Shown here piece after piece: positions 1-64,000 of a stretch of DNA of 64,000 nt. The translations under genes were made by a program, and so were the position numbers. Origin of the DNA: Marinirhabdus gelatinilytica (GTDB lineage: Bacteria > Bacteroidota > Bacteroidia > Flavobacteriales > Flavobacteriaceae). A model generated the notes under the pieces. That model was not told the DNA's origin. It did no database searches and worked only from the letters and a program-made list of their open reading frames with translations. Location of the stretch: assembly GCF_003353425.1 (NCBI RefSeq), contig NZ_QRAO01000002.1, forward strand, positions 46,454-110,453, written 5' to 3'. Within the stretch, counting starts at the first letter, position 1, and the number at the start of each line of letters is the position of its first letter.

Positions 1-816
1 ACACTGGTATGTGTTGCTGAAAATGACGACTCCTGTGGGTTGCAATCTGAAGTTTCCTTCCAAGGGGACGGTAGCTCGACATATTATATACTCGTGAACG
101 GTTTTGGCTCTGGAAGCTCTGGGGATTTCTCTCTTAATTTAGAGTGTGCTCCAGTACCACCACCAAACGATATGATAGTAAACTCTATTGATGTGGACGA
201 GATAGGGTTTCCTTATACCGATCCAGCGGTGGCAATGCCAGCAGCGACCACAGAAGCAGGTGGTACACCGGCCAATTGTGACAATGCGGGCGTATTGGGT
301 GTTTGGTACAACTTTGTGCCTACAATGGGAGGTACTGCCACGGCATCGGTAACGTCGCCAGCAGGGTTCACCTCTGTAACTTTTTACACGGCACCAGATG
401 AGAATGCTGTGGAGACAGACCTTACTTTGGTAGACTGGTTCGATAACCAGTGTGTACCTGGAGTAGATGCCTCTATCCCTGTAACAGCGGGACAGGCATA
501 CTATGTATATGTTGCAAACCACGAGGGCATCACGGACATCGTGATCGATGGTGATTTCTTCCTTGGAGTTGGTGATGCAGTAGTAGATGGCTTTACCTAT
601 TATCCAAATCCAGCTAACGATGAGATCACATTGGATGCTGGAACACGCAGTATAGAAACAGCAACTATCTATAACATTTTAGGACAAACCGTTGTAGAGC
701 AAACTGTAGGAGCTCCTTCAACACAGTTGAACGTTGCCAACTTGACCGTTGGAACCTATATCCTGAAAGTTTTGGTAGATGGTGAAACAGGAATCTACAA
801 AATTGTGAAACAGTAG
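1..816 (+). CDS. T9SS-sorted secreted protein, 3' part (5' end beyond window)
   Basis: The frame is open from base 1, so the gene begins left of the window. The visible 271 residues hold the end of a PPC-like beta-sandwich repeat (Cys-rich, with an AENDDSCGLQSE stretch), a second beta-rich domain with a GVWYNFVP motif, and a C-terminal T9SS type A sorting domain (FTYYPNPANDEITL...YNILGQTV...GTYILKV...GIYKIVKQ). Such proteins cross the outer membrane by the T9SS and are released or anchored at the surface. The gene is a tandem paralogue of the one starting at 994: bases 6-567 match 2931-3492 with only seven mismatches, after which the tails diverge. The ligand or substrate cannot be told. A terminator follows. 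Confidence 0.85.
   Translation, partial: TLVCVAENDDSCGLQSEVSFQGDGSSTYYILVNGFGSGSSGDFSLNLECAPVPPPNDMIVNSIDVDEIGFPYTDPAVAMPAATTEAGGTPANCDNAGVLGVWYNFVPTMGGTATASVTSPAGFTSVTFYTAPDENAVETDLTLVDWFDNQCVPGVDASIPVTAGQAYYVYVANHEGITDIVIDGDFFLGVGDAVVDGFTYYPNPANDEITLDAGTRSIETATIYNILGQTVVEQTVGAPSTQLNVANLTVGTYILKVLVDGETGIYKIVKQ
6..567 (+). repeat. 562-bp near-identical module, copy 1
   Basis: This aligns without gaps to 2931-3492 (constant offset 2925). I count seven mismatches, most of them at third codon positions. Identity ends abruptly after the codons for FFLG. The copy may extend left of the window. It is best read as recent duplication or gene conversion between tandem paralogues. Confidence 0.95.
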
Positions 817-842
817 TATTCACTTATTTTTAGAATATATAT

Positions 843-877
843 AATCACCTCGGTTTGTTGACCGAGGTGATTTTTTT
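843..877 (+). terminator. Rho-independent terminator
   Basis: A 12-bp perfect stem (AATCACCTCGGT at 843-854 with ACCGAGGTGATT at 861-872) has a 6-nt loop and runs into seven T. It lies 26 bp after the stop of the upstream secreted-protein gene and separates it from its paralogue. Confidence 0.9.
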
Positions 878-993
878 ATGTCTCAAAACTAAACTTACCT
901 AAATCGTTATGTTAAAATTTTTAAGAGAATAAAGGCAAAGACTGCCATCAAATTAGTATATTTAATGTTCAAACTATTAAACCTTAATTCATT

Positions 994-3741
994 ATGAAAA
1001 AAATTACCATTTTATGGAGCATTTTGTTCTGTTCTCTCGGAACAATGTTTGCCCAAACGCCTGCAGAGCTTGCTGAAATTCAGGCAAACGATGCAATGCA
1101 AAACCAACCGATTGATATCCAGGAGTTACTGGATAGAAAAGAAGCGATAGGTACTACTGTACTTCCAATGTCGCATTATTTTTCAGCTGAAGAAATTTCA
1201 GCATTAAGAGCCTATGATAGTAACCAAAACAGAAATGTATTGGCCGATATCATTCCCACTGCAGGAGCGACCGAATCTTTTGCCGTTGCAGCTGGCGATA
1301 CGTTCTTCGACCCAGGAGGACCAGGGGGAAGCAGTACAGGGGGAACACCGGGTAACTATCCAAATTGTGGATGTGTGACCCTTACCACCCTAACTGGGGT
1401 ACAGGATATCAATTTCGATTTCTTTAGCGTATTTTCAACATTCGACTGGTTGCGTATCTATGATGGTGCCGATACCACGGGTACTGTATTGTATGACAAT
1501 TCTGATACAGGAGCACAATCAGGAGACATTACAACTGCAGATATGGCTGCATCAACTGGTACTATGTTCAGCTCTACTACCGGTAATCTTACCTTTGAGT
1601 TTAATGCAACTGCAGTTGTGGATTATGGAGGATGGGAAGTATCTATTTTAAGTGCTGCTGGTCCAGGAGATTTTTATGTTAAAGATGGTTTCCCTGGTGA
1701 TGCTTTTGGTACCATGCCACAGGCGGGGCCATACAACATCAACCCCATTGCAAATTTTGCGGATCAACTTTTTTCAGATGATTTTGCTGCAGATGGATTG
1801 TTGTATTCTATCGATTTCGGCTCTGGAAATTTAGTTACCGTAGATATTACGACAGGAGACAGAACCGTAATTGGTCCTACAGGTATGACGGCATCTCCCA
1901 CAGGGATTTCGTATAATTTCTTTGATGGAACGATGTACGCTATCGATACCGATATCACCGAAACGACCCTATACACAGTAGATCTATCTACCGGTGCAGC
2001 TACCGTTGTGGGTACCACAGGTATCCCAGGGGGTATCTGGCTTGAGATTGACAATAATGGTGTAGGCTATATTGCTGATATCGTAAATGATGAATTCCAC
2101 TCGATAGATTTGGCAACTGCCACGGCAACTTTGGTAGGACCTATCGGGCAGGATTTGAACTTTGCCCAAGAAGCAACTTACGATCATGACAATGATATAC
2201 TGTATGCAGGTCTTTATAGTGCTGTAACCGAGATTAGCACCATAGATGTAACTACAGGAACTCCTACAATTTTAGGCTCTGGTTCATACGAAGCCGTTAT
2301 GCTTTCCTTGGAAGGTGGCGAATTGTCTAATAATGTTTGTGAAGGAGCAGAGGATATTAACTGTGGAGATACAGTGACTGGTGATACATCGGACAATACA
2401 GACAATGGCGGTGCCAATGCTTCGCCAGATGAGTGGTACCAATATACCGGATCGGGATTTGAGGAAATAGTAACTGTTTCACTTTGTGACGGTGGTACTG
2501 GTTACGATTCATTTCTTACCGTGTACGACGCTTGTGGCGGAAATGTGGTGGCAGACAATGATGATTTTTGTGGATTACAATCTGAGCTTACCTTTACTTC
2601 AGACGGTACAACAACGTATTACATAGCAGTTGAAGGATTTGGCACTAACGCTGGAGCATATAGCTTAGCATTAAGCTGTATAGTTCCTTTAGACGATTGT
2701 GAAACTGCAGGAAGTATTTCTTGTGGCGAAACCGTATTGGGAAGTACTGCAAATGGAGCAACCCCAGACCCAACAGCGCCAGACTGTGGAGGCGGTAACG
2801 ATGCTCCTGGAGTTTGGTACGTAATAGACGATACCTCTGGACTGGTAACCGACTATACGGTTTCACTTTGTGATGGCGGTACAAGCTACGACAGTAAATT
2901 GGTAGTGTATTCAGGAGACTGTGGTGCGCTGGTATGTGTTGCTGAAAATGACGACTCCTGTGGGTTGCAATCTGAAGTTTCCTTCCAAGGGGACGGTAGC
3001 TCAACATATTATATACTCGTGAACGGTTTTGCATCTGGAAGCTCTGGGGATTTCTCTCTTAATTTAGAGTGTGCTCCAGTACCACCACCCAACGATATGA
3101 TAGTAAACTCTATTGATGTGGACGAGATAGGGTTCCCTTATACCGATCCAGCGGTGGCAATGCCAGCAGCGACTACAGAAGCAGGTGGTACACCGGCCAA
3201 TTGTGACAATGCGGGCGTATTGGGTGTTTGGTACAACTTTGTGCCTACAATGGGAGGTACTGCCACGGCATCGGTAACGTCGCCAGCAGGGTTCACCTCT
3301 GTAACTTTTTACACGGCACCAGATGAGAATGCTGTGGAGACAGACCTTACCTTGGTAGACTGGTTCGATAACCAGTGTGTACCTGGAGTAGATGCCTCTA
3401 TCCCTGTAACAGCGGGACAGGCATACTATGTATATGTTGCAAACCACGAGGGCATCACGGACATCGTGATCGATGGTGATTTCTTCCTTGGAATAGGAGA
3501 CGAAACCATTCAGGGATTCAGTTACTATCCAAATCCAGCAACAAATGAACTTAATTTGCAGTCTGGAAATGGAACTATTGAGAGTGCTATTATTTACAAC
3601 ATCCTAGGACAGGAAGTTGTAAACCAAAATGTAGATGCTACCAATGCCGTACTGGATGTAGCCAACCTGAGTGTTGGAACCTACATGCTTAAGGTAGTTG
3701 TAAATGGTGAAACAGGAATCTACAAAGTTGTAAAGCAATAA
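994..3741 (+). CDS. Multidomain T9SS-secreted protein (CUB-like, propeller-like, PPC-like repeats)
   Basis: The 915-residue product starts with a signal peptide (MKKITILWSILFCSLGTMFAQ). About 100-225 is CUB-like (CGCVTLT...FDWLRIYDG...LTFEFNA...GGWEVSI). About 255-440 carries repeats of the type LYSIDFGSGNLVTVD...TGDRTVIG, like the DUF4394/DUF6923 propeller-like group. Two Cys-rich PPC-like sandwich repeats follow at about 447-566 and 568-692 (each with a VSLCDGGT.YDS stretch), then a domain with GVWYNFVP, and a T9SS type A sorting domain at about 840-915 (YYPNPATNELNL, YNILGQEV, GTYMLKV, VVKQ). It is probably an extracellular or surface adhesive or binding protein; no catalytic motif is visible. 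Residues from about 647 to 833 are nearly identical to the upstream paralogue. Confidence 0.88.
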   Translation: MKKITILWSILFCSLGTMFAQTPAELAEIQANDAMQNQPIDIQELLDRKEAIGTTVLPMSHYFSAEEISALRAYDSNQNRNVLADIIPTAGATESFAVAAGDTFFDPGGPGGSSTGGTPGNYPNCGCVTLTTLTGVQDINFDFFSVFSTFDWLRIYDGADTTGTVLYDNSDTGAQSGDITTADMAASTGTMFSSTTGNLTFEFNATAVVDYGGWEVSILSAAGPGDFYVKDGFPGDAFGTMPQAGPYNINPIANFADQLFSDDFAADGLLYSIDFGSGNLVTVDITTGDRTVIGPTGMTASPTGISYNFFDGTMYAIDTDITETTLYTVDLSTGAATVVGTTGIPGGIWLEIDNNGVGYIADIVNDEFHSIDLATATATLVGPIGQDLNFAQEATYDHDNDILYAGLYSAVTEISTIDVTTGTPTILGSGSYEAVMLSLEGGELSNNVCEGAEDINCGDTVTGDTSDNTDNGGANASPDEWYQYTGSGFEEIVTVSLCDGGTGYDSFLTVYDACGGNVVADNDDFCGLQSELTFTSDGTTTYYIAVEGFGTNAGAYSLALSCIVPLDDCETAGSISCGETVLGSTANGATPDPTAPDCGGGNDAPGVWYVIDDTSGLVTDYTVSLCDGGTSYDSKLVVYSGDCGALVCVAENDDSCGLQSEVSFQGDGSSTYYILVNGFASGSSGDFSLNLECAPVPPPNDMIVNSIDVDEIGFPYTDPAVAMPAATTEAGGTPANCDNAGVLGVWYNFVPTMGGTATASVTSPAGFTSVTFYTAPDENAVETDLTLVDWFDNQCVPGVDASIPVTAGQAYYVYVANHEGITDIVIDGDFFLGIGDETIQGFSYYPNPATNELNLQSGNGTIESAIIYNILGQEVVNQNVDATNAVLDVANLSVGTYMLKVVVNGETGIYKVVKQ
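2931..3492 (+). repeat. 562-bp near-identical module, copy 2
   Basis: This is the partner of the module at 6-567, with seven mismatches and no gaps. It encodes the end of the second PPC-like repeat and the GVWYNFVP domain, and stops exactly where the sorting tail begins. Confidence 0.95.
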
Positions 3742-3768
3742 TGTAGTTTTTAAATAAACCAAAACAAG

Positions 3769-3799
3769 TCCCTCCAACCATTGTTGGGGGGATTTTTTT
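3769..3799 (+). terminator. Rho-independent terminator
   Basis: A 10-bp stem (TCCCTCCAAC at 3769-3778 with GTTGGGGGGA at 3783-3792, one G.T wobble) has a 4-nt loop and a run of seven T. It ends the T9SS protein gene at 994-3741. Confidence 0.85.
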
Positions 3800-3805
3800 A
3801 TTGCG

Positions 3806-3813
3806 TAACTTTG
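3806..3813 (+). promoter_or_regulatory. TAnnTTTG promoter box, glycosyltransferase gene
   Basis: TAACTTTG matches the Bacteroidetes -7 consensus and ends 7 nt before the ATG at 3821. It follows directly on the upstream terminator. With this spacing the mRNA would be leaderless or nearly so. Confidence 0.65.
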
Positions 3814-3820
3814 TTCTTGT

Positions 3821-4822
3821 ATGGAGCGTAGCTATTCGTTTATTATTCCAGTGTACAATCGTCCGCAAGAAATCAAGGAATTACTGGAGAGTTTCTTGGT
3901 ACTACAATTTTCAGAACCCTATGAAATTGTGATCGTGGAGGATGGAAGTGAAGATTCTTCAGAGAATATTGTGGGTGAGTTTTCAGAAAAACTTTCCGTA
4001 TCCTACTATTACAAAGAAAATAGCGGCCCCGGCGATTCAAGAAATTTTGGGATGAAAAAAGCAAAAGGGAACTATTTTATAATACTGGATTCAGATTGCC
4101 TATTGCCATCGCATTACTTACAAACGGTAGATTATTTCCTAGAAAATTCTTATTACGATTGCTATGGTGGGGCAGATGCGGCGCATCAAAATTTCTCCCA
4201 ACTACAAAAAGCCATTAACTATGTGATGACCTCTTTTTTCACAACCGGCGGTATACGTGGGTCCAAGAAAAGCATTAATAAGTTTGAGCCCAGAAGTTTC
4301 AATATGGGGATTTCAGAAAAAGCCTTTGTGGCAACCGGGGGGTTTTCGAGAATTCACCCAGGAGAAGATCCAGATCTTTCGCAGCGTATTGTAAAAGCAG
4401 GTTTTGAGACCACTTTTATACCAGATGCTTTTGTGTACCATAAAAGGCGTATCTCGTGGAAAAAATTTTTCACACAGGTAAAAAAGTTTGGGCTGGTACG
4501 CCCCATACTCAATAAGTGGCACCCCAATGCTGCAAAGATTACTTTTTGGTTCCCAACTATATTTGTCTTTTTTGTGCTGTTTTCAATATTGGCCGGCGTG
4601 CTTATTTCGTTTTGGTTATTGGTTCCATTACTGGTGTATATGGTATTGATTTTGTTGGACGCCAGTATAAAATCCAAAAACTTATGGATAGGTTGCCTAG
4701 CAGTGTTCGCTATGTTTATTCAATTCTTTGGGTATGGTTTGGCATTCCTCAAATCCAGTTTTTACGTAGGGTTGTTGAACAAAGACCCGGAAAAACAATT
4801 CCCTAAATTATTTTTTAAGTAA
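3821..4822 (+). CDS. Family 2 glycosyltransferase, membrane-associated
   Basis: The 333-residue product has a GT-A fold N-terminus typical of GT2: SFIIPVYNRP at residues 6-15, VIVEDGSEDSS at about 37-47, GPGDSRNFG at 69-77, and the metal-binding DSD at residues 90-92. It is followed by an NMGISEKAF...GGF...GEDPDLSQRI acceptor-site region. About three hydrophobic segments at residues 240-320 should anchor it in the inner membrane. It probably transfers a sugar from a nucleotide donor in cell-envelope glycan synthesis; donor and acceptor cannot be read from the sequence. It is followed after 28 bp by the YbbR-coaE genes. Confidence 0.88.
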   Translation: MERSYSFIIPVYNRPQEIKELLESFLVLQFSEPYEIVIVEDGSEDSSENIVGEFSEKLSVSYYYKENSGPGDSRNFGMKKAKGNYFIILDSDCLLPSHYLQTVDYFLENSYYDCYGGADAAHQNFSQLQKAINYVMTSFFTTGGIRGSKKSINKFEPRSFNMGISEKAFVATGGFSRIHPGEDPDLSQRIVKAGFETTFIPDAFVYHKRRISWKKFFTQVKKFGLVRPILNKWHPNAAKITFWFPTIFVFFVLFSILAGVLISFWLLVPLLVYMVLILLDASIKSKNLWIGCLAVFAMFIQFFGYGLAFLKSSFYVGLLNKDPEKQFPKLFFK

Positions 4823-4850
4823 CTTTTCCCAAAAATAACTTTCTTGCCCC

Positions 4851-5801
4851 ATGGCCGCATCTATAAAAACCTTTAAGAGCATAAAGATTAATACCTTTTT
4901 TGTTTTCTTGTTGTTGGCCATTGTATTTTGGGGGCTCACCAAATTTTCAAAGGACAATACGGCAAAAATAAAGGCTACTTTTACCTATCAGAATATTCCC
5001 GTAAACTATCTTTTGGAAGAGGGCAATCCACAGGAAATCACCTTCGATATTACAAGTAACGGCTTCGATATCTTGCTCTATAAGCTGAAGTCGCCAAGTG
5101 TTGAGATTGATGTAGCAAAATATTTTGATGATACTACAGGGAGTGCACAAATAAATTCCGAAGACCTGAAAGATGAAATAACCAAGCAGCTTAACTACAA
5201 GGGGGCAAGCATCAGGAACCTATCCAATAACAGTATAGCGATTAAATTAGAGGGAATACAAACAAAGAAAATACCTGTTAGGCCACAGGCTAGAATCTTA
5301 TATAAAAATGGTTTCAATGCAGTGGACAGTTTGCGAACCCGGCCAGATTCGGTCATTGTCTCTGGTCCATCTATTTTGTTGGATTCAATAAACGGAATTG
5401 CCACTAAGGAAATAATTTTGGAAAATGTGGACAAACCCATTAAAAATAGTGTAGCATTAGTGTCTCTACCCAACAGTTCCCTAACACTACATACTGAAAC
5501 TGTTACCCTGCACCAAGACGTACAGGAGTTTGCACAAAAAAAAGTTTCTTTACCCATTACGTTGAAGAACCTTCCTGCCAGTGCAACCATTAAATTGATA
5601 CCTGAGCGTATACAGGTTACATTTGTAGTACCCATAGAAAATTTTGGGTTGGTAACTGAAAGTGATTTTGAGGTTCTATGCGATTTTGAAGAAAGGAATT
5701 CCGAAGAAAACTTCTTAACACCCGTATTGTCCAAAAAACCCCCGTATGCCAGGAACATACAATTGTCGCCCCAAAAGATAGATTTTTTAATATTTAAGTA
5801 A
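4851..5801 (+). CDS. YbbR-like domain protein
   Basis: The 316-residue product has one N-terminal membrane segment (about 14-30) and an extracytoplasmic beta-rich part resembling YbbR domains (NIPVNYLLEEGNPQEITFDI; KKIPVRPQARILYKNGFNAVDS...PDSVIVSGPSILLDSINGIAT). In Firmicutes, YbbR proteins (CdaR) control the diadenylate cyclase CdaA. No cyclase gene lies here, so that role is not supported in this context. The position directly before coaE (5 bp gap) is a common flavobacterial arrangement and suggests co-transcription. Function unknown. Confidence 0.8.
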   Translation: MAASIKTFKSIKINTFFVFLLLAIVFWGLTKFSKDNTAKIKATFTYQNIPVNYLLEEGNPQEITFDITSNGFDILLYKLKSPSVEIDVAKYFDDTTGSAQINSEDLKDEITKQLNYKGASIRNLSNNSIAIKLEGIQTKKIPVRPQARILYKNGFNAVDSLRTRPDSVIVSGPSILLDSINGIATKEIILENVDKPIKNSVALVSLPNSSLTLHTETVTLHQDVQEFAQKKVSLPITLKNLPASATIKLIPERIQVTFVVPIENFGLVTESDFEVLCDFEERNSEENFLTPVLSKKPPYARNIQLSPQKIDFLIFK

Positions 5802-5806
5802 CCACT

Positions 5807-6391
5807 GTGAAAATAATAGGACTTACCGGAGGCATAGGCAGTGGTAAAACTACCGTGGCCAAGATGTTCAAGAACAATGGAGTGCCCGTTTACATTGCAG
5901 ATGTGGAAGCCAAACTTCTCACGAACCGCTCCAAATACATTAAAAAGAAAGTTATAGCGTTGCTGGGTGAGAAGGCTTATAGAGAAGGCCACCTGGATCG
6001 AAAATTCGTAGCGAATATCGTGTTCAATGATACTGAAAAGTTAAAAGCCCTGAATGCTATAATCCATCCAAGAGTTGCACAGCATTTTTCTAGATGGATC
6101 AAAAAGCAGAATGCACCTTACTGCATCAAGGAAGCAGCTATATTGTTTGAAAATGGAGGCTATAAACAATGCGACCAAACCATCCTTGTGGTAGCAGATA
6201 GAGCAGTCCGGATACAAAGGGTATTACAAAGGGACAACACCACGGTTGAAGAAATTGAGGCGAGAATGAGCAACCAATGGGATGACGATAAAAAGAAAGA
6301 ACTGGCAGATTACATTATAAAAAACACCACACTCGAAGAAACCCAAAAACAAGTTGACGCCATACATGCCAAACTCTCGAAAAGCCAGTAA
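5807..6391 (+). CDS. coaE: Dephospho-CoA kinase
   Basis: The 194-residue product (usual CoaE length) catalyses the last step of coenzyme A synthesis, phosphorylating the 3' hydroxyl of dephospho-CoA with ATP. The P-loop GGIGSGKTT lies at residues 8-16, followed by VPVYIADVEAKLL (the conserved Asp of the CoA-binding segment), HPRV, EAAILFENGG, and the lid region RVLQRDNTTVEEIEARMSNQ. The start codon is GTG at 5807, placing the P-loop at its normal distance from the N-terminus. It probably forms an operon with the YbbR gene upstream. Confidence 0.95.
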   Translation: MKIIGLTGGIGSGKTTVAKMFKNNGVPVYIADVEAKLLTNRSKYIKKKVIALLGEKAYREGHLDRKFVANIVFNDTEKLKALNAIIHPRVAQHFSRWIKKQNAPYCIKEAAILFENGGYKQCDQTILVVADRAVRIQRVLQRDNTTVEEIEARMSNQWDDDKKKELADYIIKNTTLEETQKQVDAIHAKLSKSQ

Positions 6392-6453
6392 CCACAATCC
6401 CTCCTTACTGTTAACATTTGGTTAAACCACTCATCCCATAAATGTTAAAATCT

Positions 6454-6461
6454 TACTTTTG
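6454..6461 (+). promoter_or_regulatory. TAnnTTTG promoter box, two-component operon
   Basis: TACTTTTG ends 4 nt before the ATG at 6466. Because the box lies downstream of the first in-frame ATG (6442), it supports 6466 as the true start. The transcript would be leaderless or nearly so. Confidence 0.55.
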
Positions 6462-6465
6462 GGGG

Positions 6466-8028
6466 ATGAACAAAAAATTATTCTTACTTCTTGTTGGGCT
6501 TATGTCGCTCTCCTTGGTGGGGATAATTTTCGTTCAAGGTTATTGGATTAAAAACGCATACAGGACAAAGTACGACCAGTTTAGTTATAACGTAAAAAAC
6601 TCGCTTCTTAATGTTGCCTCTCAAATACAAGCAAGAGAGCTGGATACATACTATTCGATCTATAGCGATATTGTAGATAGTATAGGCAATCCCAACAGCA
6701 TAACTTATAACGAGCTCTTGTACGCCACTTCCGATGGTAACAATTTTGAGAAAAGCGTTTTTTACAATAGCATTCTGGAGGAGGATTTTAAACTATCGGC
6801 CAATATATTGGATACTGAAATTGATAGTATCCAATTTAAGAGATTGACCAACCGAAAAGAAAGGTTTTTGATAAACAACGCATTGGATGGTAGTGACGGC
6901 CTGAATGCTAGGATAGAATCCATAAGCCGTCTTACAGAGTTTGAGAGAAACCAGTTTGATGCAGCTTTCAGGAATATTTCGGGAAAAAAGCCTATCCACC
7001 AAAGAGTGTCAAAAACCGAAATAGACACCCTGTTACGAAAACAACTGGTGGACCGCGGAATAGAGTCTCCCTTCGAGTATGCTGTTTTCAGTAGGGATCT
7101 TGCGACTAAGGTGCAATCTGAAAATTTTGAGGCAGATCCAGAGTATACCTACAGCACGCCTCTGTTTGTTAATGAAGACCTTAACACACAATACCAACTA
7201 TACGTTAGTTTTGCCGATATGGAAAAGGAAGTGTTAAGCGGTATTTTGGGAATTGCCATTCTTTCCTTGATTTTTACGGGAGTGATTGTCTTGGCCTATA
7301 GTAGTGCACTTTCCCAATTGTTCAAACAACGGCAAATCTCCCAGATAAAAAGTGATTTTATTAATAATATGACCCACGAGTTCAAGACTCCTATCGCTAC
7401 GATCAATCTAGCCTTGGATGCGTTAAAGAACCCAAAAGTTAAGGACAACAAAGAGTTTTTAACCCGTTATCTTAAAATGATACGGGACGAGAACCGAAGG
7501 ATGCACGCCCAGGTCGAAAACGTTCTACGTATTTCAAAACTAGAGAAGAATGAGTTGGACCTGCCCAAAGAAAGACTCAAGATGCACGATATTATTGAAA
7601 ACGCCGTATCCCACGTAGAGCTTATTGTTGAAGATAGGGGAGGGTATATTAAAACTCACTTTGGAGCATTGAAATCCTCGGTACTTGCCAACGATTCACA
7701 CCTTACAAATGTTGTGGTGAACATACTGGACAACGGTATAAAATATTCCGAAGGGGAACCCAGGATAGATGTTTATACCGAAAACGTAAAAAACACTATA
7801 ATAGTAAAAATTAGGGACCAGGGAGTTGGAATGTCCAAGAGTGTCCAGAAAAAAATATTCGAAAAATTTTACCGTGAACATACTGGCGACATACACAACG
7901 TTAAAGGCCATGGTCTCGGACTCGCTTACGTAAAAAGAATCTTGGACGATCACGATGCCCAGATTTACGTAGAGAGCGAAAAAGGAAAAGGAAGCACATT
8001 TATAATTAAACTACACTTAATATCATAA
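6466..8028 (+). CDS. Sensor histidine kinase (RprX-like)
   Basis: From the ATG at 6466 the protein has 520 residues. It has a membrane segment at about 4-25, an extracytoplasmic sensor region of about 230 residues, a second membrane segment at about 258-282, a HisKA domain (FINNMTHEFKTPIATINLAL, phospho-acceptor His304) and an HATPase domain with N box NVVVNILDNGIKYS, G1 box RDQGVGMS and G2 box GHGLGLAYV. No HAMP domain is obvious. An upstream in-frame ATG at 6442 would add MLKSYFWG before the hydrophobic N-terminus, but a promoter box sits between the two. The response regulator follows after 3 bp. The signal sensed is unknown. Confidence 0.93.
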   Translation: MNKKLFLLLVGLMSLSLVGIIFVQGYWIKNAYRTKYDQFSYNVKNSLLNVASQIQARELDTYYSIYSDIVDSIGNPNSITYNELLYATSDGNNFEKSVFYNSILEEDFKLSANILDTEIDSIQFKRLTNRKERFLINNALDGSDGLNARIESISRLTEFERNQFDAAFRNISGKKPIHQRVSKTEIDTLLRKQLVDRGIESPFEYAVFSRDLATKVQSENFEADPEYTYSTPLFVNEDLNTQYQLYVSFADMEKEVLSGILGIAILSLIFTGVIVLAYSSALSQLFKQRQISQIKSDFINNMTHEFKTPIATINLALDALKNPKVKDNKEFLTRYLKMIRDENRRMHAQVENVLRISKLEKNELDLPKERLKMHDIIENAVSHVELIVEDRGGYIKTHFGALKSSVLANDSHLTNVVVNILDNGIKYSEGEPRIDVYTENVKNTIIVKIRDQGVGMSKSVQKKIFEKFYREHTGDIHNVKGHGLGLAYVKRILDDHDAQIYVESEKGKGSTFIIKLHLIS

Positions 8029-8031
8029 ATT

Positions 8032-8748
8032 ATGGAAACTGAAAACAAAAAAATTCTCTTAGTAGAAGACGATCCTAACTTTGGGACAGTACTTAAAGAT
8101 TACCTTGCCATGAACGACTACGACGTTGTACACGCAAAGAACGGCATGGAAGGATTCGAAAAGTTTAAAAAAGACGATTACGACCTGTGTATCCTGGATG
8201 TAATGATGCCCTATAAGGATGGTTTTACCCTCGCTAAGGAAATCAGGGAGAAAAATGAAGACATCCCTATTATCTTTCTTACGGCAAAGGCAATGAAAGA
8301 AGATGTGTTAAAAGGATATAAAGTAGGGGCAGACGACTACCTTAACAAACCTTTTGACAGTGAGGTGCTACTCATGAAAATAAAGGCGATCATCCAGCGT
8401 AAGGCAACCGATAGTATTGCAGATAGCAAGCAATTTGAATTTGAGATTGGGAATTTCCACCTTAACTCCAAATTACGATTCCTTACCTATAAAAAAGAGG
8501 AGCCTAGTAAATTATCCCCAAAAGAGAACGAACTGCTTCGTTTGCTAGCACTTCATAAAAACGATTTAATGCCTCGTGAACTGGCCCTTACCAAGATTTG
8601 GAGGGACGATAATTATTTTACCTCACGAAGTATGGACGTATATATTGCCAAGCTGCGTAAATACCTGAGCAAGGACGATGGTGTAGAGATCATCAACATT
8701 CATGGTGAAGGGTTCCGCTTGGTAGTAAAAGACGAAGTAGACCAGTAA
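8032..8748 (+). CDS. OmpR/PhoB-family response regulator (RprY-like)
   Basis: The 238-residue product is the DNA-binding partner of the kinase encoded 3 bp upstream. The receiver domain (about 6-120) has the acidic pair in LLVEDDPNFG, the phospho-acceptor Asp56 in CILDVMMPYKDGF, the Thr of IFLTAKA and the Lys of LNKPFD. The C-terminal winged helix (about 140-235) shows LSPKENELLRLLALHKNDLM...RSMDVYIAKLRKYLS...IINIHGEGFRLV, as in OmpR-type trans-regulatory domains. It should activate or repress genes in response to the kinase. Target genes are not evident nearby. Confidence 0.95.
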   Translation: METENKKILLVEDDPNFGTVLKDYLAMNDYDVVHAKNGMEGFEKFKKDDYDLCILDVMMPYKDGFTLAKEIREKNEDIPIIFLTAKAMKEDVLKGYKVGADDYLNKPFDSEVLLMKIKAIIQRKATDSIADSKQFEFEIGNFHLNSKLRFLTYKKEEPSKLSPKENELLRLLALHKNDLMPRELALTKIWRDDNYFTSRSMDVYIAKLRKYLSKDDGVEIINIHGEGFRLVVKDEVDQ

Positions 8749-8771
8749 AATAGCATGATAGAAAGTGTCAT

Positions 8772-8807
8772 AAACGCCACCTGAACTAGTTCGGGCTGGC
8801 GTTTTTG
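8772..8807. terminator. Bidirectional hairpin terminator between convergent genes
   Basis: AAACGCCA (8772-8779) pairs perfectly with TGGCGTTT (8797-8804); after one mismatch an inner stem continues to a short loop. T follows on the + strand. It serves the response regulator gene on + and overlaps the last codons of miaA on -. Confidence 0.75.
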
Positions 8808-9706
8808 TATGTAATAAAATTTACTATTTCTTGCGGTGGTGTGGTATATGGGAACCAATGTATCTGCTCGTTTTTTCTAAACCACGTTCCCTGCCGTTTG
8901 GCAAACCTGCGCGTATTTTTCTTTATTTCTGAAACAGCTTCCTCTTTTGAAATCTCACCATCAAAAAACTGGAACAATTCTTTATATCCCACTGTTTGCA
9001 AAGCATTCAGGTCTTTGTGTGGGTATAGTTGCCTGGCTTCTTCCATCAGTCCGTTTTCAATCATAATGTCTACACGTTTGTTGATTCGCTCGTATATCTT
9101 TTCCCTTTCGGCAGTAAGACCAATGTATAAAGTATCGAAATTTCTTTCTGAAATGTCCTTTTTCAGAAATGAGGAAAATGGTTTCCCCGTACCCCGAATA
9201 ATCTCTAAAGCACGTATCAACCTGTGTGGGTTTTGGATATCAGCATTTTTAAAATAGGTTGGATCCTTCTCTTTTAGTTCCCGCTGTAGGGATGTTAAAC
9301 CGTGCTCTTCCAGTTGTTTGCTTAGTTGCTCCCGCACTTCTTTTTTAACCTTCGGAAATTTATCCAGACCTTTAACTACTGCGTCTACATATAATCCTGA
9401 ACCACCTACCATCACAACCTTGTCGTGTTTTTTGAAAAGCTCCTTCAGTTTCAGTAAGGCATCCTTTTCAAAATCTCCTACGTTGTAGGGTTCAAAAATG
9501 CTTCGGTTCTGTATAAAATGGTGCGGTGCCGCATCAAGCTCTTCAGTAGTTGGTACGGCGGTGCCAATGGCCATTTCTTTAAAGAATTGGCGGGAATCTG
9601 CGGAGAGTATTTCGGTAGAAAAATGTTTGGCAATTTCAATGCCCAACGCCGTCTTCCCAATGGCAGTAGGGCCTACTATGCAAATAAGGAGGGGAGTGGG
9701 TGGCAT
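8786..9706 (-). CDS. miaA: tRNA dimethylallyltransferase
   Basis: MiaA transfers the dimethylallyl group to A37 of tRNAs that read UNN codons. The start at 9706 gives 306 residues beginning MPPTPLLICIVGPTAIGKTAL, with the P-loop at residues 12-19. Further motifs are SADSRQFFKEMAIGTA (substrate-binding Asp), GGSGLYVDAV, NPHRLIRALEI and the C-terminal RFAKRQGTWFRK. This start overlaps the stop of the channel gene in a TAATG junction, suggesting translational coupling. An upstream in-frame ATG at 9754 would add 16 basic residues inside the channel gene and is less likely. Confidence 0.95.
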   Translation of the reverse strand: MPPTPLLICIVGPTAIGKTALGIEIAKHFSTEILSADSRQFFKEMAIGTAVPTTEELDAAPHHFIQNRSIFEPYNVGDFEKDALLKLKELFKKHDKVVMVGGSGLYVDAVVKGLDKFPKVKKEVREQLSKQLEEHGLTSLQRELKEKDPTYFKNADIQNPHRLIRALEIIRGTGKPFSSFLKKDISERNFDTLYIGLTAEREKIYERINKRVDIMIENGLMEEARQLYPHKDLNALQTVGYKELFQFFDGEISKEEAVSEIKKNTRRFAKRQGTWFRKNEQIHWFPYTTPPQEIVNFITYKNASPN

Positions 9707-10569
9707 TATGCTATAATATCTTCTTCGTGCAAAGGCGTTCCGCACTTGTGGCAAAAATCGGCATCGTCCCTATGTTTTTTTGCATTGCAATTGCTACAAC
9801 TTTGTGAATTTACATGCACATAATTTGGATCGTCTATCTTGGGCTTGCCCATATTCTTAGTGTATTCAGCACTTACTATTCCTGTAGGAACGGCTATAAT
9901 TCCATATCCCATAATCATAATTAGAGCGGCAATAAATTGCCCCAAGGGGGTTACAGGAGCAATGTCGCCAAAGCCTACGGTGGTCAAGGTTACAATACAC
10001 CAGTAAACGCTCACGGGGATACTTACAAAACCACTTTCTTCGCCTTCAACTATATACATAACTGTACCTGCGATTATCGAAATTATAAGTACCGCAAACA
10101 GAAATACTAAAATTTTGGGCCTGCTGTCTAATAATGCCTTACGTAATTTGTTGGACTCACCAATGTAGCGTGTTACCTTTAAAATTCTGAAAACCCGTAA
10201 TAATCGCAACGCGCGAACCGTAAGTAAAAAATTACTTCCTGCCAGTATAAACGATAGATACAATGGGATGGTTGAAAGAAAATCTATAATACCATAAAAA
10301 CTGAAAATATACTTAGAAGGGTGCTTTATGGTCACGATCCGGGCTATATACTCAAAAGTGAAGAAGATGGTGATTACCCATTCGCCATAGTAAAGATAAT
10401 CGTACACGAATTCTGGCCAACCCCGTACACTCTCTATCATCACAAAAACTACACTCAATAATATGAGGATGAGCAGCACTACATCGAACAACTTCCCCAT
10501 TGGGGTGTCTGCCTCATAAATAATGGTGTGCAAATCTCTGCGCCACGTACTCTTTTTTGTAGGTTCCAA
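9706..10569 (-). CDS. Voltage-gated-type potassium channel with C-terminal zinc ribbon
   Basis: The 287-residue inner-membrane ion channel of the Kch/Kv type has six predicted segments S1-S6, an Arg-rich S4 (VRALRLLRVFRILKVTR) and the K+ selectivity filter TVGFGD at residues 197-202 between S5 and S6. The soluble C-terminus carries Cys258-X2-Cys261 and Cys273-X2-Cys276, a small zinc ribbon in place of an RCK/TrkA-N domain. TTG at 10567-10569 is the only start available after an in-frame stop just upstream. The stop overlaps the start of miaA. Confidence 0.9.
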   Translation of the reverse strand: MEPTKKSTWRRDLHTIIYEADTPMGKLFDVVLLILILLSVVFVMIESVRGWPEFVYDYLYYGEWVITIFFTFEYIARIVTIKHPSKYIFSFYGIIDFLSTIPLYLSFILAGSNFLLTVRALRLLRVFRILKVTRYIGESNKLRKALLDSRPKILVFLFAVLIISIIAGTVMYIVEGEESGFVSIPVSVYWCIVTLTTVGFGDIAPVTPLGQFIAALIMIMGYGIIAVPTGIVSAEYTKNMGKPKIDDPNYVHVNSQSCSNCNAKKHRDDADFCHKCGTPLHEEDIIA

Positions 10570-10611
10570 AAGCGAAAAGTTTTTCTATGCTATAAATGTA
10601 AGTAAGTTTCT

Positions 10612-11991
10612 TTAATTAACGGGGTCTGTTGCCAAGGGAATGATTTTAAGTACCCGTCGTTTCTTTAGGTAGGTTTGTATAATATGCTGTGCATCACGAT
10701 TGTTTGCCATGGGGGTAATGATGGATTTTAGCACCTCTGGATTGGTTATCTGGTAATTTAAACTATAAAAACCGAACCCTTTGTACACCCCATTCTCAAT
10801 AAGGATTACCGAGCGTTCGTCCACATCGCGGCCACGGTCTATAATGAGCATGTGCTGGTTGTAATAACTATATTCATCTAGGAACAATTTTGCCCTCACA
10901 TTATAATCTTCTGCGGACTCTTTTTGGATACAGGCTCCCTCACAGTCTTTTACCGTATAATTGAAACAGTTGCCCTTGGTTTTATGCAGTCCAGTCAATT
11001 TTTGGCACAGATTGTATTTTTCAGTAATGGAATACAGAGAAGATTTTGCCTGCTGGTAATTGCTAAACGTGGTAATGGCTTTTTTTCTGGCATCTGCCTT
11101 TTCAATCTTTAAATTTATGTAGCCATTATCGTCCACAAAACTTCCCAATTGGTACTGAAACAGTGTACGTCTCAATGCTCTATTGTATTTCGGCTTTTTA
11201 CGTTTTATTTCCTCACTTTCCTTTAGCAATGCGATGAGCTCGTTTCCTGTAAGTTCAAAAGTAACCGCAGCAACTTCCAGCTGGATTCTTTTCGATTTTC
11301 GGTTATCACTCGTAAAATGCTGGGTAAGCCGTTTTTTTATGTTCTTGCTCTTCCCTATGTATATAATCTCGCCTTCCTCATTGTGCATATAATACACTCC
11401 TGTTTCTGAGGGCATCTCAGCAATAAGGTTCAAAAGCTTTGTGTCCAGGTGGCGCTTAGGGTCTTTACGCACCGAAGCTTTTATGATCTCTTTGTCCAGA
11501 TCCTTCTGCAGTAGCATTTTGAACAACTCTACCGTTGCCTTGGCATCGCCCTGTGCACGGTGCCTATCGGTAATAGGGATTCCTAAAGAGCGAACCAGTT
11601 TGCCCAGACTGTAGGAAGGCATATTGGGAATGAGTTCCTTTGCCAACTCTACGGTACAGAGCGTTTCTTTGTCAAAATCGTAACCCAACCGATCAAACTC
11701 TGTAGTCAAGATTCTGTTATCGAACTTAGCATTGTGTGCCACAATAATACACCCTTCGGTAATTTCAATAATACGTTTGGCCACTTCGTAGAACTTGGGC
11801 GCATTGCGCAACATTTCGTTACTTATTCCCGTAAGGTTTACCACAAATGGTTGGATTTTACGCTCAGGATTTACCAGGCTTGCAAATTGGTCTACAATTT
11901 TGTGGCCGTCAAAACGATAAATGGCTATTTCGGTAATGCCTTCTTCGTTATACTTACCACCAGTGGTCTCTATGTCTAGTATTGCGTAAAT
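10612..11991 (-). CDS. DEDDh exonuclease fused to GIY-YIG (UvrC/Cho-like) nuclease
   Basis: If translation starts at the ATT at 11989-11991, the product has 459 residues. The N-terminal domain is a DnaQ-like 3'-5' exonuclease with all five DEDDh residues: Asp6 and Glu8 (ILDIETTGG), Asp91 (HNAKFD), His144 and Asp149 (HRAQGD). Residues about 195-275 form a GIY-YIG endonuclease domain (ETGVYYMHNE...IIYIGKSKNIKKRLTQHF). The rest is Cho/UvrC-like with four Cys. It is probably a DNA repair nuclease. The frame runs back to the yggS stop with no ATG, GTG or TTG before the DIETT motif. The first standard start, GTG at 11844, would delete that motif. Confidence 0.85.
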   Translation of the reverse strand: MYAILDIETTGGKYNEEGITEIAIYRFDGHKIVDQFASLVNPERKIQPFVVNLTGISNEMLRNAPKFYEVAKRIIEITEGCIIVAHNAKFDNRILTTEFDRLGYDFDKETLCTVELAKELIPNMPSYSLGKLVRSLGIPITDRHRAQGDAKATVELFKMLLQKDLDKEIIKASVRKDPKRHLDTKLLNLIAEMPSETGVYYMHNEEGEIIYIGKSKNIKKRLTQHFTSDNRKSKRIQLEVAAVTFELTGNELIALLKESEEIKRKKPKYNRALRRTLFQYQLGSFVDDNGYINLKIEKADARKKAITTFSNYQQAKSSLYSITEKYNLCQKLTGLHKTKGNCFNYTVKDCEGACIQKESAEDYNVRAKLFLDEYSYYNQHMLIIDRGRDVDERSVILIENGVYKGFGFYSLNYQITNPEVLKSIITPMANNRDAQHIIQTYLKKRRVLKIIPLATDPVN

Positions 11992-12015
11992 TAGTTGTGG
12001 ATTGTTGCTATACGA

Positions 12016-12675
12016 TTAATTATAATTTCTTTCTCCAAAAATTGCACTTCCTATGCGTACCATATTACTGCCTTCTTCAATAGCAATGGTATAGTCGCTG
12101 CTCATCCCCATACTCAAAATGCTGAAATTTTTGTGTGTCTTGCTGAAATCGTCATAGATCCGATTCAGGTTTTTGAATTCCCTGCGTACCTGTGCTTCAT
12201 CATCGGTAAAGGTAGCCATTCCCATAAGCCCTACCACCGAAACATTTCCAAAATTTTGAAACGCTTCAGAGGCCAGTAACTCTTTCGCATCGGCTTCGCT
12301 TAGGCCAAACTTGGTATCTTCTTCAGCAATTTTTATTTGTAAAAGGCAGTCTATCGTTCTATCAACTTTCTTCGCCTGTTTGTTTATTTCCTTGAGCAAT
12401 CTGGGGCTGTCCACCGCATGTATCAAACTTACAAAAGGCGCCATATATTTTACCTTATTGCGCTGTACGTGGCCTACCATATGCCATTGCACATCCTTGG
12501 GCATCTCCTGCCATTTGGATTCCATCTCCTGTACTTTGTTTTCTCCAAAAATGCGCTGTCCAGCATTATACGCCTCCATTAGCTCGCTCACGGGCTTGGT
12601 TTTAGAGATGGCTACAAGCGTAACATTTTCAGGTAACTCCTCTTTGTATTTTTGAATGTTTTCTGAAATATCCAT
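12016..12675 (-). CDS. yggS: YggS/PROSC-family PLP homeostasis protein
   Basis: The 219-residue single-domain alanine-racemase-like barrel binds pyridoxal phosphate and helps balance the vitamin B6 pool; it has no known catalytic activity. Family motifs are VTLVAISKTKPVSEL (PLP-binding Lys), IFGENKVQEM, WHMVGHVQRNKVKYM, HAVDSPRLLKEI, GLMGMATF and LSMGMSSDYTIAIEEGSNMVRIGSAIFG. It is co-directional with, and in the same reading frame as, the exonuclease gene, 24 nt before that gene's putative ATT start. A promoter box lies 7 nt before its ATG. Confidence 0.93.
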   Translation of the reverse strand: MDISENIQKYKEELPENVTLVAISKTKPVSELMEAYNAGQRIFGENKVQEMESKWQEMPKDVQWHMVGHVQRNKVKYMAPFVSLIHAVDSPRLLKEINKQAKKVDRTIDCLLQIKIAEEDTKFGLSEADAKELLASEAFQNFGNVSVVGLMGMATFTDDEAQVRREFKNLNRIYDDFSKTHKNFSILSMGMSSDYTIAIEEGSNMVRIGSAIFGERNYN

Positions 12676-12682
12676 ACAGCTG

Positions 12683-12690
12683 CAAAAATA
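12683..12690 (-). promoter_or_regulatory. TAnnTTTG promoter box, yggS
   Basis: On the minus strand this reads TATTTTTG and ends 7 nt before the yggS ATG at 12675, again implying a very short or absent leader. Confidence 0.6.
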
Positions 12691-12753
12691 ACGGAAAAGA
12701 GAATGTTTTTAGGGTTATAGCCTACTAAATATAAAATTAGTATATTGTTATTG

Positions 12754-12780
12754 GTTTACAGTTTACTGTAAACTGTAAAC
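12754..12780. promoter_or_regulatory. Perfect 27-bp palindrome, probable operator
   Basis: The 13-bp arm GTTTACAGTTTAC (12754-12766) is followed by one T and its exact reverse complement (12768-12780). Each arm holds two GTTTAC/GTAAAC hexamers spaced 7 bp apart, four half-sites in all. It ends 8 bp before the ATG of the wHTH-PRTase gene, where a bound regulator would block expression, so autoregulation is likely. No T-run follows, so it is not a terminator. Confidence 0.75.
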
Positions 12781-12788
12781 TATACTCA

Positions 12789-13757
12789 ATGAAAGAGCAA
12801 ATTTTTATTCTTCTCGCAGAGAGGGGGGAGCTTAGTGTTTCTGAAATTAGTGATATAGTGAATATCTCTAGGCAGATGGTACACCGTCACTTAAATGCAC
12901 TAATGGAGGATGAACGCGTTTCCAAAATAGGAACTCCGCCAAGAGTTTTTTATAGGGTTCAAAAAAAGGAAAGCATTGATGTACCGAAACTAGATACTGA
13001 AATTGCTAAGTTCATTGAGGAAAATTTTATTCAGATTAACGAACAGGGGGTTCTGTTGGAGGGGGTAGAGGCTTTTGTTTACTGGTCTAAAAAAAGAAAC
13101 CTACCTGTTGAAAAAACGGCCGTAGAATATGTGAAAACGAAAAAGAGATATAACGCTTACAAAAATGAAATCGGTTTGATTGTTGGTCTCAAAAAGCTTG
13201 AGAATACCAAGGGTTTTGGTACGATATACCTTAAAAACCTTTATTACAGTGATTTTTACGCAATAGAGCGGTTTGGGAAAACAACTTTAGGGCAAATGCT
13301 GTTGTACGCTAAGCAAGGTCAAGATCGGGGGATGATAAAAGATATTATAGCAGCTATTGAAGCACCTCTAAAAAAATTGGTAGAAAGTCAAAATATCGAG
13401 GCAGTAGGTTTTATACCACCTTCGGTTAAACGTGAAGTTCAAATAATGAACGAGCTAAGAAAAAAACTAAATTTCAAATTACCTATCATAAATATAGAGA
13501 AAGTACAGACAGAGATTACCGTACCTCAAAAAACATTGTCAAAACTGAACGATAGGATTTTGAACGCCCAAAATAATATTGTAGTTACAGAGAGGAACAA
13601 TTTCAGCAAAATTTTGTTGATCGACGATGCTGTTGGCTCTGGCGCTACCATTAATGAGACAGCAGGTAAAATAGCAAAACGTAATGTTTCGCAGCACATC
13701 ATTGGGTATGCTATAACTGGGAGTTATAAAGGTTTTGAAGTTATTTCGGAAGCCTAA
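12789..13757 (+). CDS. Winged-helix / ComF-like phosphoribosyltransferase fusion, probable regulator
   Basis: The 322-residue product has an N-terminal winged helix (about 1-57: LSVSEISDIVNISRQMVHRHLNALMEDERVSKIG). A linker leads to a ComF-like type I PRTase fold: YYSDFYAIERFGKTT...MLLYAKQGQDRGM, VGFIPPSVKREVQIMNELRK, PQKTLSKLNDRILNAQNN, and the PRPP loop ILLIDDAVGSGATINET at about 275-291. The zinc finger of ComF is absent. The arrangement recalls PurR of Gram-positives (wHTH plus PRTase responding to PRPP), but the sequence is ComF-like, so the ligand is unknown. The gene looks more A-rich than its neighbours. Its end overlaps the convergent DUF1015 gene by 4 bp. Confidence 0.75.
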   Translation: MKEQIFILLAERGELSVSEISDIVNISRQMVHRHLNALMEDERVSKIGTPPRVFYRVQKKESIDVPKLDTEIAKFIEENFIQINEQGVLLEGVEAFVYWSKKRNLPVEKTAVEYVKTKKRYNAYKNEIGLIVGLKKLENTKGFGTIYLKNLYYSDFYAIERFGKTTLGQMLLYAKQGQDRGMIKDIIAAIEAPLKKLVESQNIEAVGFIPPSVKREVQIMNELRKKLNFKLPIINIEKVQTEITVPQKTLSKLNDRILNAQNNIVVTERNNFSKILLIDDAVGSGATINETAGKIAKRNVSQHIIGYAITGSYKGFEVISEA

Positions 13758-14992
13758 AACTCATATATAGTAACCCCACTGCGTAATTTTGGTTCAATAT
13801 AGGTGCTTTTTGGGGGCATGGTGAGCCCTTCGTCTGCTATTTGTTTCATTTCCTCTACGCTTACGGGCAAGAGACCGAAGCCAACTTTGTAATTTTCTTT
13901 ATCCACCTCTCCTTTTACATACACCATATCTTTCTTTCCATCGGCATAGGCCAGGCGGGTATCGTTGCGTACATCGTCAATACCTAAAATGGGTTGGAGA
14001 ATGGTTGTATAAAGTATGTGGGTGTCCAAACCTTCCAAGGCATTGTTGATGGTATAATTGTTTTTTCGTAGATAGAGCGAATAAAATTCCCCGTCCAAGT
14101 ACATACTGAAATGATGTTTCTTTGAAGGTTTGTAATACGCAACGCCACGGTTTTCAATGCGGTACATAGCGTCCAACTGTATCAGGAATTCCTCTTTGCT
14201 AAGCCCGTTGAGGTCCTTTACCAAACGGTTGAATTCGTAAATCTTCAAATCGCTTTCGGGAATCAGGAAGCTCATAAAGTAATTGTATGGTTCGTCCCCT
14301 TTATGGTTTTTGTTTTCAGCTTTTAAGTTTGCTGCCAGCAATGCCGAAGACGACGAACGGTGGTGCCCGTCTGCAATATAAACAGCGTCCATCTCGGCGA
14401 AGTGTCCCTGGAGTTTTTCTACAATGGTCTTGTCATCAATATTCCAGACATAGTGGGTATCCCGGTAGGTAGTGGTAAATTCATACTCGGCGCGGGTTGC
14501 CATGACTTCAGCGATCATCTCATCAATTTCTGGATGGTCCGGATAGGTTAGGAGTACGGCTTCGGCATTAAAGCCCACTGTTTTCAAATATTCCTTAAAG
14601 GTATTCTCCCTGTACTCAATGGTAGACTCGTGTTTTTTGATGAGGTTGTTCTCGTAGTCCTCTGCACTTGCAGCAGCTACAATTCCATTGAATTCCAGCC
14701 CATCCCTATTTACGATTTTATAGAAATAATAGCAAGGCTCTCTATCCTGCATAAAAATTTCATCCTCCTTGAATTCCTGATACCTGTTACGTACCAATTG
14801 ATAGCGCTGTTTCCCTGAAATTTCCTTTTGATACTTGAACCCGGGATTCAGGATTTGTAAAAAAGAAAATGGATTGTCCCGCAATCGCGACTCTCGCTCC
14901 TCTGGCGTATAGCTTTCGTAAGAGCGTGACGCCAACAAGCTTACCTTGTCCCTTGTGGGACGGACAGCTTTAAATGGTAGGATCGTTGGCAT
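13754..14992 (-). CDS. DUF1015 family protein
   Basis: The 412-residue protein matches the DUF1015 family over its full length: PFKAVRPTRDKVSLLASRSYE near the N-terminus, NPFSFLQILNPGF, the central AVYIADGHHRSSSSALLA motif, FMSFLIPESDLKIYEFNRLV, and the C-terminal MPPKSTYIEPKLRSGVTIYEF. The biochemical role of the family is not firmly established. The conserved DGHHR motif suggests a nucleotide or metal site, but this is inference. It lies downstream of 3-hydroxybutyryl-CoA dehydrogenase with an 82-bp gap that contains a strong stem-loop. Confidence 0.8.
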   Translation of the reverse strand: MPTILPFKAVRPTRDKVSLLASRSYESYTPEERESRLRDNPFSFLQILNPGFKYQKEISGKQRYQLVRNRYQEFKEDEIFMQDREPCYYFYKIVNRDGLEFNGIVAAASAEDYENNLIKKHESTIEYRENTFKEYLKTVGFNAEAVLLTYPDHPEIDEMIAEVMATRAEYEFTTTYRDTHYVWNIDDKTIVEKLQGHFAEMDAVYIADGHHRSSSSALLAANLKAENKNHKGDEPYNYFMSFLIPESDLKIYEFNRLVKDLNGLSKEEFLIQLDAMYRIENRGVAYYKPSKKHHFSMYLDGEFYSLYLRKNNYTINNALEGLDTHILYTTILQPILGIDDVRNDTRLAYADGKKDMVYVKGEVDKENYKVGFGLLPVSVEEMKQIADEGLTMPPKSTYIEPKLRSGVTIYEF

Positions 14993-15018
14993 ATCTTGGG
15001 TTTTGGTTTTTATGGGTT

Positions 15019-15058
15019 TAGCGTTTAAATCCGGATGGTATCCAGCATTTAAACGCTA
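15019..15058. promoter_or_regulatory. Long stem-loop between 3-hydroxybutyryl-CoA dehydrogenase and DUF1015 genes
   Basis: TAGCGTTTAAAT (15019-15030) is the exact reverse complement of 15047-15058. The 16-nt interior can form a further 4-bp stem (GGAT/ATCC) with a 3-nt loop. No T-run follows on either strand, so a canonical terminator is unlikely; mRNA processing, stabilisation or a protein site are alternatives. Confidence 0.6.
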
Positions 15059-15074
15059 CACGTCTCAATAATTT

Positions 15075-15962
15075 TTAAGCAAACATTTTCGCTACGGTCT
15101 CTGCTTTTCTACTCTCGGAATAATCGTAAAAGCCTTCGCCACTTTTAACTCCCAATTTACCTGCCATCACCATATTTACCAGTAGTGGGCAAGGAGCATA
15201 TTTTGGGTTTTTGAAACCGTCGTACATCACGTTCAGGATAGAAAGACATACGTCCAGGCCAATAAAATCTGCCAATTGCAATGGGCCCATGGGGTGTGCC
15301 ATTCCCAGTTTCATCACGGTATCGATTTCTTGGACGCCTGCTACACCATTGTATAGGGTTTCAATGGCTTCGTTAATCATGGGCATCAAGATTCGGTTGG
15401 CCACAAATCCCGGATAGTCGTTTACCTCTACGGGTACCTTGCCTAGTTTTTTGGAGATTTCCTCCACCATATTGTACGTTTCTTGGCTGGTACTGTATCC
15501 TTTAATAATCTCTACCAGTTTCATGATAGGCACGGGATTCATAAAATGCATCCCAATCACCATCTCGGGACGGGAGGTCGCTGCTGCGATCTTGGTTATA
15601 GAAATTGAGGAGGTGTTGCTTGCCAAGATCGTGTCGTCCGGACAAAATCTATCCAGATCCTGGAAAATCTTCAGTTTGAGATCTACATTCTCGGTAGCAG
15701 CTTCCACGACGAGCCCAGCATATTCTACCCCTTCTTCCATATTGGTATAGGTGGTAATGTTGTTGAGGGTACGTTGTTTGTCCTCTTCGGTAATACGCTC
15801 CTTGGCAACCATTCTGTCCAGATTCTTGGTAATGGTGGCAACACCCTTATCTAAAGAGGCTTGCGAGATATCTATTAATTGTACTTTATAATCTTTTTGC
15901 GCAAAGGTATGGGCAATCCCGTTGCCCATGGTTCCTGCGCCTATAACTGCTACGTTTTTCAT
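15075..15962 (-). CDS. 3-hydroxybutyryl-CoA dehydrogenase
   Basis: The 295-residue (S)-3-hydroxyacyl-CoA dehydrogenase interconverts 3-hydroxybutyryl-CoA and acetoacetyl-CoA with NAD(P). The Rossmann motif VIGAGTMGNGIAHTFA is at residues 5-20. The catalytic His lies in GMHFMNPVPIMKLVEII, with the Asn/Ser of SNTSSISITKIA, and the C-terminal helical domain shows DYPGFVANRILMPMINEA and GMAHPMGPLQLADFIGLD. The length matches stand-alone Hbd/PaaH enzymes rather than the FadN fusion encoded further on. It may act in butyrate or branched-chain metabolism or polyhydroxybutyrate turnover; context does not decide. Confidence 0.92.
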   Translation of the reverse strand: MKNVAVIGAGTMGNGIAHTFAQKDYKVQLIDISQASLDKGVATITKNLDRMVAKERITEEDKQRTLNNITTYTNMEEGVEYAGLVVEAATENVDLKLKIFQDLDRFCPDDTILASNTSSISITKIAAATSRPEMVIGMHFMNPVPIMKLVEIIKGYSTSQETYNMVEEISKKLGKVPVEVNDYPGFVANRILMPMINEAIETLYNGVAGVQEIDTVMKLGMAHPMGPLQLADFIGLDVCLSILNVMYDGFKNPKYAPCPLLVNMVMAGKLGVKSGEGFYDYSESRKAETVAKMFA

Positions 15963-16032
15963 AGTAATGGTCCGTAAAGGGTGTATCTAATTTTAGTTAA
16001 ACTTGGTAAATTATTTATTTTGAAAACTTTTG

Positions 16033-17001
16033 TTACAGCGTCTTAAAATTCTCAATCACCTGCATCGCTACGGTCAAGGCTTGTGCGCCTTGGGCTAAGC
16101 TTACTACAGGTTCTGTATTATTGTTAATGGCATCGGCAAAGGTTTCAAGCTCGTCCAAAATGGCGTTGTTGGGGTGTATGTCCGGATTGTCGAAATAAAT
16201 CTGTTTTTTCACGCCTTCAGCATTGGTGAGGATCATCGCAAAATCGTCTGGATTTTTGGGTGCATCCTTCATTTTTACCACTTCTACTTTTTTCTCCAGA
16301 AAATCTACGGAGATATAGGCGTCCCGCTGAAAGAAACGGGCCTTACGCATTTTCTTCATAGAAATGCGGCTTGCTGTAAGATTGGCTACACAACCATTTT
16401 CGAACTCGATGCGTGCATTGGCTATATCTGGTGTTTCTGAAATAACCGAAACTCCGCTGGCGTATACATTTTTAACTGGCGATTGTACCACACTCAAGAT
16501 GGCATCTATATCGTGGATCATCAAATCCAGCACTACCGAAACATCGGTCCCGCGCGGATTGAACTCTGCCAAGCGGTGTGCCTCAATGAACATGGGATTG
16601 TCCATCATGTCTTTTACGCCCATAAACGCTGGGTTAAAACGTTCTACGTGTCCCACTTGCCCTTTTACGCCCTGTTCTTTGGCAAGCTCCAGCAATTTTT
16701 GGGCTTCTTCTACTGTGTGGGTAATAGGTTTTTCAATGAAGAGATGTTTGCCTGCTTTCACTACTTTTTCGGCACAATAAAAATGGTGGATGGTAGGGGT
16801 TACAACGTCCACAACATCGCAAGCGTCTATCAATGTTTCCATGGTGTGAAAGCTCTTGTAGCCAAGTTCTTCTTCGATTTTTCGGGATGCTTTGGAATCG
16901 GCATCATAAAAACCCACAAGATTATATTTTGTAGATTCGTTCAGTAATTTTAGGTGAATTTTTCCAAGATGCCCAGCACCTAAGACTCCAGCGTTTAGCA
17001 T
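16033..17001 (-). CDS. Gfo/Idh/MocA family oxidoreductase
   Basis: The 322-residue NAD(P)-dependent oxidoreductase has an N-terminal Rossmann fold (AGVLGAGHLGKIHLKLL), the family motif FIEKPITHTVEEAQ (EKP catalytic Lys), VGHVERFNPAF, and a C-terminal alpha/beta domain (DLMIHDIDAILSVV). The HDID stretch corresponds to the conserved substrate-binding region. Substrates in this family are mostly sugars or inositols, but none is indicated here. A TATCTTTG promoter box lies 16 nt before the ATG. Confidence 0.88.
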   Translation of the reverse strand: MLNAGVLGAGHLGKIHLKLLNESTKYNLVGFYDADSKASRKIEEELGYKSFHTMETLIDACDVVDVVTPTIHHFYCAEKVVKAGKHLFIEKPITHTVEEAQKLLELAKEQGVKGQVGHVERFNPAFMGVKDMMDNPMFIEAHRLAEFNPRGTDVSVVLDLMIHDIDAILSVVQSPVKNVYASGVSVISETPDIANARIEFENGCVANLTASRISMKKMRKARFFQRDAYISVDFLEKKVEVVKMKDAPKNPDDFAMILTNAEGVKKQIYFDNPDIHPNNAILDELETFADAINNNTEPVVSLAQGAQALTVAMQVIENFKTL

Positions 17002-17017
17002 GTGCGAATATTTTTAG

Positions 17018-17025
17018 CAAAGATA
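17018..17025 (-). promoter_or_regulatory. TAnnTTTG promoter box, Gfo/Idh/MocA gene
   Basis: On the minus strand this reads TATCTTTG, the commonest flavobacterial form, 16 nt before the ATG at 17001. Confidence 0.65.
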
Positions 17026-17114
17026 CGGGTTTTGAAAGGAAATCGTATTGGGATGGTTTGGAACTAATATCAACAATTTTTGGGTTTTGGTATTTGTATC
17101 TCGAAACTCGTCTT

Positions 17115-18446
17115 TCAACGGAAAACTGCATTTGGAAACACTACTACACTCTCATGACCATTGGCTCCCACAGCTGAAATGCCAAAGAAGTAATTGTCTA
17201 TCACGATACCCTTAAGGGTAAATTCTGAAACATCACCTACGTAACGGCTGTAATCCCAAGTTGGCGAAGTGGTATCGCGCCAATAAATTTTATACCCTAC
17301 GGCACCTTCAACCCTATCCCACTTAAATTTTGCTGAAGGTTCCACTATACCGCCTATGGCGACATTTTTGGGGGCAGGGGGAGCCCAAGCCAAGCTCGCC
17401 ATGGTAATCGCATTTACAGCGGTGAGTTTTTTTGCATATTCGAAATTAACAAATTTCAGTCTGTCACCGTATTCAATACCGTTCTCGGTACGGATATCCT
17501 GGTGCTGTTGGGTATAATTTTCATGGGCTTCCATAATACGCACCCCTGCAAATCCTAGATCGTTGAAGGGTCGATGGTGCCCACCACGCCCAAAACGATC
17601 CAATCGATAGATCATCATGGGGTTCATCTCTGGCATATAGGTTTCAGTGGTTTTGTGGACATAGCGCGCAAGTTGGCGAGAGATGCCATCTACCTCACCA
17701 CCGTAAAAGCGTCTCCTTCTGCGTTCTTGCTCGGTTTCGGTGGGGGGAGTTGGTTCAGAGAAAATCCTAAAATCTCTATTGCTTATCACGCCGTCCACAC
17801 CTTTTATATTGCCTATCATATCGTTGTTAAGTACGCCTATGATGTCCCAGCCCTCTTCTTTTGCCCAAGCTGCAAAACCTGCACCGCCAAAGAGTCCTTG
17901 CTCTTCACCACTTAATCCTAAATACACAATACTAGCATCAAAAGTATACTTGGAGAGTACCCTGGCAGCTTCTATGGCACCTGCCATACCACTGGCATTG
18001 TCGTTGGCACCAGGGGCATCTTTGGTAAAATCGCTACCATCGCTGTTTCGGGAATCTATATCGCCACTCATTATGATGTAGCGGTTGGGATATTTTGCGC
18101 CTTTTTGTACTGCGGCTACGTTTACGATCCAAGTATCCTTGGGGACACGCCGGTTACCTTCGGCCTTCACAAAGTCCTTTTGGTAAAATACATCCAGACA
18201 GTTGTTGCAATCTTTTGATATCGTTTCAAATTCGGTCTTTATCCATCGTCTGGCAGCACCAATACCACGGGTATCACTCACGGTATCGCTAAAGGTGTTT
18301 CGTGTACCAAAACCTGCTAGGGTCGTGATGTCTGCCTCAATTCTTTCAGCAGAAACAGCGTTGATGATGTCATATATTTTTGGGTTGGTTTGCGAGCTTA
18401 CACTAACCGTTATAAGGACTGAGCAAATTAAAACAAGGTATTTCAT
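17115..18446 (-). CDS. Secreted M28 family zinc aminopeptidase
   Basis: The 443-residue product has a signal peptide (MKYLVLICSVLITVSVSSQ). The M28 core shows YIIMSGDIDSRNSDG, the bridging Asp in GANDNASGMAGAIEAARVL, the catalytic Glu pair in LGLSGEEQGLFGG, NNDMIGN and a late His in GGHHRPFNDLGF. Residues from about 355 form a fibronectin-like domain (PKNVAIGGIVEPSAKFKWDRVEGAVGYKIYWRD). There is no T9SS sorting domain, so it is probably periplasmic. It should release amino acids or dipeptides from peptides. A promoter box lies 22 nt upstream. Confidence 0.9.
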   Translation of the reverse strand: MKYLVLICSVLITVSVSSQTNPKIYDIINAVSAERIEADITTLAGFGTRNTFSDTVSDTRGIGAARRWIKTEFETISKDCNNCLDVFYQKDFVKAEGNRRVPKDTWIVNVAAVQKGAKYPNRYIIMSGDIDSRNSDGSDFTKDAPGANDNASGMAGAIEAARVLSKYTFDASIVYLGLSGEEQGLFGGAGFAAWAKEEGWDIIGVLNNDMIGNIKGVDGVISNRDFRIFSEPTPPTETEQERRRRRFYGGEVDGISRQLARYVHKTTETYMPEMNPMMIYRLDRFGRGGHHRPFNDLGFAGVRIMEAHENYTQQHQDIRTENGIEYGDRLKFVNFEYAKKLTAVNAITMASLAWAPPAPKNVAIGGIVEPSAKFKWDRVEGAVGYKIYWRDTTSPTWDYSRYVGDVSEFTLKGIVIDNYFFGISAVGANGHESVVVFPNAVFR

Positions 18447-18468
18447 AGCTAAAGTTTTTTTAAAAGTA

Positions 18469-18476
18469 CAAAATTA
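18469..18476 (-). promoter_or_regulatory. TAnnTTTG promoter box, M28 peptidase gene
   Basis: On the minus strand this reads TAATTTTG, 22 nt before the ATG at 18446. Confidence 0.55.
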
Positions 18477-18499
18477 TTGTAGCTATGACTATGTATTTT

Positions 18500-19153
18500 T
18501 TAATAGGGCAATGCTTCATACGCCCTACCAGAGAGCAAACTTTTAGGGTTGGGATCTGTATTTTTGAATGTGTTGGGTACAGATATATACGGATAGGGCC
18601 AGCTATCCTGGGTAACCACAAAATGTAGATGCGGATACCCCGCTAATCCTGTCGCACCACTGTAGCCAAGGGTGTCACCCTGTTTAACCGTTTCCCCTAC
18701 TGTTACAATAGCGCCATCTTTGGTGAGGTGCATATATTGCGCATAGGTGTTGTCAAAATGTCTTACCACAACTAAATTGTTGGGAAACTCCCCGTCAAAA
18801 CCACTTTCGGTTACGTGTACAACCTTACCGTCACGGGAGGCCGTTATTATAGTGCCGATACTCATATTAAAATCGATGGCAAATTGGTCTGGCCCCCCAG
18901 CACTGTGAAAAGAACCTCCACAATGGCTCAGTCCAATAACATACGATTCTCCTACTGGATAGGGTAATACATAGGGAGATGTAGTCCATTCTGGATACGT
19001 AACATTGCAATTTCCCAGCGTAGGAGGGTTGTTGCCCACATTGTTACCATTTTCTGGACCTGCTCCCGTGGGGTTGTAAATATCGGGCCTATCATCTTCT
19101 GAACCACAAAAAGAAAGACCTATAAGGAGGAATACTACAAGAAAAAATTTCAT
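18500..19153 (-). CDS. M23 family peptidase (LytM type), probable lipoprotein
   Basis: The 217-residue product has an N-terminus MKFFLVVFLLIGLSFCGSEDD, a hydrophobic stretch ending in a Cys. The -1 Phe is unusual for a lipobox, but the SEDD following Cys resembles the acidic export signal of surface lipoproteins in Bacteroidetes. The M23 fold covers about 70-200: GGPDQFAIDFNMSIGTIITASRDGKVVHV, GETVKQGDTLGYSGATG and HLHFVVTQ, with the HxH zinc ligands present; HCGGSFH supplies further His. It may cut peptidoglycan cross-links or other peptides. It lies 53 bp upstream of, and co-directional with, the M28 peptidase gene. Confidence 0.85.
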   Translation of the reverse strand: MKFFLVVFLLIGLSFCGSEDDRPDIYNPTGAGPENGNNVGNNPPTLGNCNVTYPEWTTSPYVLPYPVGESYVIGLSHCGGSFHSAGGPDQFAIDFNMSIGTIITASRDGKVVHVTESGFDGEFPNNLVVVRHFDNTYAQYMHLTKDGAIVTVGETVKQGDTLGYSGATGLAGYPHLHFVVTQDSWPYPYISVPNTFKNTDPNPKSLLSGRAYEALPY

Positions 19154-19273
19154 AAGATTAGTTTTAGTTAAATGTAAGGTACTTAAGTGCTAGGCTCATA
19201 AAATTTAGGTGGTTTTAGAGTAAGAATAATTATTTTTAAATCGGTTTTTGGTTAAAACCTATATTTTTAGCGT

Positions 19274-20338
19274 ATGGTTGAAATCCTCCGATATTTTATA
19301 TTCTTTTATTGCCTGTTGGGAATCTTTATTGCAGGTGGATTGTTTTTTAGAAAACGTTCGCCGGCAAATATTACCTTGGCATTGTATATATTGCTATTCA
19401 CTTTTGAGCAATTGGACTTTTTGTATACTACTAGTAACGTAGTTCTTATCTATCCTTCTTACTATCTTTATATGTATCCTATTTGTTTTTTGTTCGGTCC
19501 TTCGTTATGGCTTCACCTTAAATTTATAAAGGATCCCAAAGCAACATTTAAGTGGAAACATTTGTTGCACGCGATACCGTTTGTGCTCTTTATAGTTATA
19601 GCATTACTTCCACTATATCAACTTGGGGGTGAGGAAAGGATAGCTTATACCAGAGAAAATTTTATGAACCAAATGATGCCGCTCAATTATATTAGAACTG
19701 GGCACGTTACGCTCTACGGGGTTTTCTTGCTATTGGGTGTATCCAAGAATAGTTTCTATAAAAAGGATAAGGTTGGATTGTATATGTTGGTGATTGCCGT
19801 AATATATTTTGTAACGGCAGTTCTGCAGGTGTGCCTAACATTATTTGCAGATAGTTTTAGGCAGTTCTCTATTTTCTTTTTCTTAGGGTCTTCTATTTTC
19901 TTGATCGCTGGTTTTGTGCTGTATCGTTACCCAGAATTTTTGGAAGAAATACAAAAGAAATATTTTTCGAATACCTTACACGAAAAAGCTAAGCAGCGTA
20001 TCGAAAAAAAAATAACTTCATCCAGAAATGAAATATCCCTTTTCTTGAAAAACAACTTAAAACTACGGGAATACAGCGCATTCATTAAAGAAAAACCGCA
20101 CCATGTCTCACAAGTGTTTTCCGAAAACCTGAACACCTCGTTTTCTAACTTTGTAAACGAAATAAGGGTTAAAAACGCTGCGAGCCTTCTGAGAGACCCA
20201 AAAAAAGATAACTTAAAAATATTGGCCATTGCCTTTGAGAGCGGATTTAATAACAATGTTACCTTTAACAAGGCCTTTGTAAAGGAAATGGGCACTACAC
20301 CGGGCAAATACAGAAAAAATAGAGCTTCCCTATTGTAA
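19274..20338 (+). CDS. Membrane-anchored AraC-family regulator
   Basis: The 354-residue product has about seven hydrophobic segments over residues 1-220, followed by a cytoplasmic linker and a C-terminal AraC/HTH_18 domain (NTSFSNFVNEIRVKNAASLLRDP...ILAIAFESGFNNNVTFNKAFVKEMGTTPGKYRKN). Membrane-bound AraC regulators of this layout are common in Bacteroidetes. They presumably sense an envelope or extracellular signal; no ligand is evident. The last 9 bp overlap the convergent propeller gene, which might be a target, but that is only a guess from position. Confidence 0.88.
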   Translation: MVEILRYFIFFYCLLGIFIAGGLFFRKRSPANITLALYILLFTFEQLDFLYTTSNVVLIYPSYYLYMYPICFLFGPSLWLHLKFIKDPKATFKWKHLLHAIPFVLFIVIALLPLYQLGGEERIAYTRENFMNQMMPLNYIRTGHVTLYGVFLLLGVSKNSFYKKDKVGLYMLVIAVIYFVTAVLQVCLTLFADSFRQFSIFFFLGSSIFLIAGFVLYRYPEFLEEIQKKYFSNTLHEKAKQRIEKKITSSRNEISLFLKNNLKLREYSAFIKEKPHHVSQVFSENLNTSFSNFVNEIRVKNAASLLRDPKKDNLKILAIAFESGFNNNVTFNKAFVKEMGTTPGKYRKNRASLL

Positions 20339-21868
20339 GAAAAACACCTTCGTTATCTTACCCTTGTTTATTTCGTATATAGCTACAGCATGAAACTCAT
20401 TGCCATTTGCGGTAATAACTTCTTCATCTATAACAATGTTGCCAATGGTCATTCGTGTTGGTACGGTATAGGAAAGATCTGGGGTATTCTCGAAAAACTG
20501 GGTGTAGCCATTTCTCATTTCGGTTTTTCCCTTGCTTCTCAGTTGGTTGGGGTAGGTGTAGGTTTTAACATCTTCGGTATAGGCCTTTAAAAATTCTTCG
20601 ATATCACGCTCGTTATAGGATTTCATTTGTGCTAGAACTGGAGGTAGTGGATCTTCAGCTTTTTTATTCGATATAAATGCCATGGACTGTATAAGGCCAT
20701 CTTTGGTCTCATAAATGGTCATCTGCCTATTTGGTTTCCCGTTCACTGTTGCGATCTCTTCGTCTATAACATAGTTTCCAATCACTATTCGATCCTTTAC
20801 TTCCACATTCCAACTTTTATTGTTTTTATAAAAGCGAGCATAGTTCTCTTTTAGTTTTTTCCTCCCTACATACATTGTATCGGCAGGGAAGCGGCTTACC
20901 ACTACATCTTCAGAAAAAGCATTTGCAGAATTTTCCAAATCACCATTGTTAAAGGGAGCTATGTGGACGTCTACAATTTGCGAAGGGGTTTTCGTTTTCC
21001 TTTTAGCAGCAAAGGATATATACTTGCCGTTTGGGCTTACGGCAATGCGGGTAATGTCTGTTATATTTTGTTGGGACAGGTCTGCCATTTCGGTCCACTC
21101 ACCAGGACCGAACATATCGTACACATATAATTTTGAGCCACTCCCTAGAATGAGGGTTGTGGAATCTATCCACGCGTAATCTTGTATCCCGATGGGCAGT
21201 TGGCAAACAAAGTAGGTCTCTTCGGCTTCCGCTACATCAACCAAGTATATATCGTGGTTTTTTTCTTCATTGATAACCGTGTAGCTCACATTTTTTGAAC
21301 CGGGAACCTTATGTATGGAGCGTCCGGCATTTTCAACATATATTCCAGCTTCGTCCCTTGGTATATTAGCAATGACCAAATCCAACTGATTTCCAGCAAG
21401 TATTGAGGCCACCACCCAATCCTTATCGTAAAAAGCATAATAGGCAATTTCCAGCTCGCTCAATAGCATTTGGTAATCACCGTGGTCGGGATGTGAAAAG
21501 TCGTACTTATAGAGCCGTTGTAAACCCGTGGTGTCCAAGCGTACAGCGGTAACATACTCGCCTCCGGGCATCACCTTTGGGGAATACTCTCCTCCTGCTG
21601 TGGGGGCGTTTATGCGATGTTGTGTTTTTTCTGAAATGTAATACAGCATAATTTCCGTTTGCCCATTCTGGGTGCCCGCATACAGCAATCTATTATCATC
21701 CATAAAGTACGGTTGGTTATCGTACCCCTTGTTTTCTGATATGTTTCTGAAATTAGAAACCTGGAACAATGAGTCCCCCCTTTCCATATCAACTAAAAAG
21801 ACATCGGTGTCGGGTTGTGCCGAAACATATAGAGAGAAAAAGACTAAAAGTATTGGAAGGATCTTCAT
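20330..21868 (-). CDS. Secreted TolB-like beta-propeller protein with tandem NTF2/SnoaL-like domains
   Basis: The 512-residue product starts with a signal peptide (MKILPILLVFFSLYVSA). Residues about 40-310 look like a TolB/WD40-like propeller (YAGTQNGQTEIMLYY, GEYSPKVMPGGEYVTAVRLD, IAVSPNGKYISFAAKRK). Two SnoaL/NTF2-like modules follow: one with YARFYKNNKSWNVEVKDRIVIGNYVIDEEIATVNG, and a fuller one (RDIEEFLKAYTEDVKTYTYP...MTIGNIVIDEEVITANG) to the C-terminus. The shared phrase IGN.VIDEE in both suggests an internal duplication. No catalytic role can be assigned. A TATATTTG promoter box lies 25 nt upstream. Confidence 0.8.
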   Translation of the reverse strand: MKILPILLVFFSLYVSAQPDTDVFLVDMERGDSLFQVSNFRNISENKGYDNQPYFMDDNRLLYAGTQNGQTEIMLYYISEKTQHRINAPTAGGEYSPKVMPGGEYVTAVRLDTTGLQRLYKYDFSHPDHGDYQMLLSELEIAYYAFYDKDWVVASILAGNQLDLVIANIPRDEAGIYVENAGRSIHKVPGSKNVSYTVINEEKNHDIYLVDVAEAEETYFVCQLPIGIQDYAWIDSTTLILGSGSKLYVYDMFGPGEWTEMADLSQQNITDITRIAVSPNGKYISFAAKRKTKTPSQIVDVHIAPFNNGDLENSANAFSEDVVVSRFPADTMYVGRKKLKENYARFYKNNKSWNVEVKDRIVIGNYVIDEEIATVNGKPNRQMTIYETKDGLIQSMAFISNKKAEDPLPPVLAQMKSYNERDIEEFLKAYTEDVKTYTYPNQLRSKGKTEMRNGYTQFFENTPDLSYTVPTRMTIGNIVIDEEVITANGNEFHAVAIYEINKGKITKVFFLQ

Positions 21869-21893
21869 TATAGCTGTTTAAGACTGAAAGGTA

Positions 21894-21901
21894 CAAATAT
21901 A
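21894..21901 (-). promoter_or_regulatory. TAnnTTTG promoter box, propeller gene
   Basis: On the minus strand this reads TATATTTG, 25 nt before the ATG at 21868. It diverges from the + strand box at 21961-21968. Confidence 0.6.
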
Positions 21902-21960
21902 GCTACAATGTGGACCAAGGAAATTTTATTACCCTACTAAAATACTTCGTTTTTAAGTTG

Positions 21961-21968
21961 TATTTTTG
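21961..21968 (+). promoter_or_regulatory. TAnnTTTG promoter box deciding the start of the secreted nuclease gene
   Basis: TATTTTTG ends 7 nt before the ATG at 21976. It lies inside the frame that would follow an upstream ATG at 21910, so 21976, which begins a clean signal peptide, is the better start. Confidence 0.6.
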
Positions 21969-21975
21969 CAAGGCT

Positions 21976-23130
21976 ATGAAAAAATTAGTATTGTGCTTAC
22001 TCTTGCCAGGTTTTTTGTATTCCCAGTCGCTTGAAGACTTAGATTTCGGAACGCCAGAAACCCTGGATATCGTTACCTGGAATATCGAGTTTTTCCCTAA
22101 AAACAATCAGGCTACCATACAGTATGTAGTAGCGATCGTGGAAGCAATGGAGGCCGATATTGTTGCCATACAGGAAGTGGACGACTACTTTGCCTTTAAC
22201 GAGCTCGTATCCTATCTGGACGATTATGGAGCCTACCGTATCTCTACCAACAATAGAGGCTTGGCATACCTTTACAGAAAAGATGTAGTACAGATAAATG
22301 ATGGGTACGAGCTGTTTACACAATTGCCTGAGGCCGATAATTTTCCAAGGTTCCCCATGGTGCTGGATATTTTTTACGGCGGCGAAAGAGTAGTGCTTAT
22401 AAACAACCACTTTAAATGTTGTGGAGATGGTGAGATTGATCCCAACGATATGTGGGACGAAGAAACCCGAAGGTTCAATGCCAGTACCTTGCTGAAAGCG
22501 TATATAGACCAAAACCTGGACGATGTGCCGGTAGTACTCCTGGGCGATCTCAATGATATTTTAACAGACCCTATGCAACACAACGTTTTCAGTGCTTTTT
22601 TGAACGATCCCGATGATTTTTTCTTTACCGATATTGACATTGCCCAAGGTACCGAGGCCAACTGGTCCTATCCTTCCTGGCCCTCCCACTTGGACCATAT
22701 TTTGATTACCGATGAACTCTTCGATCTCTTTAATAGTACTGAAGGAAATGTAGAGACCCTAAAGATTGAAGATTATCTCACTGGGGGCTGGCAGGAATAC
22801 GACCAGAATGTGTCTGACCACCGCCCCGTTGCCCTACAGTTACCTATTGAAGAGATTGTATTGCAAACTGATGAGTTCGCTATTGCCAATTCCGTATTTG
22901 TATATCCCAATCCTTTCAGTGAACGCACCATTTTTAAACTGCCCGAAAGTTTTTTAGAAACCAATATCGCTATATACAATGCCCAAGGACAGTTGGTACA
23001 TGCTACCAGTGTTGATGCTGGCGCACGGGAGTATGTTTGGGAAAGTTCGCGCCATGCTTCAGGTTTTTACTTTGCTAAGGTGTATGCTGGAACCAATGAG
23101 ATAGCTACTCTAAAACTAGTGATACAATAA
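21976..23130 (+). CDS. T9SS-secreted endonuclease/exonuclease/phosphatase family protein
   Basis: The 384-residue product begins with signal peptide MKKLVLCLLLPGFLYSQ. The DNase I-like fold shows all key motifs: LDIVTWNIEFFPKN, IVAIQEVDDY (metal-binding Glu), LLGDLNDIL (catalytic Asp/Asn), SWPSHLDHILI and VSDHRPVALQL (terminal Asp-His). A T9SS type A sorting domain ends the protein (FVYPNPFSERTIFKL...YNAQGQLV...GFYFAKVY). It is probably an extracellular nuclease or phosphodiesterase used to gain phosphate or nucleotides. The start at 21976 is supported by the promoter box and signal peptide. Confidence 0.9.
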   Translation: MKKLVLCLLLPGFLYSQSLEDLDFGTPETLDIVTWNIEFFPKNNQATIQYVVAIVEAMEADIVAIQEVDDYFAFNELVSYLDDYGAYRISTNNRGLAYLYRKDVVQINDGYELFTQLPEADNFPRFPMVLDIFYGGERVVLINNHFKCCGDGEIDPNDMWDEETRRFNASTLLKAYIDQNLDDVPVVLLGDLNDILTDPMQHNVFSAFLNDPDDFFFTDIDIAQGTEANWSYPSWPSHLDHILITDELFDLFNSTEGNVETLKIEDYLTGGWQEYDQNVSDHRPVALQLPIEEIVLQTDEFAIANSVFVYPNPFSERTIFKLPESFLETNIAIYNAQGQLVHATSVDAGAREYVWESSRHASGFYFAKVYAGTNEIATLKLVIQ

Positions 23131-23158
23131 AAAAACCGCCTCCAAAAGCTGAAGACGG
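23129..23158 (-). terminator. Terminator of the fad operon
   Basis: Read on the minus strand, a 9-bp stem (CCGTCTTCA with TGGAGGCGG, two G.U wobbles; + coordinates 23136-23158) with a 5-nt loop is followed by seven T (A at 23129-23135). It lies just past the stop of the acyl-CoA dehydrogenase gene and touches the stop codon of the opposite-strand nuclease gene. Confidence 0.75.
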
Positions 23159-23188
23159 CTTGCAATTGATCTAACCAATATTAAAAAT

Positions 23189-24994
23189 TTAAAAGGGGTA
23201 CGTATTCTCTGCCGTTACCTTTTCAGCGATCTTGTTACGCAAGGCAACTACATTGGGCATGTTTTGGTATTTGGTAAAACGTTTCAGTCCCACAAGCATC
23301 ATTTTCTGTTCGTCTCCTTCAGCAAAGCTCACGATGCCTTCCTTGGCTTTTTGCGTTACAATGTCCACAGCATGGTATAAATATAATTTTGCCATTGCCA
23401 CTTGATATTCTGCGTTGGCACCATTATTCTTTGAGGTCTTTTCAGCTCTCAGTATAGCACTTTCGGCCATATAGATCTCAATCAGGATATCGGCGCTCGC
23501 CAACAATAATTGCTGGTGCTGTTCTAGGTCCGGTCCAAATTTTTGTACAGCACTTCCTGCAACCATCAAGAACACTTTTTTCAGCTTGGCTACCATCGCT
23601 TTTTCTTCACTGAGCGTTTCTGAAAAATCTGGCGTATCAAAACTTGGGATGCCCATTAATTCCTTAGCAACTTCCTGGGCTGGATTTAAAAGATCTACGT
23701 GTCCTTTCATCGCTTTCTTTACCAACATTCCCACGGCCAACATACGGTTTATCTCGTTGGTCCCTTCATAGATACGCGAAATACGTGCATCACGCCATGC
23801 GGCTTCCATTGGGGTATCGGCACTAAAGCCCATTCCGCCAAAAATCTGGATACCTTCGTCACTACAATTTTGGATGTCTTCTGAAACGGCTACTTTTAAA
23901 ATAGAGCACTCAATGGCATATTCCTCAACACCTTTCAGTTCGGCTTCTTGGTGACTGTTGCCTTGGCTTTCACGAATGGAGATACGGTCTTCAATATTCT
24001 TGGCAGCACGATACGAGGCCGACTCACCCACAAACACGTTTGTTGCCATTTCGGCCAATTTCGACTTTATGGCTCCAAATTTGGCGATAGGTGTTTTAAA
24101 TTGAACACGGTCGTTAGCATACTCGGTAGCTTTCCAAATCACTCTTCGCTGCGCGTCCAAACAGGCGGCTGCTAGTTTTATACGGCCTACGTTCAAGGCA
24201 TTCATGGCGATCTTGAAACCTTCGCCACGACCTGCCAGCATATTTTCTACAGGTACCTTGGTCTCGTTAAAGAATACCTGACGGGTAGAGGAGGAGTGGA
24301 TACCTAGTTTCTTTTCCTCTTCGCCCATGGAAATTCCATTTTCGGGATCGTTCTCCACGATAAATCCTGTGATGTTCTTATCGTCCTCAATACGTGCAAA
24401 GACAATCATCACATCGCAGAAGCCTGCATTGGAGATCCACATTTTCTGTCCGCTAAGGCTGTAGTATTTTCCATCATCGCTCAGTACGGCTTTTGTCTTT
24501 CCACTATTGGCATCACTACCCGCTCCTGGTTCTGTCAAGCAGTAAGCGCCAAACCATTCGCCCGTAGCAAGTTTAGGGACGTATTTTTGTCGTTGCTCTT
24601 CAGTACCATACAGGGTGATGGGCATGGTGCCAATGCCAGTATGGGCTCCAAATGCGGTTGCAATACTTCCCGTAGCTCCCGAAATATAATCGCACACCAA
24701 CATGGTGGTAACAAATCCCATTCCCAAGCCATCGTATTTTTCAGGTACTGCGATACCTAGGAGACCCAGTTCGCCAGCTTTGCGCATTACTTCTTCGGTG
24801 AGTTTATAATCTTTTGCTTCAAAGCGTTCTTTGTGTGGCCAGATTTCGCGATCTACAAATTCCTTTACCGATTCTTTCATCATTTTCTGCTCTTCTGAAA
24901 AATCTTCAGGAGTAAAAATGTCTTCACAAGGTGTTTCCTTTACCAAGAACTGCCCACCGCGAAGTATTTCTTTGTTTATTGTTTCTGTGCTCAT
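23189..24994 (-). CDS. fadE: Acyl-CoA dehydrogenase (FadE-like)
   Basis: The 601-residue FAD-dependent enzyme introduces the trans-2 double bond into acyl-CoA, the first step of beta-oxidation. Motifs: AFGAHTGIGTMPI, YCLTEPGAGSDANSG and MWISNAGFCDVMIVFARI (FAD/substrate regions), ALNVGRIKLAAACLDAQRR, and QIFGGMGFSADTPMEAAWRDARISRIYEGTNEINR. The catalytic Glu is probably the one in YEGTNEI or nearby. The extra C-terminal helical region makes it as long as Bacillus FadE (about 600) rather than short ACADs. It is the last gene of marR-fadN-fadA-fadE. Confidence 0.92.
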   Translation of the reverse strand: MSTETINKEILRGGQFLVKETPCEDIFTPEDFSEEQKMMKESVKEFVDREIWPHKERFEAKDYKLTEEVMRKAGELGLLGIAVPEKYDGLGMGFVTTMLVCDYISGATGSIATAFGAHTGIGTMPITLYGTEEQRQKYVPKLATGEWFGAYCLTEPGAGSDANSGKTKAVLSDDGKYYSLSGQKMWISNAGFCDVMIVFARIEDDKNITGFIVENDPENGISMGEEEKKLGIHSSSTRQVFFNETKVPVENMLAGRGEGFKIAMNALNVGRIKLAAACLDAQRRVIWKATEYANDRVQFKTPIAKFGAIKSKLAEMATNVFVGESASYRAAKNIEDRISIRESQGNSHQEAELKGVEEYAIECSILKVAVSEDIQNCSDEGIQIFGGMGFSADTPMEAAWRDARISRIYEGTNEINRMLAVGMLVKKAMKGHVDLLNPAQEVAKELMGIPSFDTPDFSETLSEEKAMVAKLKKVFLMVAGSAVQKFGPDLEQHQQLLLASADILIEIYMAESAILRAEKTSKNNGANAEYQVAMAKLYLYHAVDIVTQKAKEGIVSFAEGDEQKMMLVGLKRFTKYQNMPNVVALRNKIAEKVTAENTYPF

Positions 24995-25023
24995 TATTTT
25001 TTATTTCTTTAGAATGTCCGTTA

Positions 25024-25091
25024 GAGCGCAGTCGAGAACTAATATATATGATGTCTGGTCAATTTAAGGTCTCGACTGCGCTCGACCAGAC
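25024..25091. repeat. REP-like element with two interleaved inverted repeats
   Basis: The 14-bp arm GAGCGCAGTCGAGA (25024-25037) pairs with 25070-25083, and GTCTGGTC (25053-25060) pairs with GACCAGAC (25084-25091). The two pairs interleave (A-B-A'-B'). It fills the 108-bp gap between fadA and fadE. GC-rich TCTCGACTGCGCTC palindromes like this look like dispersed REP elements, from memory; it could stabilise or attenuate the polycistronic mRNA. Confidence 0.75.
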
Positions 25092-25102
25092 AAGTGTTTT
25101 AA

Positions 25103-26293
25103 CTATTTCAAAAATTCAAAAATCCCAGCAGCACCTTGTCCAGTCCCCACACACATGGTTACCATCCCGTATTGCCCCTGCATATTTCTTTTCCGCATTT
25201 CGTCGAACAACTGTACTGAAAGCTTGGCTCCTGTACAACCCAATGGGTGCCCCAATGCAATGGCGCCACCGTTTACGTTTACGATGTCCTTGTTTAAACC
25301 CAACTCACGAATTACGGCGAGACTCTGTGATGCAAAAGCTTCGTTCAATTCAATAAGTTTGATTTCGTCTTGTTTTAAACCTGCTTGTTCCAGTGCTTTT
25401 GGTATGGCCTTAACAGGGCCAATTCCCATAATGCGTGGCTCTACGCCCATAGCGGCATAATTTACCATACGGGCAATGGGTTCGATGTTCAGTTCCTTTA
25501 CCATATCCTCGCTCATCACCATTACGAAGGCTGCACCATCACTCATTTGTGAGGAATTTCCTGCAGTTACGCTTCCACCTTGTGCGAATACGGGGCGCAA
25601 TTTCGCCAATGCCTCTATGCTTGTACCTTTTCTTGGGCCTTCGTCTTTGTTTACCGTGTAGGTTTTAGTGGCTTTTTTGCCGTTTTCGTCCACGTAGGTT
25701 TGCTCCACTTCGATGGGGACAATCTGTTCCTGAAAGCGATCTTCGGCCTGAGCCTTCAATGCTTTCATATGGCTATTGTATGCAAACTCATCTTGATCTT
25801 CCCGAGATACATGGTATTGGTTCGCAACCGCTTCTGCCGTATTTCCCATGCCCCAATAGTAGTCTTCGTGACCGTTCTTTACGATGTCGTAATTCAGTTC
25901 TGGTTTGTAACCGGACATAGGTACACTACTCATACTCTCGGCTCCTCCTGCAATGATACAATCTGCCATTCCGCTCTGTATCTTTGCTGTGGCCAGTGCA
26001 ATGGTCTCTACCCCTGAGGAGCAAAAACGATTCACGGTCATTCCGGGAACGTCAACGATGTCGAGCCCCATTAGGGAGATCAATCTTCCAAAATTGAGAC
26101 CTTGTGACCCTTCGGGCATGGCATTACCCACAATCACATCATCTATTCGTTTTTTGTCGAGATTGGGCAGTTCCTTCATCATATACTGGATGGTCTCTGC
26201 AGCCAGATCGTCGGCTCTCTTAAATCTGAATAATCCCCTGGGTGCTTTCCCAACGGCGGTTCGATATGCTTTTACTATATATGCTGTTTTCAT
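25103..26293 (-). CDS. fadA: Acetyl-CoA C-acyltransferase (3-ketoacyl-CoA thiolase)
   Basis: The 396-residue thiolase cleaves 3-ketoacyl-CoA to acetyl-CoA and a shortened acyl-CoA. The nucleophilic Cys lies in [17 protein letters not shown], the second-domain His in [20 protein letters not shown] and the second Cys in [33 protein letters not shown] and [13 protein letters not shown] are family signatures. It lies between fadN (74 bp) and fadE (108 bp) on the same strand; the order fadN-fadA-fadE is that of the Bacillus subtilis fatty-acid degradation operon. Confidence 0.95.
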
Positions 26294-26301
26294 TTTTTTT
26301 T

Positions 26302-26362
26302 GCTTTAGGCTTTAAGCAGTTAAAATTTATTGCCTATGGCTTATTGCACTAGGCTTTAGGCT
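26302..26362. repeat. Short GGCTTTA-type repeats between fadN and fadA
   Basis: The 74-bp gap contains GCTTTAGGCTTTAAGC near its start and CTAGGCTTTAGGCTTAAA near its end, with TGCCTATGGCTTA between. A weaker resemblance (AAAGGCTTACAGCCTAGGG) occurs near 62620. It may be an interspersed intergenic repeat or just low-complexity sequence. Confidence 0.4.
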
Positions 26363-26367
26363 TAAAT

Positions 26368-28776
26368 TTAATTACGTAACGGTTTCCCTTTTTGTATCAT
26401 ATGCTGCAAACGCTCCAGTGTTTTTCTCTCACCGGTTAGGCTCAAGAATGCTTCGCGTTCTAGGTCCAGCAGATATTGCTCGCTTACTTCAGTGGGCTCG
26501 CTCAAGTCGCCACCGGCCATTACGTAGGCCAATTTATCGGCTATCTTTTGATCGTGCTCGCTAATATAATTGCTGGCTTCCATACTGTCTGTTCCTACGT
26601 AGAACATTCCCAAGGCTTGTTTCCCTAACACCTTTACATCTTCTCGCTTAGGAGGTTGGGTGTAGCCCATATCGGCCATTTGTCTTGCTACGGCTTTTGC
26701 GGTCGCTATCTGTCTTGCTGTGTTCACCACCACAATGTCTTTTCCTGGTTTCAGGATATCCAGATCGTATGCCTCGTGGGCGCTGGTAGATACTTTTGCC
26801 ATTGCTACGGTCAAGAAATGTTGACGCAAACGGTTCAGTTCTACATCATCTTTTTTAAAGGAATCACTCGCTCGAAGTGCCATTTCCTTGGATCCTCCAC
26901 CGCCGGGAATCACCCCAACGCCAAACTCTACCAAGCCAATGTAACTCTCGGCTGCGGCCACTACACGGTCTGCGTGCAAGGTTAACTCGCAACCACCGCC
27001 CAAGGTCATTCCGTGGGGTGCCATTACCGTTGGGATAGAAGAGTAACGCAAACGCATTACCGTATCCTGAAAATATTTTACGGCAGCGTTCAGCTCGTCA
27101 TATTCCTGCTCCACCGCCATCATAAAGATCATTCCAATGTTGGCACCAACCGAAAAGTTCTGTCCTTGGTTTCCAATGACCAATCCGTCGAATCTATCTT
27201 CGGCAATGTCTATGGCTTTGTTGATACCTGCCAGTACATCGCCGCCAATGCTGTTCATCTTACTACGGAATTCCACATTTAAGATACCATCGCCCAAATC
27301 CTGAACGGATACACCGCTGTTACTGAACACTTCCGAGGTTTCGCGAATATTGTCCAAAATAATAAAGGCATCCTGTCCGGGTACTTTCTTGTGGCTCTTG
27401 GAAGGAATGTCGTAAAAATACGTCTGCCCGTTCACCACACTGTAGAAGGATTCTACATTGGCGTCCAGCATTTCCTGTACCCAGTCGGCTGGCTTTTTCC
27501 CCGTTTCTTCAATAAGTTCGAGTCCTTTTTTTACACCCACGGCATCCCAAATCTCAAACGGACCGTGCTGCCAGCCAAAACCGGCTTTCATCGCGTCATC
27601 AATTTTGTAAAGCTCGTCGGTTATTTCAGGAATTCGGTGGGATACGTACGCGAACATAGCACCAAAGTTTCTTCGGTAAAATTCGCCTGCTTTGTCGTCT
27701 CCTTTTATTAAGATAGGGAAACGGTCTGCTACATTTTCAACCGACTTGGTTTTCTCCAGCGTTGCGAATTTCGCTTTTTTGCCTGGGCGGTATTCCAACG
27801 TATCTAAGTCCAAGCCTAAAATTTCAGTTTTACCGTCCTTATCTTTTGTTTTTTTATAGAATCCTTGTCCGCTCTTGCTTCCCAACCATTTGTTGTCCAT
27901 CATGGTTTGGATAAAACCGGGCAGCTTAAACATATCGTGTTCCTCGTCTTCGGGAACATTTTCGTAAATCCCGTTGGCAACGTGTACCAAGGTGTCCAAT
28001 CCTACTACATCCACAGTTCGGAAGGTGGCAGATTTAGGGCGACCAATAACAGGCCCCGTTAATTTATCTACCTCTTCCACCGTAAGGCCCATGTCCTTTA
28101 CCAAATGGAACATCGCTTGTATGCCGTAGATCCCAATTCGGTTTCCAATAAAAGCTGGGGTGTCCTTGGCGACCACAGTGGTTTTCCCAAGGAACTTCTC
28201 GCCGTAATTGTCCAAGAAATCTAAAATCTCAGCATCGGTTTTTGGGCCAGGGATAATTTCGAATAATTTTAAGTATCGCGGTGGATTAAAAAAGTGTGTT
28301 CCGCAGAAATGCTTCTGGAAATCCTCGCTTCGGCCCTCGCTCATAAATTGAATGGGAATCCCCGAAGTGTTTGAGGTAATGAGGGTTCCTGGGGTGCGGT
28401 GTTTCTCTAAATTCTCGAACACTTGTTTCTTGATGTCCAAACGTTCCACCACTACTTCAATAATCCAGTCGGCTTTTGAAACTTTGGAGATATCATCTTC
28501 CAGATTTCCGGTAGTGATCCTGTTGGCAAAATCCTCGTGGTACAGCGGTGCAGGTTTGCTTTTTATGGCACTCTGCAAGGCTTCGTTCACCAAGCGGTTA
28601 CGTACCTGTTTGTCCTCAAGGGTTAATCCTTTTGCTTTTTCTTTGTCGGTAAGTTCACGTGGGACAATGTCCAACAACAGAACTTCCACGCCAATATTGG
28701 CAAAATGGCAAGCGATACCGCTTCCCATAATTCCTGAACCAATAACGGCTACGTTGTTTATTCTTCTTTTTGACAT
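26368..28776 (-). CDS. fadN: Bifunctional 3-hydroxyacyl-CoA dehydrogenase / enoyl-CoA hydratase (FadN-like)
   Basis: The 802-residue product has the dehydrogenase first, as in Bacillus FadN and unlike E. coli FadB. It has NAD fold VAVIGSGIMGSGIACHFAN at about 9-27, SNTSGIPIQFMSEG, catalytic His in CGTHFFNPPRYLKLFEII, DTPAFIGNRIGIYG and a second 3HCDH domain to about 460. The C-terminal crotonase domain has NFSVGANIGMIF, MAPHGMTLGGGCELTLHADRVVAAAE and YIGLVEFGVGVIPGGGG. It performs hydration and NAD-dependent oxidation in beta-oxidation. Its ATG overlaps the marR stop in a TAATG junction. Confidence 0.93.
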   Translation of the reverse strand: MSKRRINNVAVIGSGIMGSGIACHFANIGVEVLLLDIVPRELTDKEKAKGLTLEDKQVRNRLVNEALQSAIKSKPAPLYHEDFANRITTGNLEDDISKVSKADWIIEVVVERLDIKKQVFENLEKHRTPGTLITSNTSGIPIQFMSEGRSEDFQKHFCGTHFFNPPRYLKLFEIIPGPKTDAEILDFLDNYGEKFLGKTTVVAKDTPAFIGNRIGIYGIQAMFHLVKDMGLTVEEVDKLTGPVIGRPKSATFRTVDVVGLDTLVHVANGIYENVPEDEEHDMFKLPGFIQTMMDNKWLGSKSGQGFYKKTKDKDGKTEILGLDLDTLEYRPGKKAKFATLEKTKSVENVADRFPILIKGDDKAGEFYRRNFGAMFAYVSHRIPEITDELYKIDDAMKAGFGWQHGPFEIWDAVGVKKGLELIEETGKKPADWVQEMLDANVESFYSVVNGQTYFYDIPSKSHKKVPGQDAFIILDNIRETSEVFSNSGVSVQDLGDGILNVEFRSKMNSIGGDVLAGINKAIDIAEDRFDGLVIGNQGQNFSVGANIGMIFMMAVEQEYDELNAAVKYFQDTVMRLRYSSIPTVMAPHGMTLGGGCELTLHADRVVAAAESYIGLVEFGVGVIPGGGGSKEMALRASDSFKKDDVELNRLRQHFLTVAMAKVSTSAHEAYDLDILKPGKDIVVVNTARQIATAKAVARQMADMGYTQPPKREDVKVLGKQALGMFYVGTDSMEASNYISEHDQKIADKLAYVMAGGDLSEPTEVSEQYLLDLEREAFLSLTGERKTLERLQHMIQKGKPLRN

Positions 28777-29228
28777 TATGCTGAATGTTTTTTTGTAGGA
28801 TAAATTTTCTTACTGTTTATGAGCTCCATAATAGTGGAGGCAACTTTTTTGAATGTATGTAGTTCTTCTTCGGAAACAGTTTCTTTAACTGCCTCGTCGA
28901 ACCCGAACACCACACTTTTTGAAAACTCGCGCATCTCCCTTCCAAATTCGGTAAGGTGGATGAGGACCCCGCGGCCATCACTGGGATTGGGACGGCGTTC
29001 TATAAGGCCTTGCTGTTCCATTTTTTTAAGGGTGCGGGAAAGGGAAGTGGCTTCCATTCCCATCTTGGGGCCCAACATTGTACTGGGTGTACCCTCCTCT
29101 GGGTCTATGCTAATGAGCGCGAAGCCCGTAGCCATAGTGCTGCCCTTTTTTCCGGCCTCTTCGTTGTACAGTTTTTGTACGGCCATCCACGTACTCCTTA
29201 ATATATAATCTATTGTTTTTTCTTTCAA
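28776..29228 (-). CDS. MarR-family regulator of the fad operon
   Basis: The 150-residue MarR winged-helix protein shows MLGPKMGMEATSLSRTLKKMEQQGLIERRPNPSDGRGVLIHLTEFGREM (recognition helix and wing with the conserved D-R pair). The start is TTG at 29226-29228, about 25 nt downstream of a TATCTTTG promoter box. It is the first gene of marR-fadN-fadA-fadE and is joined to fadN by a 1-nt overlap. An 18-bp palindrome just upstream of the promoter is the likely operator. By analogy, acyl-CoA or fatty acid may relieve repression; this is inference. Confidence 0.9.
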   Translation of the reverse strand: MKEKTIDYILRSTWMAVQKLYNEEAGKKGSTMATGFALISIDPEEGTPSTMLGPKMGMEATSLSRTLKKMEQQGLIERRPNPSDGRGVLIHLTEFGREMREFSKSVVFGFDEAVKETVSEEELHTFKKVASTIMELINSKKIYPTKKHSA

Positions 29229-29254
29229 GGGGTTGTTTTATTTTTTTGGAAAAC

Positions 29255-29262
29255 CAAAGATA
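29255..29262 (-). promoter_or_regulatory. TAnnTTTG promoter box, marR-fad operon
   Basis: On the minus strand this reads TATCTTTG, 26 nt before the TTG start of marR. The palindrome at 29272-29289 sits over the expected -33 region. Confidence 0.7.
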
Positions 29263-29271
29263 AGAAAAAAA

Positions 29272-29289
29272 TACTATGCGTGCATAGTA
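29272..29289. promoter_or_regulatory. Palindromic MarR-type operator
   Basis: TACTATGC (29272-29279) and GCATAGTA (29282-29289) are exact reverse complements around a 2-bp GT spacer. Size and position (9 bp upstream of the -7 box, over the -33 region) fit a MarR dimer repressing its own operon. Confidence 0.75.
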
Positions 29290-29399
29290 AATAAAGAATT
29301 GTTTATCAATTTTTTGTTGGGTAGGGTATAAGGAAGTTAGTTGTTGTTGAGAAATACGGGCTTGTGGGGATGGGGATGATTTATACAGCATACTGTCAG

Positions 29400-29656
29400 C
29401 AATTTTTCAAATTTTACAAGAAAGGTTTATCTGAAAAAAATATCAAGAACCTAGTTTAAAAACTATTCCACTTGAGAACCATGGATTTATCAGTTTTATA
29501 GAAATAAATTTATTTGAGGAAGATATTTACGAGATAGACTACTATGGGTCGTTTGGGTTTTCTCCATCTAAAAGATTCTATATATTTAGGAGATGATGAT
29601 ATTTTGACAGAAATCTTGGACACATTTATAGAATCACAAGGAAAAAAGAAAAAATA
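29400..29656 (+). pseudogene. Decayed small ORF remnant, family not recognised
   Basis: Protein-like sequence appears in shifting frames. About 29435-29595 reads with LENHGFISFIEINLFEEDIY and EIDYYGSFGFSPSKRFYI before a stop. After a one-base shift it continues as GDDDILTEILDTFIESQGKK and ends with TAA at about 29656. A further piece (QFFKFYKKGLSEKNI) precedes it in another frame. No start and no known family are visible. The rest of the 679-bp gap before 29908 shows only a short repeat-like tract at 29660-29870 and the downstream promoter. Confidence 0.35.
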
Positions 29657-29876
29657 AATTACACACAACAACGCATCCTATAAAAATCACGAGTATTTGT
29701 AAAGCAAGGGTTCGGACATTTTTCAAGCTCGCCAAATCCGCTAACTATTCATTAGATAGCCCAAAACAGCTTTACCACAAACAATAGCGAGCGATAGCAG
29801 CCCGTATGCTACCAGCAACTTTGGCTACGTTCTAAAGTCTGCCAACTACCAACTATCCACTGCCCCCTAATTTCCG

Positions 29877-29884
29877 TATCTTTG
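29877..29884 (+). promoter_or_regulatory. TAnnTTTG promoter box, PLP-enzyme gene
   Basis: TATCTTTG, 23 nt before the ATG at 29908. Confidence 0.7.
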
Positions 29885-29907
29885 CACCTTCATAAAACCT
29901 ACTGAAG

Positions 29908-31764
29908 ATGCAACAACAAACCCCTCAAGAATTTATAGAGCAAATCCTCAACAATATGCCGTCGGGCTGGCTGCGCACCACTACGCACAGATTGGATATT
30001 TACGACGAGTCACTGGCCAAAACTCAATTTCTCGAACAATTTGAGGCATTGTACAAAGAAGGGGTGGCATCTACAACTGCTTTGGAAACTTTGCCAACGG
30101 CCTACGATTATATTAGGTTGGGGCATCCGTTATCCTGTGTCTTGGAGTGGGGGATGGCAAAGGAACTCAATCTGGACGCTGCCCACGTGATTAGCTTTCA
30201 ATCGCAAACGGTTCCTGTGTTAGCTGTGTTGCGTAAAAATTTGCTGGATGGTAAGCAAACACAGATTTTATATACCCAAGAACTTCCGGATTGTTTTAAT
30301 GCTGAGATCATTAAAGAAGTTTATGGCTATACTTTCGAGTTGAAAAAGATAGCTTCAGTTTCAGGAATAAGTGCCGCTGCTGCTGATTATGTGGGGAGTA
30401 CGATTTTCATTTCAGAAGAAAAAAGCGTTAAAAAAGTTGATGTGCCCACTTCGGTAGATTTTCATATTTCCTTGTTGGGCGTACTGGGAAGCATCTTGAC
30501 AATGCGCAGTAAAGATGCACAGGGCTATGTTTCGGCCATACAACATGTGAGAAGGCGTGAGACTATTGCGATGACGCCTGCTAACTCATTAACTGCGTTG
30601 CAATCTTTTATAGACCGGTCGGTTCTTAAAATTTCAGAAGGAAATATTCAGCAGGACAAAAAGAGCGTGCTTTCAGCTATTAAAAAGATAACGCAGGGAC
30701 ATACAGAAGCATTGGTAGCGAGTAGTGGTCTTTCTATGCAATATGCTATTATGATGGGGCTGGTGCACAACGCCCAGCAACAACACCCTGGCAAAGCGAT
30801 TACATTTATTGTACCACCTAACTGTTATGGTGGAACCAACGACCAGGCAAGGCGAGTGGCAGCATGCCTGGAACATGTGGAGGTAGTAGATTTGCCGGTA
30901 GATGGCGATAATGATATGGTGCAGAGTATTGACAGGGTTTTGGATACCATAGCACAACGAGATGCCGTACCCTATATTATTGCCGAAATCCCTACCAACC
31001 CAAGAGTAGAGGTTCCAAACCTTGAAGCCTTAAAAAAGGCATTGAGCACTTCCCGAAAAACCAGCGAGGGCAATACCGCAATTCCTCCCGTTTTCATTCT
31101 TGACCAGACTTTTTGCCCTAATGTTAATTTTCTGGGTGAAGGCAGTATCTTGGCAAATGTCCAGACCATCTCTTACGTAAGTGGCTCAAAATTTCCCAGT
31201 GGTGGGCGATGTACTGCTGGATATTGCGTAGCCAATAAAAAAGCCTCAGCATTAGTTCCGAATATAAACACACACTTGAAATTATGCGATAATGAAGCTA
31301 CAGGTTTACAATTGGAAATTTTGGCGGAGCAATTACCTTCTATGAACGAGCGTATTGCCAGGGCATATAACAATACCCGTGAGTTTGTAAATTTTATAGA
31401 AGAAGAACTGCCGGAAGCAAAAATAAATTTTGTTTCTGAAGCATTGGCGGAGCAAGGTTTTACACCTTCGGTATTTTCGTTGGACCTGCCTACCAAAGGT
31501 ACTACACTCGAAGAAAGAGAACTTTACAAACGTGCCTTAAACCACAAACTCATTCATTTAATGATTACTGAAATCCCAACCGAGAGTAAATATTGCGTGA
31601 GTTACGGACAACTGAAAGGGTGCTACTGGACCATCCCCGCGACTTCTACCCAGGGAACCACTAAGGAAGGGGATAAGGATTATATCGCGAGAGTTTCGCT
31701 TTCAGCAAATATGGATCTGGAGCGGCACAAAGAGGTGTTTAGGGAGTTCCTGAAAAGTATCTAG
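29908..31764 (+). CDS. PLP-dependent enzyme of the Cys/Met metabolism family with long N-terminal extension
   Basis: The 618-residue product's C-terminal ~370 residues resemble cystathionine gamma-synthase-type enzymes: ALVASSGLSMQYAIM, IVPPNCYGGTNDQARR, IIAEIPTNPRVEVPNLEAL, FILDQTFCPN and the PLP lysine Lys428 in SYVSGSKFPSGGRCTAGY. The normal family length is about 380-400, so some 230 N-terminal residues are extra; their only readable features are a Pro/Trp-rich start and alternating alpha/beta stretches. The reaction is probably gamma-replacement, lyase or transferase chemistry on a sulfur amino acid, but the substrate is not clear. It has its own promoter. Confidence 0.8.
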   Translation: MQQQTPQEFIEQILNNMPSGWLRTTTHRLDIYDESLAKTQFLEQFEALYKEGVASTTALETLPTAYDYIRLGHPLSCVLEWGMAKELNLDAAHVISFQSQTVPVLAVLRKNLLDGKQTQILYTQELPDCFNAEIIKEVYGYTFELKKIASVSGISAAAADYVGSTIFISEEKSVKKVDVPTSVDFHISLLGVLGSILTMRSKDAQGYVSAIQHVRRRETIAMTPANSLTALQSFIDRSVLKISEGNIQQDKKSVLSAIKKITQGHTEALVASSGLSMQYAIMMGLVHNAQQQHPGKAITFIVPPNCYGGTNDQARRVAACLEHVEVVDLPVDGDNDMVQSIDRVLDTIAQRDAVPYIIAEIPTNPRVEVPNLEALKKALSTSRKTSEGNTAIPPVFILDQTFCPNVNFLGEGSILANVQTISYVSGSKFPSGGRCTAGYCVANKKASALVPNINTHLKLCDNEATGLQLEILAEQLPSMNERIARAYNNTREFVNFIEEELPEAKINFVSEALAEQGFTPSVFSLDLPTKGTTLEERELYKRALNHKLIHLMITEIPTESKYCVSYGQLKGCYWTIPATSTQGTTKEGDKDYIARVSLSANMDLERHKEVFREFLKSI

Positions 31765-31789
31765 CAACTTTTATATTTCAGCAAAAACA

Positions 31790-32752
31790 CTATTGCACCG
31801 AAATTAATGTATTCCAATTCGCTTCAAAATCTTTATTGAACCGAACCGTTTTACCAATGGCATTAATATCTTTTAGCCACTTTTTTTGTGTAGGGCTTAA
31901 ATATACTTCGGCTCTTTTTCGGCTGCCCAAGGCACTGTTGATTTTGGTGCGCTGTAAGGGTGATAGTGGGAGGTATTTATAGCTGGAATGTTGTAGGTAA
32001 TAATCTTCGTCCTTTTCGCTCCAACGGAAATTTCCAGATTTAATGGGTTTCATCTTGTGTTGTACCGCATAGGCATCCAGTTTCTCTGCTGAAATTTCGG
32101 AAGGATCAAATTTTACTTTTACCACTTCACCATGTTGGAATCCGGCATTGGTCTCTACCACACCTTCTTGGCTGCCCAATTGTTTTTCGCCGGTCCAAAA
32201 GCAATACATCTTGTAGGTGCGTTCTTGGAGTTGGGAAGGGGTGAAGCTCAGTTCCTTGCCCAGAATTTTTACATATTCGGGAATTTCCTTCCCTTCTTTC
32301 TGTAGCGCTGAAACCATGGCGTTGTACAACCCTTTCGCCGAATAATCACTCGCAACCCGTTTTACCAAATTGTCACCATTACGGTCTACAATACGCACCA
32401 CGGGATTGTTCCAGCTGGGTTCACCATATTTTTTCAGGATCTTGGCGTCGTTGCCACCTTTGTTGTTAAAAATGGCAAGAGGGATAAATTCGTTCTCAAT
32501 AGCTTCGGTCATTAAGGGATTGCTCAATACATTGTGACCATAGTTTCGGCAGGTAGCACAGCCGGGAACCTCCTGGAAAAGTATCAATACAGGTTTGTTT
32601 TCTTTTGCTGAAAGGGATATAGCAGTATCGTAATCTCGAAGCCAAGCCACCTTTCCCAATTCTTCATCTTGGTTGTTTGGGTTGGTACGTTGTTGGGCAG
32701 TTGCTGAAATATATAGAATAGAACATACAGCAATTATTAAAATATTCTTCAT
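31790..32752 (-). CDS. Secreted thioredoxin-like protein with an MsrA-like C-terminal domain
   Basis: The 320-residue product has signal peptide MKNILIIAVCSILYISATA. Residues about 30-150 form a thioredoxin-like domain with a CxxC centre in FQEVPGCATCRNYG, close to the VPGUxxT thioredoxin-like family. Residues about 180-230 read like a short methionine sulfoxide reductase A core (MYCFWTGEKQLGSQEGVVET followed by VVKVKFDPSEISAEKLDAY): the CFW catalytic Cys and the FDP-IS-E-L strand are kept, but the usual GCFWG Gly is Tyr. The C-terminus has YYLQHSSYKYLPLSPLQRTK. It is probably a periplasmic redox or oxidative-repair protein. Confidence 0.75.
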   Translation of the reverse strand: MKNILIIAVCSILYISATAQQRTNPNNQDEELGKVAWLRDYDTAISLSAKENKPVLILFQEVPGCATCRNYGHNVLSNPLMTEAIENEFIPLAIFNNKGGNDAKILKKYGEPSWNNPVVRIVDRNGDNLVKRVASDYSAKGLYNAMVSALQKEGKEIPEYVKILGKELSFTPSQLQERTYKMYCFWTGEKQLGSQEGVVETNAGFQHGEVVKVKFDPSEISAEKLDAYAVQHKMKPIKSGNFRWSEKDEDYYLQHSSYKYLPLSPLQRTKINSALGSRKRAEVYLSPTQKKWLKDINAIGKTVRFNKDFEANWNTLISVQ

Positions 32753-32803
32753 AACAATTTTTTTAATAGGTCGTACAATTAAAAAACACTTACAGTTATG
32801 AGG

Positions 32804-32858
32804 TAAAAAAGCTGTATAAAAAGATTGGCAAATAATGCATCTTTTTATACAGCCTTTT
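32804..32858. terminator. Bidirectional terminator hairpin
   Basis: GCTGTATAAAAAGA (32811-32824) is the exact reverse complement of 32840-32853, flanked by six A on the left and five T on the right. On the minus strand it should end transcription of the acyl-CoA synthetase gene that stops at 32885. Confidence 0.85.
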
Positions 32859-32884
32859 TCTAATGTTTAAGGAATATATTGTTT

Positions 32885-34663
32885 CTACCTTCCGTACAGT
32901 CCTTCGTAGAGGTCTTTGTACATTTCTTTAATAACTTTACGCTTGGCCTTCATTGTTGGAGTAAGTTGACCACCTTCAATACTCCAAGTATCTGGTGTTA
33001 GGGCGAAGGTTTTTACTTTCTCCCATTTTCCAAAACGCTCGTTGTACTTGTCTACTTCTTTTTGGATACGTGCAATCAACTTTTCGTTTTTACATGCTTC
33101 GGCAGGATCTTCTGAAATGTTATGACCCTTCTTCTTGCTCCAATCTGCAATCCATTCCCAGTTGGGCTGTATGAGTGCTGCTGGCATTTTTTCACCTTCA
33201 CCCACGACTAAAATCTGCTCTATGAAATTGGATTGTTTCATGGCGTTCTCAATAAGCTGCGGTGCCACGTATTTACCACCACTGGTCTTGAACATGGATT
33301 TTTTACGGTCGGTTATCTTTAGGAATCCCTCGCTGTCTATCTCACCAATATCACCTGTGTGAAAATAGCCGTTCTTTAACACCTCTTCGGTTTGGTCCGG
33401 GTCTTTGTAATAGCCTTGCATTACTTGTGGGCCTTTGATAAGGATTTCGCCATCTTCCGCTATTTTCACCTCGGTGTCTGGAAGCGGTTTCCCTACGGTG
33501 CCAATTTTAAAACCATTGTTGCGCATATCGTTTACGGACACTACTGGAGATGTTTCTGTTAATCCGTAGCCTTCCATCACAGGGCATCCCGCGGCATTGA
33601 ATACTCGTGCGAGACGTGGTTGCAACGCTGCACTACCAGAGGCAATCGCTTTTAAATTCCCGCCCAGAGCTTCTTGCCATTTGCTGAAAATGAGCTTTCT
33701 AGCAACACCCAATTTAGTCTCATACCACCAGCCGTTCTGGCCGTAAGGTTCCCATTTCAGGCCTAAGTCAACAGCCCAAAAGAATAAGTTCTTTTTTACG
33801 CCGGTTAAGTCGTTCCCTTTGGCAATAATTTTATCGTATACCTTTTCAAGTAATCGCGGTACAGCGGTCATCACTTCGGGGTGCACTTCTTTTAGGTTAT
33901 CGCTTATGGTTTCCAGATTTTCAGCAAAATGGATGCTCACGCCGCAATACTGGTACATATACAATAACATGCGCTCATAAATATGGCACACAGGAAGAAA
34001 GCTCAAGGCTTTACTCTTCCCCATTTCAATGGGGAGGCGCCCTTTACTGTGCTTGGCATTGCTTGCAATGTTTTTATGGCTCAACATGACACCCTTGGGT
34101 TTTCCGGTAGTTCCCGAAGTGTATATAAGGGTGGCCAGATCGTCTTCGTTTATGGCATCTTTTCGTTTCTCAACTTCATCCTGGAGGTCCTTGTTGTCAT
34201 CGCCCAAAGCAATTACCTCCATCCAGTTGGGGCATCCGTCTATGGCATCAAAACAATATACGCCTTTAAGGCTAGGGACGTTCTGTTTAATTTTATTGAT
34301 TTTTTCCAAAACCTCGTTACACGACACAAACACGTATTTCGATTCGGAGTGGTTCAACACGTATTCGTATTCTTCTTCAGAAATGGTGGGATAGATGGGT
34401 ACGTCCTGCGCTCCGGTTTGAAGGATACCAATGTCACAAATATTCCATTCGGTACGGTTGGTCATAGAAATAATGGCAACCTTATCGTTAGGTTGTACAC
34501 CTAATTTTATAAGCCCACGACTTATTGCGTTGGCCTTGTCTATATATTCTTGGGTTGAGGTTTTTACCCATTCTCCGTTTACCTTGCTCACTAGGGCGCC
34601 GTCTTGGGGATAGGTAGCTAATTGATAATACGGAAAATCGAAAAGTCTTTTTGGATCGGTCAT
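32885..34663 (-). CDS. Long-chain fatty acid-CoA ligase
   Basis: The 592-residue AMP-forming acyl-CoA synthetase has ATP motif DLATLIYTSGTTGKPKGVMLSHKN, A3/A5 region PVMEGYGLTETSPVVS, YFHTGDIGEIDSEGFLKITDRKKSMFKTSGGKYVAP and the adenylation-domain tail TPTMKAKRKVIKEMY. It activates long-chain fatty acids to acyl-CoA on the membrane face and would feed the beta-oxidation operon at 23-29 kb. It is monocistronic, ending in a strong terminator. No copy of the MarR palindrome was seen before it. Confidence 0.93.
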   Translation of the reverse strand: MTDPKRLFDFPYYQLATYPQDGALVSKVNGEWVKTSTQEYIDKANAISRGLIKLGVQPNDKVAIISMTNRTEWNICDIGILQTGAQDVPIYPTISEEEYEYVLNHSESKYVFVSCNEVLEKINKIKQNVPSLKGVYCFDAIDGCPNWMEVIALGDDNKDLQDEVEKRKDAINEDDLATLIYTSGTTGKPKGVMLSHKNIASNAKHSKGRLPIEMGKSKALSFLPVCHIYERMLLYMYQYCGVSIHFAENLETISDNLKEVHPEVMTAVPRLLEKVYDKIIAKGNDLTGVKKNLFFWAVDLGLKWEPYGQNGWWYETKLGVARKLIFSKWQEALGGNLKAIASGSAALQPRLARVFNAAGCPVMEGYGLTETSPVVSVNDMRNNGFKIGTVGKPLPDTEVKIAEDGEILIKGPQVMQGYYKDPDQTEEVLKNGYFHTGDIGEIDSEGFLKITDRKKSMFKTSGGKYVAPQLIENAMKQSNFIEQILVVGEGEKMPAALIQPNWEWIADWSKKKGHNISEDPAEACKNEKLIARIQKEVDKYNERFGKWEKVKTFALTPDTWSIEGGQLTPTMKAKRKVIKEMYKDLYEGLYGR

Positions 34664-34721
34664 AAGTGCTAAATATTGTAGTTATGCAAAATAGGGAAAA
34701 ATATTTAGTTTTTTACCATAA

Positions 34722-34752
34722 AAAAAAGGAGCCCATTATGAACTCCTTTTTT
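34722..34752. terminator. Terminator after the M14 carboxypeptidase gene
   Basis: AAAAAAGGAG (34722-34731) pairs with CTCCTTTTTT (34743-34752) around an 11-nt loop. On the minus strand it follows the M14 gene stop at 34771 and provides a T-run. Confidence 0.75.
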
Positions 34753-34770
34753 GATCTATGTGGTTGAAAA

Positions 34771-37152
34771 CTACTGTTTCACGATCTTAACAGTTTGCAC
34801 GGTGTTTTCTGAAGTTAATCGCATCAAATATACCCCGTTGGCAAAATTGCTGTAGTCTACTGTAGTGTTATTCGAGTTTTCTGAAGAAGAAAACACCAAT
34901 TGCCCTTGAATGTTGAAAACTTCAATCGAATAGCTAGCAATCTCGGTCTTGATGTTCAAGATATCTTCTACAGGGTTAGGGTAGAGTGTGAATACGTTTA
35001 TGGAAGCTTCTTCGGCATTTAATGTGCTTTCCTCCACAACACTAATGGTGAGATCATCAAAATAGAAACCATCACGTCGCTCAGCCCCGTCCGAAGCAAA
35101 CTGGAAACGCACCAAAATAGTTTCGCCCAGGTAATCGCCCAAGTCTATCTCTTCCAGTACCCAATCGTTTTGTGTGCCATCGTAAAGGGGTTCTCCTTCA
35201 GGCTGAAAACCGTTGTTGCTACCTGCATTGGTGAAATTACCACATTGTGGCTCCCAAGAACCACCGTTGTTGGTGCTTACTTCTACCTGAACATAATCCC
35301 AATTGTCCTCGATCTCCCACTTGGCGTAGAACGAAAGACTTGCCCCAATTGCCGAGGTCAGATCCACAGGACTAGAGAGGGTAATGGTTTTGTTCTGGTT
35401 GTTTTGATAGTTACCGTTAGGGGAATCGGTTATAGAGCTTGAAGGTGAAACAAAAGTGTCTGTTGTTGTAGCCCAGCCGTTGTTGTTGTAATTTGCCGTG
35501 GTACTATCTCCGTTATCCTCAAAGACAGGGGTTAGGCTCCCGAACTTTTTTGTTACCAGCGTAGCGGTGTTGTAACTGCCGTTGTTCACTACCAACTCGT
35601 ACACAATATCGTCTCCAGCTTGAGTGCCTGCGGCAATGGTAAGGTCTATACTTCCAGTTTGTTCTTCCAGCAAATCCATCCCGGAGAAGGTGTTGCCATT
35701 ACCCACAAAAGCAATATTTGCAGAAATAGGGTTTAAGGTTACCGAAAAGTTTCCACTCCCGGCAACGCCCAATCTTTTTAAGGTATAGTCTGCTGAGATA
35801 GTTCCTTCGTTACCCACATACAATGGACCGGTTGGGGTAACGGCGGCAAAATTATTTACCATTTTAGCAGACGTAAGGTTCAAATACATCATTCCCTTGC
35901 AAATAGGTTCAATTTCGCTGGAGGGTGGCCAGAATGCAGGACCAATTTCGGGGGTGAAAGCATATATTTTGTCGTGGGTGCCCACCGTGCCGTACATAAA
36001 GTCGTCGCTTGTGCCAGCAGCAGGATATAAATCTGATGATATCTGGTTGGTAAACCCATTCCTTGAAACCAGCTCGTCGCCTACTGCCTCGAACAAATCG
36101 TTTTCTGGGGTAGGGGTGTTGTCTTCATAGCCAAAAGGGTACAACAGTAAATTTCCGTGGGTATGGTTGTTGAGTGCGATCACGAAATTATGGTTCTCTA
36201 CAAACCATTTCATTGCCTGGTTCTCTACTTCAGAGAAAGGTGCTGTACCTCTGTACACTTCGCTACCGGTATTTCCAGAGGTTCCTTGTCCTCCCCAAGC
36301 ACCATTGGCTGGATTTCCGTTTATATAATAATCGTAGTTACGGTTGTTGTCCACCCCATGGCCGTTTTTTCGGTTCTTTCGCCAAAACCCTCCTCCGTTG
36401 GGATCGGTCTTTTGATTGTAAAGATAGCCGTCCGGGTTTAATACAGGTACAAAATAGAGTTCGGTGTTGTTTACGATATTCTGTACCTCGGGGTCGGTAT
36501 CGTAGTTTTCCAACAGATACCACATATAAAAAACCAATTGCGACAACGATGCAGGTTCGCGTGCGTGATGGATGGCCGAATATAATATTTGTGGTTCGCC
36601 CTCGGCAACATTGGGGTTGTCGCTAATCTTTACCCACTTAATGCCGTTGCCACCAATAGAAGGGGTTACCGAGTTGTCCGGCTGGCCTTCGGTTACAAAA
36701 TTGCTTATGTTTTCCTTTGCCGTGATGAGGTTAGGGTAGAGGGACTGCATTTCGTCCAGTTCGTCCAGGAGTTCTTGGTAGGTTAGGTAACCGCCCATAC
36801 TCCCCAAGTTAAAATTGGCTGGGGTCTCATGATCGTTTCCACTTTCGGCACAACCGGGATTTCGTGTTGGGGTTAGATTTCTGTTTTGCTGCAAAAAATG
36901 CTCTTTGGCATCTTCCACCAAAACCTCTACTTGAAAACCTGCCGCACGAACCCTTTCCAATTCTGAAACTGAAAATTCTGAGATCACAAAATGTCCCTTT
37001 TTGTGGATGCCGTGGTCTACGGCCAAACCAAGTGATTCCATAATCTCCAATGCCCCAGGATTGGTATAGGAAATTTTAGCTTTTTGATATATTTCCTGTG
37101 CGAATACTGCAGTGGTGAGAAAAAAACTGAAAAGGAGTAGTGTGTGTTTCAT
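34771..37152 (-). CDS. T9SS-secreted M14 zinc carboxypeptidase
   Basis: The product has 793 residues from the ATG at 37152 (MKHTLLLFSFFLTTAVFA signal peptide); an ATG two codons upstream is possible. The M14 domain carries the zinc motif SAIHHAREPASL (His-Ala-Arg-Glu at about 196-199), the third ligand in ALNNHTHGNLLLYPFG, and the catalytic Glu region AFTPEIGPAFWP. It is followed by beta-sandwich segments, a jelly-roll module (DNWDYVQVEVSTNNGGSW...GFYFDDLTISVV) and a T9SS type A sorting domain (FTLYPNPVEDILNI...FNIQGQLV...GVYLMRL). It removes C-terminal residues from extracellular peptides. Confidence 0.93.
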   Translation of the reverse strand: MKHTLLLFSFFLTTAVFAQEIYQKAKISYTNPGALEIMESLGLAVDHGIHKKGHFVISEFSVSELERVRAAGFQVEVLVEDAKEHFLQQNRNLTPTRNPGCAESGNDHETPANFNLGSMGGYLTYQELLDELDEMQSLYPNLITAKENISNFVTEGQPDNSVTPSIGGNGIKWVKISDNPNVAEGEPQILYSAIHHAREPASLSQLVFYMWYLLENYDTDPEVQNIVNNTELYFVPVLNPDGYLYNQKTDPNGGGFWRKNRKNGHGVDNNRNYDYYINGNPANGAWGGQGTSGNTGSEVYRGTAPFSEVENQAMKWFVENHNFVIALNNHTHGNLLLYPFGYEDNTPTPENDLFEAVGDELVSRNGFTNQISSDLYPAAGTSDDFMYGTVGTHDKIYAFTPEIGPAFWPPSSEIEPICKGMMYLNLTSAKMVNNFAAVTPTGPLYVGNEGTISADYTLKRLGVAGSGNFSVTLNPISANIAFVGNGNTFSGMDLLEEQTGSIDLTIAAGTQAGDDIVYELVVNNGSYNTATLVTKKFGSLTPVFEDNGDSTTANYNNNGWATTTDTFVSPSSSITDSPNGNYQNNQNKTITLSSPVDLTSAIGASLSFYAKWEIEDNWDYVQVEVSTNNGGSWEPQCGNFTNAGSNNGFQPEGEPLYDGTQNDWVLEEIDLGDYLGETILVRFQFASDGAERRDGFYFDDLTISVVEESTLNAEEASINVFTLYPNPVEDILNIKTEIASYSIEVFNIQGQLVFSSSENSNNTTVDYSNFANGVYLMRLTSENTVQTVKIVKQ

Positions 37153-37209
37153 AGTCAAAGTTTATACGAAGTGTGTTTTTCTATAACGGCTTGGAAATTT
37201 ACATAGTAT

Positions 37210-40200
37210 CTACGCTTTTTTCTCCAACCACTTCCTAGCGTTCACAAAACCTTCCAGCCACGGGGTAATCTCGTCGTTTTTGCCGTTGGGGTAGTGTGCC
37301 CAATTCCACGAAAAGGTAGAGCGCTCCAGATGCGGCATCATTACCAAGTGCCTTCCTGTGGCATCGGTCATGATGGCTGTGTTGTAGTCGCTTCCGTTGG
37401 GATTGCTGGGGAACGCATCATATCCATATTTTCCTACGATATTGTAATGGCTTTCAGGTTTCGGAAAACTGAATTTCCCTTCCCCGTGCGCGGCCCAAAT
37501 TCCCAAGGTAGTACCCGCAAAACTGGACAGCATCACAGAGTTATTCTCCTGTATGGCCACTGAAGTAAAATTACATTCAAATTTCCCCGTACTGTTATGG
37601 AGCATTTTTGGCTTCTCATCGTCTTCTGGGGTCAATAAGCCCAGTTCAATGAACAATTGGCAACCGTTGCAAACGCCCAGTGAAAGGGTGTCCTCTCGGT
37701 TAAAGAAATCTTTTAGTGCTTTATTGGCCTTCTCGTTGTAGAGGAACGCTCCTGCCCAGCCTTTTGCACTTCCCAGCACATCACTGTTGGAAAAACCACC
37801 CACGGCGGCTATGAATTGGATGTCCTCTAAGGTTTCACGACCGCTTATCAAATCGGTCATGTGTACGTCCTTCACATCAAATCCAGCGAGGTACATCGCG
37901 TTTGCCATCTCGCGCTCACTATTGCTTCCTTTTTCGCGGATAATGGCGGCCTTAATTTTTGTGTCGTTTTTGCTACGCTCCGTATGGCAATCTTCAAGAG
38001 TATTTATGTATTGCTTCGGAAATGTAAACTGGAGCGGTTGCTCCTTATAATTGTTGAAACGTTCAGCAGCCTTCTCTTCACCACTTTGTTTTCTGTCCAA
38101 TAAATACGAGGTTCGGTACCACGTATCCCGCATTTCAGCAATTGAAAGTTTCAAGTTTTCGGAATGGTTGGTAATCTCGAGCACATCACTTTCAGTAACC
38201 GAACCAATTTTTACGGCTTTGATATTCTTTTCAGCAAAAACGGTTTCAACGGAAGCATCGTTTTTCGCTTGAATCACCACGGCACAATTTTCAGCAAACA
38301 GCGTCTTTGCAATATCTTTTTCGCCTAAAGCGGAAAGATCAACAGTAGCTCCAAGGTTGGTGTCTGCAAAGCACATTTCCAGCAGCGTGGTGATCAACCC
38401 ACCAGAAGCGATATCGTGTCCTGCGGTGATATTTTCTTCAGCAATCAAGGTTTGTAGCGTGTTGAAAACAGTTTTTACGTAACCTGCGTCTTTCACCGTT
38501 GGAGCTTCCTCACCCACGGCATTTAATATTTGTGCAAAGGAGGAGCCACCCAATTTAAAATCGTCTTGTGAAAACGAAATATAGTAGAGACTGCCCGCAT
38601 CTTTTTGCAATACAGGTCCTACTACTTTCGAGATAGCATTACAATGCCCAGCTGCCGAAATGATAACGGTGCCCGGTGAGATCACTTCCTCGTTTTTATA
38701 TTTCTGTTTCATGGAAAGGGAATCCTTCCCAGTGGGGACATTTATGCCCAGGTCTATGGCAAATTCGCTCACGGCCTCTACGGCTTTGTAGAGTCTTGCA
38801 TCCTCACCCTTATTATTGCACGGCCACATCCAGTTGGCAGATAGTGAAACGCTTGTAAGTTGTTCTTCCAACGGTGCCCAAACTATGTTCGTCAAGGCTT
38901 CGGTGATAGAGTTTCTTGCACCTGCCACGGGGTCTATAAGCCCTGAAATAGGGGAGTGTCCTATGCTTGTTGCGACACCATTTGTACCATTATAATCCAA
39001 CGCCATTACTCCGCAATTGTTCAAGGGTAACTGCAATGGTCCTGCACATTGTTGTTTGGCCACACGGCCCCCTACGCAGCGGTCCGCCTTGTTGGTGAGC
39101 CAATCCTTACAGGCAACGGCTTCTAACTGTAATACTTGTGAAATGTATGTTTTTATGTTAGCGACATCGTATTGGGGATTTTCATAGTTTCTTGCTACTG
39201 AAATATCTTTCATGATGGTTTTAGGGGAGCTCCCAAACATATCTGCCAGCTCAAAATCCATGGGTTTTGCACCCGTGGTCTCACTTTCAAAAACAAATTT
39301 ATAATCGCCCGTAACATCTCCTACCTGGTACATTGGCGAGCGTTCGCGATCGGCGATGCGTTGTAGTTTATCAATATATTTTTCTGAAATAACCAATCCC
39401 ATTCGTTCTTGGGACTCGTTACCAATAATCTCTTTGGCCGAAAGCGTGGGATCGCCCACGGGTAGTTTGTCCAGATCTATCTTGCCACCAGTTTCTTCCA
39501 CGAGTTCGCTCAAACAATTTAAATGCCCGCCGGCACCATGGTCGTGAATAGAGACAATTTCGTTATGGTCGCTCTCCACCATCCCGCGAATAGCGTTGGC
39601 GGCACGTTTTTGCATTTCTGGGTTGGAACGTTGTATGGCATTCAGTTCGATACCGCTGGAAAATTCACCTGTATCTGCACTGGAAACGGCGGCACCGCCC
39701 ATTCCAATACGGTAGTTCTCACCCCCCAGAATAACAACTTTATCCCCTTTGTTGGGTGTGTCCTTTATGGCTTGGTTTGCCTTCCCGTAGCCAATTCCCC
39801 CTGCAAGCATGATCACCTTATCGAAACCCAATTTGCGGGCGTGCTCCTCATGCTCAAATGTTAATACAGAACCTGCTATGAGCGGTTGCCCAAATTTGTT
39901 CCCAAAATCTGAAGCTCCGTTACTGGCCTTTATCAAGATGTCCAAAGGTGTTTGGTACAACCAGTCGCGCTCGTCCATGGCTTGTTCCCAAGGACGGTTT
40001 TCTTCCAATCGTGAGTAGGATGTCATATACACAGCGGTCCCTGCAAGGGGCAATGATCCTTTTCCACCTGCCAAGCGGTCGCGTATTTCCCCACCGCTAC
40101 CTGTTGCGGCACCATTAAAAGGCTCTACCGTAGTAGGAAAATTGTGGGTCTCGGCTTTCAGGGAGATAACACTGTCAAAATCCTTGCTTTCGTAAAATTC

Positions 40201-40890
40201 AGGAACATCCGGAGCTTTTGGGGCAAATTGCGTGGCTTTAGGGCCCTTTACGAATGCAACGTTGTCTTTGTATGCCGAAACAATCCCGTTGGGGTGCGCT
40301 TCAGAAGTTTTCTTTATCATTTTGAAGAGGGAGGAGGGCATTTCCTCTCCATCTATCACGAAGGTCCCGTTAAATATCTTGTGGCGGCAATGCTCACTGT
40401 TGGCCTGACTGAATCCAAAGACTTCACTATCGGTCAGCTTTCGGCCCAAACGAGTCGCGAGGTTCTCGAGATAGATGACCTCTTCGTCGCTAAGGGCTAA
40501 TCCCTCGGCGTTATTGTAAGCGCCTATATCATCAATTTCAAGGATGCCTTCAGGCTCGATATTGATGGTGAAAATAGCTTGGTCCAACTGCGGATATTTT
40601 TGTGACAGCATGGGGTCGTAGTCTGAAAAGTCTTCGGCTACGTTTTCAAAGGTTTCAATACGTATAATGCCTTCAATGCCCATGTTTTGGGTGATTTCAA
40701 CAGCATTGGTACTCCACGGGGTAATCATGGAAGCTCGTGGACCAATAAAAAAATCCGCTATTGCGGACTGTTCTATCTTGGGTTGGTTGCCAAAGAGCCA
40801 TACCAATTTTTGAGTGTTTTCTGAAGTTAACTCCCCTTGGGTCTGTACTGCAAAAACGTGGTTTTTTGCATTTCCGAAGAAGTGGATCAT
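37210..40890 (-). CDS. purL: Phosphoribosylformylglycinamidine synthase
   Basis: The 1226-residue single-chain PurL converts FGAR to FGAM in purine synthesis using glutamine and ATP. It has the linker/ATP region SDEEVIYLENLATRLGRKLTDSEVFGFSQANSEHCRHKIFNG, substrate motif LKAETHNFPTTVEPFNGAATGSGGEIRDR, the second AIRS-like half, and a C-terminal class I glutaminase with Cys in LGVCNGCQLFIELGLL and His in AAHGEGKFSFP. The length is slightly under the usual ~1290 for the fused form. A TACCTTTG promoter box lies 53 nt upstream. Confidence 0.97.
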   Translation of the reverse strand: MIHFFGNAKNHVFAVQTQGELTSENTQKLVWLFGNQPKIEQSAIADFFIGPRASMITPWSTNAVEITQNMGIEGIIRIETFENVAEDFSDYDPMLSQKYPQLDQAIFTINIEPEGILEIDDIGAYNNAEGLALSDEEVIYLENLATRLGRKLTDSEVFGFSQANSEHCRHKIFNGTFVIDGEEMPSSLFKMIKKTSEAHPNGIVSAYKDNVAFVKGPKATQFAPKAPDVPEFYESKDFDSVISLKAETHNFPTTVEPFNGAATGSGGEIRDRLAGGKGSLPLAGTAVYMTSYSRLEENRPWEQAMDERDWLYQTPLDILIKASNGASDFGNKFGQPLIAGSVLTFEHEEHARKLGFDKVIMLAGGIGYGKANQAIKDTPNKGDKVVILGGENYRIGMGGAAVSSADTGEFSSGIELNAIQRSNPEMQKRAANAIRGMVESDHNEIVSIHDHGAGGHLNCLSELVEETGGKIDLDKLPVGDPTLSAKEIIGNESQERMGLVISEKYIDKLQRIADRERSPMYQVGDVTGDYKFVFESETTGAKPMDFELADMFGSSPKTIMKDISVARNYENPQYDVANIKTYISQVLQLEAVACKDWLTNKADRCVGGRVAKQQCAGPLQLPLNNCGVMALDYNGTNGVATSIGHSPISGLIDPVAGARNSITEALTNIVWAPLEEQLTSVSLSANWMWPCNNKGEDARLYKAVEAVSEFAIDLGINVPTGKDSLSMKQKYKNEEVISPGTVIISAAGHCNAISKVVGPVLQKDAGSLYYISFSQDDFKLGGSSFAQILNAVGEEAPTVKDAGYVKTVFNTLQTLIAEENITAGHDIASGGLITTLLEMCFADTNLGATVDLSALGEKDIAKTLFAENCAVVIQAKNDASVETVFAEKNIKAVKIGSVTESDVLEITNHSENLKLSIAEMRDTWYRTSYLLDRKQSGEEKAAERFNNYKEQPLQFTFPKQYINTLEDCHTERSKNDTKIKAAIIREKGSNSEREMANAMYLAGFDVKDVHMTDLISGRETLEDIQFIAAVGGFSNSDVLGSAKGWAGAFLYNEKANKALKDFFNREDTLSLGVCNGCQLFIELGLLTPEDDEKPKMLHNSTGKFECNFTSVAIQENNSVMLSSFAGTTLGIWAAHGEGKFSFPKPESHYNIVGKYGYDAFPSNPNGSDYNTAIMTDATGRHLVMMPHLERSTFSWNWAHYPNGKNDEITPWLEGFVNARKWLEKKA

Positions 40891-40943
40891 CCGCTTTAAA
40901 TTTTAGTGCTTTTGTTGCTTAAACAACTGCTTGTTTTGAAGTG

Positions 40944-40951
40944 GCAAAGGT
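40944..40951 (-). promoter_or_regulatory. TAnnTTTG promoter box, purL
   Basis: On the minus strand this reads TACCTTTG, 53 nt before the ATG at 40890. The leader is longer than for most genes in this window. I see no purine riboswitch-like fold in it. Confidence 0.6.
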
Positions 40952-41119
40952 AGGTAAAAAATAGGTTTTTTTATATACTTAAAACAGTCATTATGTTAGT
41001 ATTGCCAACTCATAATTTTTTCCTATAGGTTATTTTAGTAAATTGCGCTATATTCTTAAAAGGGTTGAAAGTACTCATTATATTCTTCGACTCACCACTA
41101 TAATTATTAATAAACTATT

Positions 41120-43288
41120 ATGAAAAAGAAATTATTTTTTGTGCTTGGCGCAATGGTCTTGAGCCTAACGGCTTTTGGACAAGAGAGTGCCACTGCTACT
41201 GTAGTATCCCAAGGTGAATTTATTGGAAAGACCATCCCCTTGCGCGATATGCCAACCATCGATGAGTTGGAAAATTTTAACAACGACGATGCTAAGGAAA
41301 TTAAGCATTACATAAAAAGAGGAAATGAACCAGTTAATGAATCAACTGCGCTTCCCCTAAATGGAGATCCTGTACGTCAAGCTAACCAAGGAACAAGGGA
41401 GCAACTTAACATACTTCAAAATTTTGATGGGGCTTCTGTAGCTGAGGGACAGGCCATTCCCCCAGATCCAACTGGCGCCGTAGGTCCTAACCACTATGTA
41501 CATTCTGTAAATGTTGTGGTGAAGATTTTTGATAAAGTAGGAAATTTACTTGCGGGCCCTACGTTTTTGGGAACATTCTTAGGAAATGGTTCTAGTAACG
41601 GAGATCCTATCGTAATGTATGACCATTTAGCTGATCGCTTTTTTGTGAGTCAGTTCCAGATTTCAAACAATGCTTTGATAATTGGAATTTCCGACACTCC
41701 CGATCCAACCGGATCCTATAATGTATATTCATTCCCATTGGACGCTTTTCCAGACTACCCACACTATTCCGTTTGGCATGATGGATATTATATGACGGCC
41801 AACAAATTTCAAGGAAATACTATTTATGTTCTTGATCGTGCGAGTATGATTGCGGGACTTCCTAATCCTACTATAATAGGATTCAATTTACCCCAGGTGG
41901 TTAATAATCCTGCGGCAGTATTTAGTCCAGAACCAGCAAATCTTATAGGAGACACGTTTGACCCAACTTCACCAGCTTACATTGTTTACTTACAAGACGA
42001 TGCTTGGGTAGGTGTTAGTGAAGACCATTTGAAGGTTTGGGAAATTGATGTGAACTTTGCAACCCCAGGAGCTTCAACTATATCCAACCCAATAGAGATT
42101 ACAACTGCACCTTTCGATTCTTTCTTGAGGCCATTTGGTACTGGAGATGTTGAGCAGCCAGGGACTTCACAGCGAATAGATGCCATAAGTGGAGTAATTT
42201 CTTATGCTGCGAATTATAGAGCATTTCCAACCTATAATTCTTGGGTAATTACTTTCAATGCAGATGTAGGAGGAATAACTCCAGGAGTACGTTGGATCGA
42301 GCTACGAAACGATGCAACGAACGATTGGACCATATTCCAAGAAGGAACGTACGCTCCAGCCGACGGCGAGTCTAGATTTATGGGAAGTGCCGCAATGGAC
42401 GAAGATGGAAACATTGGCCTAGGATTTAATATAGGTAGTGAAAATACGTTTGCAGGAATACGTTATACTGGACGATTAGATGGTGACGACCTTGGTGAAA
42501 TGACATTTCCTGAAAGTACCATCGTGAACGGTAATGGAAGACAAACCAACACCAACCGTTTTGGAGATTATACACACTTGAGCATGGACCCAGACGGAGT
42601 AACCTTTTGGTTTACGGCCCAGTACATGGCAGCAAATAATTTCTGGAGAACGAGAATCGCTTCGTTTAGGATTTCTCCAAGTTTGGCCAACGATGTAGGG
42701 TTCTTTAATTTTGTCTCTCCACAGGACGGAGCTTTAGGTAATGCAGAAACTGTAGAGGCTAAGATTTACAACTTCGGAACTGACCCACAATCTAACTTTG
42801 ATGTGGAACTTTACCTGGATGGAAATTTAGTAGCTACTGAAACCTTTACAGGAACCATCCAGCCCCAAGAAGAAGTAAACTACATATTCAACCAAACGTT
42901 AGATCTTTCAGCACCAGGTACTACATATAGTATTGAAGCTAGAACCGATTTGGCTGGAGATGCCAATGCACCAAACGATGGTTTTACTATTGAAGTTGAC
43001 AATACTACGCTATCTGTAGGGGATGCAGAATTTAACAGTGGCGAGTTCACCATCGTACCTGCTTCACAAAAAGTGTACGATATCACTTTTACCACGAACA
43101 AAAATTATGGTGATATATCCTACGAGATCTATAACACTATAGGACAGAAACTTTATACTGGCGTTATGGATGCCCAAGGAAATGAGCATACGGCACGTGT
43201 GGATATGAACACTTCTCCAATAGGTGTTTATTTTGTAAAACTTACCAATGGCGATCTTAAAGCCTCTAAGCGCTTTATAGTACGATAG
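41120..43288 (+). CDS. T9SS-secreted protein with CARDB-like domain
   Basis: The 722-residue product has signal peptide MKKKLFFVLGAMVLSLTAFGQ. The large central part (about 100-520) is a propeller-like secreted domain with GAVGPNHYVHSVNVVVKIFDK, DRFFVSQFQISN, PHYSVWHDGYYMTANKF and GSAAMDEDGNIGLGFNIGS, found in many Bacteroidetes and marine proteins. A CARDB-like Ig fold follows (LANDVGFFNFVSPQDGALG...VEAKIYNFGTDPQSNFDVEL), then a T9SS type A sorting domain (YEIYNTIGQKLYTGVM...GVYFVKLTNG). No catalytic motif was recognised; it may bind polysaccharide or protein outside the cell. Confidence 0.82.
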   Translation: MKKKLFFVLGAMVLSLTAFGQESATATVVSQGEFIGKTIPLRDMPTIDELENFNNDDAKEIKHYIKRGNEPVNESTALPLNGDPVRQANQGTREQLNILQNFDGASVAEGQAIPPDPTGAVGPNHYVHSVNVVVKIFDKVGNLLAGPTFLGTFLGNGSSNGDPIVMYDHLADRFFVSQFQISNNALIIGISDTPDPTGSYNVYSFPLDAFPDYPHYSVWHDGYYMTANKFQGNTIYVLDRASMIAGLPNPTIIGFNLPQVVNNPAAVFSPEPANLIGDTFDPTSPAYIVYLQDDAWVGVSEDHLKVWEIDVNFATPGASTISNPIEITTAPFDSFLRPFGTGDVEQPGTSQRIDAISGVISYAANYRAFPTYNSWVITFNADVGGITPGVRWIELRNDATNDWTIFQEGTYAPADGESRFMGSAAMDEDGNIGLGFNIGSENTFAGIRYTGRLDGDDLGEMTFPESTIVNGNGRQTNTNRFGDYTHLSMDPDGVTFWFTAQYMAANNFWRTRIASFRISPSLANDVGFFNFVSPQDGALGNAETVEAKIYNFGTDPQSNFDVELYLDGNLVATETFTGTIQPQEEVNYIFNQTLDLSAPGTTYSIEARTDLAGDANAPNDGFTIEVDNTTLSVGDAEFNSGEFTIVPASQKVYDITFTTNKNYGDISYEIYNTIGQKLYTGVMDAQGNEHTARVDMNTSPIGVYFVKLTNGDLKASKRFIVR

Positions 43289-43314
43289 TCTTTTTTATTA
43301 TAGGTATTAAACTG

Positions 43315-43343
43315 AAAAAAGTGCCCACTTAGGGCACTTTTTT
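43315..43343. terminator. Bidirectional terminator between convergent genes
   Basis: AAAAAAGTGCCC (43315-43326) and GGGCACTTTTTT (43332-43343) form a perfect 12-bp stem with a 5-nt loop. It gives a T-run on both strands and serves the T9SS gene on + and the endonuclease gene on -. Confidence 0.9.
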
Positions 43344-43401
43344 GTTTGATATCAGCGATGTGGTTAAATGTTTTTTTATTACTGCCGAATTGGTGCTGAA
43401 A

Positions 43402-44451
43402 CTATTGTTTGCTAATTCTCTTTGTAATAGTACCGTTTGCCGAAACTATTTTTAAAAAGTAAATGCCTGATTGCATTCCTTGGGTGTTGATCTTTGCGAT
43501 GTCATCATCATTTGATTGAAGGGTTTGAAGTAACCTTCCATTAACGTCATATACTGAAATTTCTTCTAGCGGAACTGAAGTGCTGGTGCTTACAAAAACG
43601 TTGTCCAGTACTGGATTGGGATACACACTTACATCTATAATATTGTTTTCAGTAACTGAAAGATTGCTCCATCTATCCTCTGCCTGTGGGCCTCCCCATA
43701 TTGCCGTTGCCAAAGCCGGCTGGTCTATAAAAGGGTTTCGGTTGCCATATACGTTTTGAAGATACGGGTTTCTCTGGTCTTCCATTTCTGAAACGGGATC
43801 GTCCACATTCCATTGTAGGTATATTTGTAACATCTGGGTACTGCCTTGCAACGGGCTGTTTCCGTTCAAAGAGGGTAGGCAACGGTCACCATAGCGAGTG
43901 TACATATACATCATCATACGGGCTACATCACCTTTCCACTCGTCTCCAGGGTACCAATCTCCACTTCCCACATCACCAGCAGGGCCAGAGCCGGTTGCAA
44001 ACCTTTTAGTTCCCTTGTTGTTGTTCATTTGCTGGTCGCTTGGGCGAATGTTGTGGGGGTCTGCGGCAATGCCCGTAGTGCTGTTGCTGGGGCTCCCCAT
44101 TTCGGGGTTTGCATTAGAAGTGGCAAAGACATGCTCCCTGTTGTAATCGCAACCCGTGCCACCAAAGTCATCTTTGTCTCGGCTTCGATCTGTAGTGCAA
44201 TTGCCATCATTATCGTTGGAACCATAGACTAGCAAGACGTTTGCACTGTTGTCTGGGTCTTCGTCGGTTATCTTTACCACGTCCCTAATATCTCCGTAAT
44301 TGAAACTAGGGTTTGCGTTGCTTATTTTATTCTGTAGTTCAATGTAGAGCGCTTGACCTGTCAGGGTTACGTCTACATCATCATAATAAGGCTGTTGTGC
44401 CAGAGCCAGCGTTGAGGTAAGAACTAAAAGGAATAAAATTATCTTTTTCAT
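43402..44451 (-). CDS. T9SS-secreted endonuclease I family nuclease
   Basis: The 349-residue product has signal peptide MKKIILFLLVLTSTLALA. It has the EndA/NucM-type His-Me finger motif YNREHVFATSNANPEMG followed by ADPHNIRPSDQQMNNNKGTKRFA, with catalytic His and metal-binding Asn, then GDEWKGDVARMMMYMYTRYGDRCLP. A T9SS type A sorting domain is at the end (VYPNPVLDNVFVS...YDVNGRLLQTL...GIYFLKIV). It should degrade extracellular DNA or RNA. It lies 6 bp upstream of the stop of the RsmB-like gene region and is co-directional with the latter's transcript. Confidence 0.93.
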   Translation of the reverse strand: MKKIILFLLVLTSTLALAQQPYYDDVDVTLTGQALYIELQNKISNANPSFNYGDIRDVVKITDEDPDNSANVLLVYGSNDNDGNCTTDRSRDKDDFGGTGCDYNREHVFATSNANPEMGSPSNSTTGIAADPHNIRPSDQQMNNNKGTKRFATGSGPAGDVGSGDWYPGDEWKGDVARMMMYMYTRYGDRCLPSLNGNSPLQGSTQMLQIYLQWNVDDPVSEMEDQRNPYLQNVYGNRNPFIDQPALATAIWGGPQAEDRWSNLSVTENNIIDVSVYPNPVLDNVFVSTSTSVPLEEISVYDVNGRLLQTLQSNDDDIAKINTQGMQSGIYFLKIVSANGTITKRISKQ

Positions 44452-44457
44452 AAGTTT

Positions 44458-45666
44458 TTATTTTTTTTGGAGTAATGCAATGTAAAACCCATCAAAACCA
44501 GTTTTATGGGCGTACAAATTTTCTTCGGAAAGTAATGTAAACGCTTTTCCTTCCTCACGATTCAAAAATGCTTTTACCTGTTCGGCATTTTCAGAAGGTA
44601 AAATGGAGCAGGTAGCATACAACAATTGCCCACCATCTTTCACCATTCTTGAGTAAGAATCCAACAATTCACGCTGGGTGTCCTTGATGTTCTGGATTTT
44701 TTCAGGATTCAGTTTCCACTTACTGTCCGGGTTTCTCTTTAAAACGCCAAGACCAGAGCATGGGGCGTCTATCAAGACCTTATCTGCCTTTCCAATTAGT
44801 TTTTTAATAACCTTGGTGGAATCGATAAGTCGTGTTTCAATATTGTGTGCACCGTTTCTACGGGCCCTGCGTTTTAGATCGTTAAGCTTGTTTTGGTAGA
44901 TGTCCAGAGCGACCACTTGTCCTTTATTTTCCATCAATGAGGCCATGTGCAAACTTTTGCCCCCAGCTCCTGCACAAGCATCTACAATGCGCATTCCGGG
45001 TTCTGGATTTAATACTTGAGCCACTCGCTGTGATGAGGCGTCCTGCACCTCGAACCAACCTTTCTTGAATGCTTCAGTAGTAAACACATTGGAGCGCTCC
45101 TTGAGTTGCAGGGCGTGTGGGTATCCTTTTAAGGTCGCTGTTTCCACATCTTCGTCCAAAAGTGAGTTTTGTAGTTCTTTCACCGTGGTATTTAATGTGT
45201 TTGTGCGTAAAATAACCGTTGCCTGGTGGTTAAGGGCAGCAATCTCCTTATCCCAAAGTTTTCCCATTTCGTTTTCACCCAATTGGTCCAACCAGTCTGG
45301 GATGGACTCCCGGAGAGCTCGAGTTTGTATGGCTTCGTCAAACCTACCTTTTATACGTCGTGTCGGGGTGTCCTCAAATTGTGGCCAATCGGGGATTTTT
45401 ATACCATTGAGGGTAGCCCATACCGTGAATAACCTAAAAAGGTTGGGGCGGCTGTACGGCATCTTTACTTCGGCAATTTCAGCATAGAGGCGTCTCCAGC
45501 GTACAATGTCGTAGGTAGTTTCAGCAATAAAACTTCGGTCGCGCGAGCCCCAGCGTTTATCCCTTTTCAGGGTGTTGCGCAATACCTTGTCTGCTTGCTT
45601 ATTTTCATTAAAGATTAAATGAAGCGAGTCTATGGTTGCAAATACAAGGTTTCTGTGTAATCTCAT
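44458..45666 (-). CDS. RsmB-like rRNA (cytosine-C5)-methyltransferase
   Basis: From the ATG at 45666 the protein has 402 residues beginning MRLHRNLVFATIDSLHLIF. The N-terminal helical region is NusB-like. The Rossmann methyltransferase domain has VDACAGAGGKSLHMASLM, VLIDAPCSGLGVLKRNPD (Cys of motif IV) and YATCSILPSENAEQV (catalytic Cys of motif VI). It methylates a cytosine in 16S rRNA using SAM; the exact position is inferred from family resemblance only. The frame is open to a TTG at 45723, but a TACCTTTG promoter box overlaps that codon, so 45666 is preferred. Confidence 0.9.
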   Translation of the reverse strand: MRLHRNLVFATIDSLHLIFNENKQADKVLRNTLKRDKRWGSRDRSFIAETTYDIVRWRRLYAEIAEVKMPYSRPNLFRLFTVWATLNGIKIPDWPQFEDTPTRRIKGRFDEAIQTRALRESIPDWLDQLGENEMGKLWDKEIAALNHQATVILRTNTLNTTVKELQNSLLDEDVETATLKGYPHALQLKERSNVFTTEAFKKGWFEVQDASSQRVAQVLNPEPGMRIVDACAGAGGKSLHMASLMENKGQVVALDIYQNKLNDLKRRARRNGAHNIETRLIDSTKVIKKLIGKADKVLIDAPCSGLGVLKRNPDSKWKLNPEKIQNIKDTQRELLDSYSRMVKDGGQLLYATCSILPSENAEQVKAFLNREEGKAFTLLSEENLYAHKTGFDGFYIALLQKK

Positions 45667-45720
45667 GGGTTTGTGTATTTTGTATCCCTTTTCAGCAAAA
45701 TGCTTCGGAATACAGCGGTG

Positions 45721-45728
45721 CAAAGGTA
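45721..45728 (-). promoter_or_regulatory. TAnnTTTG promoter box, RsmB-like gene
   Basis: On the minus strand this reads TACCTTTG. It overlaps the farthest upstream in-frame TTG, placing the real start downstream at 45666. Confidence 0.6.
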
Positions 45729-45749
45729 CTACAATCCCAACGTTTTCAT

Positions 45750-45757
45750 TACTTTTG
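45750..45757 (+). promoter_or_regulatory. TAnnTTTG promoter box, Ycf48-like gene
   Basis: TACTTTTG, 16 nt before the ATG at 45774. It diverges from the box at 45721-45728; the two -7 boxes are 21 bp apart. Confidence 0.6.
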
Positions 45758-45773
45758 AAAAAACCTTTTTAGC

Positions 45774-46814
45774 ATGCGTATTTTAGTGTTGCTGTTAGCA
45801 ATAGGGCTAACCATCTCTTGTACTTCAGAAACTGAAAACTCTTTCTCCACGGTAGCCATAACCCCAGTATTTGTAGATAGTTTGAGCATACGGGCCATTG
45901 CTCCACTGGATGAAAATGCTGTATGGTTTGCTGCCAATAGCGGTAGGGTAGGGCTCATAGATGGGAAAACACCTAAACTGGCAAGCATTCAGTATGAAGA
46001 TACCGTTCTTGAATTTCGTGCTATCGCCAAGACCAAAAAAGCGGTTTTTGTGCTAAGCGTTGCCAATCCTGCCGTTTTGTATAAAATAGGCGTGGACAAA
46101 AGGGTGGCCACAAATATTGAAGAAGTGTATGTTGAGGAGGCCGAAACCGTTTTTTACGATTCCATGGCATTCTGGAACCAAAAAGAAGGTATCGCCATGG
46201 GTGATCCTACTGATGGATGTCTCTCCATAATCATAACAAGGGACGGGGGCAATACTTGGGCAAAATTAGCCTGCGACAAGCTGCCCAAAACCGAAAAAGG
46301 CGAAGCGGCATTTGCTGCGAGTAATTCCAACATTGCACTCTTTGGAGACCATGCTTGGCTGGTCTCGGGCGGAAAGCGCGCCCGAATTTTCCATAGCGCC
46401 GATAAAGGTGCCACGTGGGAGGTTTTTGAAACCCCTATTATACAAGGAAAAGCAATGACGGGTATTTACAGTGTAGATTTTTATGATGAAAAAACGGGCG
46501 TTGTCTTTGGTGGAAACTGGGAAGATAAATCCTTTAACGAAGGTAATAAGGCTATTACCCGTGACGGGGGTAAAACTTGGAAGCTCCTAAGCAACGGGAA
46601 GGGGCCTGGGTACCGTTCTTCGGTTCGGTTTGTGCCGGGAACCAAGGGAAAGGGGCTAGTGGCCGTGGGCTCTCCCGGAATTTCTTACAGTCCGGACCAA
46701 GGTGCAACCTGGCAAGAACTTTCAACCGAAGGATTTTATGCGCTCGAATTTGTAAACGATTCGGTTGCTTTTGCCAGTGGGCGAAATAGAATCTCAAAGC
46801 TTACTTTTAAATAA
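45774..46814 (+). CDS. Ycf48-like / BNR-repeat propeller lipoprotein
   Basis: The 346-residue product begins with a lipoprotein-type signal (MRILVLLLAIGLTISCTSE). The remainder is a beta-propeller with BNR/Asp-box repeats: ITRDGGNTWAKL, FHSADKGATWEVF, ITRDGGKTWKLL and YSPDQGATWQEL, each spaced as one blade. The composition resembles Ycf48/photosystem stability factor-like proteins and is often annotated as 'oxidoreductase' in Flavobacteria, without enzymatic evidence. A promoter box lies 16 nt upstream. The downstream gene starts 13 bp after its stop. Confidence 0.85.
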   Translation: MRILVLLLAIGLTISCTSETENSFSTVAITPVFVDSLSIRAIAPLDENAVWFAANSGRVGLIDGKTPKLASIQYEDTVLEFRAIAKTKKAVFVLSVANPAVLYKIGVDKRVATNIEEVYVEEAETVFYDSMAFWNQKEGIAMGDPTDGCLSIIITRDGGNTWAKLACDKLPKTEKGEAAFAASNSNIALFGDHAWLVSGGKRARIFHSADKGATWEVFETPIIQGKAMTGIYSVDFYDEKTGVVFGGNWEDKSFNEGNKAITRDGGKTWKLLSNGKGPGYRSSVRFVPGTKGKGLVAVGSPGISYSPDQGATWQELSTEGFYALEFVNDSVAFASGRNRISKLTFK

Positions 46815-46826
46815 ACCGCCAACTGT

Positions 46827-47925
46827 ATGGGACTACTTTCATCGATCTTCAAAAAAAAATGAACCTCAAATTTCAACGAACCAAGAATTTTTGGACTGGT
46901 TTACGCAGCATGAAAAACAATTCCACGCAGTTGTGAAACAGCACCATTGGATTGAACGTGATTTTTTGAAAAAATTAAATCCAAAACTTGCCAATTTGCG
47001 TTCGGGCTATAATTTGTTGACAGGGATGATGAATGAGGAAACCGCCGAACTTATCATAACCCCAGACAGGACTATTTCCAATTTTGTGGAAGAATTGATA
47101 GCCGCTGCTCCTGATTTGGAGGGCGGGAAATTTACTGCCTTAAAACCACCGGTTGATATTCCAGATTTTGGGATTGAAATGGCTGGGTTCAAATTTGATG
47201 CAACAACTCTGTCTTTTTATGCGAATGAAAACAAGAAGTTTCCGGATGAAATTGATATAACCATTTGTTACGATTCGTTTACAGAGCATGAAGAGCCTCA
47301 AATAACCAACGGGGTTTATATTTTTCTGGATAATTATTTAGGGGAATTAAACTCAATAACAATTTTGGATAATGTAACAGTGACAAATGTTGCAGAGGCT
47401 GAAAAAGAATTAGTTCCCATCTCAAAACTGAAGGATTACTTGGTTTGGAGAGAGAAAGAATTTGTAGAAAAATACGAAGGCGTACGTCATAGTACAGAAA
47501 ACGACACCTACCATAGCCTACAAGCTGAGCTTCCTAATGGGAAACCCCTTATTGCGATCATAAATACCGATTTACTTTCTTGGGACAGTACGGCCTCGCA
47601 TCCTTGGGTTATGGTGCTTACAATTTTGTATAAGCCAAAGAACGACTCTGGAATGCCAGATGAGAATACCTTTACTGAATTAGATGCTATTGAAGAAAAC
47701 TTGTTAAAAGAGTTGAAAGATAAAGATGGTTTTCTGAACATAGGCAGGCATACCGCAGATGGCGAACGCATTATTTATTTTGTGTGTAAAGATTTCAGAA
47801 AACCCTCGAAAGTGGCTGATAGGGTTTCAATGCAGTACAAAGATAGGTTTAGTATTTCAGTAGACATTTTTAAGGACAAGTACTGGCAGTCCCTTCAGCG
47901 TTTTAACCCAAACACCCATCTTTAG
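46827..47925 (+). CDS. DUF695-type cytoplasmic protein, frame broken at an A9 run
   Basis: The conserved frame runs from KNEPQISTNQEFLDWF to the stop at 47925 but has no ATG, GTG or TTG outside the preceding gene. A separate frame starts with ATG at 46827 and reads MGLLSSIFKKK then TGA at 46860. Joining the two by skipping one base in the nine-A run (46851-46859) gives a natural product of about 365 residues. The C-terminal part resembles DUF695: LTILYKPKNDSGMPDENTF, LDAIEENLLKEL, FLNIGRHTADGERIIYFVC. Function unknown. The break may be a sequencing error, phase variation or slippage. Confidence 0.65.
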
Positions 47926-47930
47926 TATAA

Positions 47931-48362
47931 TCAATTCCCTCTTTTTTTCTTAAACCGTTCTAAAAGTTGCCGTTTAAAATCTTCTTCGGCCTTGCGGAGA
48001 AGGATGATTTTTTTTGGGGGGATGATTCCTTTCAGGTCTTTTACCAATTGCCTAAATGTTTCCAACTCCTTCTCTTTAATGGTAATGCTTTTTTCTATGA
48101 GGGCTGTTGCTTCAGCATTGGTCAAGGACTCAAAATCATCCTTAATTTTTTTAATGATTTCTTTACGCTCGGTCCTTCGCAGTGCATGCAATTTTTCCTC
48201 ACTTGCATTGTAAATAGGCCAGAACTCTTCGGCTTCCTTGGTCGTTAAGTCCAACTCTTTGGTAATGTGGGCCACTTTTAGGGCTTTTATCTTCTCGTGT
48301 TTGCTTTGGGCAAAGAGTGCCGTGGTAAAGCAAAGGATTAGGAGTATGAGTGCTTTTTTCAT
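47931..48362 (-). CDS. Spy/CpxP-like periplasmic protein of the sigma-factor cluster
   Basis: The 143-residue product has signal peptide MKKALILLILCFTTALFAQ followed by an all-helical, Lys/Glu-rich domain (VAHITKELDLTTKEAEEFWPIYNASEEKLHALR...IIPPKKIILLRKAEEDFKRQLLERF), the pattern of LTxxQ-type Spy/CpxP-related proteins often annotated as 'sensor of ECF-type sigma factor' in Flavobacteria. It starts 7 bp after the stop of the anti-sigma candidate. It may act as a chaperone or envelope-stress sensor; this is inferred from context. Confidence 0.82.
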   Translation of the reverse strand: MKKALILLILCFTTALFAQSKHEKIKALKVAHITKELDLTTKEAEEFWPIYNASEEKLHALRRTERKEIIKKIKDDFESLTNAEATALIEKSITIKEKELETFRQLVKDLKGIIPPKKIILLRKAEEDFKRQLLERFKKKRGN

Positions 48363-48369
48363 GAGTAAG

Positions 48370-48885
48370 TTATTCTATGAGTAATGAGTTGTCATCTAAG
48401 TTGTTATATAGGTATTCGCTCAAATTTTCTTCTGAAATTTCTTCGGAAGCGACCATAAGCGCATCAAAATCCTCGTCGTTCAGGTATGTTGCAATTTCGT
48501 CTGGGGTGAGTTCTAACGAACCCTCTTCCAGATACGCCGAAATAGACGTACTGTTTATATCCTCCAACGATACGGTGCCATTTCCAAAGGGATACAGGGT
48601 AAATACCACGGCAAGGACTGCGGCAATTCCCGCTATGCTGTACCAAATTGATTTGTTGGTACTGTTTTGCTGTTTTGGAGTTTTGGTAACGTGAACCTCC
48701 CAGCCAGCAGTTTTGCTGGTTTTGAGTATGGTATCTTCAACAGCGTCAAAATACCCTTCAGGGACGGTAAAGCCATTGTTTTCAGGCAATGGCACTTCTT
48801 TGAGCTTAGCGAGTACACGAGCATCCAATGCCTCGAAGTATCCTTCGGGGACTGTAAAACCGGATTTGTTTTTATTCTCTTCCAT
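48370..48885 (-). CDS. Single-span membrane protein, probable anti-sigma factor
   Basis: The 171-residue product has a cytoplasmic N-terminus with two copies of GFTVPEGYF (residues 9-17 and 38-46), each followed by a short amphipathic helix. One membrane segment lies at about 87-105 (SIAGIAAVLAVVFTLYPFG) and an acidic extracytoplasmic tail follows (TPDEIATYLNDEDFDALMV). It lies 21 bp after the sigma gene. Position and topology fit an anti-sigma factor that holds the ECF sigma at the membrane; no canonical ZAS or RskA motif was seen, so the role is inferred. Confidence 0.75.
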   Translation of the reverse strand: MEENKNKSGFTVPEGYFEALDARVLAKLKEVPLPENNGFTVPEGYFDAVEDTILKTSKTAGWEVHVTKTPKQQNSTNKSIWYSIAGIAAVLAVVFTLYPFGNGTVSLEDINSTSISAYLEEGSLELTPDEIATYLNDEDFDALMVASEEISEENLSEYLYNNLDDNSLLIE

Positions 48886-48906
48886 AGCTATGGTTGGACT
48901 GTTAAT

Positions 48907-49461
48907 TTACAAAATGGTTTCATTGGTTTGTAAATGTGCTTTTATCTTTTTAACCGCAATATGGTAGCTGCTCTTTAGCCCGCCTACCGTGGTATCCAAA
49001 ATATCTGAGAGCTCTTCGTAGGTATGCTCTTCAAAATATTTCATATTAAAAATGAGTTGCTGCTTCTCCGGCAACGTGGCAATGGCCTTTTGTAATTGTA
49101 ATTGTATGGCATCGCCTTCAAAATATACATCGGTCTCCAGGCGTTCCAGGGTTTGTTGTTGTAATTCTTCGCTTGTTATGCCCTGTCTCTTGGCTCGCTT
49201 CTTTATATAGGTAATAGCTTCGTTTGTGGCAATGCGGTACAGCCACGTATACAATTTGCTATCACCCTTAAATTTATCAATATTTCTGAAGACCTTTATA
49301 AAGGTATTTTGTAGTACATCGTCTGCGTCGTCGTGGGATTTTACGATATTCCGTATATGCCAGTACAATCGTTCTTTATAGGTAGATACCAATATCCTGA
49401 ACGCTTCTTCTTTTTCTGAAGGCGCTTGTAGTAACTCAACGAGTTCTTTTTCTTGAACCAC
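48907..49461 (-). CDS. ECF-type RNA polymerase sigma factor
   Basis: The 184-residue product has sigma-70 region 2 (about 20-90: YKERLYWHIRNIVKSHDDADDVLQNTFIKVFRNIDKF...LYTWLYRIATNEAITYIKK) and region 4.2 (about 125-180: IATLPEKQQLIFNMKYFEEHTYEELSDILDTTVGGLKSSYHIAVKKIKAHL). Regions 1, 3 and the 1.1 extension are missing, as in ECF factors. The start is GTG at 49459-49461. It is the first gene of sigma-antisigma-Spy-like, probably one operon. Its regulon is not evident. Confidence 0.93.
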   Translation of the reverse strand: MVQEKELVELLQAPSEKEEAFRILVSTYKERLYWHIRNIVKSHDDADDVLQNTFIKVFRNIDKFKGDSKLYTWLYRIATNEAITYIKKRAKRQGITSEELQQQTLERLETDVYFEGDAIQLQLQKAIATLPEKQQLIFNMKYFEEHTYEELSDILDTTVGGLKSSYHIAVKKIKAHLQTNETIL

Positions 49462-49539
49462 TAGCTAGTATTTAATTTAAATATAGGACTTTTGATTTCA
49501 TAAATGGTTTAACCTTATGACAATACGCTTATTGATTTT

Positions 49540-49570
49540 CGATAAAAAACAAAAATATCCGATAAAATGC
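49540..49570 (+). repeat. Direct repeat, copy 1, upstream of small-RNA unit 1
   Basis: A 31-bp tract (starting CGATAAAAAACA, ending GATAAAATGC) matches 49765-49796 with few differences. It marks the left end of a tandem ~230-bp unit. Confidence 0.6.
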
Positions 49571-49614
49571 TTAAAAATTTTATTTTGTAGGAAAAAAGGA
49601 TTACTTTTACTCCA

Positions 49615-49706
49615 TACTACTTATGTATAGTTCGTCATTATTAGCCCCAAGCGTAATGCGAGCACACTAAAAACGGGTCTTAGCGGGGGCTGACCCGTTT
49701 TTTTAT
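49615..49706 (+). ncRNA. Candidate small RNA, tandem unit 1
   Basis: There is no coding frame here. The unit has TAnnTTTA at 49602-49609, then TTATGTATAG, a weak hairpin (CATTA/TAATG) with AGCCCCAA in its loop (49643-49650), and a strong terminator: AAAAACGGGTC (49669-49679) pairs with GACCCGTTTTT (49692-49702), followed by more T. The 12-nt terminator loop contains GGGGGCT, complementary to the AGCCCC of the first loop. No + strand gene follows for 5.6 kb, so it is not a leader. Confidence 0.5.
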
Positions 49707-49764
49707 TTCCTTAAAATTAAAATAAATTTTTGTAGGAATAAAAACTGCAAAAACAACTAAACAT

Positions 49765-49796
49765 CGATAAAAAGCAATATATATTCGATTAAATGC
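49765..49796 (+). repeat. Direct repeat, copy 2, upstream of small-RNA unit 2
   Basis: This matches 49540-49570 (CGATAAAAAGCA...CGATTAAATGC), 225 bp downstream of copy 1, consistent with duplication of the whole unit. Confidence 0.6.
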
Positions 49797-49840
49797 AATT
49801 TTTTTTTGGAGTTTCCAAAAATCCGTTTATATTTACATCA

Positions 49841-49930
49841 TAATTAATTACTTATGTAAGTATAGTGTCGCGAGCCCCAAATGTGGCACTATAACATTAA
49901 AAGAGAGCGGAGCCCCAACCGCTCTTTTTT
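49841..49930 (+). ncRNA. Candidate small RNA, tandem unit 2
   Basis: The layout matches unit 1 at a spacing of 230-232 bp: TTTG at 49805-49808, 19 bp, TATATTTA at 49828-49835; then ACTTATGTA, a 9-bp hairpin (TATAGTGTC at 49861-49869 with GGCACTATA at 49885-49893) with AGCCCCAA in the loop, and a terminator (AGAGCGG at 49904-49910 with CCGCTCT at 49919-49925, then T). The terminator loop is again AGCCCCAA. Primary sequence differs from unit 1 outside these blocks. Confidence 0.5.
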
Positions 49931-49967
49931 TATGCCAAAAATATAACGAGTACGTTTGGTGAGTACC

Positions 49968-51794
49968 CTATTCGAAACTCTGCATTTCTACGAGGCTATG
50001 ATATACGCCTTCTTTGGCGAGTAGTTCTTCATGTTTCCCTTTTTCTACAATTTCTCCTTTGTTCAGGACCACAATGGTATCTGCATTTTGTATGGTGGAG
50101 AGCCTATGGGCAATTACCACAGAGGTGCGGTGCTGCATCATTTTTTCAAGGGCATCCTGTACCAGGCGCTCGCTTTCGGTATCCAGGGCAGAGGTGGCCT
50201 CGTCCAGCACCATAATGGGTGGATTTTTTAGCACGGCTCGGGCAATGCTAAGGCGTTGTTTCTGGCCGCCACTCAACTTATTTCCTCCATCACCTATGTT
50301 GGTGTCAAGGCCCGCGGGAAGTTGTTTTATAAATTCGTAGGAATTACTAATCTCGGCGGCTTCTTTTAGTTCCTCATTAGACGCTGTGGGCTTTCCCAAT
50401 TTTAAATTATTGGCTACCGTATCGTTGAAAAGGATAGAGTCCTGCGATACAATTCCCATAAGGCCTCGCAAGGATTCTTTGGATATGTTTCGAATATCCA
50501 CCCCGTCTATCTCTATGCTTCCTTCGTTCACGTCGTAAAAACGTGTCAACAAATTGGCTATGGTACTCTTGCCGCTACCGGATTGTCCAACGAGCGCCAC
50601 GGTTTTTCCTTTCGGGATTTCCAATGAGAAGTTTTTCAATACGTATTGGTCCTCATATTTAAAGGAAATATTCTTTATACTAATGGAAGCGTCGAATTCC
50701 TTTTTGTGAACTGGGTTTTCAATATCTGTAATAGTATTTTCGGCTTCCAAGAGTTCGAGGATCCGGTGTGCAGAACCATCGGCACGTTTGACCGAATAGC
50801 TCGCTTTTGCAATGGCTTTCGCCGGGGTTAAAATATTGTAGGCTAGCATAATGTATCCTAAAAAGAAACTGGCTTCCAACGTGCTGTCCACAAATACCAA
50901 ATAACCGCCGTATACCAAGAGGATACCAATAGTAATAATCCCCAGTAGCTCACTTAATGGGGAGGCCAAATTCTGGCGGTTCATCACGCTATTGGAATAT
51001 TTATAAAACCGCTGGTTACTGTCCTCGAATTTATTCTGAAATATTCGCTCTGCATGGAAGGCTTTAATAATGCGCAACCCACCCATGGTTTCTTCCAGAA
51101 TGGAGAGAAAGGTTCCTTGTTCCTGTTGTACCTTTAATGAGCCTTTTTTCAACGATTTACCCACCCGAGAAATCAAAAAACCGGATATGGGCAAAAAGAT
51201 GAATACGAAGAGCGTAAGTTTCGGGCTAATAAAAAGCATGGTGATCAATGAGAACAGAATGGTCAACGGTTCGCGAACTATCATTTCCAGTACGGAGAGC
51301 ACCGAATTTTTCACTTCGTCCACATCGCCACTCAGCCTCGAAATGGTGTCGCCTTTCCGCTTTTCAGAATAAAAAGCCAGGGGAAACGAAATCACCTTAC
51401 TGTACAGATCGTTACGGAGATCCCTAAGGACACCGTTACGCATAAAGGTAGAATAGAACATCGCAAGGTAATTGCTCAAATTCTTAAGCAGAAATAGTAA
51501 AATGATAATCCCTACCATATACATAAGCACCTTGAACTCACCGTATTTGTTGATGTTTTCAATAATAAAATAGTTGAGGTATTCCTGCGAATAGTCCTTC
51601 ACGTTGGAAAACCCTTCGTAAACGGGTTCCTTTACTGGGGTACGTTCCTTGCTGAAGATAATTTCGAGCACAGGAATAAGTGCCACGAAAGAAAGGGTGC
51701 TAAACAGCGCATACAATACGTTGAAGAAAATGTTGAGAAACGCAAATTTCTTGTACGGATAGGCGTAGCGCAGTATTTTTTTGAAATAGTTCAT
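49968..51794 (-). CDS. MsbA-like ABC exporter (fused permease-ATPase)
   Basis: The 608-residue half-transporter has an N-terminal exporter-type transmembrane domain with six segments (about 20-330) and a C-terminal ATPase: Walker A VALVGQSGSGKST, signature KLSGGQKQRLSIARA, Walker B IMVLDEATSALD and the His-loop VVIAHRLST. It probably flips lipid A core, another lipid-linked glycan, or a drug across the inner membrane; the neighbouring phosphosugar mutase and glycosyltransferase support an envelope role. Its ATG follows the pgm stop directly (TAG-ATG), so the two are probably co-transcribed. Confidence 0.9.
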   Translation of the reverse strand: MNYFKKILRYAYPYKKFAFLNIFFNVLYALFSTLSFVALIPVLEIIFSKERTPVKEPVYEGFSNVKDYSQEYLNYFIIENINKYGEFKVLMYMVGIIILLFLLKNLSNYLAMFYSTFMRNGVLRDLRNDLYSKVISFPLAFYSEKRKGDTISRLSGDVDEVKNSVLSVLEMIVREPLTILFSLITMLFISPKLTLFVFIFLPISGFLISRVGKSLKKGSLKVQQEQGTFLSILEETMGGLRIIKAFHAERIFQNKFEDSNQRFYKYSNSVMNRQNLASPLSELLGIITIGILLVYGGYLVFVDSTLEASFFLGYIMLAYNILTPAKAIAKASYSVKRADGSAHRILELLEAENTITDIENPVHKKEFDASISIKNISFKYEDQYVLKNFSLEIPKGKTVALVGQSGSGKSTIANLLTRFYDVNEGSIEIDGVDIRNISKESLRGLMGIVSQDSILFNDTVANNLKLGKPTASNEELKEAAEISNSYEFIKQLPAGLDTNIGDGGNKLSGGQKQRLSIARAVLKNPPIMVLDEATSALDTESERLVQDALEKMMQHRTSVVIAHRLSTIQNADTIVVLNKGEIVEKGKHEELLAKEGVYHSLVEMQSFE

Positions 51795-53513
51795 CTAGTG
51801 TACAGCCAATTGCTGTTGTATGTTTTTTATTTTTTGCTGAAGGATCTCTTCGGCATTTTGGGTTCCCGGGGGCGTGTGCACGCTTATGTAAAATTTTATC
51901 TTTGGCTCTGTACCACTGGGGCGAGCGGCAATTTTACTGCCGTCCTCTGTGTAATATATCAAGACATTGGAACGGGGAATCTCAATAATCTTTTCTGAAT
52001 TATTGGTCAAGTCCTTCGCTTTGCCCGTGTCGTAATCCTCTAAGGTGATCACACGGCTGCCAGCAATTTCATTAAACGGTTGTTCCCGAAGGTTCCTCAT
52101 CATCTGTACAATCTCCTCTGCTCCTTTTTTACCTTTTTTTACGACTGAAATAAGTGCCTCACTGTAATGGCCGTACTCTTTAAACAACTCCTGAAGGTAT
52201 GTGTATAAGGTGCTGTTTTGTGCTTTGCGTTGCGCGGCCATTTCGCAGGCCAATAGAGTAGCGGTCACGGCATCTTTATCGCGAACAAAATCGCCCACCA
52301 TAAAACCAAAGCTTTCTTCACCACCGCCCACAAACTGTAGCTCTGGGAAATCCTTTACCATCTTGGCAATCCACTTAAAGCCTGTAAGGCCTTCTTTGTA
52401 GGTCACTCCAAAATCTTCGGCAATGGCCCTTACCATGGGGGTGGAAACAATCGTGGAGGCCACAAACTGCGCGCCATCCAGTTTTCCTTCTTTTTTCCAC
52501 TGTGTTAAGAGGAAATGGGTCATGAGTACCATAGCTTGGTTTCCGTTAAGGATGGTCAAACCACCCTCGTTGTCTCGCACTGCAATGCCCAAACGGTCGC
52601 AGTCAGGGTCTGTACCTATAACAATGTCCGCATCTTTATCATTGGCAAGCTGAAGAGCCATTTCCAGTGCTTCCGGTTCTTCTGGGTTCGGGGAGGCCAC
52701 CGTAGGGAAATCTCCGTTTGGAGTGGCTTGTTCCTCAACAATGTGAACATTTGTGTATCCTGCTTTTTCCAATACCTTCGGAACCATAGTAATGGAGGTT
52801 CCATGCAGCGAAGTGAACACAATTTTTAAGTGTTCCTTTGCTGCTACTGAAGTATTGAAACTTCCGTTTTTTACCGAAGCTTCAGCAAATGCTTCATCAA
52901 TTTCAGCATCTATCAAGGTAATGGCAGCTTCATTTCCATCAAAATTGATGGCATCGTAGCCCAGCGAATTTATTTCAGCGATCACCCTGGCATCCTGGGG
53001 AGGTACCAACTGGCCACCATCTTCCCAATATACTTTGTAACCATTGTATTCTGGCGGATTGTGGCTTGCAGTGAGTACGATACCACACTGGCAGTTCAAA
53101 TGTTTTACGGCAAAGGAGAGCTCTGGCGTGGCGCGTAGTTCAGAAAAAAGAAAGACTTGAATGTTGTTTGCGGCAAAAACCTTTGCCACTGTTTGTGCCA
53201 ATTCCTTACTGTTATGGCGGCAATCGTAGGCAATCACTACTTTGCACTGTTTGTTGGGAAATTGTTTTTTAAGGAAATTTGAAATTCCTTGGGTATTCTT
53301 GCCCAGGGTATATTTGTTAATTCGGTTGTCACCTACGCCCATGATACCTCGCATACCCCCGGTGCCAAACTCTAGGCTTTTATAAAAGCTATCTTCCAGT
53401 CCCTGCGGGTCGTGGGCTATCATCTCTTTTATAGTTTTTTGGGTCTGGGCGTCGAAGGTTGGGGTGAGCCAAACATTTACACGTTCTAAAATTTCAGGAG
53501 CTACGTAAACCAT
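51795..53513 (-). CDS. Phosphoglucomutase/phosphomannomutase family enzyme
   Basis: The 572-residue alpha-D-phosphohexomutase has active-site Ser in [20 protein letters not shown], metal site [13 protein letters not shown], sugar-binding [22 protein letters not shown] and phosphate-binding [16 protein letters not shown]. It interconverts hexose-1- and hexose-6-phosphates to supply sugar nucleotides; glucose versus mannose cannot be decided. The length matches the ~570-residue PGM group. Its stop abuts the start of the ABC exporter gene. A TATTTTTG promoter box lies 27 nt upstream. Confidence 0.93.
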
Positions 53514-53540
53514 GTATGTTGTATAGTGTCTTTAATGGTG

Positions 53541-53548
53541 CAAAAATA
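53541..53548 (-). promoter_or_regulatory. TAnnTTTG promoter box, phosphosugar mutase gene
   Basis: On the minus strand this reads TATTTTTG, 27 nt before the ATG at 53513. Confidence 0.6.
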
Positions 53549-53669
53549 CGGAAATGAAATGGGTTGGGGAATTGGTTGGTTTATGAAATCGTGGATTGGT
53601 GACTTGGTAAGTTTTGAGTATATTTTAAAACTAGCTGAGGAGCAGCACCCATACGCTTACGGCACAAAG

Positions 53670-54623
53670 CTAAACCACCACATTTCGCCGCTCTTTAATG
53701 CGGTAGTTGGGCGAGTCTTTTTTGTTGCGGAGTATCAATTCGCCAATAAAGCCGGCTAAAAACAATTGGGTTCCCAAGATCATTGCAGTCAATGCTATAA
53801 AAAACTCTGGCCGTTCGGCAATGAGTCTTCCGGTCTTGTTGATAAACAGCTTGTCAATGCCCAAATATAGTGCAAAACAGAAACCCACGAACAACATCAC
53901 GGCACCCCAAGCACCAAAGAGGTGCATAGGGCGTTTCCCAAACCTGGACACGAACCAAATGGTTATAAGGTCTAAAAAGCCCCTGATAAAACGTTCGGCG
54001 CCAAACTTCGTGGTACCGTATTTTCGTGCTTGGTGCTGTACCACTTTTTCGCCTATCTTATTAAAACCTGCATTTTTTGCCAACACTGGGATATAACGGT
54101 GCATCTCTCCAGTGACCTCAATGGTTTTAATAACATCCTTTTTATAGGCTTTAAGCCCACAGTTAAAGTCATTGAGCTTTACACCCGATGTTTTCCTGGC
54201 GGCAAAGTTGAACAGTTTTGAAGGCATGTTTTTTGAGACAACCGAATCGAACCGTTTCTTTTTCCAGCCCGAAACCAGGTCGTATCCCTGCTCTGTTATC
54301 ATTTGGTAGAGTTCGGGTATTTCTTCCGGGTTGTCCTGCAGGTCGGCATCCATGGTGATGACCACGTCGCCTTTTGCAAGTGCGAACCCTGCGTGGAGTG
54401 CTTGCGATTTGCCGAAATTCTTCAGGAACCTAATTGCTTTTACCTCGGGGTGTTGGGAGGCAAGGGTATCTATAATTTCCCAAGAGCCATCGGTACTGCC
54501 ATCGTCTATAAAGATGATTTCGTACAAAAAACCATCGGGCTGCAGGGTGTTTGCAATCCAATGGTACAGTTCTGTAAGTGATTCTTCTTCGTTGAGAAGT
54601 GGAATAACGATAGATAGGTTCAT
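53670..54623 (-). CDS. Family 2 glycosyltransferase (DPM1/GtrB-like)
   Basis: The 317-residue product has the N-terminal GT2 domain with LSIVIPLLNEEESLTEL, IIFIDDGSTDGSW, FLKNFGKSQALHAGFALAKGD and the metal-binding ITMDADLQDNPEEI; the loop KRFDSVVSKNMPSKLFNFAARKTSG and CGLKAYKKDV match polyprenyl-phosphate glycosyltransferases. Two C-terminal membrane helices lie at about 230-250 and 268-290. It probably loads a sugar onto polyprenyl phosphate for envelope glycosylation. Its ATG is only 4 nt past a TAnnTTTG box, suggesting a near-leaderless mRNA. Confidence 0.9.
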   Translation of the reverse strand: MNLSIVIPLLNEEESLTELYHWIANTLQPDGFLYEIIFIDDGSTDGSWEIIDTLASQHPEVKAIRFLKNFGKSQALHAGFALAKGDVVITMDADLQDNPEEIPELYQMITEQGYDLVSGWKKKRFDSVVSKNMPSKLFNFAARKTSGVKLNDFNCGLKAYKKDVIKTIEVTGEMHRYIPVLAKNAGFNKIGEKVVQHQARKYGTTKFGAERFIRGFLDLITIWFVSRFGKRPMHLFGAWGAVMLFVGFCFALYLGIDKLFINKTGRLIAERPEFFIALTAMILGTQLFLAGFIGELILRNKKDSPNYRIKERRNVVV

Positions 54624-54627
54624 TCAG

Positions 54628-54635
54628 CAAAAATA
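54628..54635 (-). promoter_or_regulatory. TAnnTTTG promoter box, glycosyltransferase gene
   Basis: On the minus strand this reads TATTTTTG, ending 4 nt before the ATG at 54623. It abuts the stop codon of the DUF4199 gene at 54636. Confidence 0.55.
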
Positions 54636-55166
54636 CTAAATATGTGCGGGTCTGTTTACTTTCATTACCAAACCTGAAATGAGGGAGATGATGAATCCGA
54701 AGAAAAGCGTCATGATTATTGAAATGGCTGAAATGATCAAGGGACTCATCATTGTTTCAGAAATACTCATGGCCATATCTATTTGCTCTTGTGTCATATT
54801 CGGGTTTTGTTCGATCATGTTCTCTTCGGTAGCGGCAAGCATATTGGTCGTGAAGTCTGGTTCAATAACATTCATAAAGATAATATTGAAGATAACCCCG
54901 AAAATTCCAGCGACGATTGCAACTGCCAGCCCAACCTTAATGGCCTCTCCAAGACTCAAGAAGCCTGAGTTTTCTTTTTTAAAAGTCTTTATTCCAAGTA
55001 CTATACATATAATCATCGCAATAAAACCTATTGCTCCTTGCCACCAAGGCTGTTCGTAGGTCATATCCATCACGTATACAACTACGCTTAATAATACAGT
55101 GAACAGTCCTAATACTGCACCATAGGGCAATGCGATTTTTTTAACTGAAGCTTTTTGAGTTTCCAT
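54636..55166 (-). CDS. DUF4199-type membrane protein
   Basis: From the ATG at 55166 (METQKASVKKIALPYGAVLG) the product has 176 residues with four hydrophobic segments (about 12-35, 42-60, 75-100, 145-170). It resembles the flavobacterial DUF4199 family: FKKENSGFLSLGEAIKVGLAVA, and an extracytoplasmic loop rich in Met/Glu (NPNMTQEQIDMAM). The frame is open back to 55370, but that extension reads as non-coding AT-rich sequence and contains the promoter box at 55203-55210. Function unknown. Confidence 0.8.
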   Translation of the reverse strand: METQKASVKKIALPYGAVLGLFTVLLSVVVYVMDMTYEQPWWQGAIGFIAMIICIVLGIKTFKKENSGFLSLGEAIKVGLAVAIVAGIFGVIFNIIFMNVIEPDFTTNMLAATEENMIEQNPNMTQEQIDMAMSISETMMSPLIISAISIIMTLFFGFIISLISGLVMKVNRPAHI

Positions 55167-55202
55167 TTTTGTTGAAGTTTTTTGGTTTGTTATGTTAGTA
55201 CC

Positions 55203-55210
55203 CAAAAATA
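55203..55210 (-). promoter_or_regulatory. TAnnTTTG promoter box, DUF4199 gene
   Basis: On the minus strand this reads TATTTTTG, 36 nt before the ATG at 55166. It rules out translation from ATG codons upstream of it. Confidence 0.65.
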
Positions 55211-55288
55211 AACAATTGTTACACGCCACCAACAAAACACTATTTTTGTTGTGGAATATATAAAACTCCAAAAAAATAAATTTTTGTA

Positions 55289-55318
55289 TTGTGGCATTTA
55301 TAAAAATCCTTACATTTG
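55289..55318 (+). promoter_or_regulatory. Full promoter (TTG-N19-TAnnTTTG), rpmE2
   Basis: TTG at 55289-55291, a 19-bp spacer and TACATTTG at 55311-55318 match the Bacteroidetes -33/-7 consensus. The ATG follows 34 nt after the box. Confidence 0.75.
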
Positions 55319-55352
55319 CACACTCAAAAATCGGAGAATTAAAGATAAGACG

Positions 55353-55637
55353 ATGAAAAAAGATATACATCCAGATAATTATAGAGTAGTAGCGTTCAAG
55401 GATATGTCCAACGACGAGGTTTTCTTGACAAAATCTACCGCAGAGACCAAAGAGACCTTGGAGGTTGATGGTGTAGAGTACCCATTGGTAAAATTGGAAA
55501 TCTCAAGAGCGTCTCACCCGTTCTATACTGGTAAGTCTAAGCTTATCGATACCGCTGGACGTATCGACAAGTTTAAGAACAAGTACGCAAAGTTCAAGAA
55601 ACCTGCGAAAAAAGAAGAAGCAAAAGATAGCGAGTAA
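55353..55637 (+). CDS. rpmE2: 50S ribosomal protein L31, type B
   Basis: The 94-residue product begins [20 protein letters not shown], with [24 protein letters not shown] and a Lys-rich tail. It has no Cys, so it is the zinc-free (C-) form of L31, with a ~10-residue charged C-terminal extension. The frame is open upstream to 55251, but the strong promoter lies inside that stretch, so 55353 is the start. It has its own promoter and terminator. Confidence 0.96.
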
Positions 55638-55668
55638 GCCAACTCCTTCTTAGTTACTATATTAGTGA

Positions 55669-55695
55669 GCCTTCGAGAAATCGAAGGCTTTTTTT
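55669..55695 (+). terminator. Rho-independent terminator after rpmE2
   Basis: GCCTTCGA (55669-55676), a GAAA tetraloop and TCGAAGGC (55681-55688) are followed by seven T: an 8-bp stem with a stable GNRA loop. Confidence 0.9.
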
Positions 55696-55747
55696 GTTGC
55701 TTTGCTTAAAATTAAGCCAACATCCTTAGTTTGTGACAATAGTTCTT

Positions 55748-55755
55748 TATTTTTG
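55748..55755 (+). promoter_or_regulatory. TAnnTTTG promoter box, GlmU-family gene
   Basis: TATTTTTG, 28 nt before the ATG at 55784. It lies inside the frame that an ATG-like start at 55733 would use, so it supports the shorter gene. Confidence 0.6.
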
Positions 55756-55783
55756 GATCAAACCAAAAAATCGTACTTCGAAA

Positions 55784-56959
55784 ATGAACTATATCCTCTT
55801 TGACGGCAGTGTGCGCAACCAGTTACTACCCTTTACCTTTACCCGTCCCGTGGCAGATATTCGCGTGGGTATCCTCACCCTGCGGGAGAAATGGGAAAAA
55901 CACCTGGGCTTTACCACCACTACCATCACAGAGGAGTATCTTTCCGAAAAATGGCCCATGGTGGAGCTGGAGAAAAATGTCTTGATAAACGCATCTTTTG
56001 TTCCCTCACCAAATTTGGCTAATATGGTAAAAAATCTTTCAGATAACCAAGCGGTTTTTTATGAAGACGAACCCATAGCTTTTTTTACTGCGGAAGAGCA
56101 AGAAGTAGATTTTGATACCTACGATGTAATACAATACACCCATGACGATATCTTTAGGATTGAGCATACGTGGGATATTTTCTCGAAAAACCACGAAGCG
56201 ATAAAAAGAGACTTCGAGCTCATTACCCAAGGAAGGGAAAGCCAACCCATTCCGGAAAAAACAGTTGCTTTTAACGAAAAGCTCATATTTATCGAGAAAG
56301 GAGCCAAACTCCCGCTCTGTTCCCTAAATGCTTCTGAAGGCCCTATTTACATAGGTAAAGATGCAGAAATTATGGAAGGTGCCATGATACGTGGACCTTT
56401 TGCCCTGTGCGACCATGCAACCGTAAAGATGAACGCCAAGATTTACACAGGCTGCACCATTGGACCCCACAGTAAGGTTGGGGGAGAGCTTAACAATTCT
56501 GTGATCATGGGGTATTCCAATAAAGGGCACGATGGATTTTTGGGCAACGCTGTAATAGGCGAATGGTGCAACTTGGGTGCCGATACCAACAATAGCAACC
56601 TAAAGAACAATTATGCCGAAGTACGCCTTTGGGACTACGAGACCGAACGATTTGCCAAGACGGGGCTTCAGTTCTGTGGGTTGATGATGGGGGACCACAG
56701 CAAATGCGGTATCAATACTATGTTCAATACGGGAACGGTGGTTGGTGTAAGTGCCAATATTTTTGGTAGCGGATTCCCAAGAAATTTTATCCCAAGTTTT
56801 AGTTGGGGCGGAAGCGGTGGTACCACAACCTATAAAACCAACAGGGCATTTGAGGTGGCAAAAATAGTGATGGCACGTCGCGGAGTAGATTTTACTGAAG
56901 AGGATGCAAAAATTCTGGAACACGTGTTTGAGGAAACTGCGCAGTGGAGGCGAGGCTGA
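55784..56959 (+). CDS. GlmU-family protein (sugar nucleotidyltransferase-like with left-handed beta-helix)
   Basis: From the ATG at 55784 (MNYILFDGSVRNQLLPFTFTRPVADIRVG) the product has 391 residues. The N-terminal ~190 residues are related to nucleotidyltransferases but lack the LxxGxGTRMxP loop. The C-terminal half is a hexapeptide-repeat left-handed beta-helix (GPIYIGKDAEIMEGAMIRGP, VKMNAKIYTGCTIGPHSKVGG, LGADTNNSNLKNNYAEVRL). Flavobacteria often call it 'putative sugar nucleotidyltransferase'; the missing loop makes catalysis of the first type doubtful. It is probably an acyl- or nucleotidyltransferase of sugar metabolism. Confidence 0.85.
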   Translation: MNYILFDGSVRNQLLPFTFTRPVADIRVGILTLREKWEKHLGFTTTTITEEYLSEKWPMVELEKNVLINASFVPSPNLANMVKNLSDNQAVFYEDEPIAFFTAEEQEVDFDTYDVIQYTHDDIFRIEHTWDIFSKNHEAIKRDFELITQGRESQPIPEKTVAFNEKLIFIEKGAKLPLCSLNASEGPIYIGKDAEIMEGAMIRGPFALCDHATVKMNAKIYTGCTIGPHSKVGGELNNSVIMGYSNKGHDGFLGNAVIGEWCNLGADTNNSNLKNNYAEVRLWDYETERFAKTGLQFCGLMMGDHSKCGINTMFNTGTVVGVSANIFGSGFPRNFIPSFSWGGSGGTTTYKTNRAFEVAKIVMARRGVDFTEEDAKILEHVFEETAQWRRG

Positions 56960-57155
56960 TCCATTATGGTTTTGAATTTTACACTTGTTGTATATAAAAA
57001 TTGTCCATCTAATTTATTGATTGATTTTGAGATTTGAAAATCGTGTAAAGATCACTTAAGAAAATTAATATTTACCAGCCACTAACAAGTTCTCGATATA
57101 AATTTTTCTCATTTCAGTCGAAAAACCCACTCGAACAGACGAATTACAATTGCTT

Positions 57156-59591
57156 TCAATAATTAACATACAAATCTCCTAAATAGGCATCAGGGAACTG
57201 AGGGTCGTTAAGCTGTAGCACATAAAAGTATACCCCAACAGGCACTACCTTGTCCTGTTGTAGGATTCCAGTATTCGGAATCCCGTCCCAGAGTCCATCT
57301 TCATTACCCCCTTCGTAGATAAGGTTGCCGTGGCGACTGTAAATCTTTAAGTTGAAGTCTGGAAACACATCGAGTAAAAACTGGATTTTGAATACATCAT
57401 TAAGCCCGTCTCCATTGGGGGACATACCCTCCGGAATGGTAGGTTCGCAATTTTCGGTTTCCAGCAGGAAAGAAGCAATGGTAAAACAGATTTCATTTTC
57501 CAAACGCACAAATATCTCTTGAGGATCGCTGGTGTTTGTGTACAGTTCAGGGTCTAATATTGGGTTAATGTTTGCAATAGCATCTTCTTCCGAAGTGAAA
57601 TAGGTAATGGTATCATTGTTATTTGTAGAGATTAACTCTTCATTCTCTGTTAGGTCAAATTGCGCCATGTCGTTGCCTTGGTCACATTCCAGTATATCTG
57701 GCAAGGGGCCAATGGGCGGGATTTCTCCAAAGGTCACATCAATTTCAAACGTATTGTTGGTGTCATCCAGTTCAAACACAACACCGTTGCCTGTCCCATC
57801 GTCGTCCACCACGAGCAATAGTGTAAACGTGTTGGGTACATTGGGAGACAGGGTGAGCACCAAGACCCCTGGCTCACTACCACCTTCGGGGATTTCATTT
57901 TCAGTTTCGGCCTGTGCCACCAGTGTGCCGTCTAAATAAAATGCAATGGGAGTATTTGCGGGTAATGGTGCCGTACCCAGAGTGTTGAATACCGTATACA
58001 TAATAGTGAGGTCTCTTTGGCGGCAAGCATTGAGATTGTTGGTAATGGCAATGGTAGCGTCCGGCAGGGGGCACACTGTTATCTCTATCATAAAGCTACC
58101 TATGCTAAAACAATCTGGATTGGAGGCACGTACCCAAATGGTCTGTGGGTTTTCAATATTTTCGTAGTCTCCAGGATTGGGGATAGGGTCTATGTCGTTC
58201 TGTGCATCGTCTTCAGTTAAGTGAAAAGTAATGGTATCTGCATCGGTTACATTCTCGGTTGCTTCTGTTAGGTCAAACGTTTCGGTGCCCACTACATCGC
58301 ACTGCTCTAGGTCCTCAAGGTTTGAAACGTCTGGGAACACTTTCAAGCTTACCTCTACCGTAAAGCCATTGTTGGTCTCATCCAGTTCGTTTACAATACC
58401 TACACCGCCACCAGTGTCGTCCACAAAAGCACTTAATAAAAAATCGGCGGGAATGGCTTCCGGAATGGTGAGATCTATCGTACCACTTTCCGATCCATCA
58501 ATAGGCAGTACCATTGTAGTGGCTGCTTGCCCTACCAAACTGGAATTTGCATAAAACGCAATGGGCGTGTTTGCAGGAAGTTCCCCCGTACTGTTCACGT
58601 TAAAAACGGTATAGTCTACCGTAATGTCACGGTCGCCACAATCGTCGGCTCCTGTAACTTCGTCAATCATAATAGTGGCATCTGGTAATTCTACGTTAAG
58701 TACTGTGATAATATTATTTATCATCACCAAATCCTGCCCGGAGGTCACTTGTATATCTGCCGTGGTGTCACCAGGGTTTATGTTGTTTTCAATGCTGTAC
58801 ACATCAAGATCCATATTATACAAAACATTGGATCCTGTAAAAGAATTCGTCCCGTTAAACTGATTGTCCGATGGATTTAGCGGTGGGTTGCTCAAAATAT
58901 TTCCATTAATGGATAGGGTTTCGTTTACGGCAATACCTTGATCTCCCTCCCAGGCCAAAAACCCGATCTTGGCACCGGTATTGTCCAGTACGTTCAAGTC
59001 CTCCAAGAGGATGTTTATCTGCGGATTTGAGGCCGAAACCCCTTCCAGTCCATCAAACAAGATTATTTGGTTGAGGGGTAGGGAAGCGTCTTCATAAATA
59101 ACATACATAGCCCAACCCCCAAAATTGGTCCCCGTGCCGCCATTGGCAGAACAAAAAGGAATGATGTCCTCCGTGAGGTCGAGTTCAGAAAGGGTATAGG
59201 TTCCATTGAGGGTGGCAGCCACGATACTGGTTACATCTGCATAGGCAGCAAAATAGTTGTAGGTGGTGGTTCCGTTATCAAAAATATAACTGAAATTCCT
59301 TTCAGAAATAATAGGGTTTCCGTTAAGCGCCACCTCAAAATCACCCTCGCCAGATCCTGCCCAATACAAGGCGGCCGCTACTACCGTTTGTCCCGGTTGC
59401 AGGGTGAGGTCTGCGCTGCTTTCAGTCAATATTTCACAAGGGGCATTTCCATTGTTTTCAGCAAGGTTGAGGGTGTTTCCAAGTCCTGTGTAATCGAAAC
59501 GCCCGTTAAATTGTTGAAACTGCCCGATTTCTTGAGCTGTTGCAACACAGGTAATGAGTAATAAAATGGAAAGAAGGTAGCGGTTTTTCAT
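57156..59591 (-). CDS. Secreted CARDB-repeat protein with gliding-motility-type (T9SS type B) C-terminus
   Basis: The 811-residue product has signal peptide MKNRYLLSILLLITCVATA. The N-terminal domain (about 20-290: VVAAALYWAGSGEGDFEVALNG, GGWAMYVIYEDASLPLNQIILFDG, IGFLAWEGDQGI) recurs in gliding-associated secreted proteins. Two CARDB-like units follow (DCGDRDITVDYTVFNVNSTG and ACRQRDLTIMYTVFNTLG, each with ANTPIAFY and DETNN/DDTNN), each followed by an LEQCD/LECDQ repeat. The last ~85 residues are a type B sorting domain (IPEGMSPNGDGLNDVFKI...NLKIYSRHGNLIYEG...LWDG...VPVGVYFYVLQLND). It is probably cell-surface or secreted by the T9SS. Confidence 0.88.
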   Translation of the reverse strand: MKNRYLLSILLLITCVATAQEIGQFQQFNGRFDYTGLGNTLNLAENNGNAPCEILTESSADLTLQPGQTVVAAALYWAGSGEGDFEVALNGNPIISERNFSYIFDNGTTTYNYFAAYADVTSIVAATLNGTYTLSELDLTEDIIPFCSANGGTGTNFGGWAMYVIYEDASLPLNQIILFDGLEGVSASNPQINILLEDLNVLDNTGAKIGFLAWEGDQGIAVNETLSINGNILSNPPLNPSDNQFNGTNSFTGSNVLYNMDLDVYSIENNINPGDTTADIQVTSGQDLVMINNIITVLNVELPDATIMIDEVTGADDCGDRDITVDYTVFNVNSTGELPANTPIAFYANSSLVGQAATTMVLPIDGSESGTIDLTIPEAIPADFLLSAFVDDTGGGVGIVNELDETNNGFTVEVSLKVFPDVSNLEDLEQCDVVGTETFDLTEATENVTDADTITFHLTEDDAQNDIDPIPNPGDYENIENPQTIWVRASNPDCFSIGSFMIEITVCPLPDATIAITNNLNACRQRDLTIMYTVFNTLGTAPLPANTPIAFYLDGTLVAQAETENEIPEGGSEPGVLVLTLSPNVPNTFTLLLVVDDDGTGNGVVFELDDTNNTFEIDVTFGEIPPIGPLPDILECDQGNDMAQFDLTENEELISTNNNDTITYFTSEEDAIANINPILDPELYTNTSDPQEIFVRLENEICFTIASFLLETENCEPTIPEGMSPNGDGLNDVFKIQFLLDVFPDFNLKIYSRHGNLIYEGGNEDGLWDGIPNTGILQQDKVVPVGVYFYVLQLNDPQFPDAYLGDLYVNY

Positions 59592-59665
59592 ACTGAAGGA
59601 TTGGTAGCTAAATATAAGGAATATTTAGTACCCAATGCGCCCATAGCCTTACAGTTTACGATAAT

Positions 59666-60505
59666 TTATAAATCGCGACGTTTCAAGATTACGTAGCTCC
59701 AGTAAACAAACAATAGCGTCCAAATGCTCACGATTAGGATGGGCATAAACCCAACCTCGTAGGTTTTGGTAAATTCTTCGCCCAATTGGTTGGCGGCAGA
59801 CTGTACGGCGCCCAGTCGCGAAAAGGGTTCTTTTATGAGATCGGACATAGCGTCCAATGGGAAAAAATTGTATACGGTTTCAAAAAGATTTACTTCAGTC
59901 TTTACTCGAATGTACTGGAAGAGTATCGCTACCAAACCTTCAAAAATTTGCCAAATTACCAGGAAACCAATAGCGAATGCCGAACGTTTTACCCAAATAC
60001 CCAAAAACATACAGAACGAAAAGAACCCGACCAGTTTAATGAAGTATGCGAACAAATATTCTAGGTCGCTGAAAATAATACCCATTTCCTTATAATCTGA
60101 AAACACCAAGCCCAAGATCATCGAGACTATAAAAACAAATACGGTTGAAACTATTGCAAACAGAACGACCGTAAGGAATTTTGAGATGATAAACTCTCTC
60201 TTGCTCAAACCATCAATTAAATTTTGTTTGAGCGTTCGGTAGCTGTACTCATTGCTCATCATGGAAACAATCACGATGGCCAAGAATATCTTGAGTATTG
60301 CCGCGATATAGGTGTTGAAATGCCAGATGTACGGAAAGTTGAAAATTCCTTGATCTGCTATCCTGAAATTGACGTTCGCAAAATCGAATTCAATAGAAGC
60401 AATGGCCGAGATAAAGAGTATGAGCGAGAAATACACGATCGATATTACTTTTACCGAACGGTTGTATCGTAGTTTTTGAAGTTCTATGGAGAGTAGTCGT
60501 AACAT
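59666..60505 (-). CDS. ABC-2 type transporter permease
   Basis: The 279-residue product has six hydrophobic segments (about 20-40, 65-85, 110-135, 150-172, 178-198, 245-268), MLRLLSIELQKLRYNRSVKVI at the N-terminus and MSNEYSYRTLKQNLIDGLSKREFIISKF, the typical coupling region of ABC-2 permeases. It begins 5 bp after the stop of the ATPase gene and should form one complex with it. Substrate unknown. Confidence 0.88.
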   Translation of the reverse strand: MLRLLSIELQKLRYNRSVKVISIVYFSLILFISAIASIEFDFANVNFRIADQGIFNFPYIWHFNTYIAAILKIFLAIVIVSMMSNEYSYRTLKQNLIDGLSKREFIISKFLTVVLFAIVSTVFVFIVSMILGLVFSDYKEMGIIFSDLEYLFAYFIKLVGFFSFCMFLGIWVKRSAFAIGFLVIWQIFEGLVAILFQYIRVKTEVNLFETVYNFFPLDAMSDLIKEPFSRLGAVQSAANQLGEEFTKTYEVGFMPILIVSIWTLLFVYWSYVILKRRDL

Positions 60506-60510
60506 AGTGG

Positions 60511-61410
60511 TTAGTTGAGGTTTTTGGTGATTTCTAGGAACTGTTCTTCAAGGCTTTCTTTACGTTTTACCAAGTGCGACAGGGCTATTCCCTTGGCGTG
60601 CATCTGCCTGTTGAATTCTGAGGCATCCATAGGTTCATTTAAATACGCAACCAAATTTTCGCCTTCTTCCTTTATGGTCCCAAAAGCTGGGTTTGTGGAA
60701 AGCTCGGCCTGCAATTGCTGTTTGTTGGCAGCGCTCACCACAAAAAAGCCGTGGCTGGCGTTCATCCCCTCAACACTTCCGCTATAAAGACTAACCCCTT
60801 TCCTGAGAATTACTACGTGGGTACACACCTTTTCTACTTCATCCAAGAGGTGCGAGGCCAACAGGATAGTTGTTCCTTGGCTGGCTATCACCTTTATTAT
60901 CTCACGTATTTGGTGTATTCCCTGCGGGTCCAGACCGTTGGTGGGTTCGTCCAGAATCAAGATTTCAGGATCGTTCAATAATGCCGAGGCTATGGCAAGG
61001 CGTTGTTTCATCCCCAGGGAAAATGTACTGAACTTACTGTGCTTACGCTCGTAAAGTTCGACCACTTTAAGCTTTTCGTCTATTTTTGAGGTGTCTACAC
61101 CCTTGATCTTACATACGAGTTCCAGATTCTGGGCCGCGGTCATGTACGGGTAAAAGTTGGGGCGTTCAATTATGGCACCTACTTTTTTCAATGCCTCGTG
61201 TGTAGATTCGGTTCCGTTGAACCAGCTATAATCGCCGCTGGTTTTATTTACAACATTAAGTACAATGCCAAGTGTAGTGGACTTCCCGCTTCCGTTGGGC
61301 CCCAAGATTCCGTAAACGTTCCCTTTCTCAATACTGAAAGAGAGATTGTTCACGGCGGTAATGGGACCAAATTTTTTGGTGAGATTGTTTAAGGTAAGGA
61401 TTGTTTCCAA
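60511..61410 (-). CDS. ABC transporter ATP-binding protein
   Basis: The 299-residue product has Walker A YGILGPNGSGKSTTLG, signature STFSLGMKQRLAIASAL, Walker B ILILDEPTNGLDPQGI and switch His ILLASHLLDEVE, the pattern of ABC-2 drug/antibiotic or lipid exporter ATPases. The C-terminal ~80 residues are a regulatory extension (VKRKESLEEQFLEITK) common in the group. It is co-transcribed with the permease. Substrate unknown. Confidence 0.93.
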   Translation of the reverse strand: METILTLNNLTKKFGPITAVNNLSFSIEKGNVYGILGPNGSGKSTTLGIVLNVVNKTSGDYSWFNGTESTHEALKKVGAIIERPNFYPYMTAAQNLELVCKIKGVDTSKIDEKLKVVELYERKHSKFSTFSLGMKQRLAIASALLNDPEILILDEPTNGLDPQGIHQIREIIKVIASQGTTILLASHLLDEVEKVCTHVVILRKGVSLYSGSVEGMNASHGFFVVSAANKQQLQAELSTNPAFGTIKEEGENLVAYLNEPMDASEFNRQMHAKGIALSHLVKRKESLEEQFLEITKNLN

Positions 61411-61502
61411 GTGAATGGTTTTTGGAGATTAGCTAAAAGTATGACGAACGAGGAGGCAATTTGTTACAATTATATATCTCCCAAATTTCAAGCTCCAAAC
61501 CC

Positions 61503-61526
61503 CAAAAAAGAAACCTGTCTTTTTTG
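61503..61526. terminator. AT-rich hairpin, possible terminator
   Basis: CAAAAAAGA (61503-61511) pairs with TCTTTTTTG (61518-61526) around a 6-nt loop. It lies just past the stop of the nucleoid-associated protein gene on the minus strand. The stem is AT-rich, so it is a weak terminator at best. Confidence 0.4.
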
Positions 61527-61551
61527 AGATTATACAAAAGCACAACCTTTC

Positions 61552-62610
61552 TCAGGATTTCTGCTCTTTGTTGAAATACACCAAGTAATAGTACATCTGC
61601 TTTTCCTCATCCCAGCCTTTTTCAACGAATTTTTCGGCACTCTCGGGGTTTATGAAATCCATCTTTATCTGGATGTTGGTATCCAGGTTGATCACGTTCT
61701 TTATTTTTTTCCGTGCTGCCGAAACTGCTGTATTTGCAATGGGGAAAGTGGTTACGTCCTCGATTTTGTACTTAGGGGCCTGTTCGGTTTTGTAGTGCTT
61801 GAATTCTGGGATAAGGTCTGGGTTGTCCAAAACCTCGTTCACAAAAAGGCTTTCCTCAAAATTATCGTTCTTGGCAAAATGGTTCACCGCACGGTTCATA
61901 AATAGTACTTCTTGCTGCTTGTCCTCGGCGGGTAGTACTACGTCTTTTGCAAAATCTTGACAGAATTTCAGATACTTTTTTGTGTAAAAATTATCGTCTG
62001 CCAATGCCTCGACCCCTAGAAAACTTTCCAACCAATAGCGGGCATCGTAGCGGTTACTGTCTACCGAAAGTATTTTGTATCCCTCTTCCTTACTCTTGTT
62101 GAAAATGATAGCTCCTTTGTCCAGCTTGTTCAAGTTTACACCCTGTTGCAACACGGCATCCAACTGGTTCTCGCTTTCTGAAAATTGAAGAAAATCCTGT
62201 TTCAGTTCAGATTTAAAGATTCCTATAGCATCCACTTTTTCATTATCCAGCTGAAGATTTTCCATATATGCGATATATACTTCACCACTTTTAATATGTG
62301 GGTGCATGGACTGGTCAAAAAGGTATCTCGCTACTTTCTTGCTCTGCTCGTGGATGGTGTCCGGATTGGCAAATCCTTCTGAGACTATATTGAACAAATC
62401 GTGGAACTCGAGATCTGCCTCGTGCTGAAAGTTGAAGTAGTTCTCTTCCTTGTCCCGAAACGGTTTCAGGAAAAACTCCTTGAGCAAAGGTGTTATCTCG
62501 TCGTCCATCTCGTAGGGCGAAGCTGATAGGAAAATACCTTCGTTGCGACTTTTGTTGCCTACACGGTGAATGGAAAGGGAGGCTATATGGGTGTTATATA
62601 GGTTTATCAT
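61552..62610 (-). CDS. Nucleoid-associated protein (NdpA/YejK family)
   Basis: The 352-residue product matches the 37-kDa nucleoid-associated family (PF04245): MINLYNTHIASLSIHRVGNKSRNEGIFLS, LLKEFFLKPFRDKEENYFNFQHE, HPHIKSGEVYIAYMENL, a QGVNLNKLDKGAIIFNKSKEEGYKILSVD stretch, and RAVNHFAKNDNF. Family members bind DNA and are linked to nucleoid structure; the role here is inferred. It is followed downstream (-) by an ABC transporter pair. Confidence 0.85.
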   Translation of the reverse strand: MINLYNTHIASLSIHRVGNKSRNEGIFLSASPYEMDDEITPLLKEFFLKPFRDKEENYFNFQHEADLEFHDLFNIVSEGFANPDTIHEQSKKVARYLFDQSMHPHIKSGEVYIAYMENLQLDNEKVDAIGIFKSELKQDFLQFSESENQLDAVLQQGVNLNKLDKGAIIFNKSKEEGYKILSVDSNRYDARYWLESFLGVEALADDNFYTKKYLKFCQDFAKDVVLPAEDKQQEVLFMNRAVNHFAKNDNFEESLFVNEVLDNPDLIPEFKHYKTEQAPKYKIEDVTTFPIANTAVSAARKKIKNVINLDTNIQIKMDFINPESAEKFVEKGWDEEKQMYYYLVYFNKEQKS

Positions 62611-62667
62611 GGAAAGGTTAAAGGCTTACAGCCTAGGGTTTAATTTAATACTACGGGTTGTCTTGAC

Positions 62668-63189
62668 TCAATTCCAGTTTTCATCAAAATCCAGATTGTC
62701 GTAATCATCGGCGTCCAGGCCGTATTCGTCGTCTTCGTCAAAATCGTCCTCGCCGTCTATCTTTTCAGCAATAAATTCCTTTTCGGGAGCTTGAGCAGGA
62801 ATCTCACCGTGGGAATACATCAAGTTGGGGTAGGGCATCCCGGGTTCGGGTTCGGTGATTTCAGCAAGCTCAACCATAAAGGTCCACATATTCAAGAAAT
62901 CGTACACATACAAAAGCCTGGGTTGTTTTTCCCACACGGTATCCTCTAAAATGGTCTCGCTCATGGTGCGTACGGTATCGCCACCCTCGCTCATATCGAA
63001 AAGGGCAATCTCCTCACCCTGTTCCCATAGTTCGTTGCTCACGTAAAACGATGCCATTTCCTGCCCGTCAAACCCGAAAGCTTGGGTAATGGCGTTGTGG
63101 AAATCTTCCATGGTGCTAGAGGCTTCTATTTCAATATCCCTGAACACATCTTCTTGCGTATCCAGAATAGCTCTAAATCTATAAATCAT
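62668..63189 (-). CDS. pRiA4b ORF-3-like (IS1096 passenger TnpR-type) family protein
   Basis: The 173-residue product resembles the plasmid pRiA4b ORF-3 family (PF07929): MIYRFRAILDTQEDVFRDIEIEASSTMEDFHNAITQAFGFDGQEMASFYV and LYVYDFLNMWTFMVELAEI with PGMPYPNLMYSHGEIPAQ. The C-terminal ~45 residues are strongly acidic (KIDGEDDFDEDDEYGLDADD), unusual for the family. It is chromosomal here and I see no transposase or insertion-sequence ends, so its plasmid-type name carries no evidence of mobility. A promoter box lies 19 nt upstream. Confidence 0.85.
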   Translation of the reverse strand: MIYRFRAILDTQEDVFRDIEIEASSTMEDFHNAITQAFGFDGQEMASFYVSNELWEQGEEIALFDMSEGGDTVRTMSETILEDTVWEKQPRLLYVYDFLNMWTFMVELAEITEPEPGMPYPNLMYSHGEIPAQAPEKEFIAEKIDGEDDFDEDDEYGLDADDYDNLDFDENWN

Positions 63190-63208
63190 CTCCTAGAATT
63201 TTGGAGTG

Positions 63209-63216
63209 CAAAGATA
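63209..63216 (-). promoter_or_regulatory. TAnnTTTG promoter box, pRiA4b ORF-3-like gene
   Basis: On the minus strand this reads TATCTTTG, 19 nt before the ATG at 63189. Confidence 0.65.
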
Positions 63217-63278
63217 AGGGATTGCCACTAAACCAAAGAGAGAAGAAACAGCCGATTTAAAATAAAAACACCACCCAA

Positions 63279-64000
63279 TTATAGCTCCGCCACAACTTGG
63301 TTGGCTAGCAAATCCTCGAAGATTTCCCTTTTACGTATCAGGTGTGCCTTTCCTTTGTACCATAACACTTCGGCAGGACGGTAGCGGCTATTGTAATTGC
63401 TCGCCATGGAGAAACAATAAGCTCCTGCGTTGCTAAAGGCAAGGATGTCGCCTTCGGTAATCTCGGCGATACGACGGTTGTTCGCAAAGGTATCGGTTTC
63501 ACAAATATATCCCACTACACTATAAAAGCGGTCCCTGCCATGTGGATTGCTTATGTTCTCAATCTCATGCTGGGCGTTGTAGAGCATTGGGCGTATTAAA
63601 TGGTTAAAGCCGCTATCTACTTGGGCAAATACAGTAGATGTGGTTTGTTTTACCACGTTTACCGCTACCAAAAATTTTCCGGACTCACTTACCAAAAACT
63701 TACCGGGCTCAAAGGCAAGGGTAAGTTCTTTTCCATAATCGGCGCAAAATTCGTTGAAGCGCTTGGTGAGCTTTTCACCCATTTCTTCCACATTGGTTTC
63801 AATGTCGCCTTGCTTGTAGGGTACCTTGAAACCACTACCAAAGTCTATAAACTCTAGGTTGTCGAAATGTTTGGCCGTTTCAAATAAGATTTCCGAGGCA
63901 TACAAGAACACGTCAATATCTAAAATGTCGCTCCCCGTATGCATATGTACACCGTTAATGTGCATCCCAGTATTTTTTACGATACGCTGTATGTGCGGGA
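63279..64000 (-). CDS. lysA: Diaminopimelate decarboxylase, 3' part (5' end beyond window)
   Basis: The frame is open to the last base of the window, so the start is to the right of it. The 240 visible residues contain HIQRIVKNTGMHINGVHMHTGSD (start cut), the FIDFGSGFKVPYKQGD phosphate-binding Gly motif, FEPGKFLVSESGKFLV, GFNHLIRPMLYNAQHEI, the active-site Cys in VVGYICETDTFANNR and AYCFSMASNYNSRYRPAEVL. The PLP lysine lies outside the window. LysA decarboxylates meso-diaminopimelate to lysine. No co-directional upstream partner can be judged. Confidence 0.95.
   Translation of the reverse strand, partial: PHIQRIVKNTGMHINGVHMHTGSDILDIDVFLYASEILFETAKHFDNLEFIDFGSGFKVPYKQGDIETNVEEMGEKLTKRFNEFCADYGKELTLAFEPGKFLVSESGKFLVAVNVVKQTTSTVFAQVDSGFNHLIRPMLYNAQHEIENISNPHGRDRFYSVVGYICETDTFANNRRIAEITEGDILAFSNAGAYCFSMASNYNSRYRPAEVLWYKGKAHLIRKREIFEDLLANQVVAEL

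Follow-up and report, generated by a model that had tools for sequence, protein, structure and literature searches.

The window, a 64,000-nucleotide stretch of the Marinirhabdus gelatinilytica genome (contig NZ_QRAO01000002.1, positions 46,454 to 110,453), carries two tandem units on the plus strand between the genes of an ECF sigma factor and an ABC transporter (Table 1). A first-pass annotation had described this interval as a duplicated small-RNA locus, and all of the landmarks it named were recovered: they follow the same order in both units at a spacing of 225–230 bp, a 5' ACTTATGTA is present in both, AGCCCCAA occupies the loop of both first hairpins and recurs in the second loop of unit 2, and a TAnnTTTA box precedes each unit. 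The 31-bp repeat reported upstream of both units does recur, but resolves into a pair of 11-bp boxes instead of one repeat. The absence of plus-strand genes over 5.6 kb also held, the next plus-strand ORF starting at 55251. A small ORF inside the RNAs was considered and rejected; in unit 2 of the window the AUG of ACTTATGTAA stands directly before a stop codon (AUG-UAA). With a predicted promoter and intrinsic terminator of its own, and without a conserved ORF, each unit has the general make-up of a trans-acting sRNA.

Table 1. Features of the tandem small-RNA locus (window coordinates; limits of the two units are approximate).
Feature	Position	Strand	Remarks
ECF sigma factor gene, divergent neighbour	48907..49461	-	synteny conserved
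Paired 11-bp boxes, unit 1	49540..49570	+	CGATAAAAAAC, CGATAAAATGC, 20 bp apart; operator-like
-7 promoter box, unit 1	49602..49609	+	TACTTTTA
Small RNA unit 1 (putative)	49614..49706	+	start inferred from -7 box, end from T run
Hairpin 1 of unit 1	49630..49663	+	loop AGCCCCAA at 49643-49650; covariation
Terminator of unit 1	49669..49702	+	near-invariant loop GCGGGGGC at 49683-49690
Paired boxes, unit 2	49765..49796	+	CGATAAAAAGC, CGATTAAATGC, 21 bp apart
-7 promoter box, unit 2	49828..49835	+	TATATTTA
Small RNA unit 2 (putative)	49840..49932	+	ends inferred
Hairpin 1 of unit 2	49861..49893	+	loop GAGCCCCAAAT, with AGCCCCAA at 49873-49880
Terminator of unit 2	49899..49930	+	second AGCCCCAA at 49911-49918, in loop
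ABC transporter gene (membrane + ATPase domains), convergent neighbour	49968..51794	-	synteny conserved

Each unit consists of two hairpins, and the folds exceeded those of dinucleotide shuffles (z = -3.6 for unit 1 and -6.5 for unit 2). The unit 2 terminator is also terminator-like on the minus strand, in the sense of the convergent ABC gene. Hairpin 1 was aligned across 36 distinct sequences anchored on CCCCAA in one register. Changes on both sides were found at 8 of 8 pairs (100 cells), and standard pairs made up 96.2%, a percentage favoured, more than the number of compensatory-type changes, by admitting sequences because they pair in register. The covariation score was reached by none of 500 shuffles, and sliding the partner register lowered pairing to 30–63%. 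Selection on structure, suggested earlier from the divergence between the two units alone, is thus borne out by compensatory changes in relatives, a pattern shared with structured sRNAs in general. When the register was chosen by Watson-Crick pairs only, the stems contained 64 G-U against 4 A-C combinations, and hence the plus strand is the RNA strand. CCCCAA or CCCAA occurs in both loop 1 and the terminator loop of the same RNA in 43 of 89 units.

The distribution of the units was followed across the Flavobacteriaceae using the boxes combined with CCCCAA, a pattern present in 58 of 199 family genomes (57 of 198 genera; reversed control, 0), and using 80 named loci gathered by aligning the ECF sigma protein. 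CCCCAA lies in the ABC-ECF intergenic region at 46 of these 80 loci and further upstream at two more (about 48/80); within the ABC-ECF regions (<700 bp) it was found 60 times on the RNA strand versus once on the other. Both units are kept in three genomes of the same genus and one of another. Genera with two units include Altibacter and Aureisphaera, while Winogradskyella, Algibacter and Christiangramia have a single one; Aureisphaera galaxeae and Halomarinibacterium sedimenti are two-unit species that can be cultured. On the ECF tree, loci with a G-rich unit 1 make up 12 of the 14 rows of one clade (support 97/93) and single units 36 of the 38 rows of another, and Maribacter, Flagellimonas, Kordia and their kin (29 rows) are without the RNA; judged from these genomes, the locus is doubled in one clade of the family. 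At three loci (L155, L161 and L166) the related RNA is longer and has an extra CCCCAA module after a U-rich 5' stretch. No Rfam 15 family matched anywhere in the window at its gathering score, and a search of 49450-49970 up to E = 10 returned only chance-level matches at E >= 1. The comparison with Flavo-1 proposed in the first-pass annotation came to nothing, as Flavo-1 was not among these matches. We consider it very probable that the units belong to an sRNA family conserved in Flavobacteriaceae, many marine members among them, and not in Rfam.

The boxes follow the consensus CGATNAAANRC and occur as one pair, 20–21 bp apart, 5' of each unit; the paired pattern has 27 matches in 60 genomes and its reverse none. 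Among 54 units of relatives, for which CCCCAA and a T run were the sole selection criteria, the box pair was present in 37, always starting 98–106 nt 5' of CCCCAA (reversed, 0), and TAnnTTT[GA] stood at the right place in 48 (reversed motif, 11). The sigma-A -7 consensus is TAnnTTTG (PMC9723704), and the -7 box of unit 2 in genome G016 is a perfect TATATTTG. By its sequence the locus encodes two structured RNAs of roughly 90 nt, each apparently with a sigma-A type promoter and operator-like boxes, and likely forming a co-regulated sRNA pair. Two further elements were noticed in these regions. TTTTGTAGGAA occurs at 49584-49595, 3' of the unit 1 boxes, at 49729-49740, 5' of the unit 2 boxes, and again in the promoter of the CAP gene discussed below. 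The sigma gene has a probable autoregulated ECF promoter, TTAAAC(C/T)-N16-GTC, at 49487-49512 on the minus strand; its strict form, TTAAACC-N16-GTC, is found at this gene in 38 of the 80 relatives with a spacing of always 16 (reversed control, 0), and most of the remainder have TTAAACT.

A candidate for the protein that binds the boxes is suggested by the LytTR regulator YpdB of E. coli, whose operator consists of GGCATTTCAT in direct repeat (PMC4847170). The reverse complement of the box, GYNTTTNATCG, has in its commonest form (GCATTTCATCG) the core GCATTTCAT that is common to both, and the boxes are likewise direct repeats, here at a spacing of 20–21 bp. The boxes are putative LytTR/YpdB-type operators; they lie in flavobacterial promoters, and the binding protein is only a candidate. 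The genome encodes 10 LytTR proteins, all of them from genes without a box pair nearby. An autoregulated LytTR gene as the owner of the boxes was hinted at in L014 and dropped, the two boxes there being ~80 bp apart. Paired boxes also adjoin other genes (in L031, L051, L052, L033, L034, L038, L040, L041 and L054), among them genes for a YraN-like protein and an alpha/beta hydrolase, and are found where CoA-transferase and ABC ATPase genes converge; these occurrences may represent a wider regulon of the box regulator.

Unit 1 differs from unit 2 in its terminator loop, where the first-pass annotation had correctly located GGGGGCT (49685-49691) and its complementarity to the C-rich loops. Using a strict pattern, GCGGGGGC within a terminator-type stem was found in 15 of 199 genomes (control, 0), G144 having GCGGGGGTT as its unit 1 loop, and the surrounding stem covaries (CGGGCC/GGCCCG, CGGACC/GGTCCG, CGGGTC/GACCCG). 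In six relatives (L058, L062, L064, G066, G090 and G100) the unit's own CCCCAA loop (AGCCCCAA) has been lost or changed and GCGGGGGC or GTGGGGGC is kept, and so the G-rich loop is not kept for the sake of its own hairpin 1. Of the kissing interactions envisaged earlier, pairing with unit 2 thus stands as possible, but pairing within unit 1 does not stand as the selected function. The best candidate partners of the unit 1 loop would be the loops of unit 2 and the mRNA leader of a CAP-domain lipoprotein.

The CAP-domain lipoprotein gene (G000:C1:545447-545947; PF00188, E = 3e-15) matches the two units in the type of its -7 element and of its boxes, the second box being degenerate in G000 and perfect in G001. 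Its leader is CATCATGCCCCAAATTTGATGTCCCCCGTATTATG, the site adjoining the start codon is GCCCCAAATTTGATGYCCCCCG-n-ATG, and the pattern GCCCCAAATTTGATG(C/T)CCCC(C)G is nearly invariant in the leaders of 16 of 199 genomes (a 17th match, in G102, was discarded as not being a CAP gene). The GCCCCAAAT of this leader is that of the unit 2 loop, and the second of its runs of C, located a few nt 5' of the AUG, is complementary to the unit 1 loop. Between 6 and 8 consecutive pairs could be formed in all 18 of the unit-1 genomes checked, the pairing being held by G-U in G140 and G144, where the C run is shorter. Among the 199 genomes, all 13 leaders with CCCCCG were found in genomes with unit 1, and in G187 and G193, where the leader is present and a unit 1 match absent, CCCCAA is at that site. 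The hypergeometric probability of this co-occurrence (1e-18) stems from a single clade; since unit 1 and the leader are confined to one ECF clade, it counts as roughly a single event and a few losses, not as 13 independent events. Duplex energies were -15 to -17 kcal/mol with the CAP leader, -12.6 and -13.8 kcal/mol with the loops of unit 2, and -15.0 kcal/mol with loop 1 of unit 1 itself, so that the leader fits the unit 1 loop at least as well as unit 2 does. A C run and a G run will pair easily whatever the reason for either, however; the CG extension is broken in G090 (CCCCCCAAA), and a 3-bp mini-stem in the unit 1 loop must open to expose all eight bases. We give the predicted pairing of unit 1 with the CAP leader an even chance.

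Leaders of CAP-domain lipoprotein genes are conserved more widely (G000:C1:545414-545450; L327-L351), often with two or three boxes. In distant genera, where the boxes are also often present, the CAP leaders run CCAAATCTAAA...CTTAACCTATG; they have CCAAATC and CTTAACCTATG or ACCTACTTATG, and all three motifs recur in single-unit sRNAs.

From these features we infer a mechanism in which a LytTR-type (YpdB-like) regulator would drive transcription of both units as well as of the CAP lipoprotein gene bearing the same boxes. Unit 1 would be a trans-acting RNA whose G-rich terminator loop (GCGGGGGC) forms 6–8 pairs with the C run shortly preceding the AUG of the CAP mRNA and blocks, or otherwise resets, translation of that mRNA. 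The loops of unit 2, which share GCCCCAAAU with the mRNA leader, could compete for unit 1 as a decoy, a role that we find doubtful, and/or unit 2 may act via its C-rich loops on an older partner of the single-copy family. For the proposed mechanism as a whole we estimate a probability of roughly 45%. In its most elaborate form, one regulator would govern a circuit of three RNAs, namely a lipoprotein mRNA whose leader forms a C-rich hairpin, unit 2 as a mimic of that leader, and the complementary sister unit 1. One duplicate would then antagonise both its sibling and the look-alike mRNA with its terminator loop as the pairing site, an antisense RNA and its decoy being produced by adjacent units with one type of promoter; we regard this complete circuit as unlikely.

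The units could instead be classical antisense sRNAs whose CCCCAA loops pair with UUGGGG near the starts of many mRNAs, as is the case for sX13 (PMC3771888) and LhrC (PMC4132741), and conservation within the family is indeed highest in the exposed C-rich loop. Targets were sought in stretches of contig C1 totalling 1.26 Mb. TTGGGG near starts was in excess in the first 464 kb (381 genes; 11 versus a permutation mean of 3.4), but this excess was not replicated in the second 800 kb (678 genes; 7 versus about 7), and TTGGGGC-n-ATGAAR was no commoner than TTGGGGC beside a nonsense partner. Within this sample the null result for UUGGGG argues against a large regulon while leaving room for single targets, and we find this explanation unlikely. 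Another reading dispenses with antisense pairing: an RNA-binding protein or leader-binding factor would read the CCCCAA loops and C-rich leaders, and the sRNAs, with two or three loops each, would titrate it. CsrB and RsmZ titrate CsrA in this manner through GGA loops, and we know of no protein that recognises CCCCAA loops. The co-regulated CAP leader carries the motif of the sRNA itself and not its complement, the motif is repeated per RNA (in the 43 two-loop units and the extra modules above), and ACCUACUU(AUG)/CUUAACCUA is also common to sRNA 5' ends and CAP leaders in other genera; a motif-reading protein with sRNA decoys was retained as a rival on account of this common vocabulary. Such a protein would leave the GCGGGGGC loop of unit 1 unexplained, however, and CCCCAA was not clearly enriched over permutations in the gene leaders of this genome, and we hold the idea to be improbable. 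Leaders with CCCCAA and ACCTAC before ATGAAR numbered 15 against 9 in the control, which is not significant. Several of these precede genes for secreted proteins, and in other genera the leaders of large secreted proteins (L287, L289, L279 and L277) have CCCCAA and ACCTAC just 5' of the start codon.

Pairing between the two units, as GGGGGC/AGCCCC kissing in cis or trans, might be the main function in itself. The 6-bp complementarity is perfect (-12.6 to -15 kcal/mol), and CCCC is present in both unit 2 loops at most two-unit loci. The decay of the loop of unit 1, the lack of CCCC in the unit 2 terminator loop of G140, and flanks of the unit 2 loops that do not covary with unit 1 all weigh against it, as does the CAP leader, which it does not explain, and together they make it distinctly improbable. 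That the hairpins serve only as read-through terminators for the minus-strand ABC gene, or belong to the leader of the ECF sigma gene, and that no plus-strand RNA exists, is scarcely credible. The unit 2 terminator does score on the minus strand too, but the boxes and -7 elements face right, a separate conserved promoter further on serves the sigma gene, and both the G-U asymmetry and the 60:1 strand bias of CCCCAA favour the plus strand. Landmarks, folding and relatives thus all point to a tandem plus-strand small-RNA locus, as was first proposed from the letters of the sequence.

Among known systems, the units resemble sX13 of Xanthomonas, which has three C-rich loops and 4G targets and is short and Hfq-independent, with an unstructured 5' end and stable stems bearing apical CCCC loops (PMC3771888). 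CCCC lies in apical loops here as well; unlike sX13, no enrichment of GGGG near start codons was found in the 1.26 Mb sample, and the phylum, promoter and copy number differ, with no Rfam homology. LhrC1-5 of Listeria is encoded in five copies under two-component control, with redundant CU-rich sites (PMC4132741). As at this locus, one sRNA is present in several copies and its pyrimidine-rich sites are redundant, whereas here the unit 1 loop is G-rich, the candidate partner site C-rich, and the regulator only a candidate. Compared by description only, Rfp18 of Flavobacterium psychrophilum is likewise a structured Flavobacteriaceae sRNA proposed to pair through a loop with secreted-protein mRNAs, but there it is the third stem-loop that is described as pairing with metalloprotease mRNAs (PMC9723704), and the units here have two. 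Flavo-1 is also an RNA motif of flavobacteria, without a match here even at E up to 10. With CsrB and RsmZ the locus has in common one loop motif repeated in sRNA and mRNA leader; the motif is CCCCAA here and not GGA, with no cognate protein known to us.

To the best of our knowledge, characterised sRNAs are very few in Flavobacteriaceae. These bacteria are without the usual Shine-Dalgarno signals, so that the way in which their sRNAs act is the question at stake. The family described here covaries strongly, lies in known synteny, and comes with a candidate operator and one specific candidate mRNA partner in named genera. The match of the unit 1 G-rich loop to the start of a surface-protein message is a testable lead on a target of control and, if the pairing is true, would illustrate how one copy of a duplicated sRNA comes to oppose both the other copy and an mRNA under the same control.
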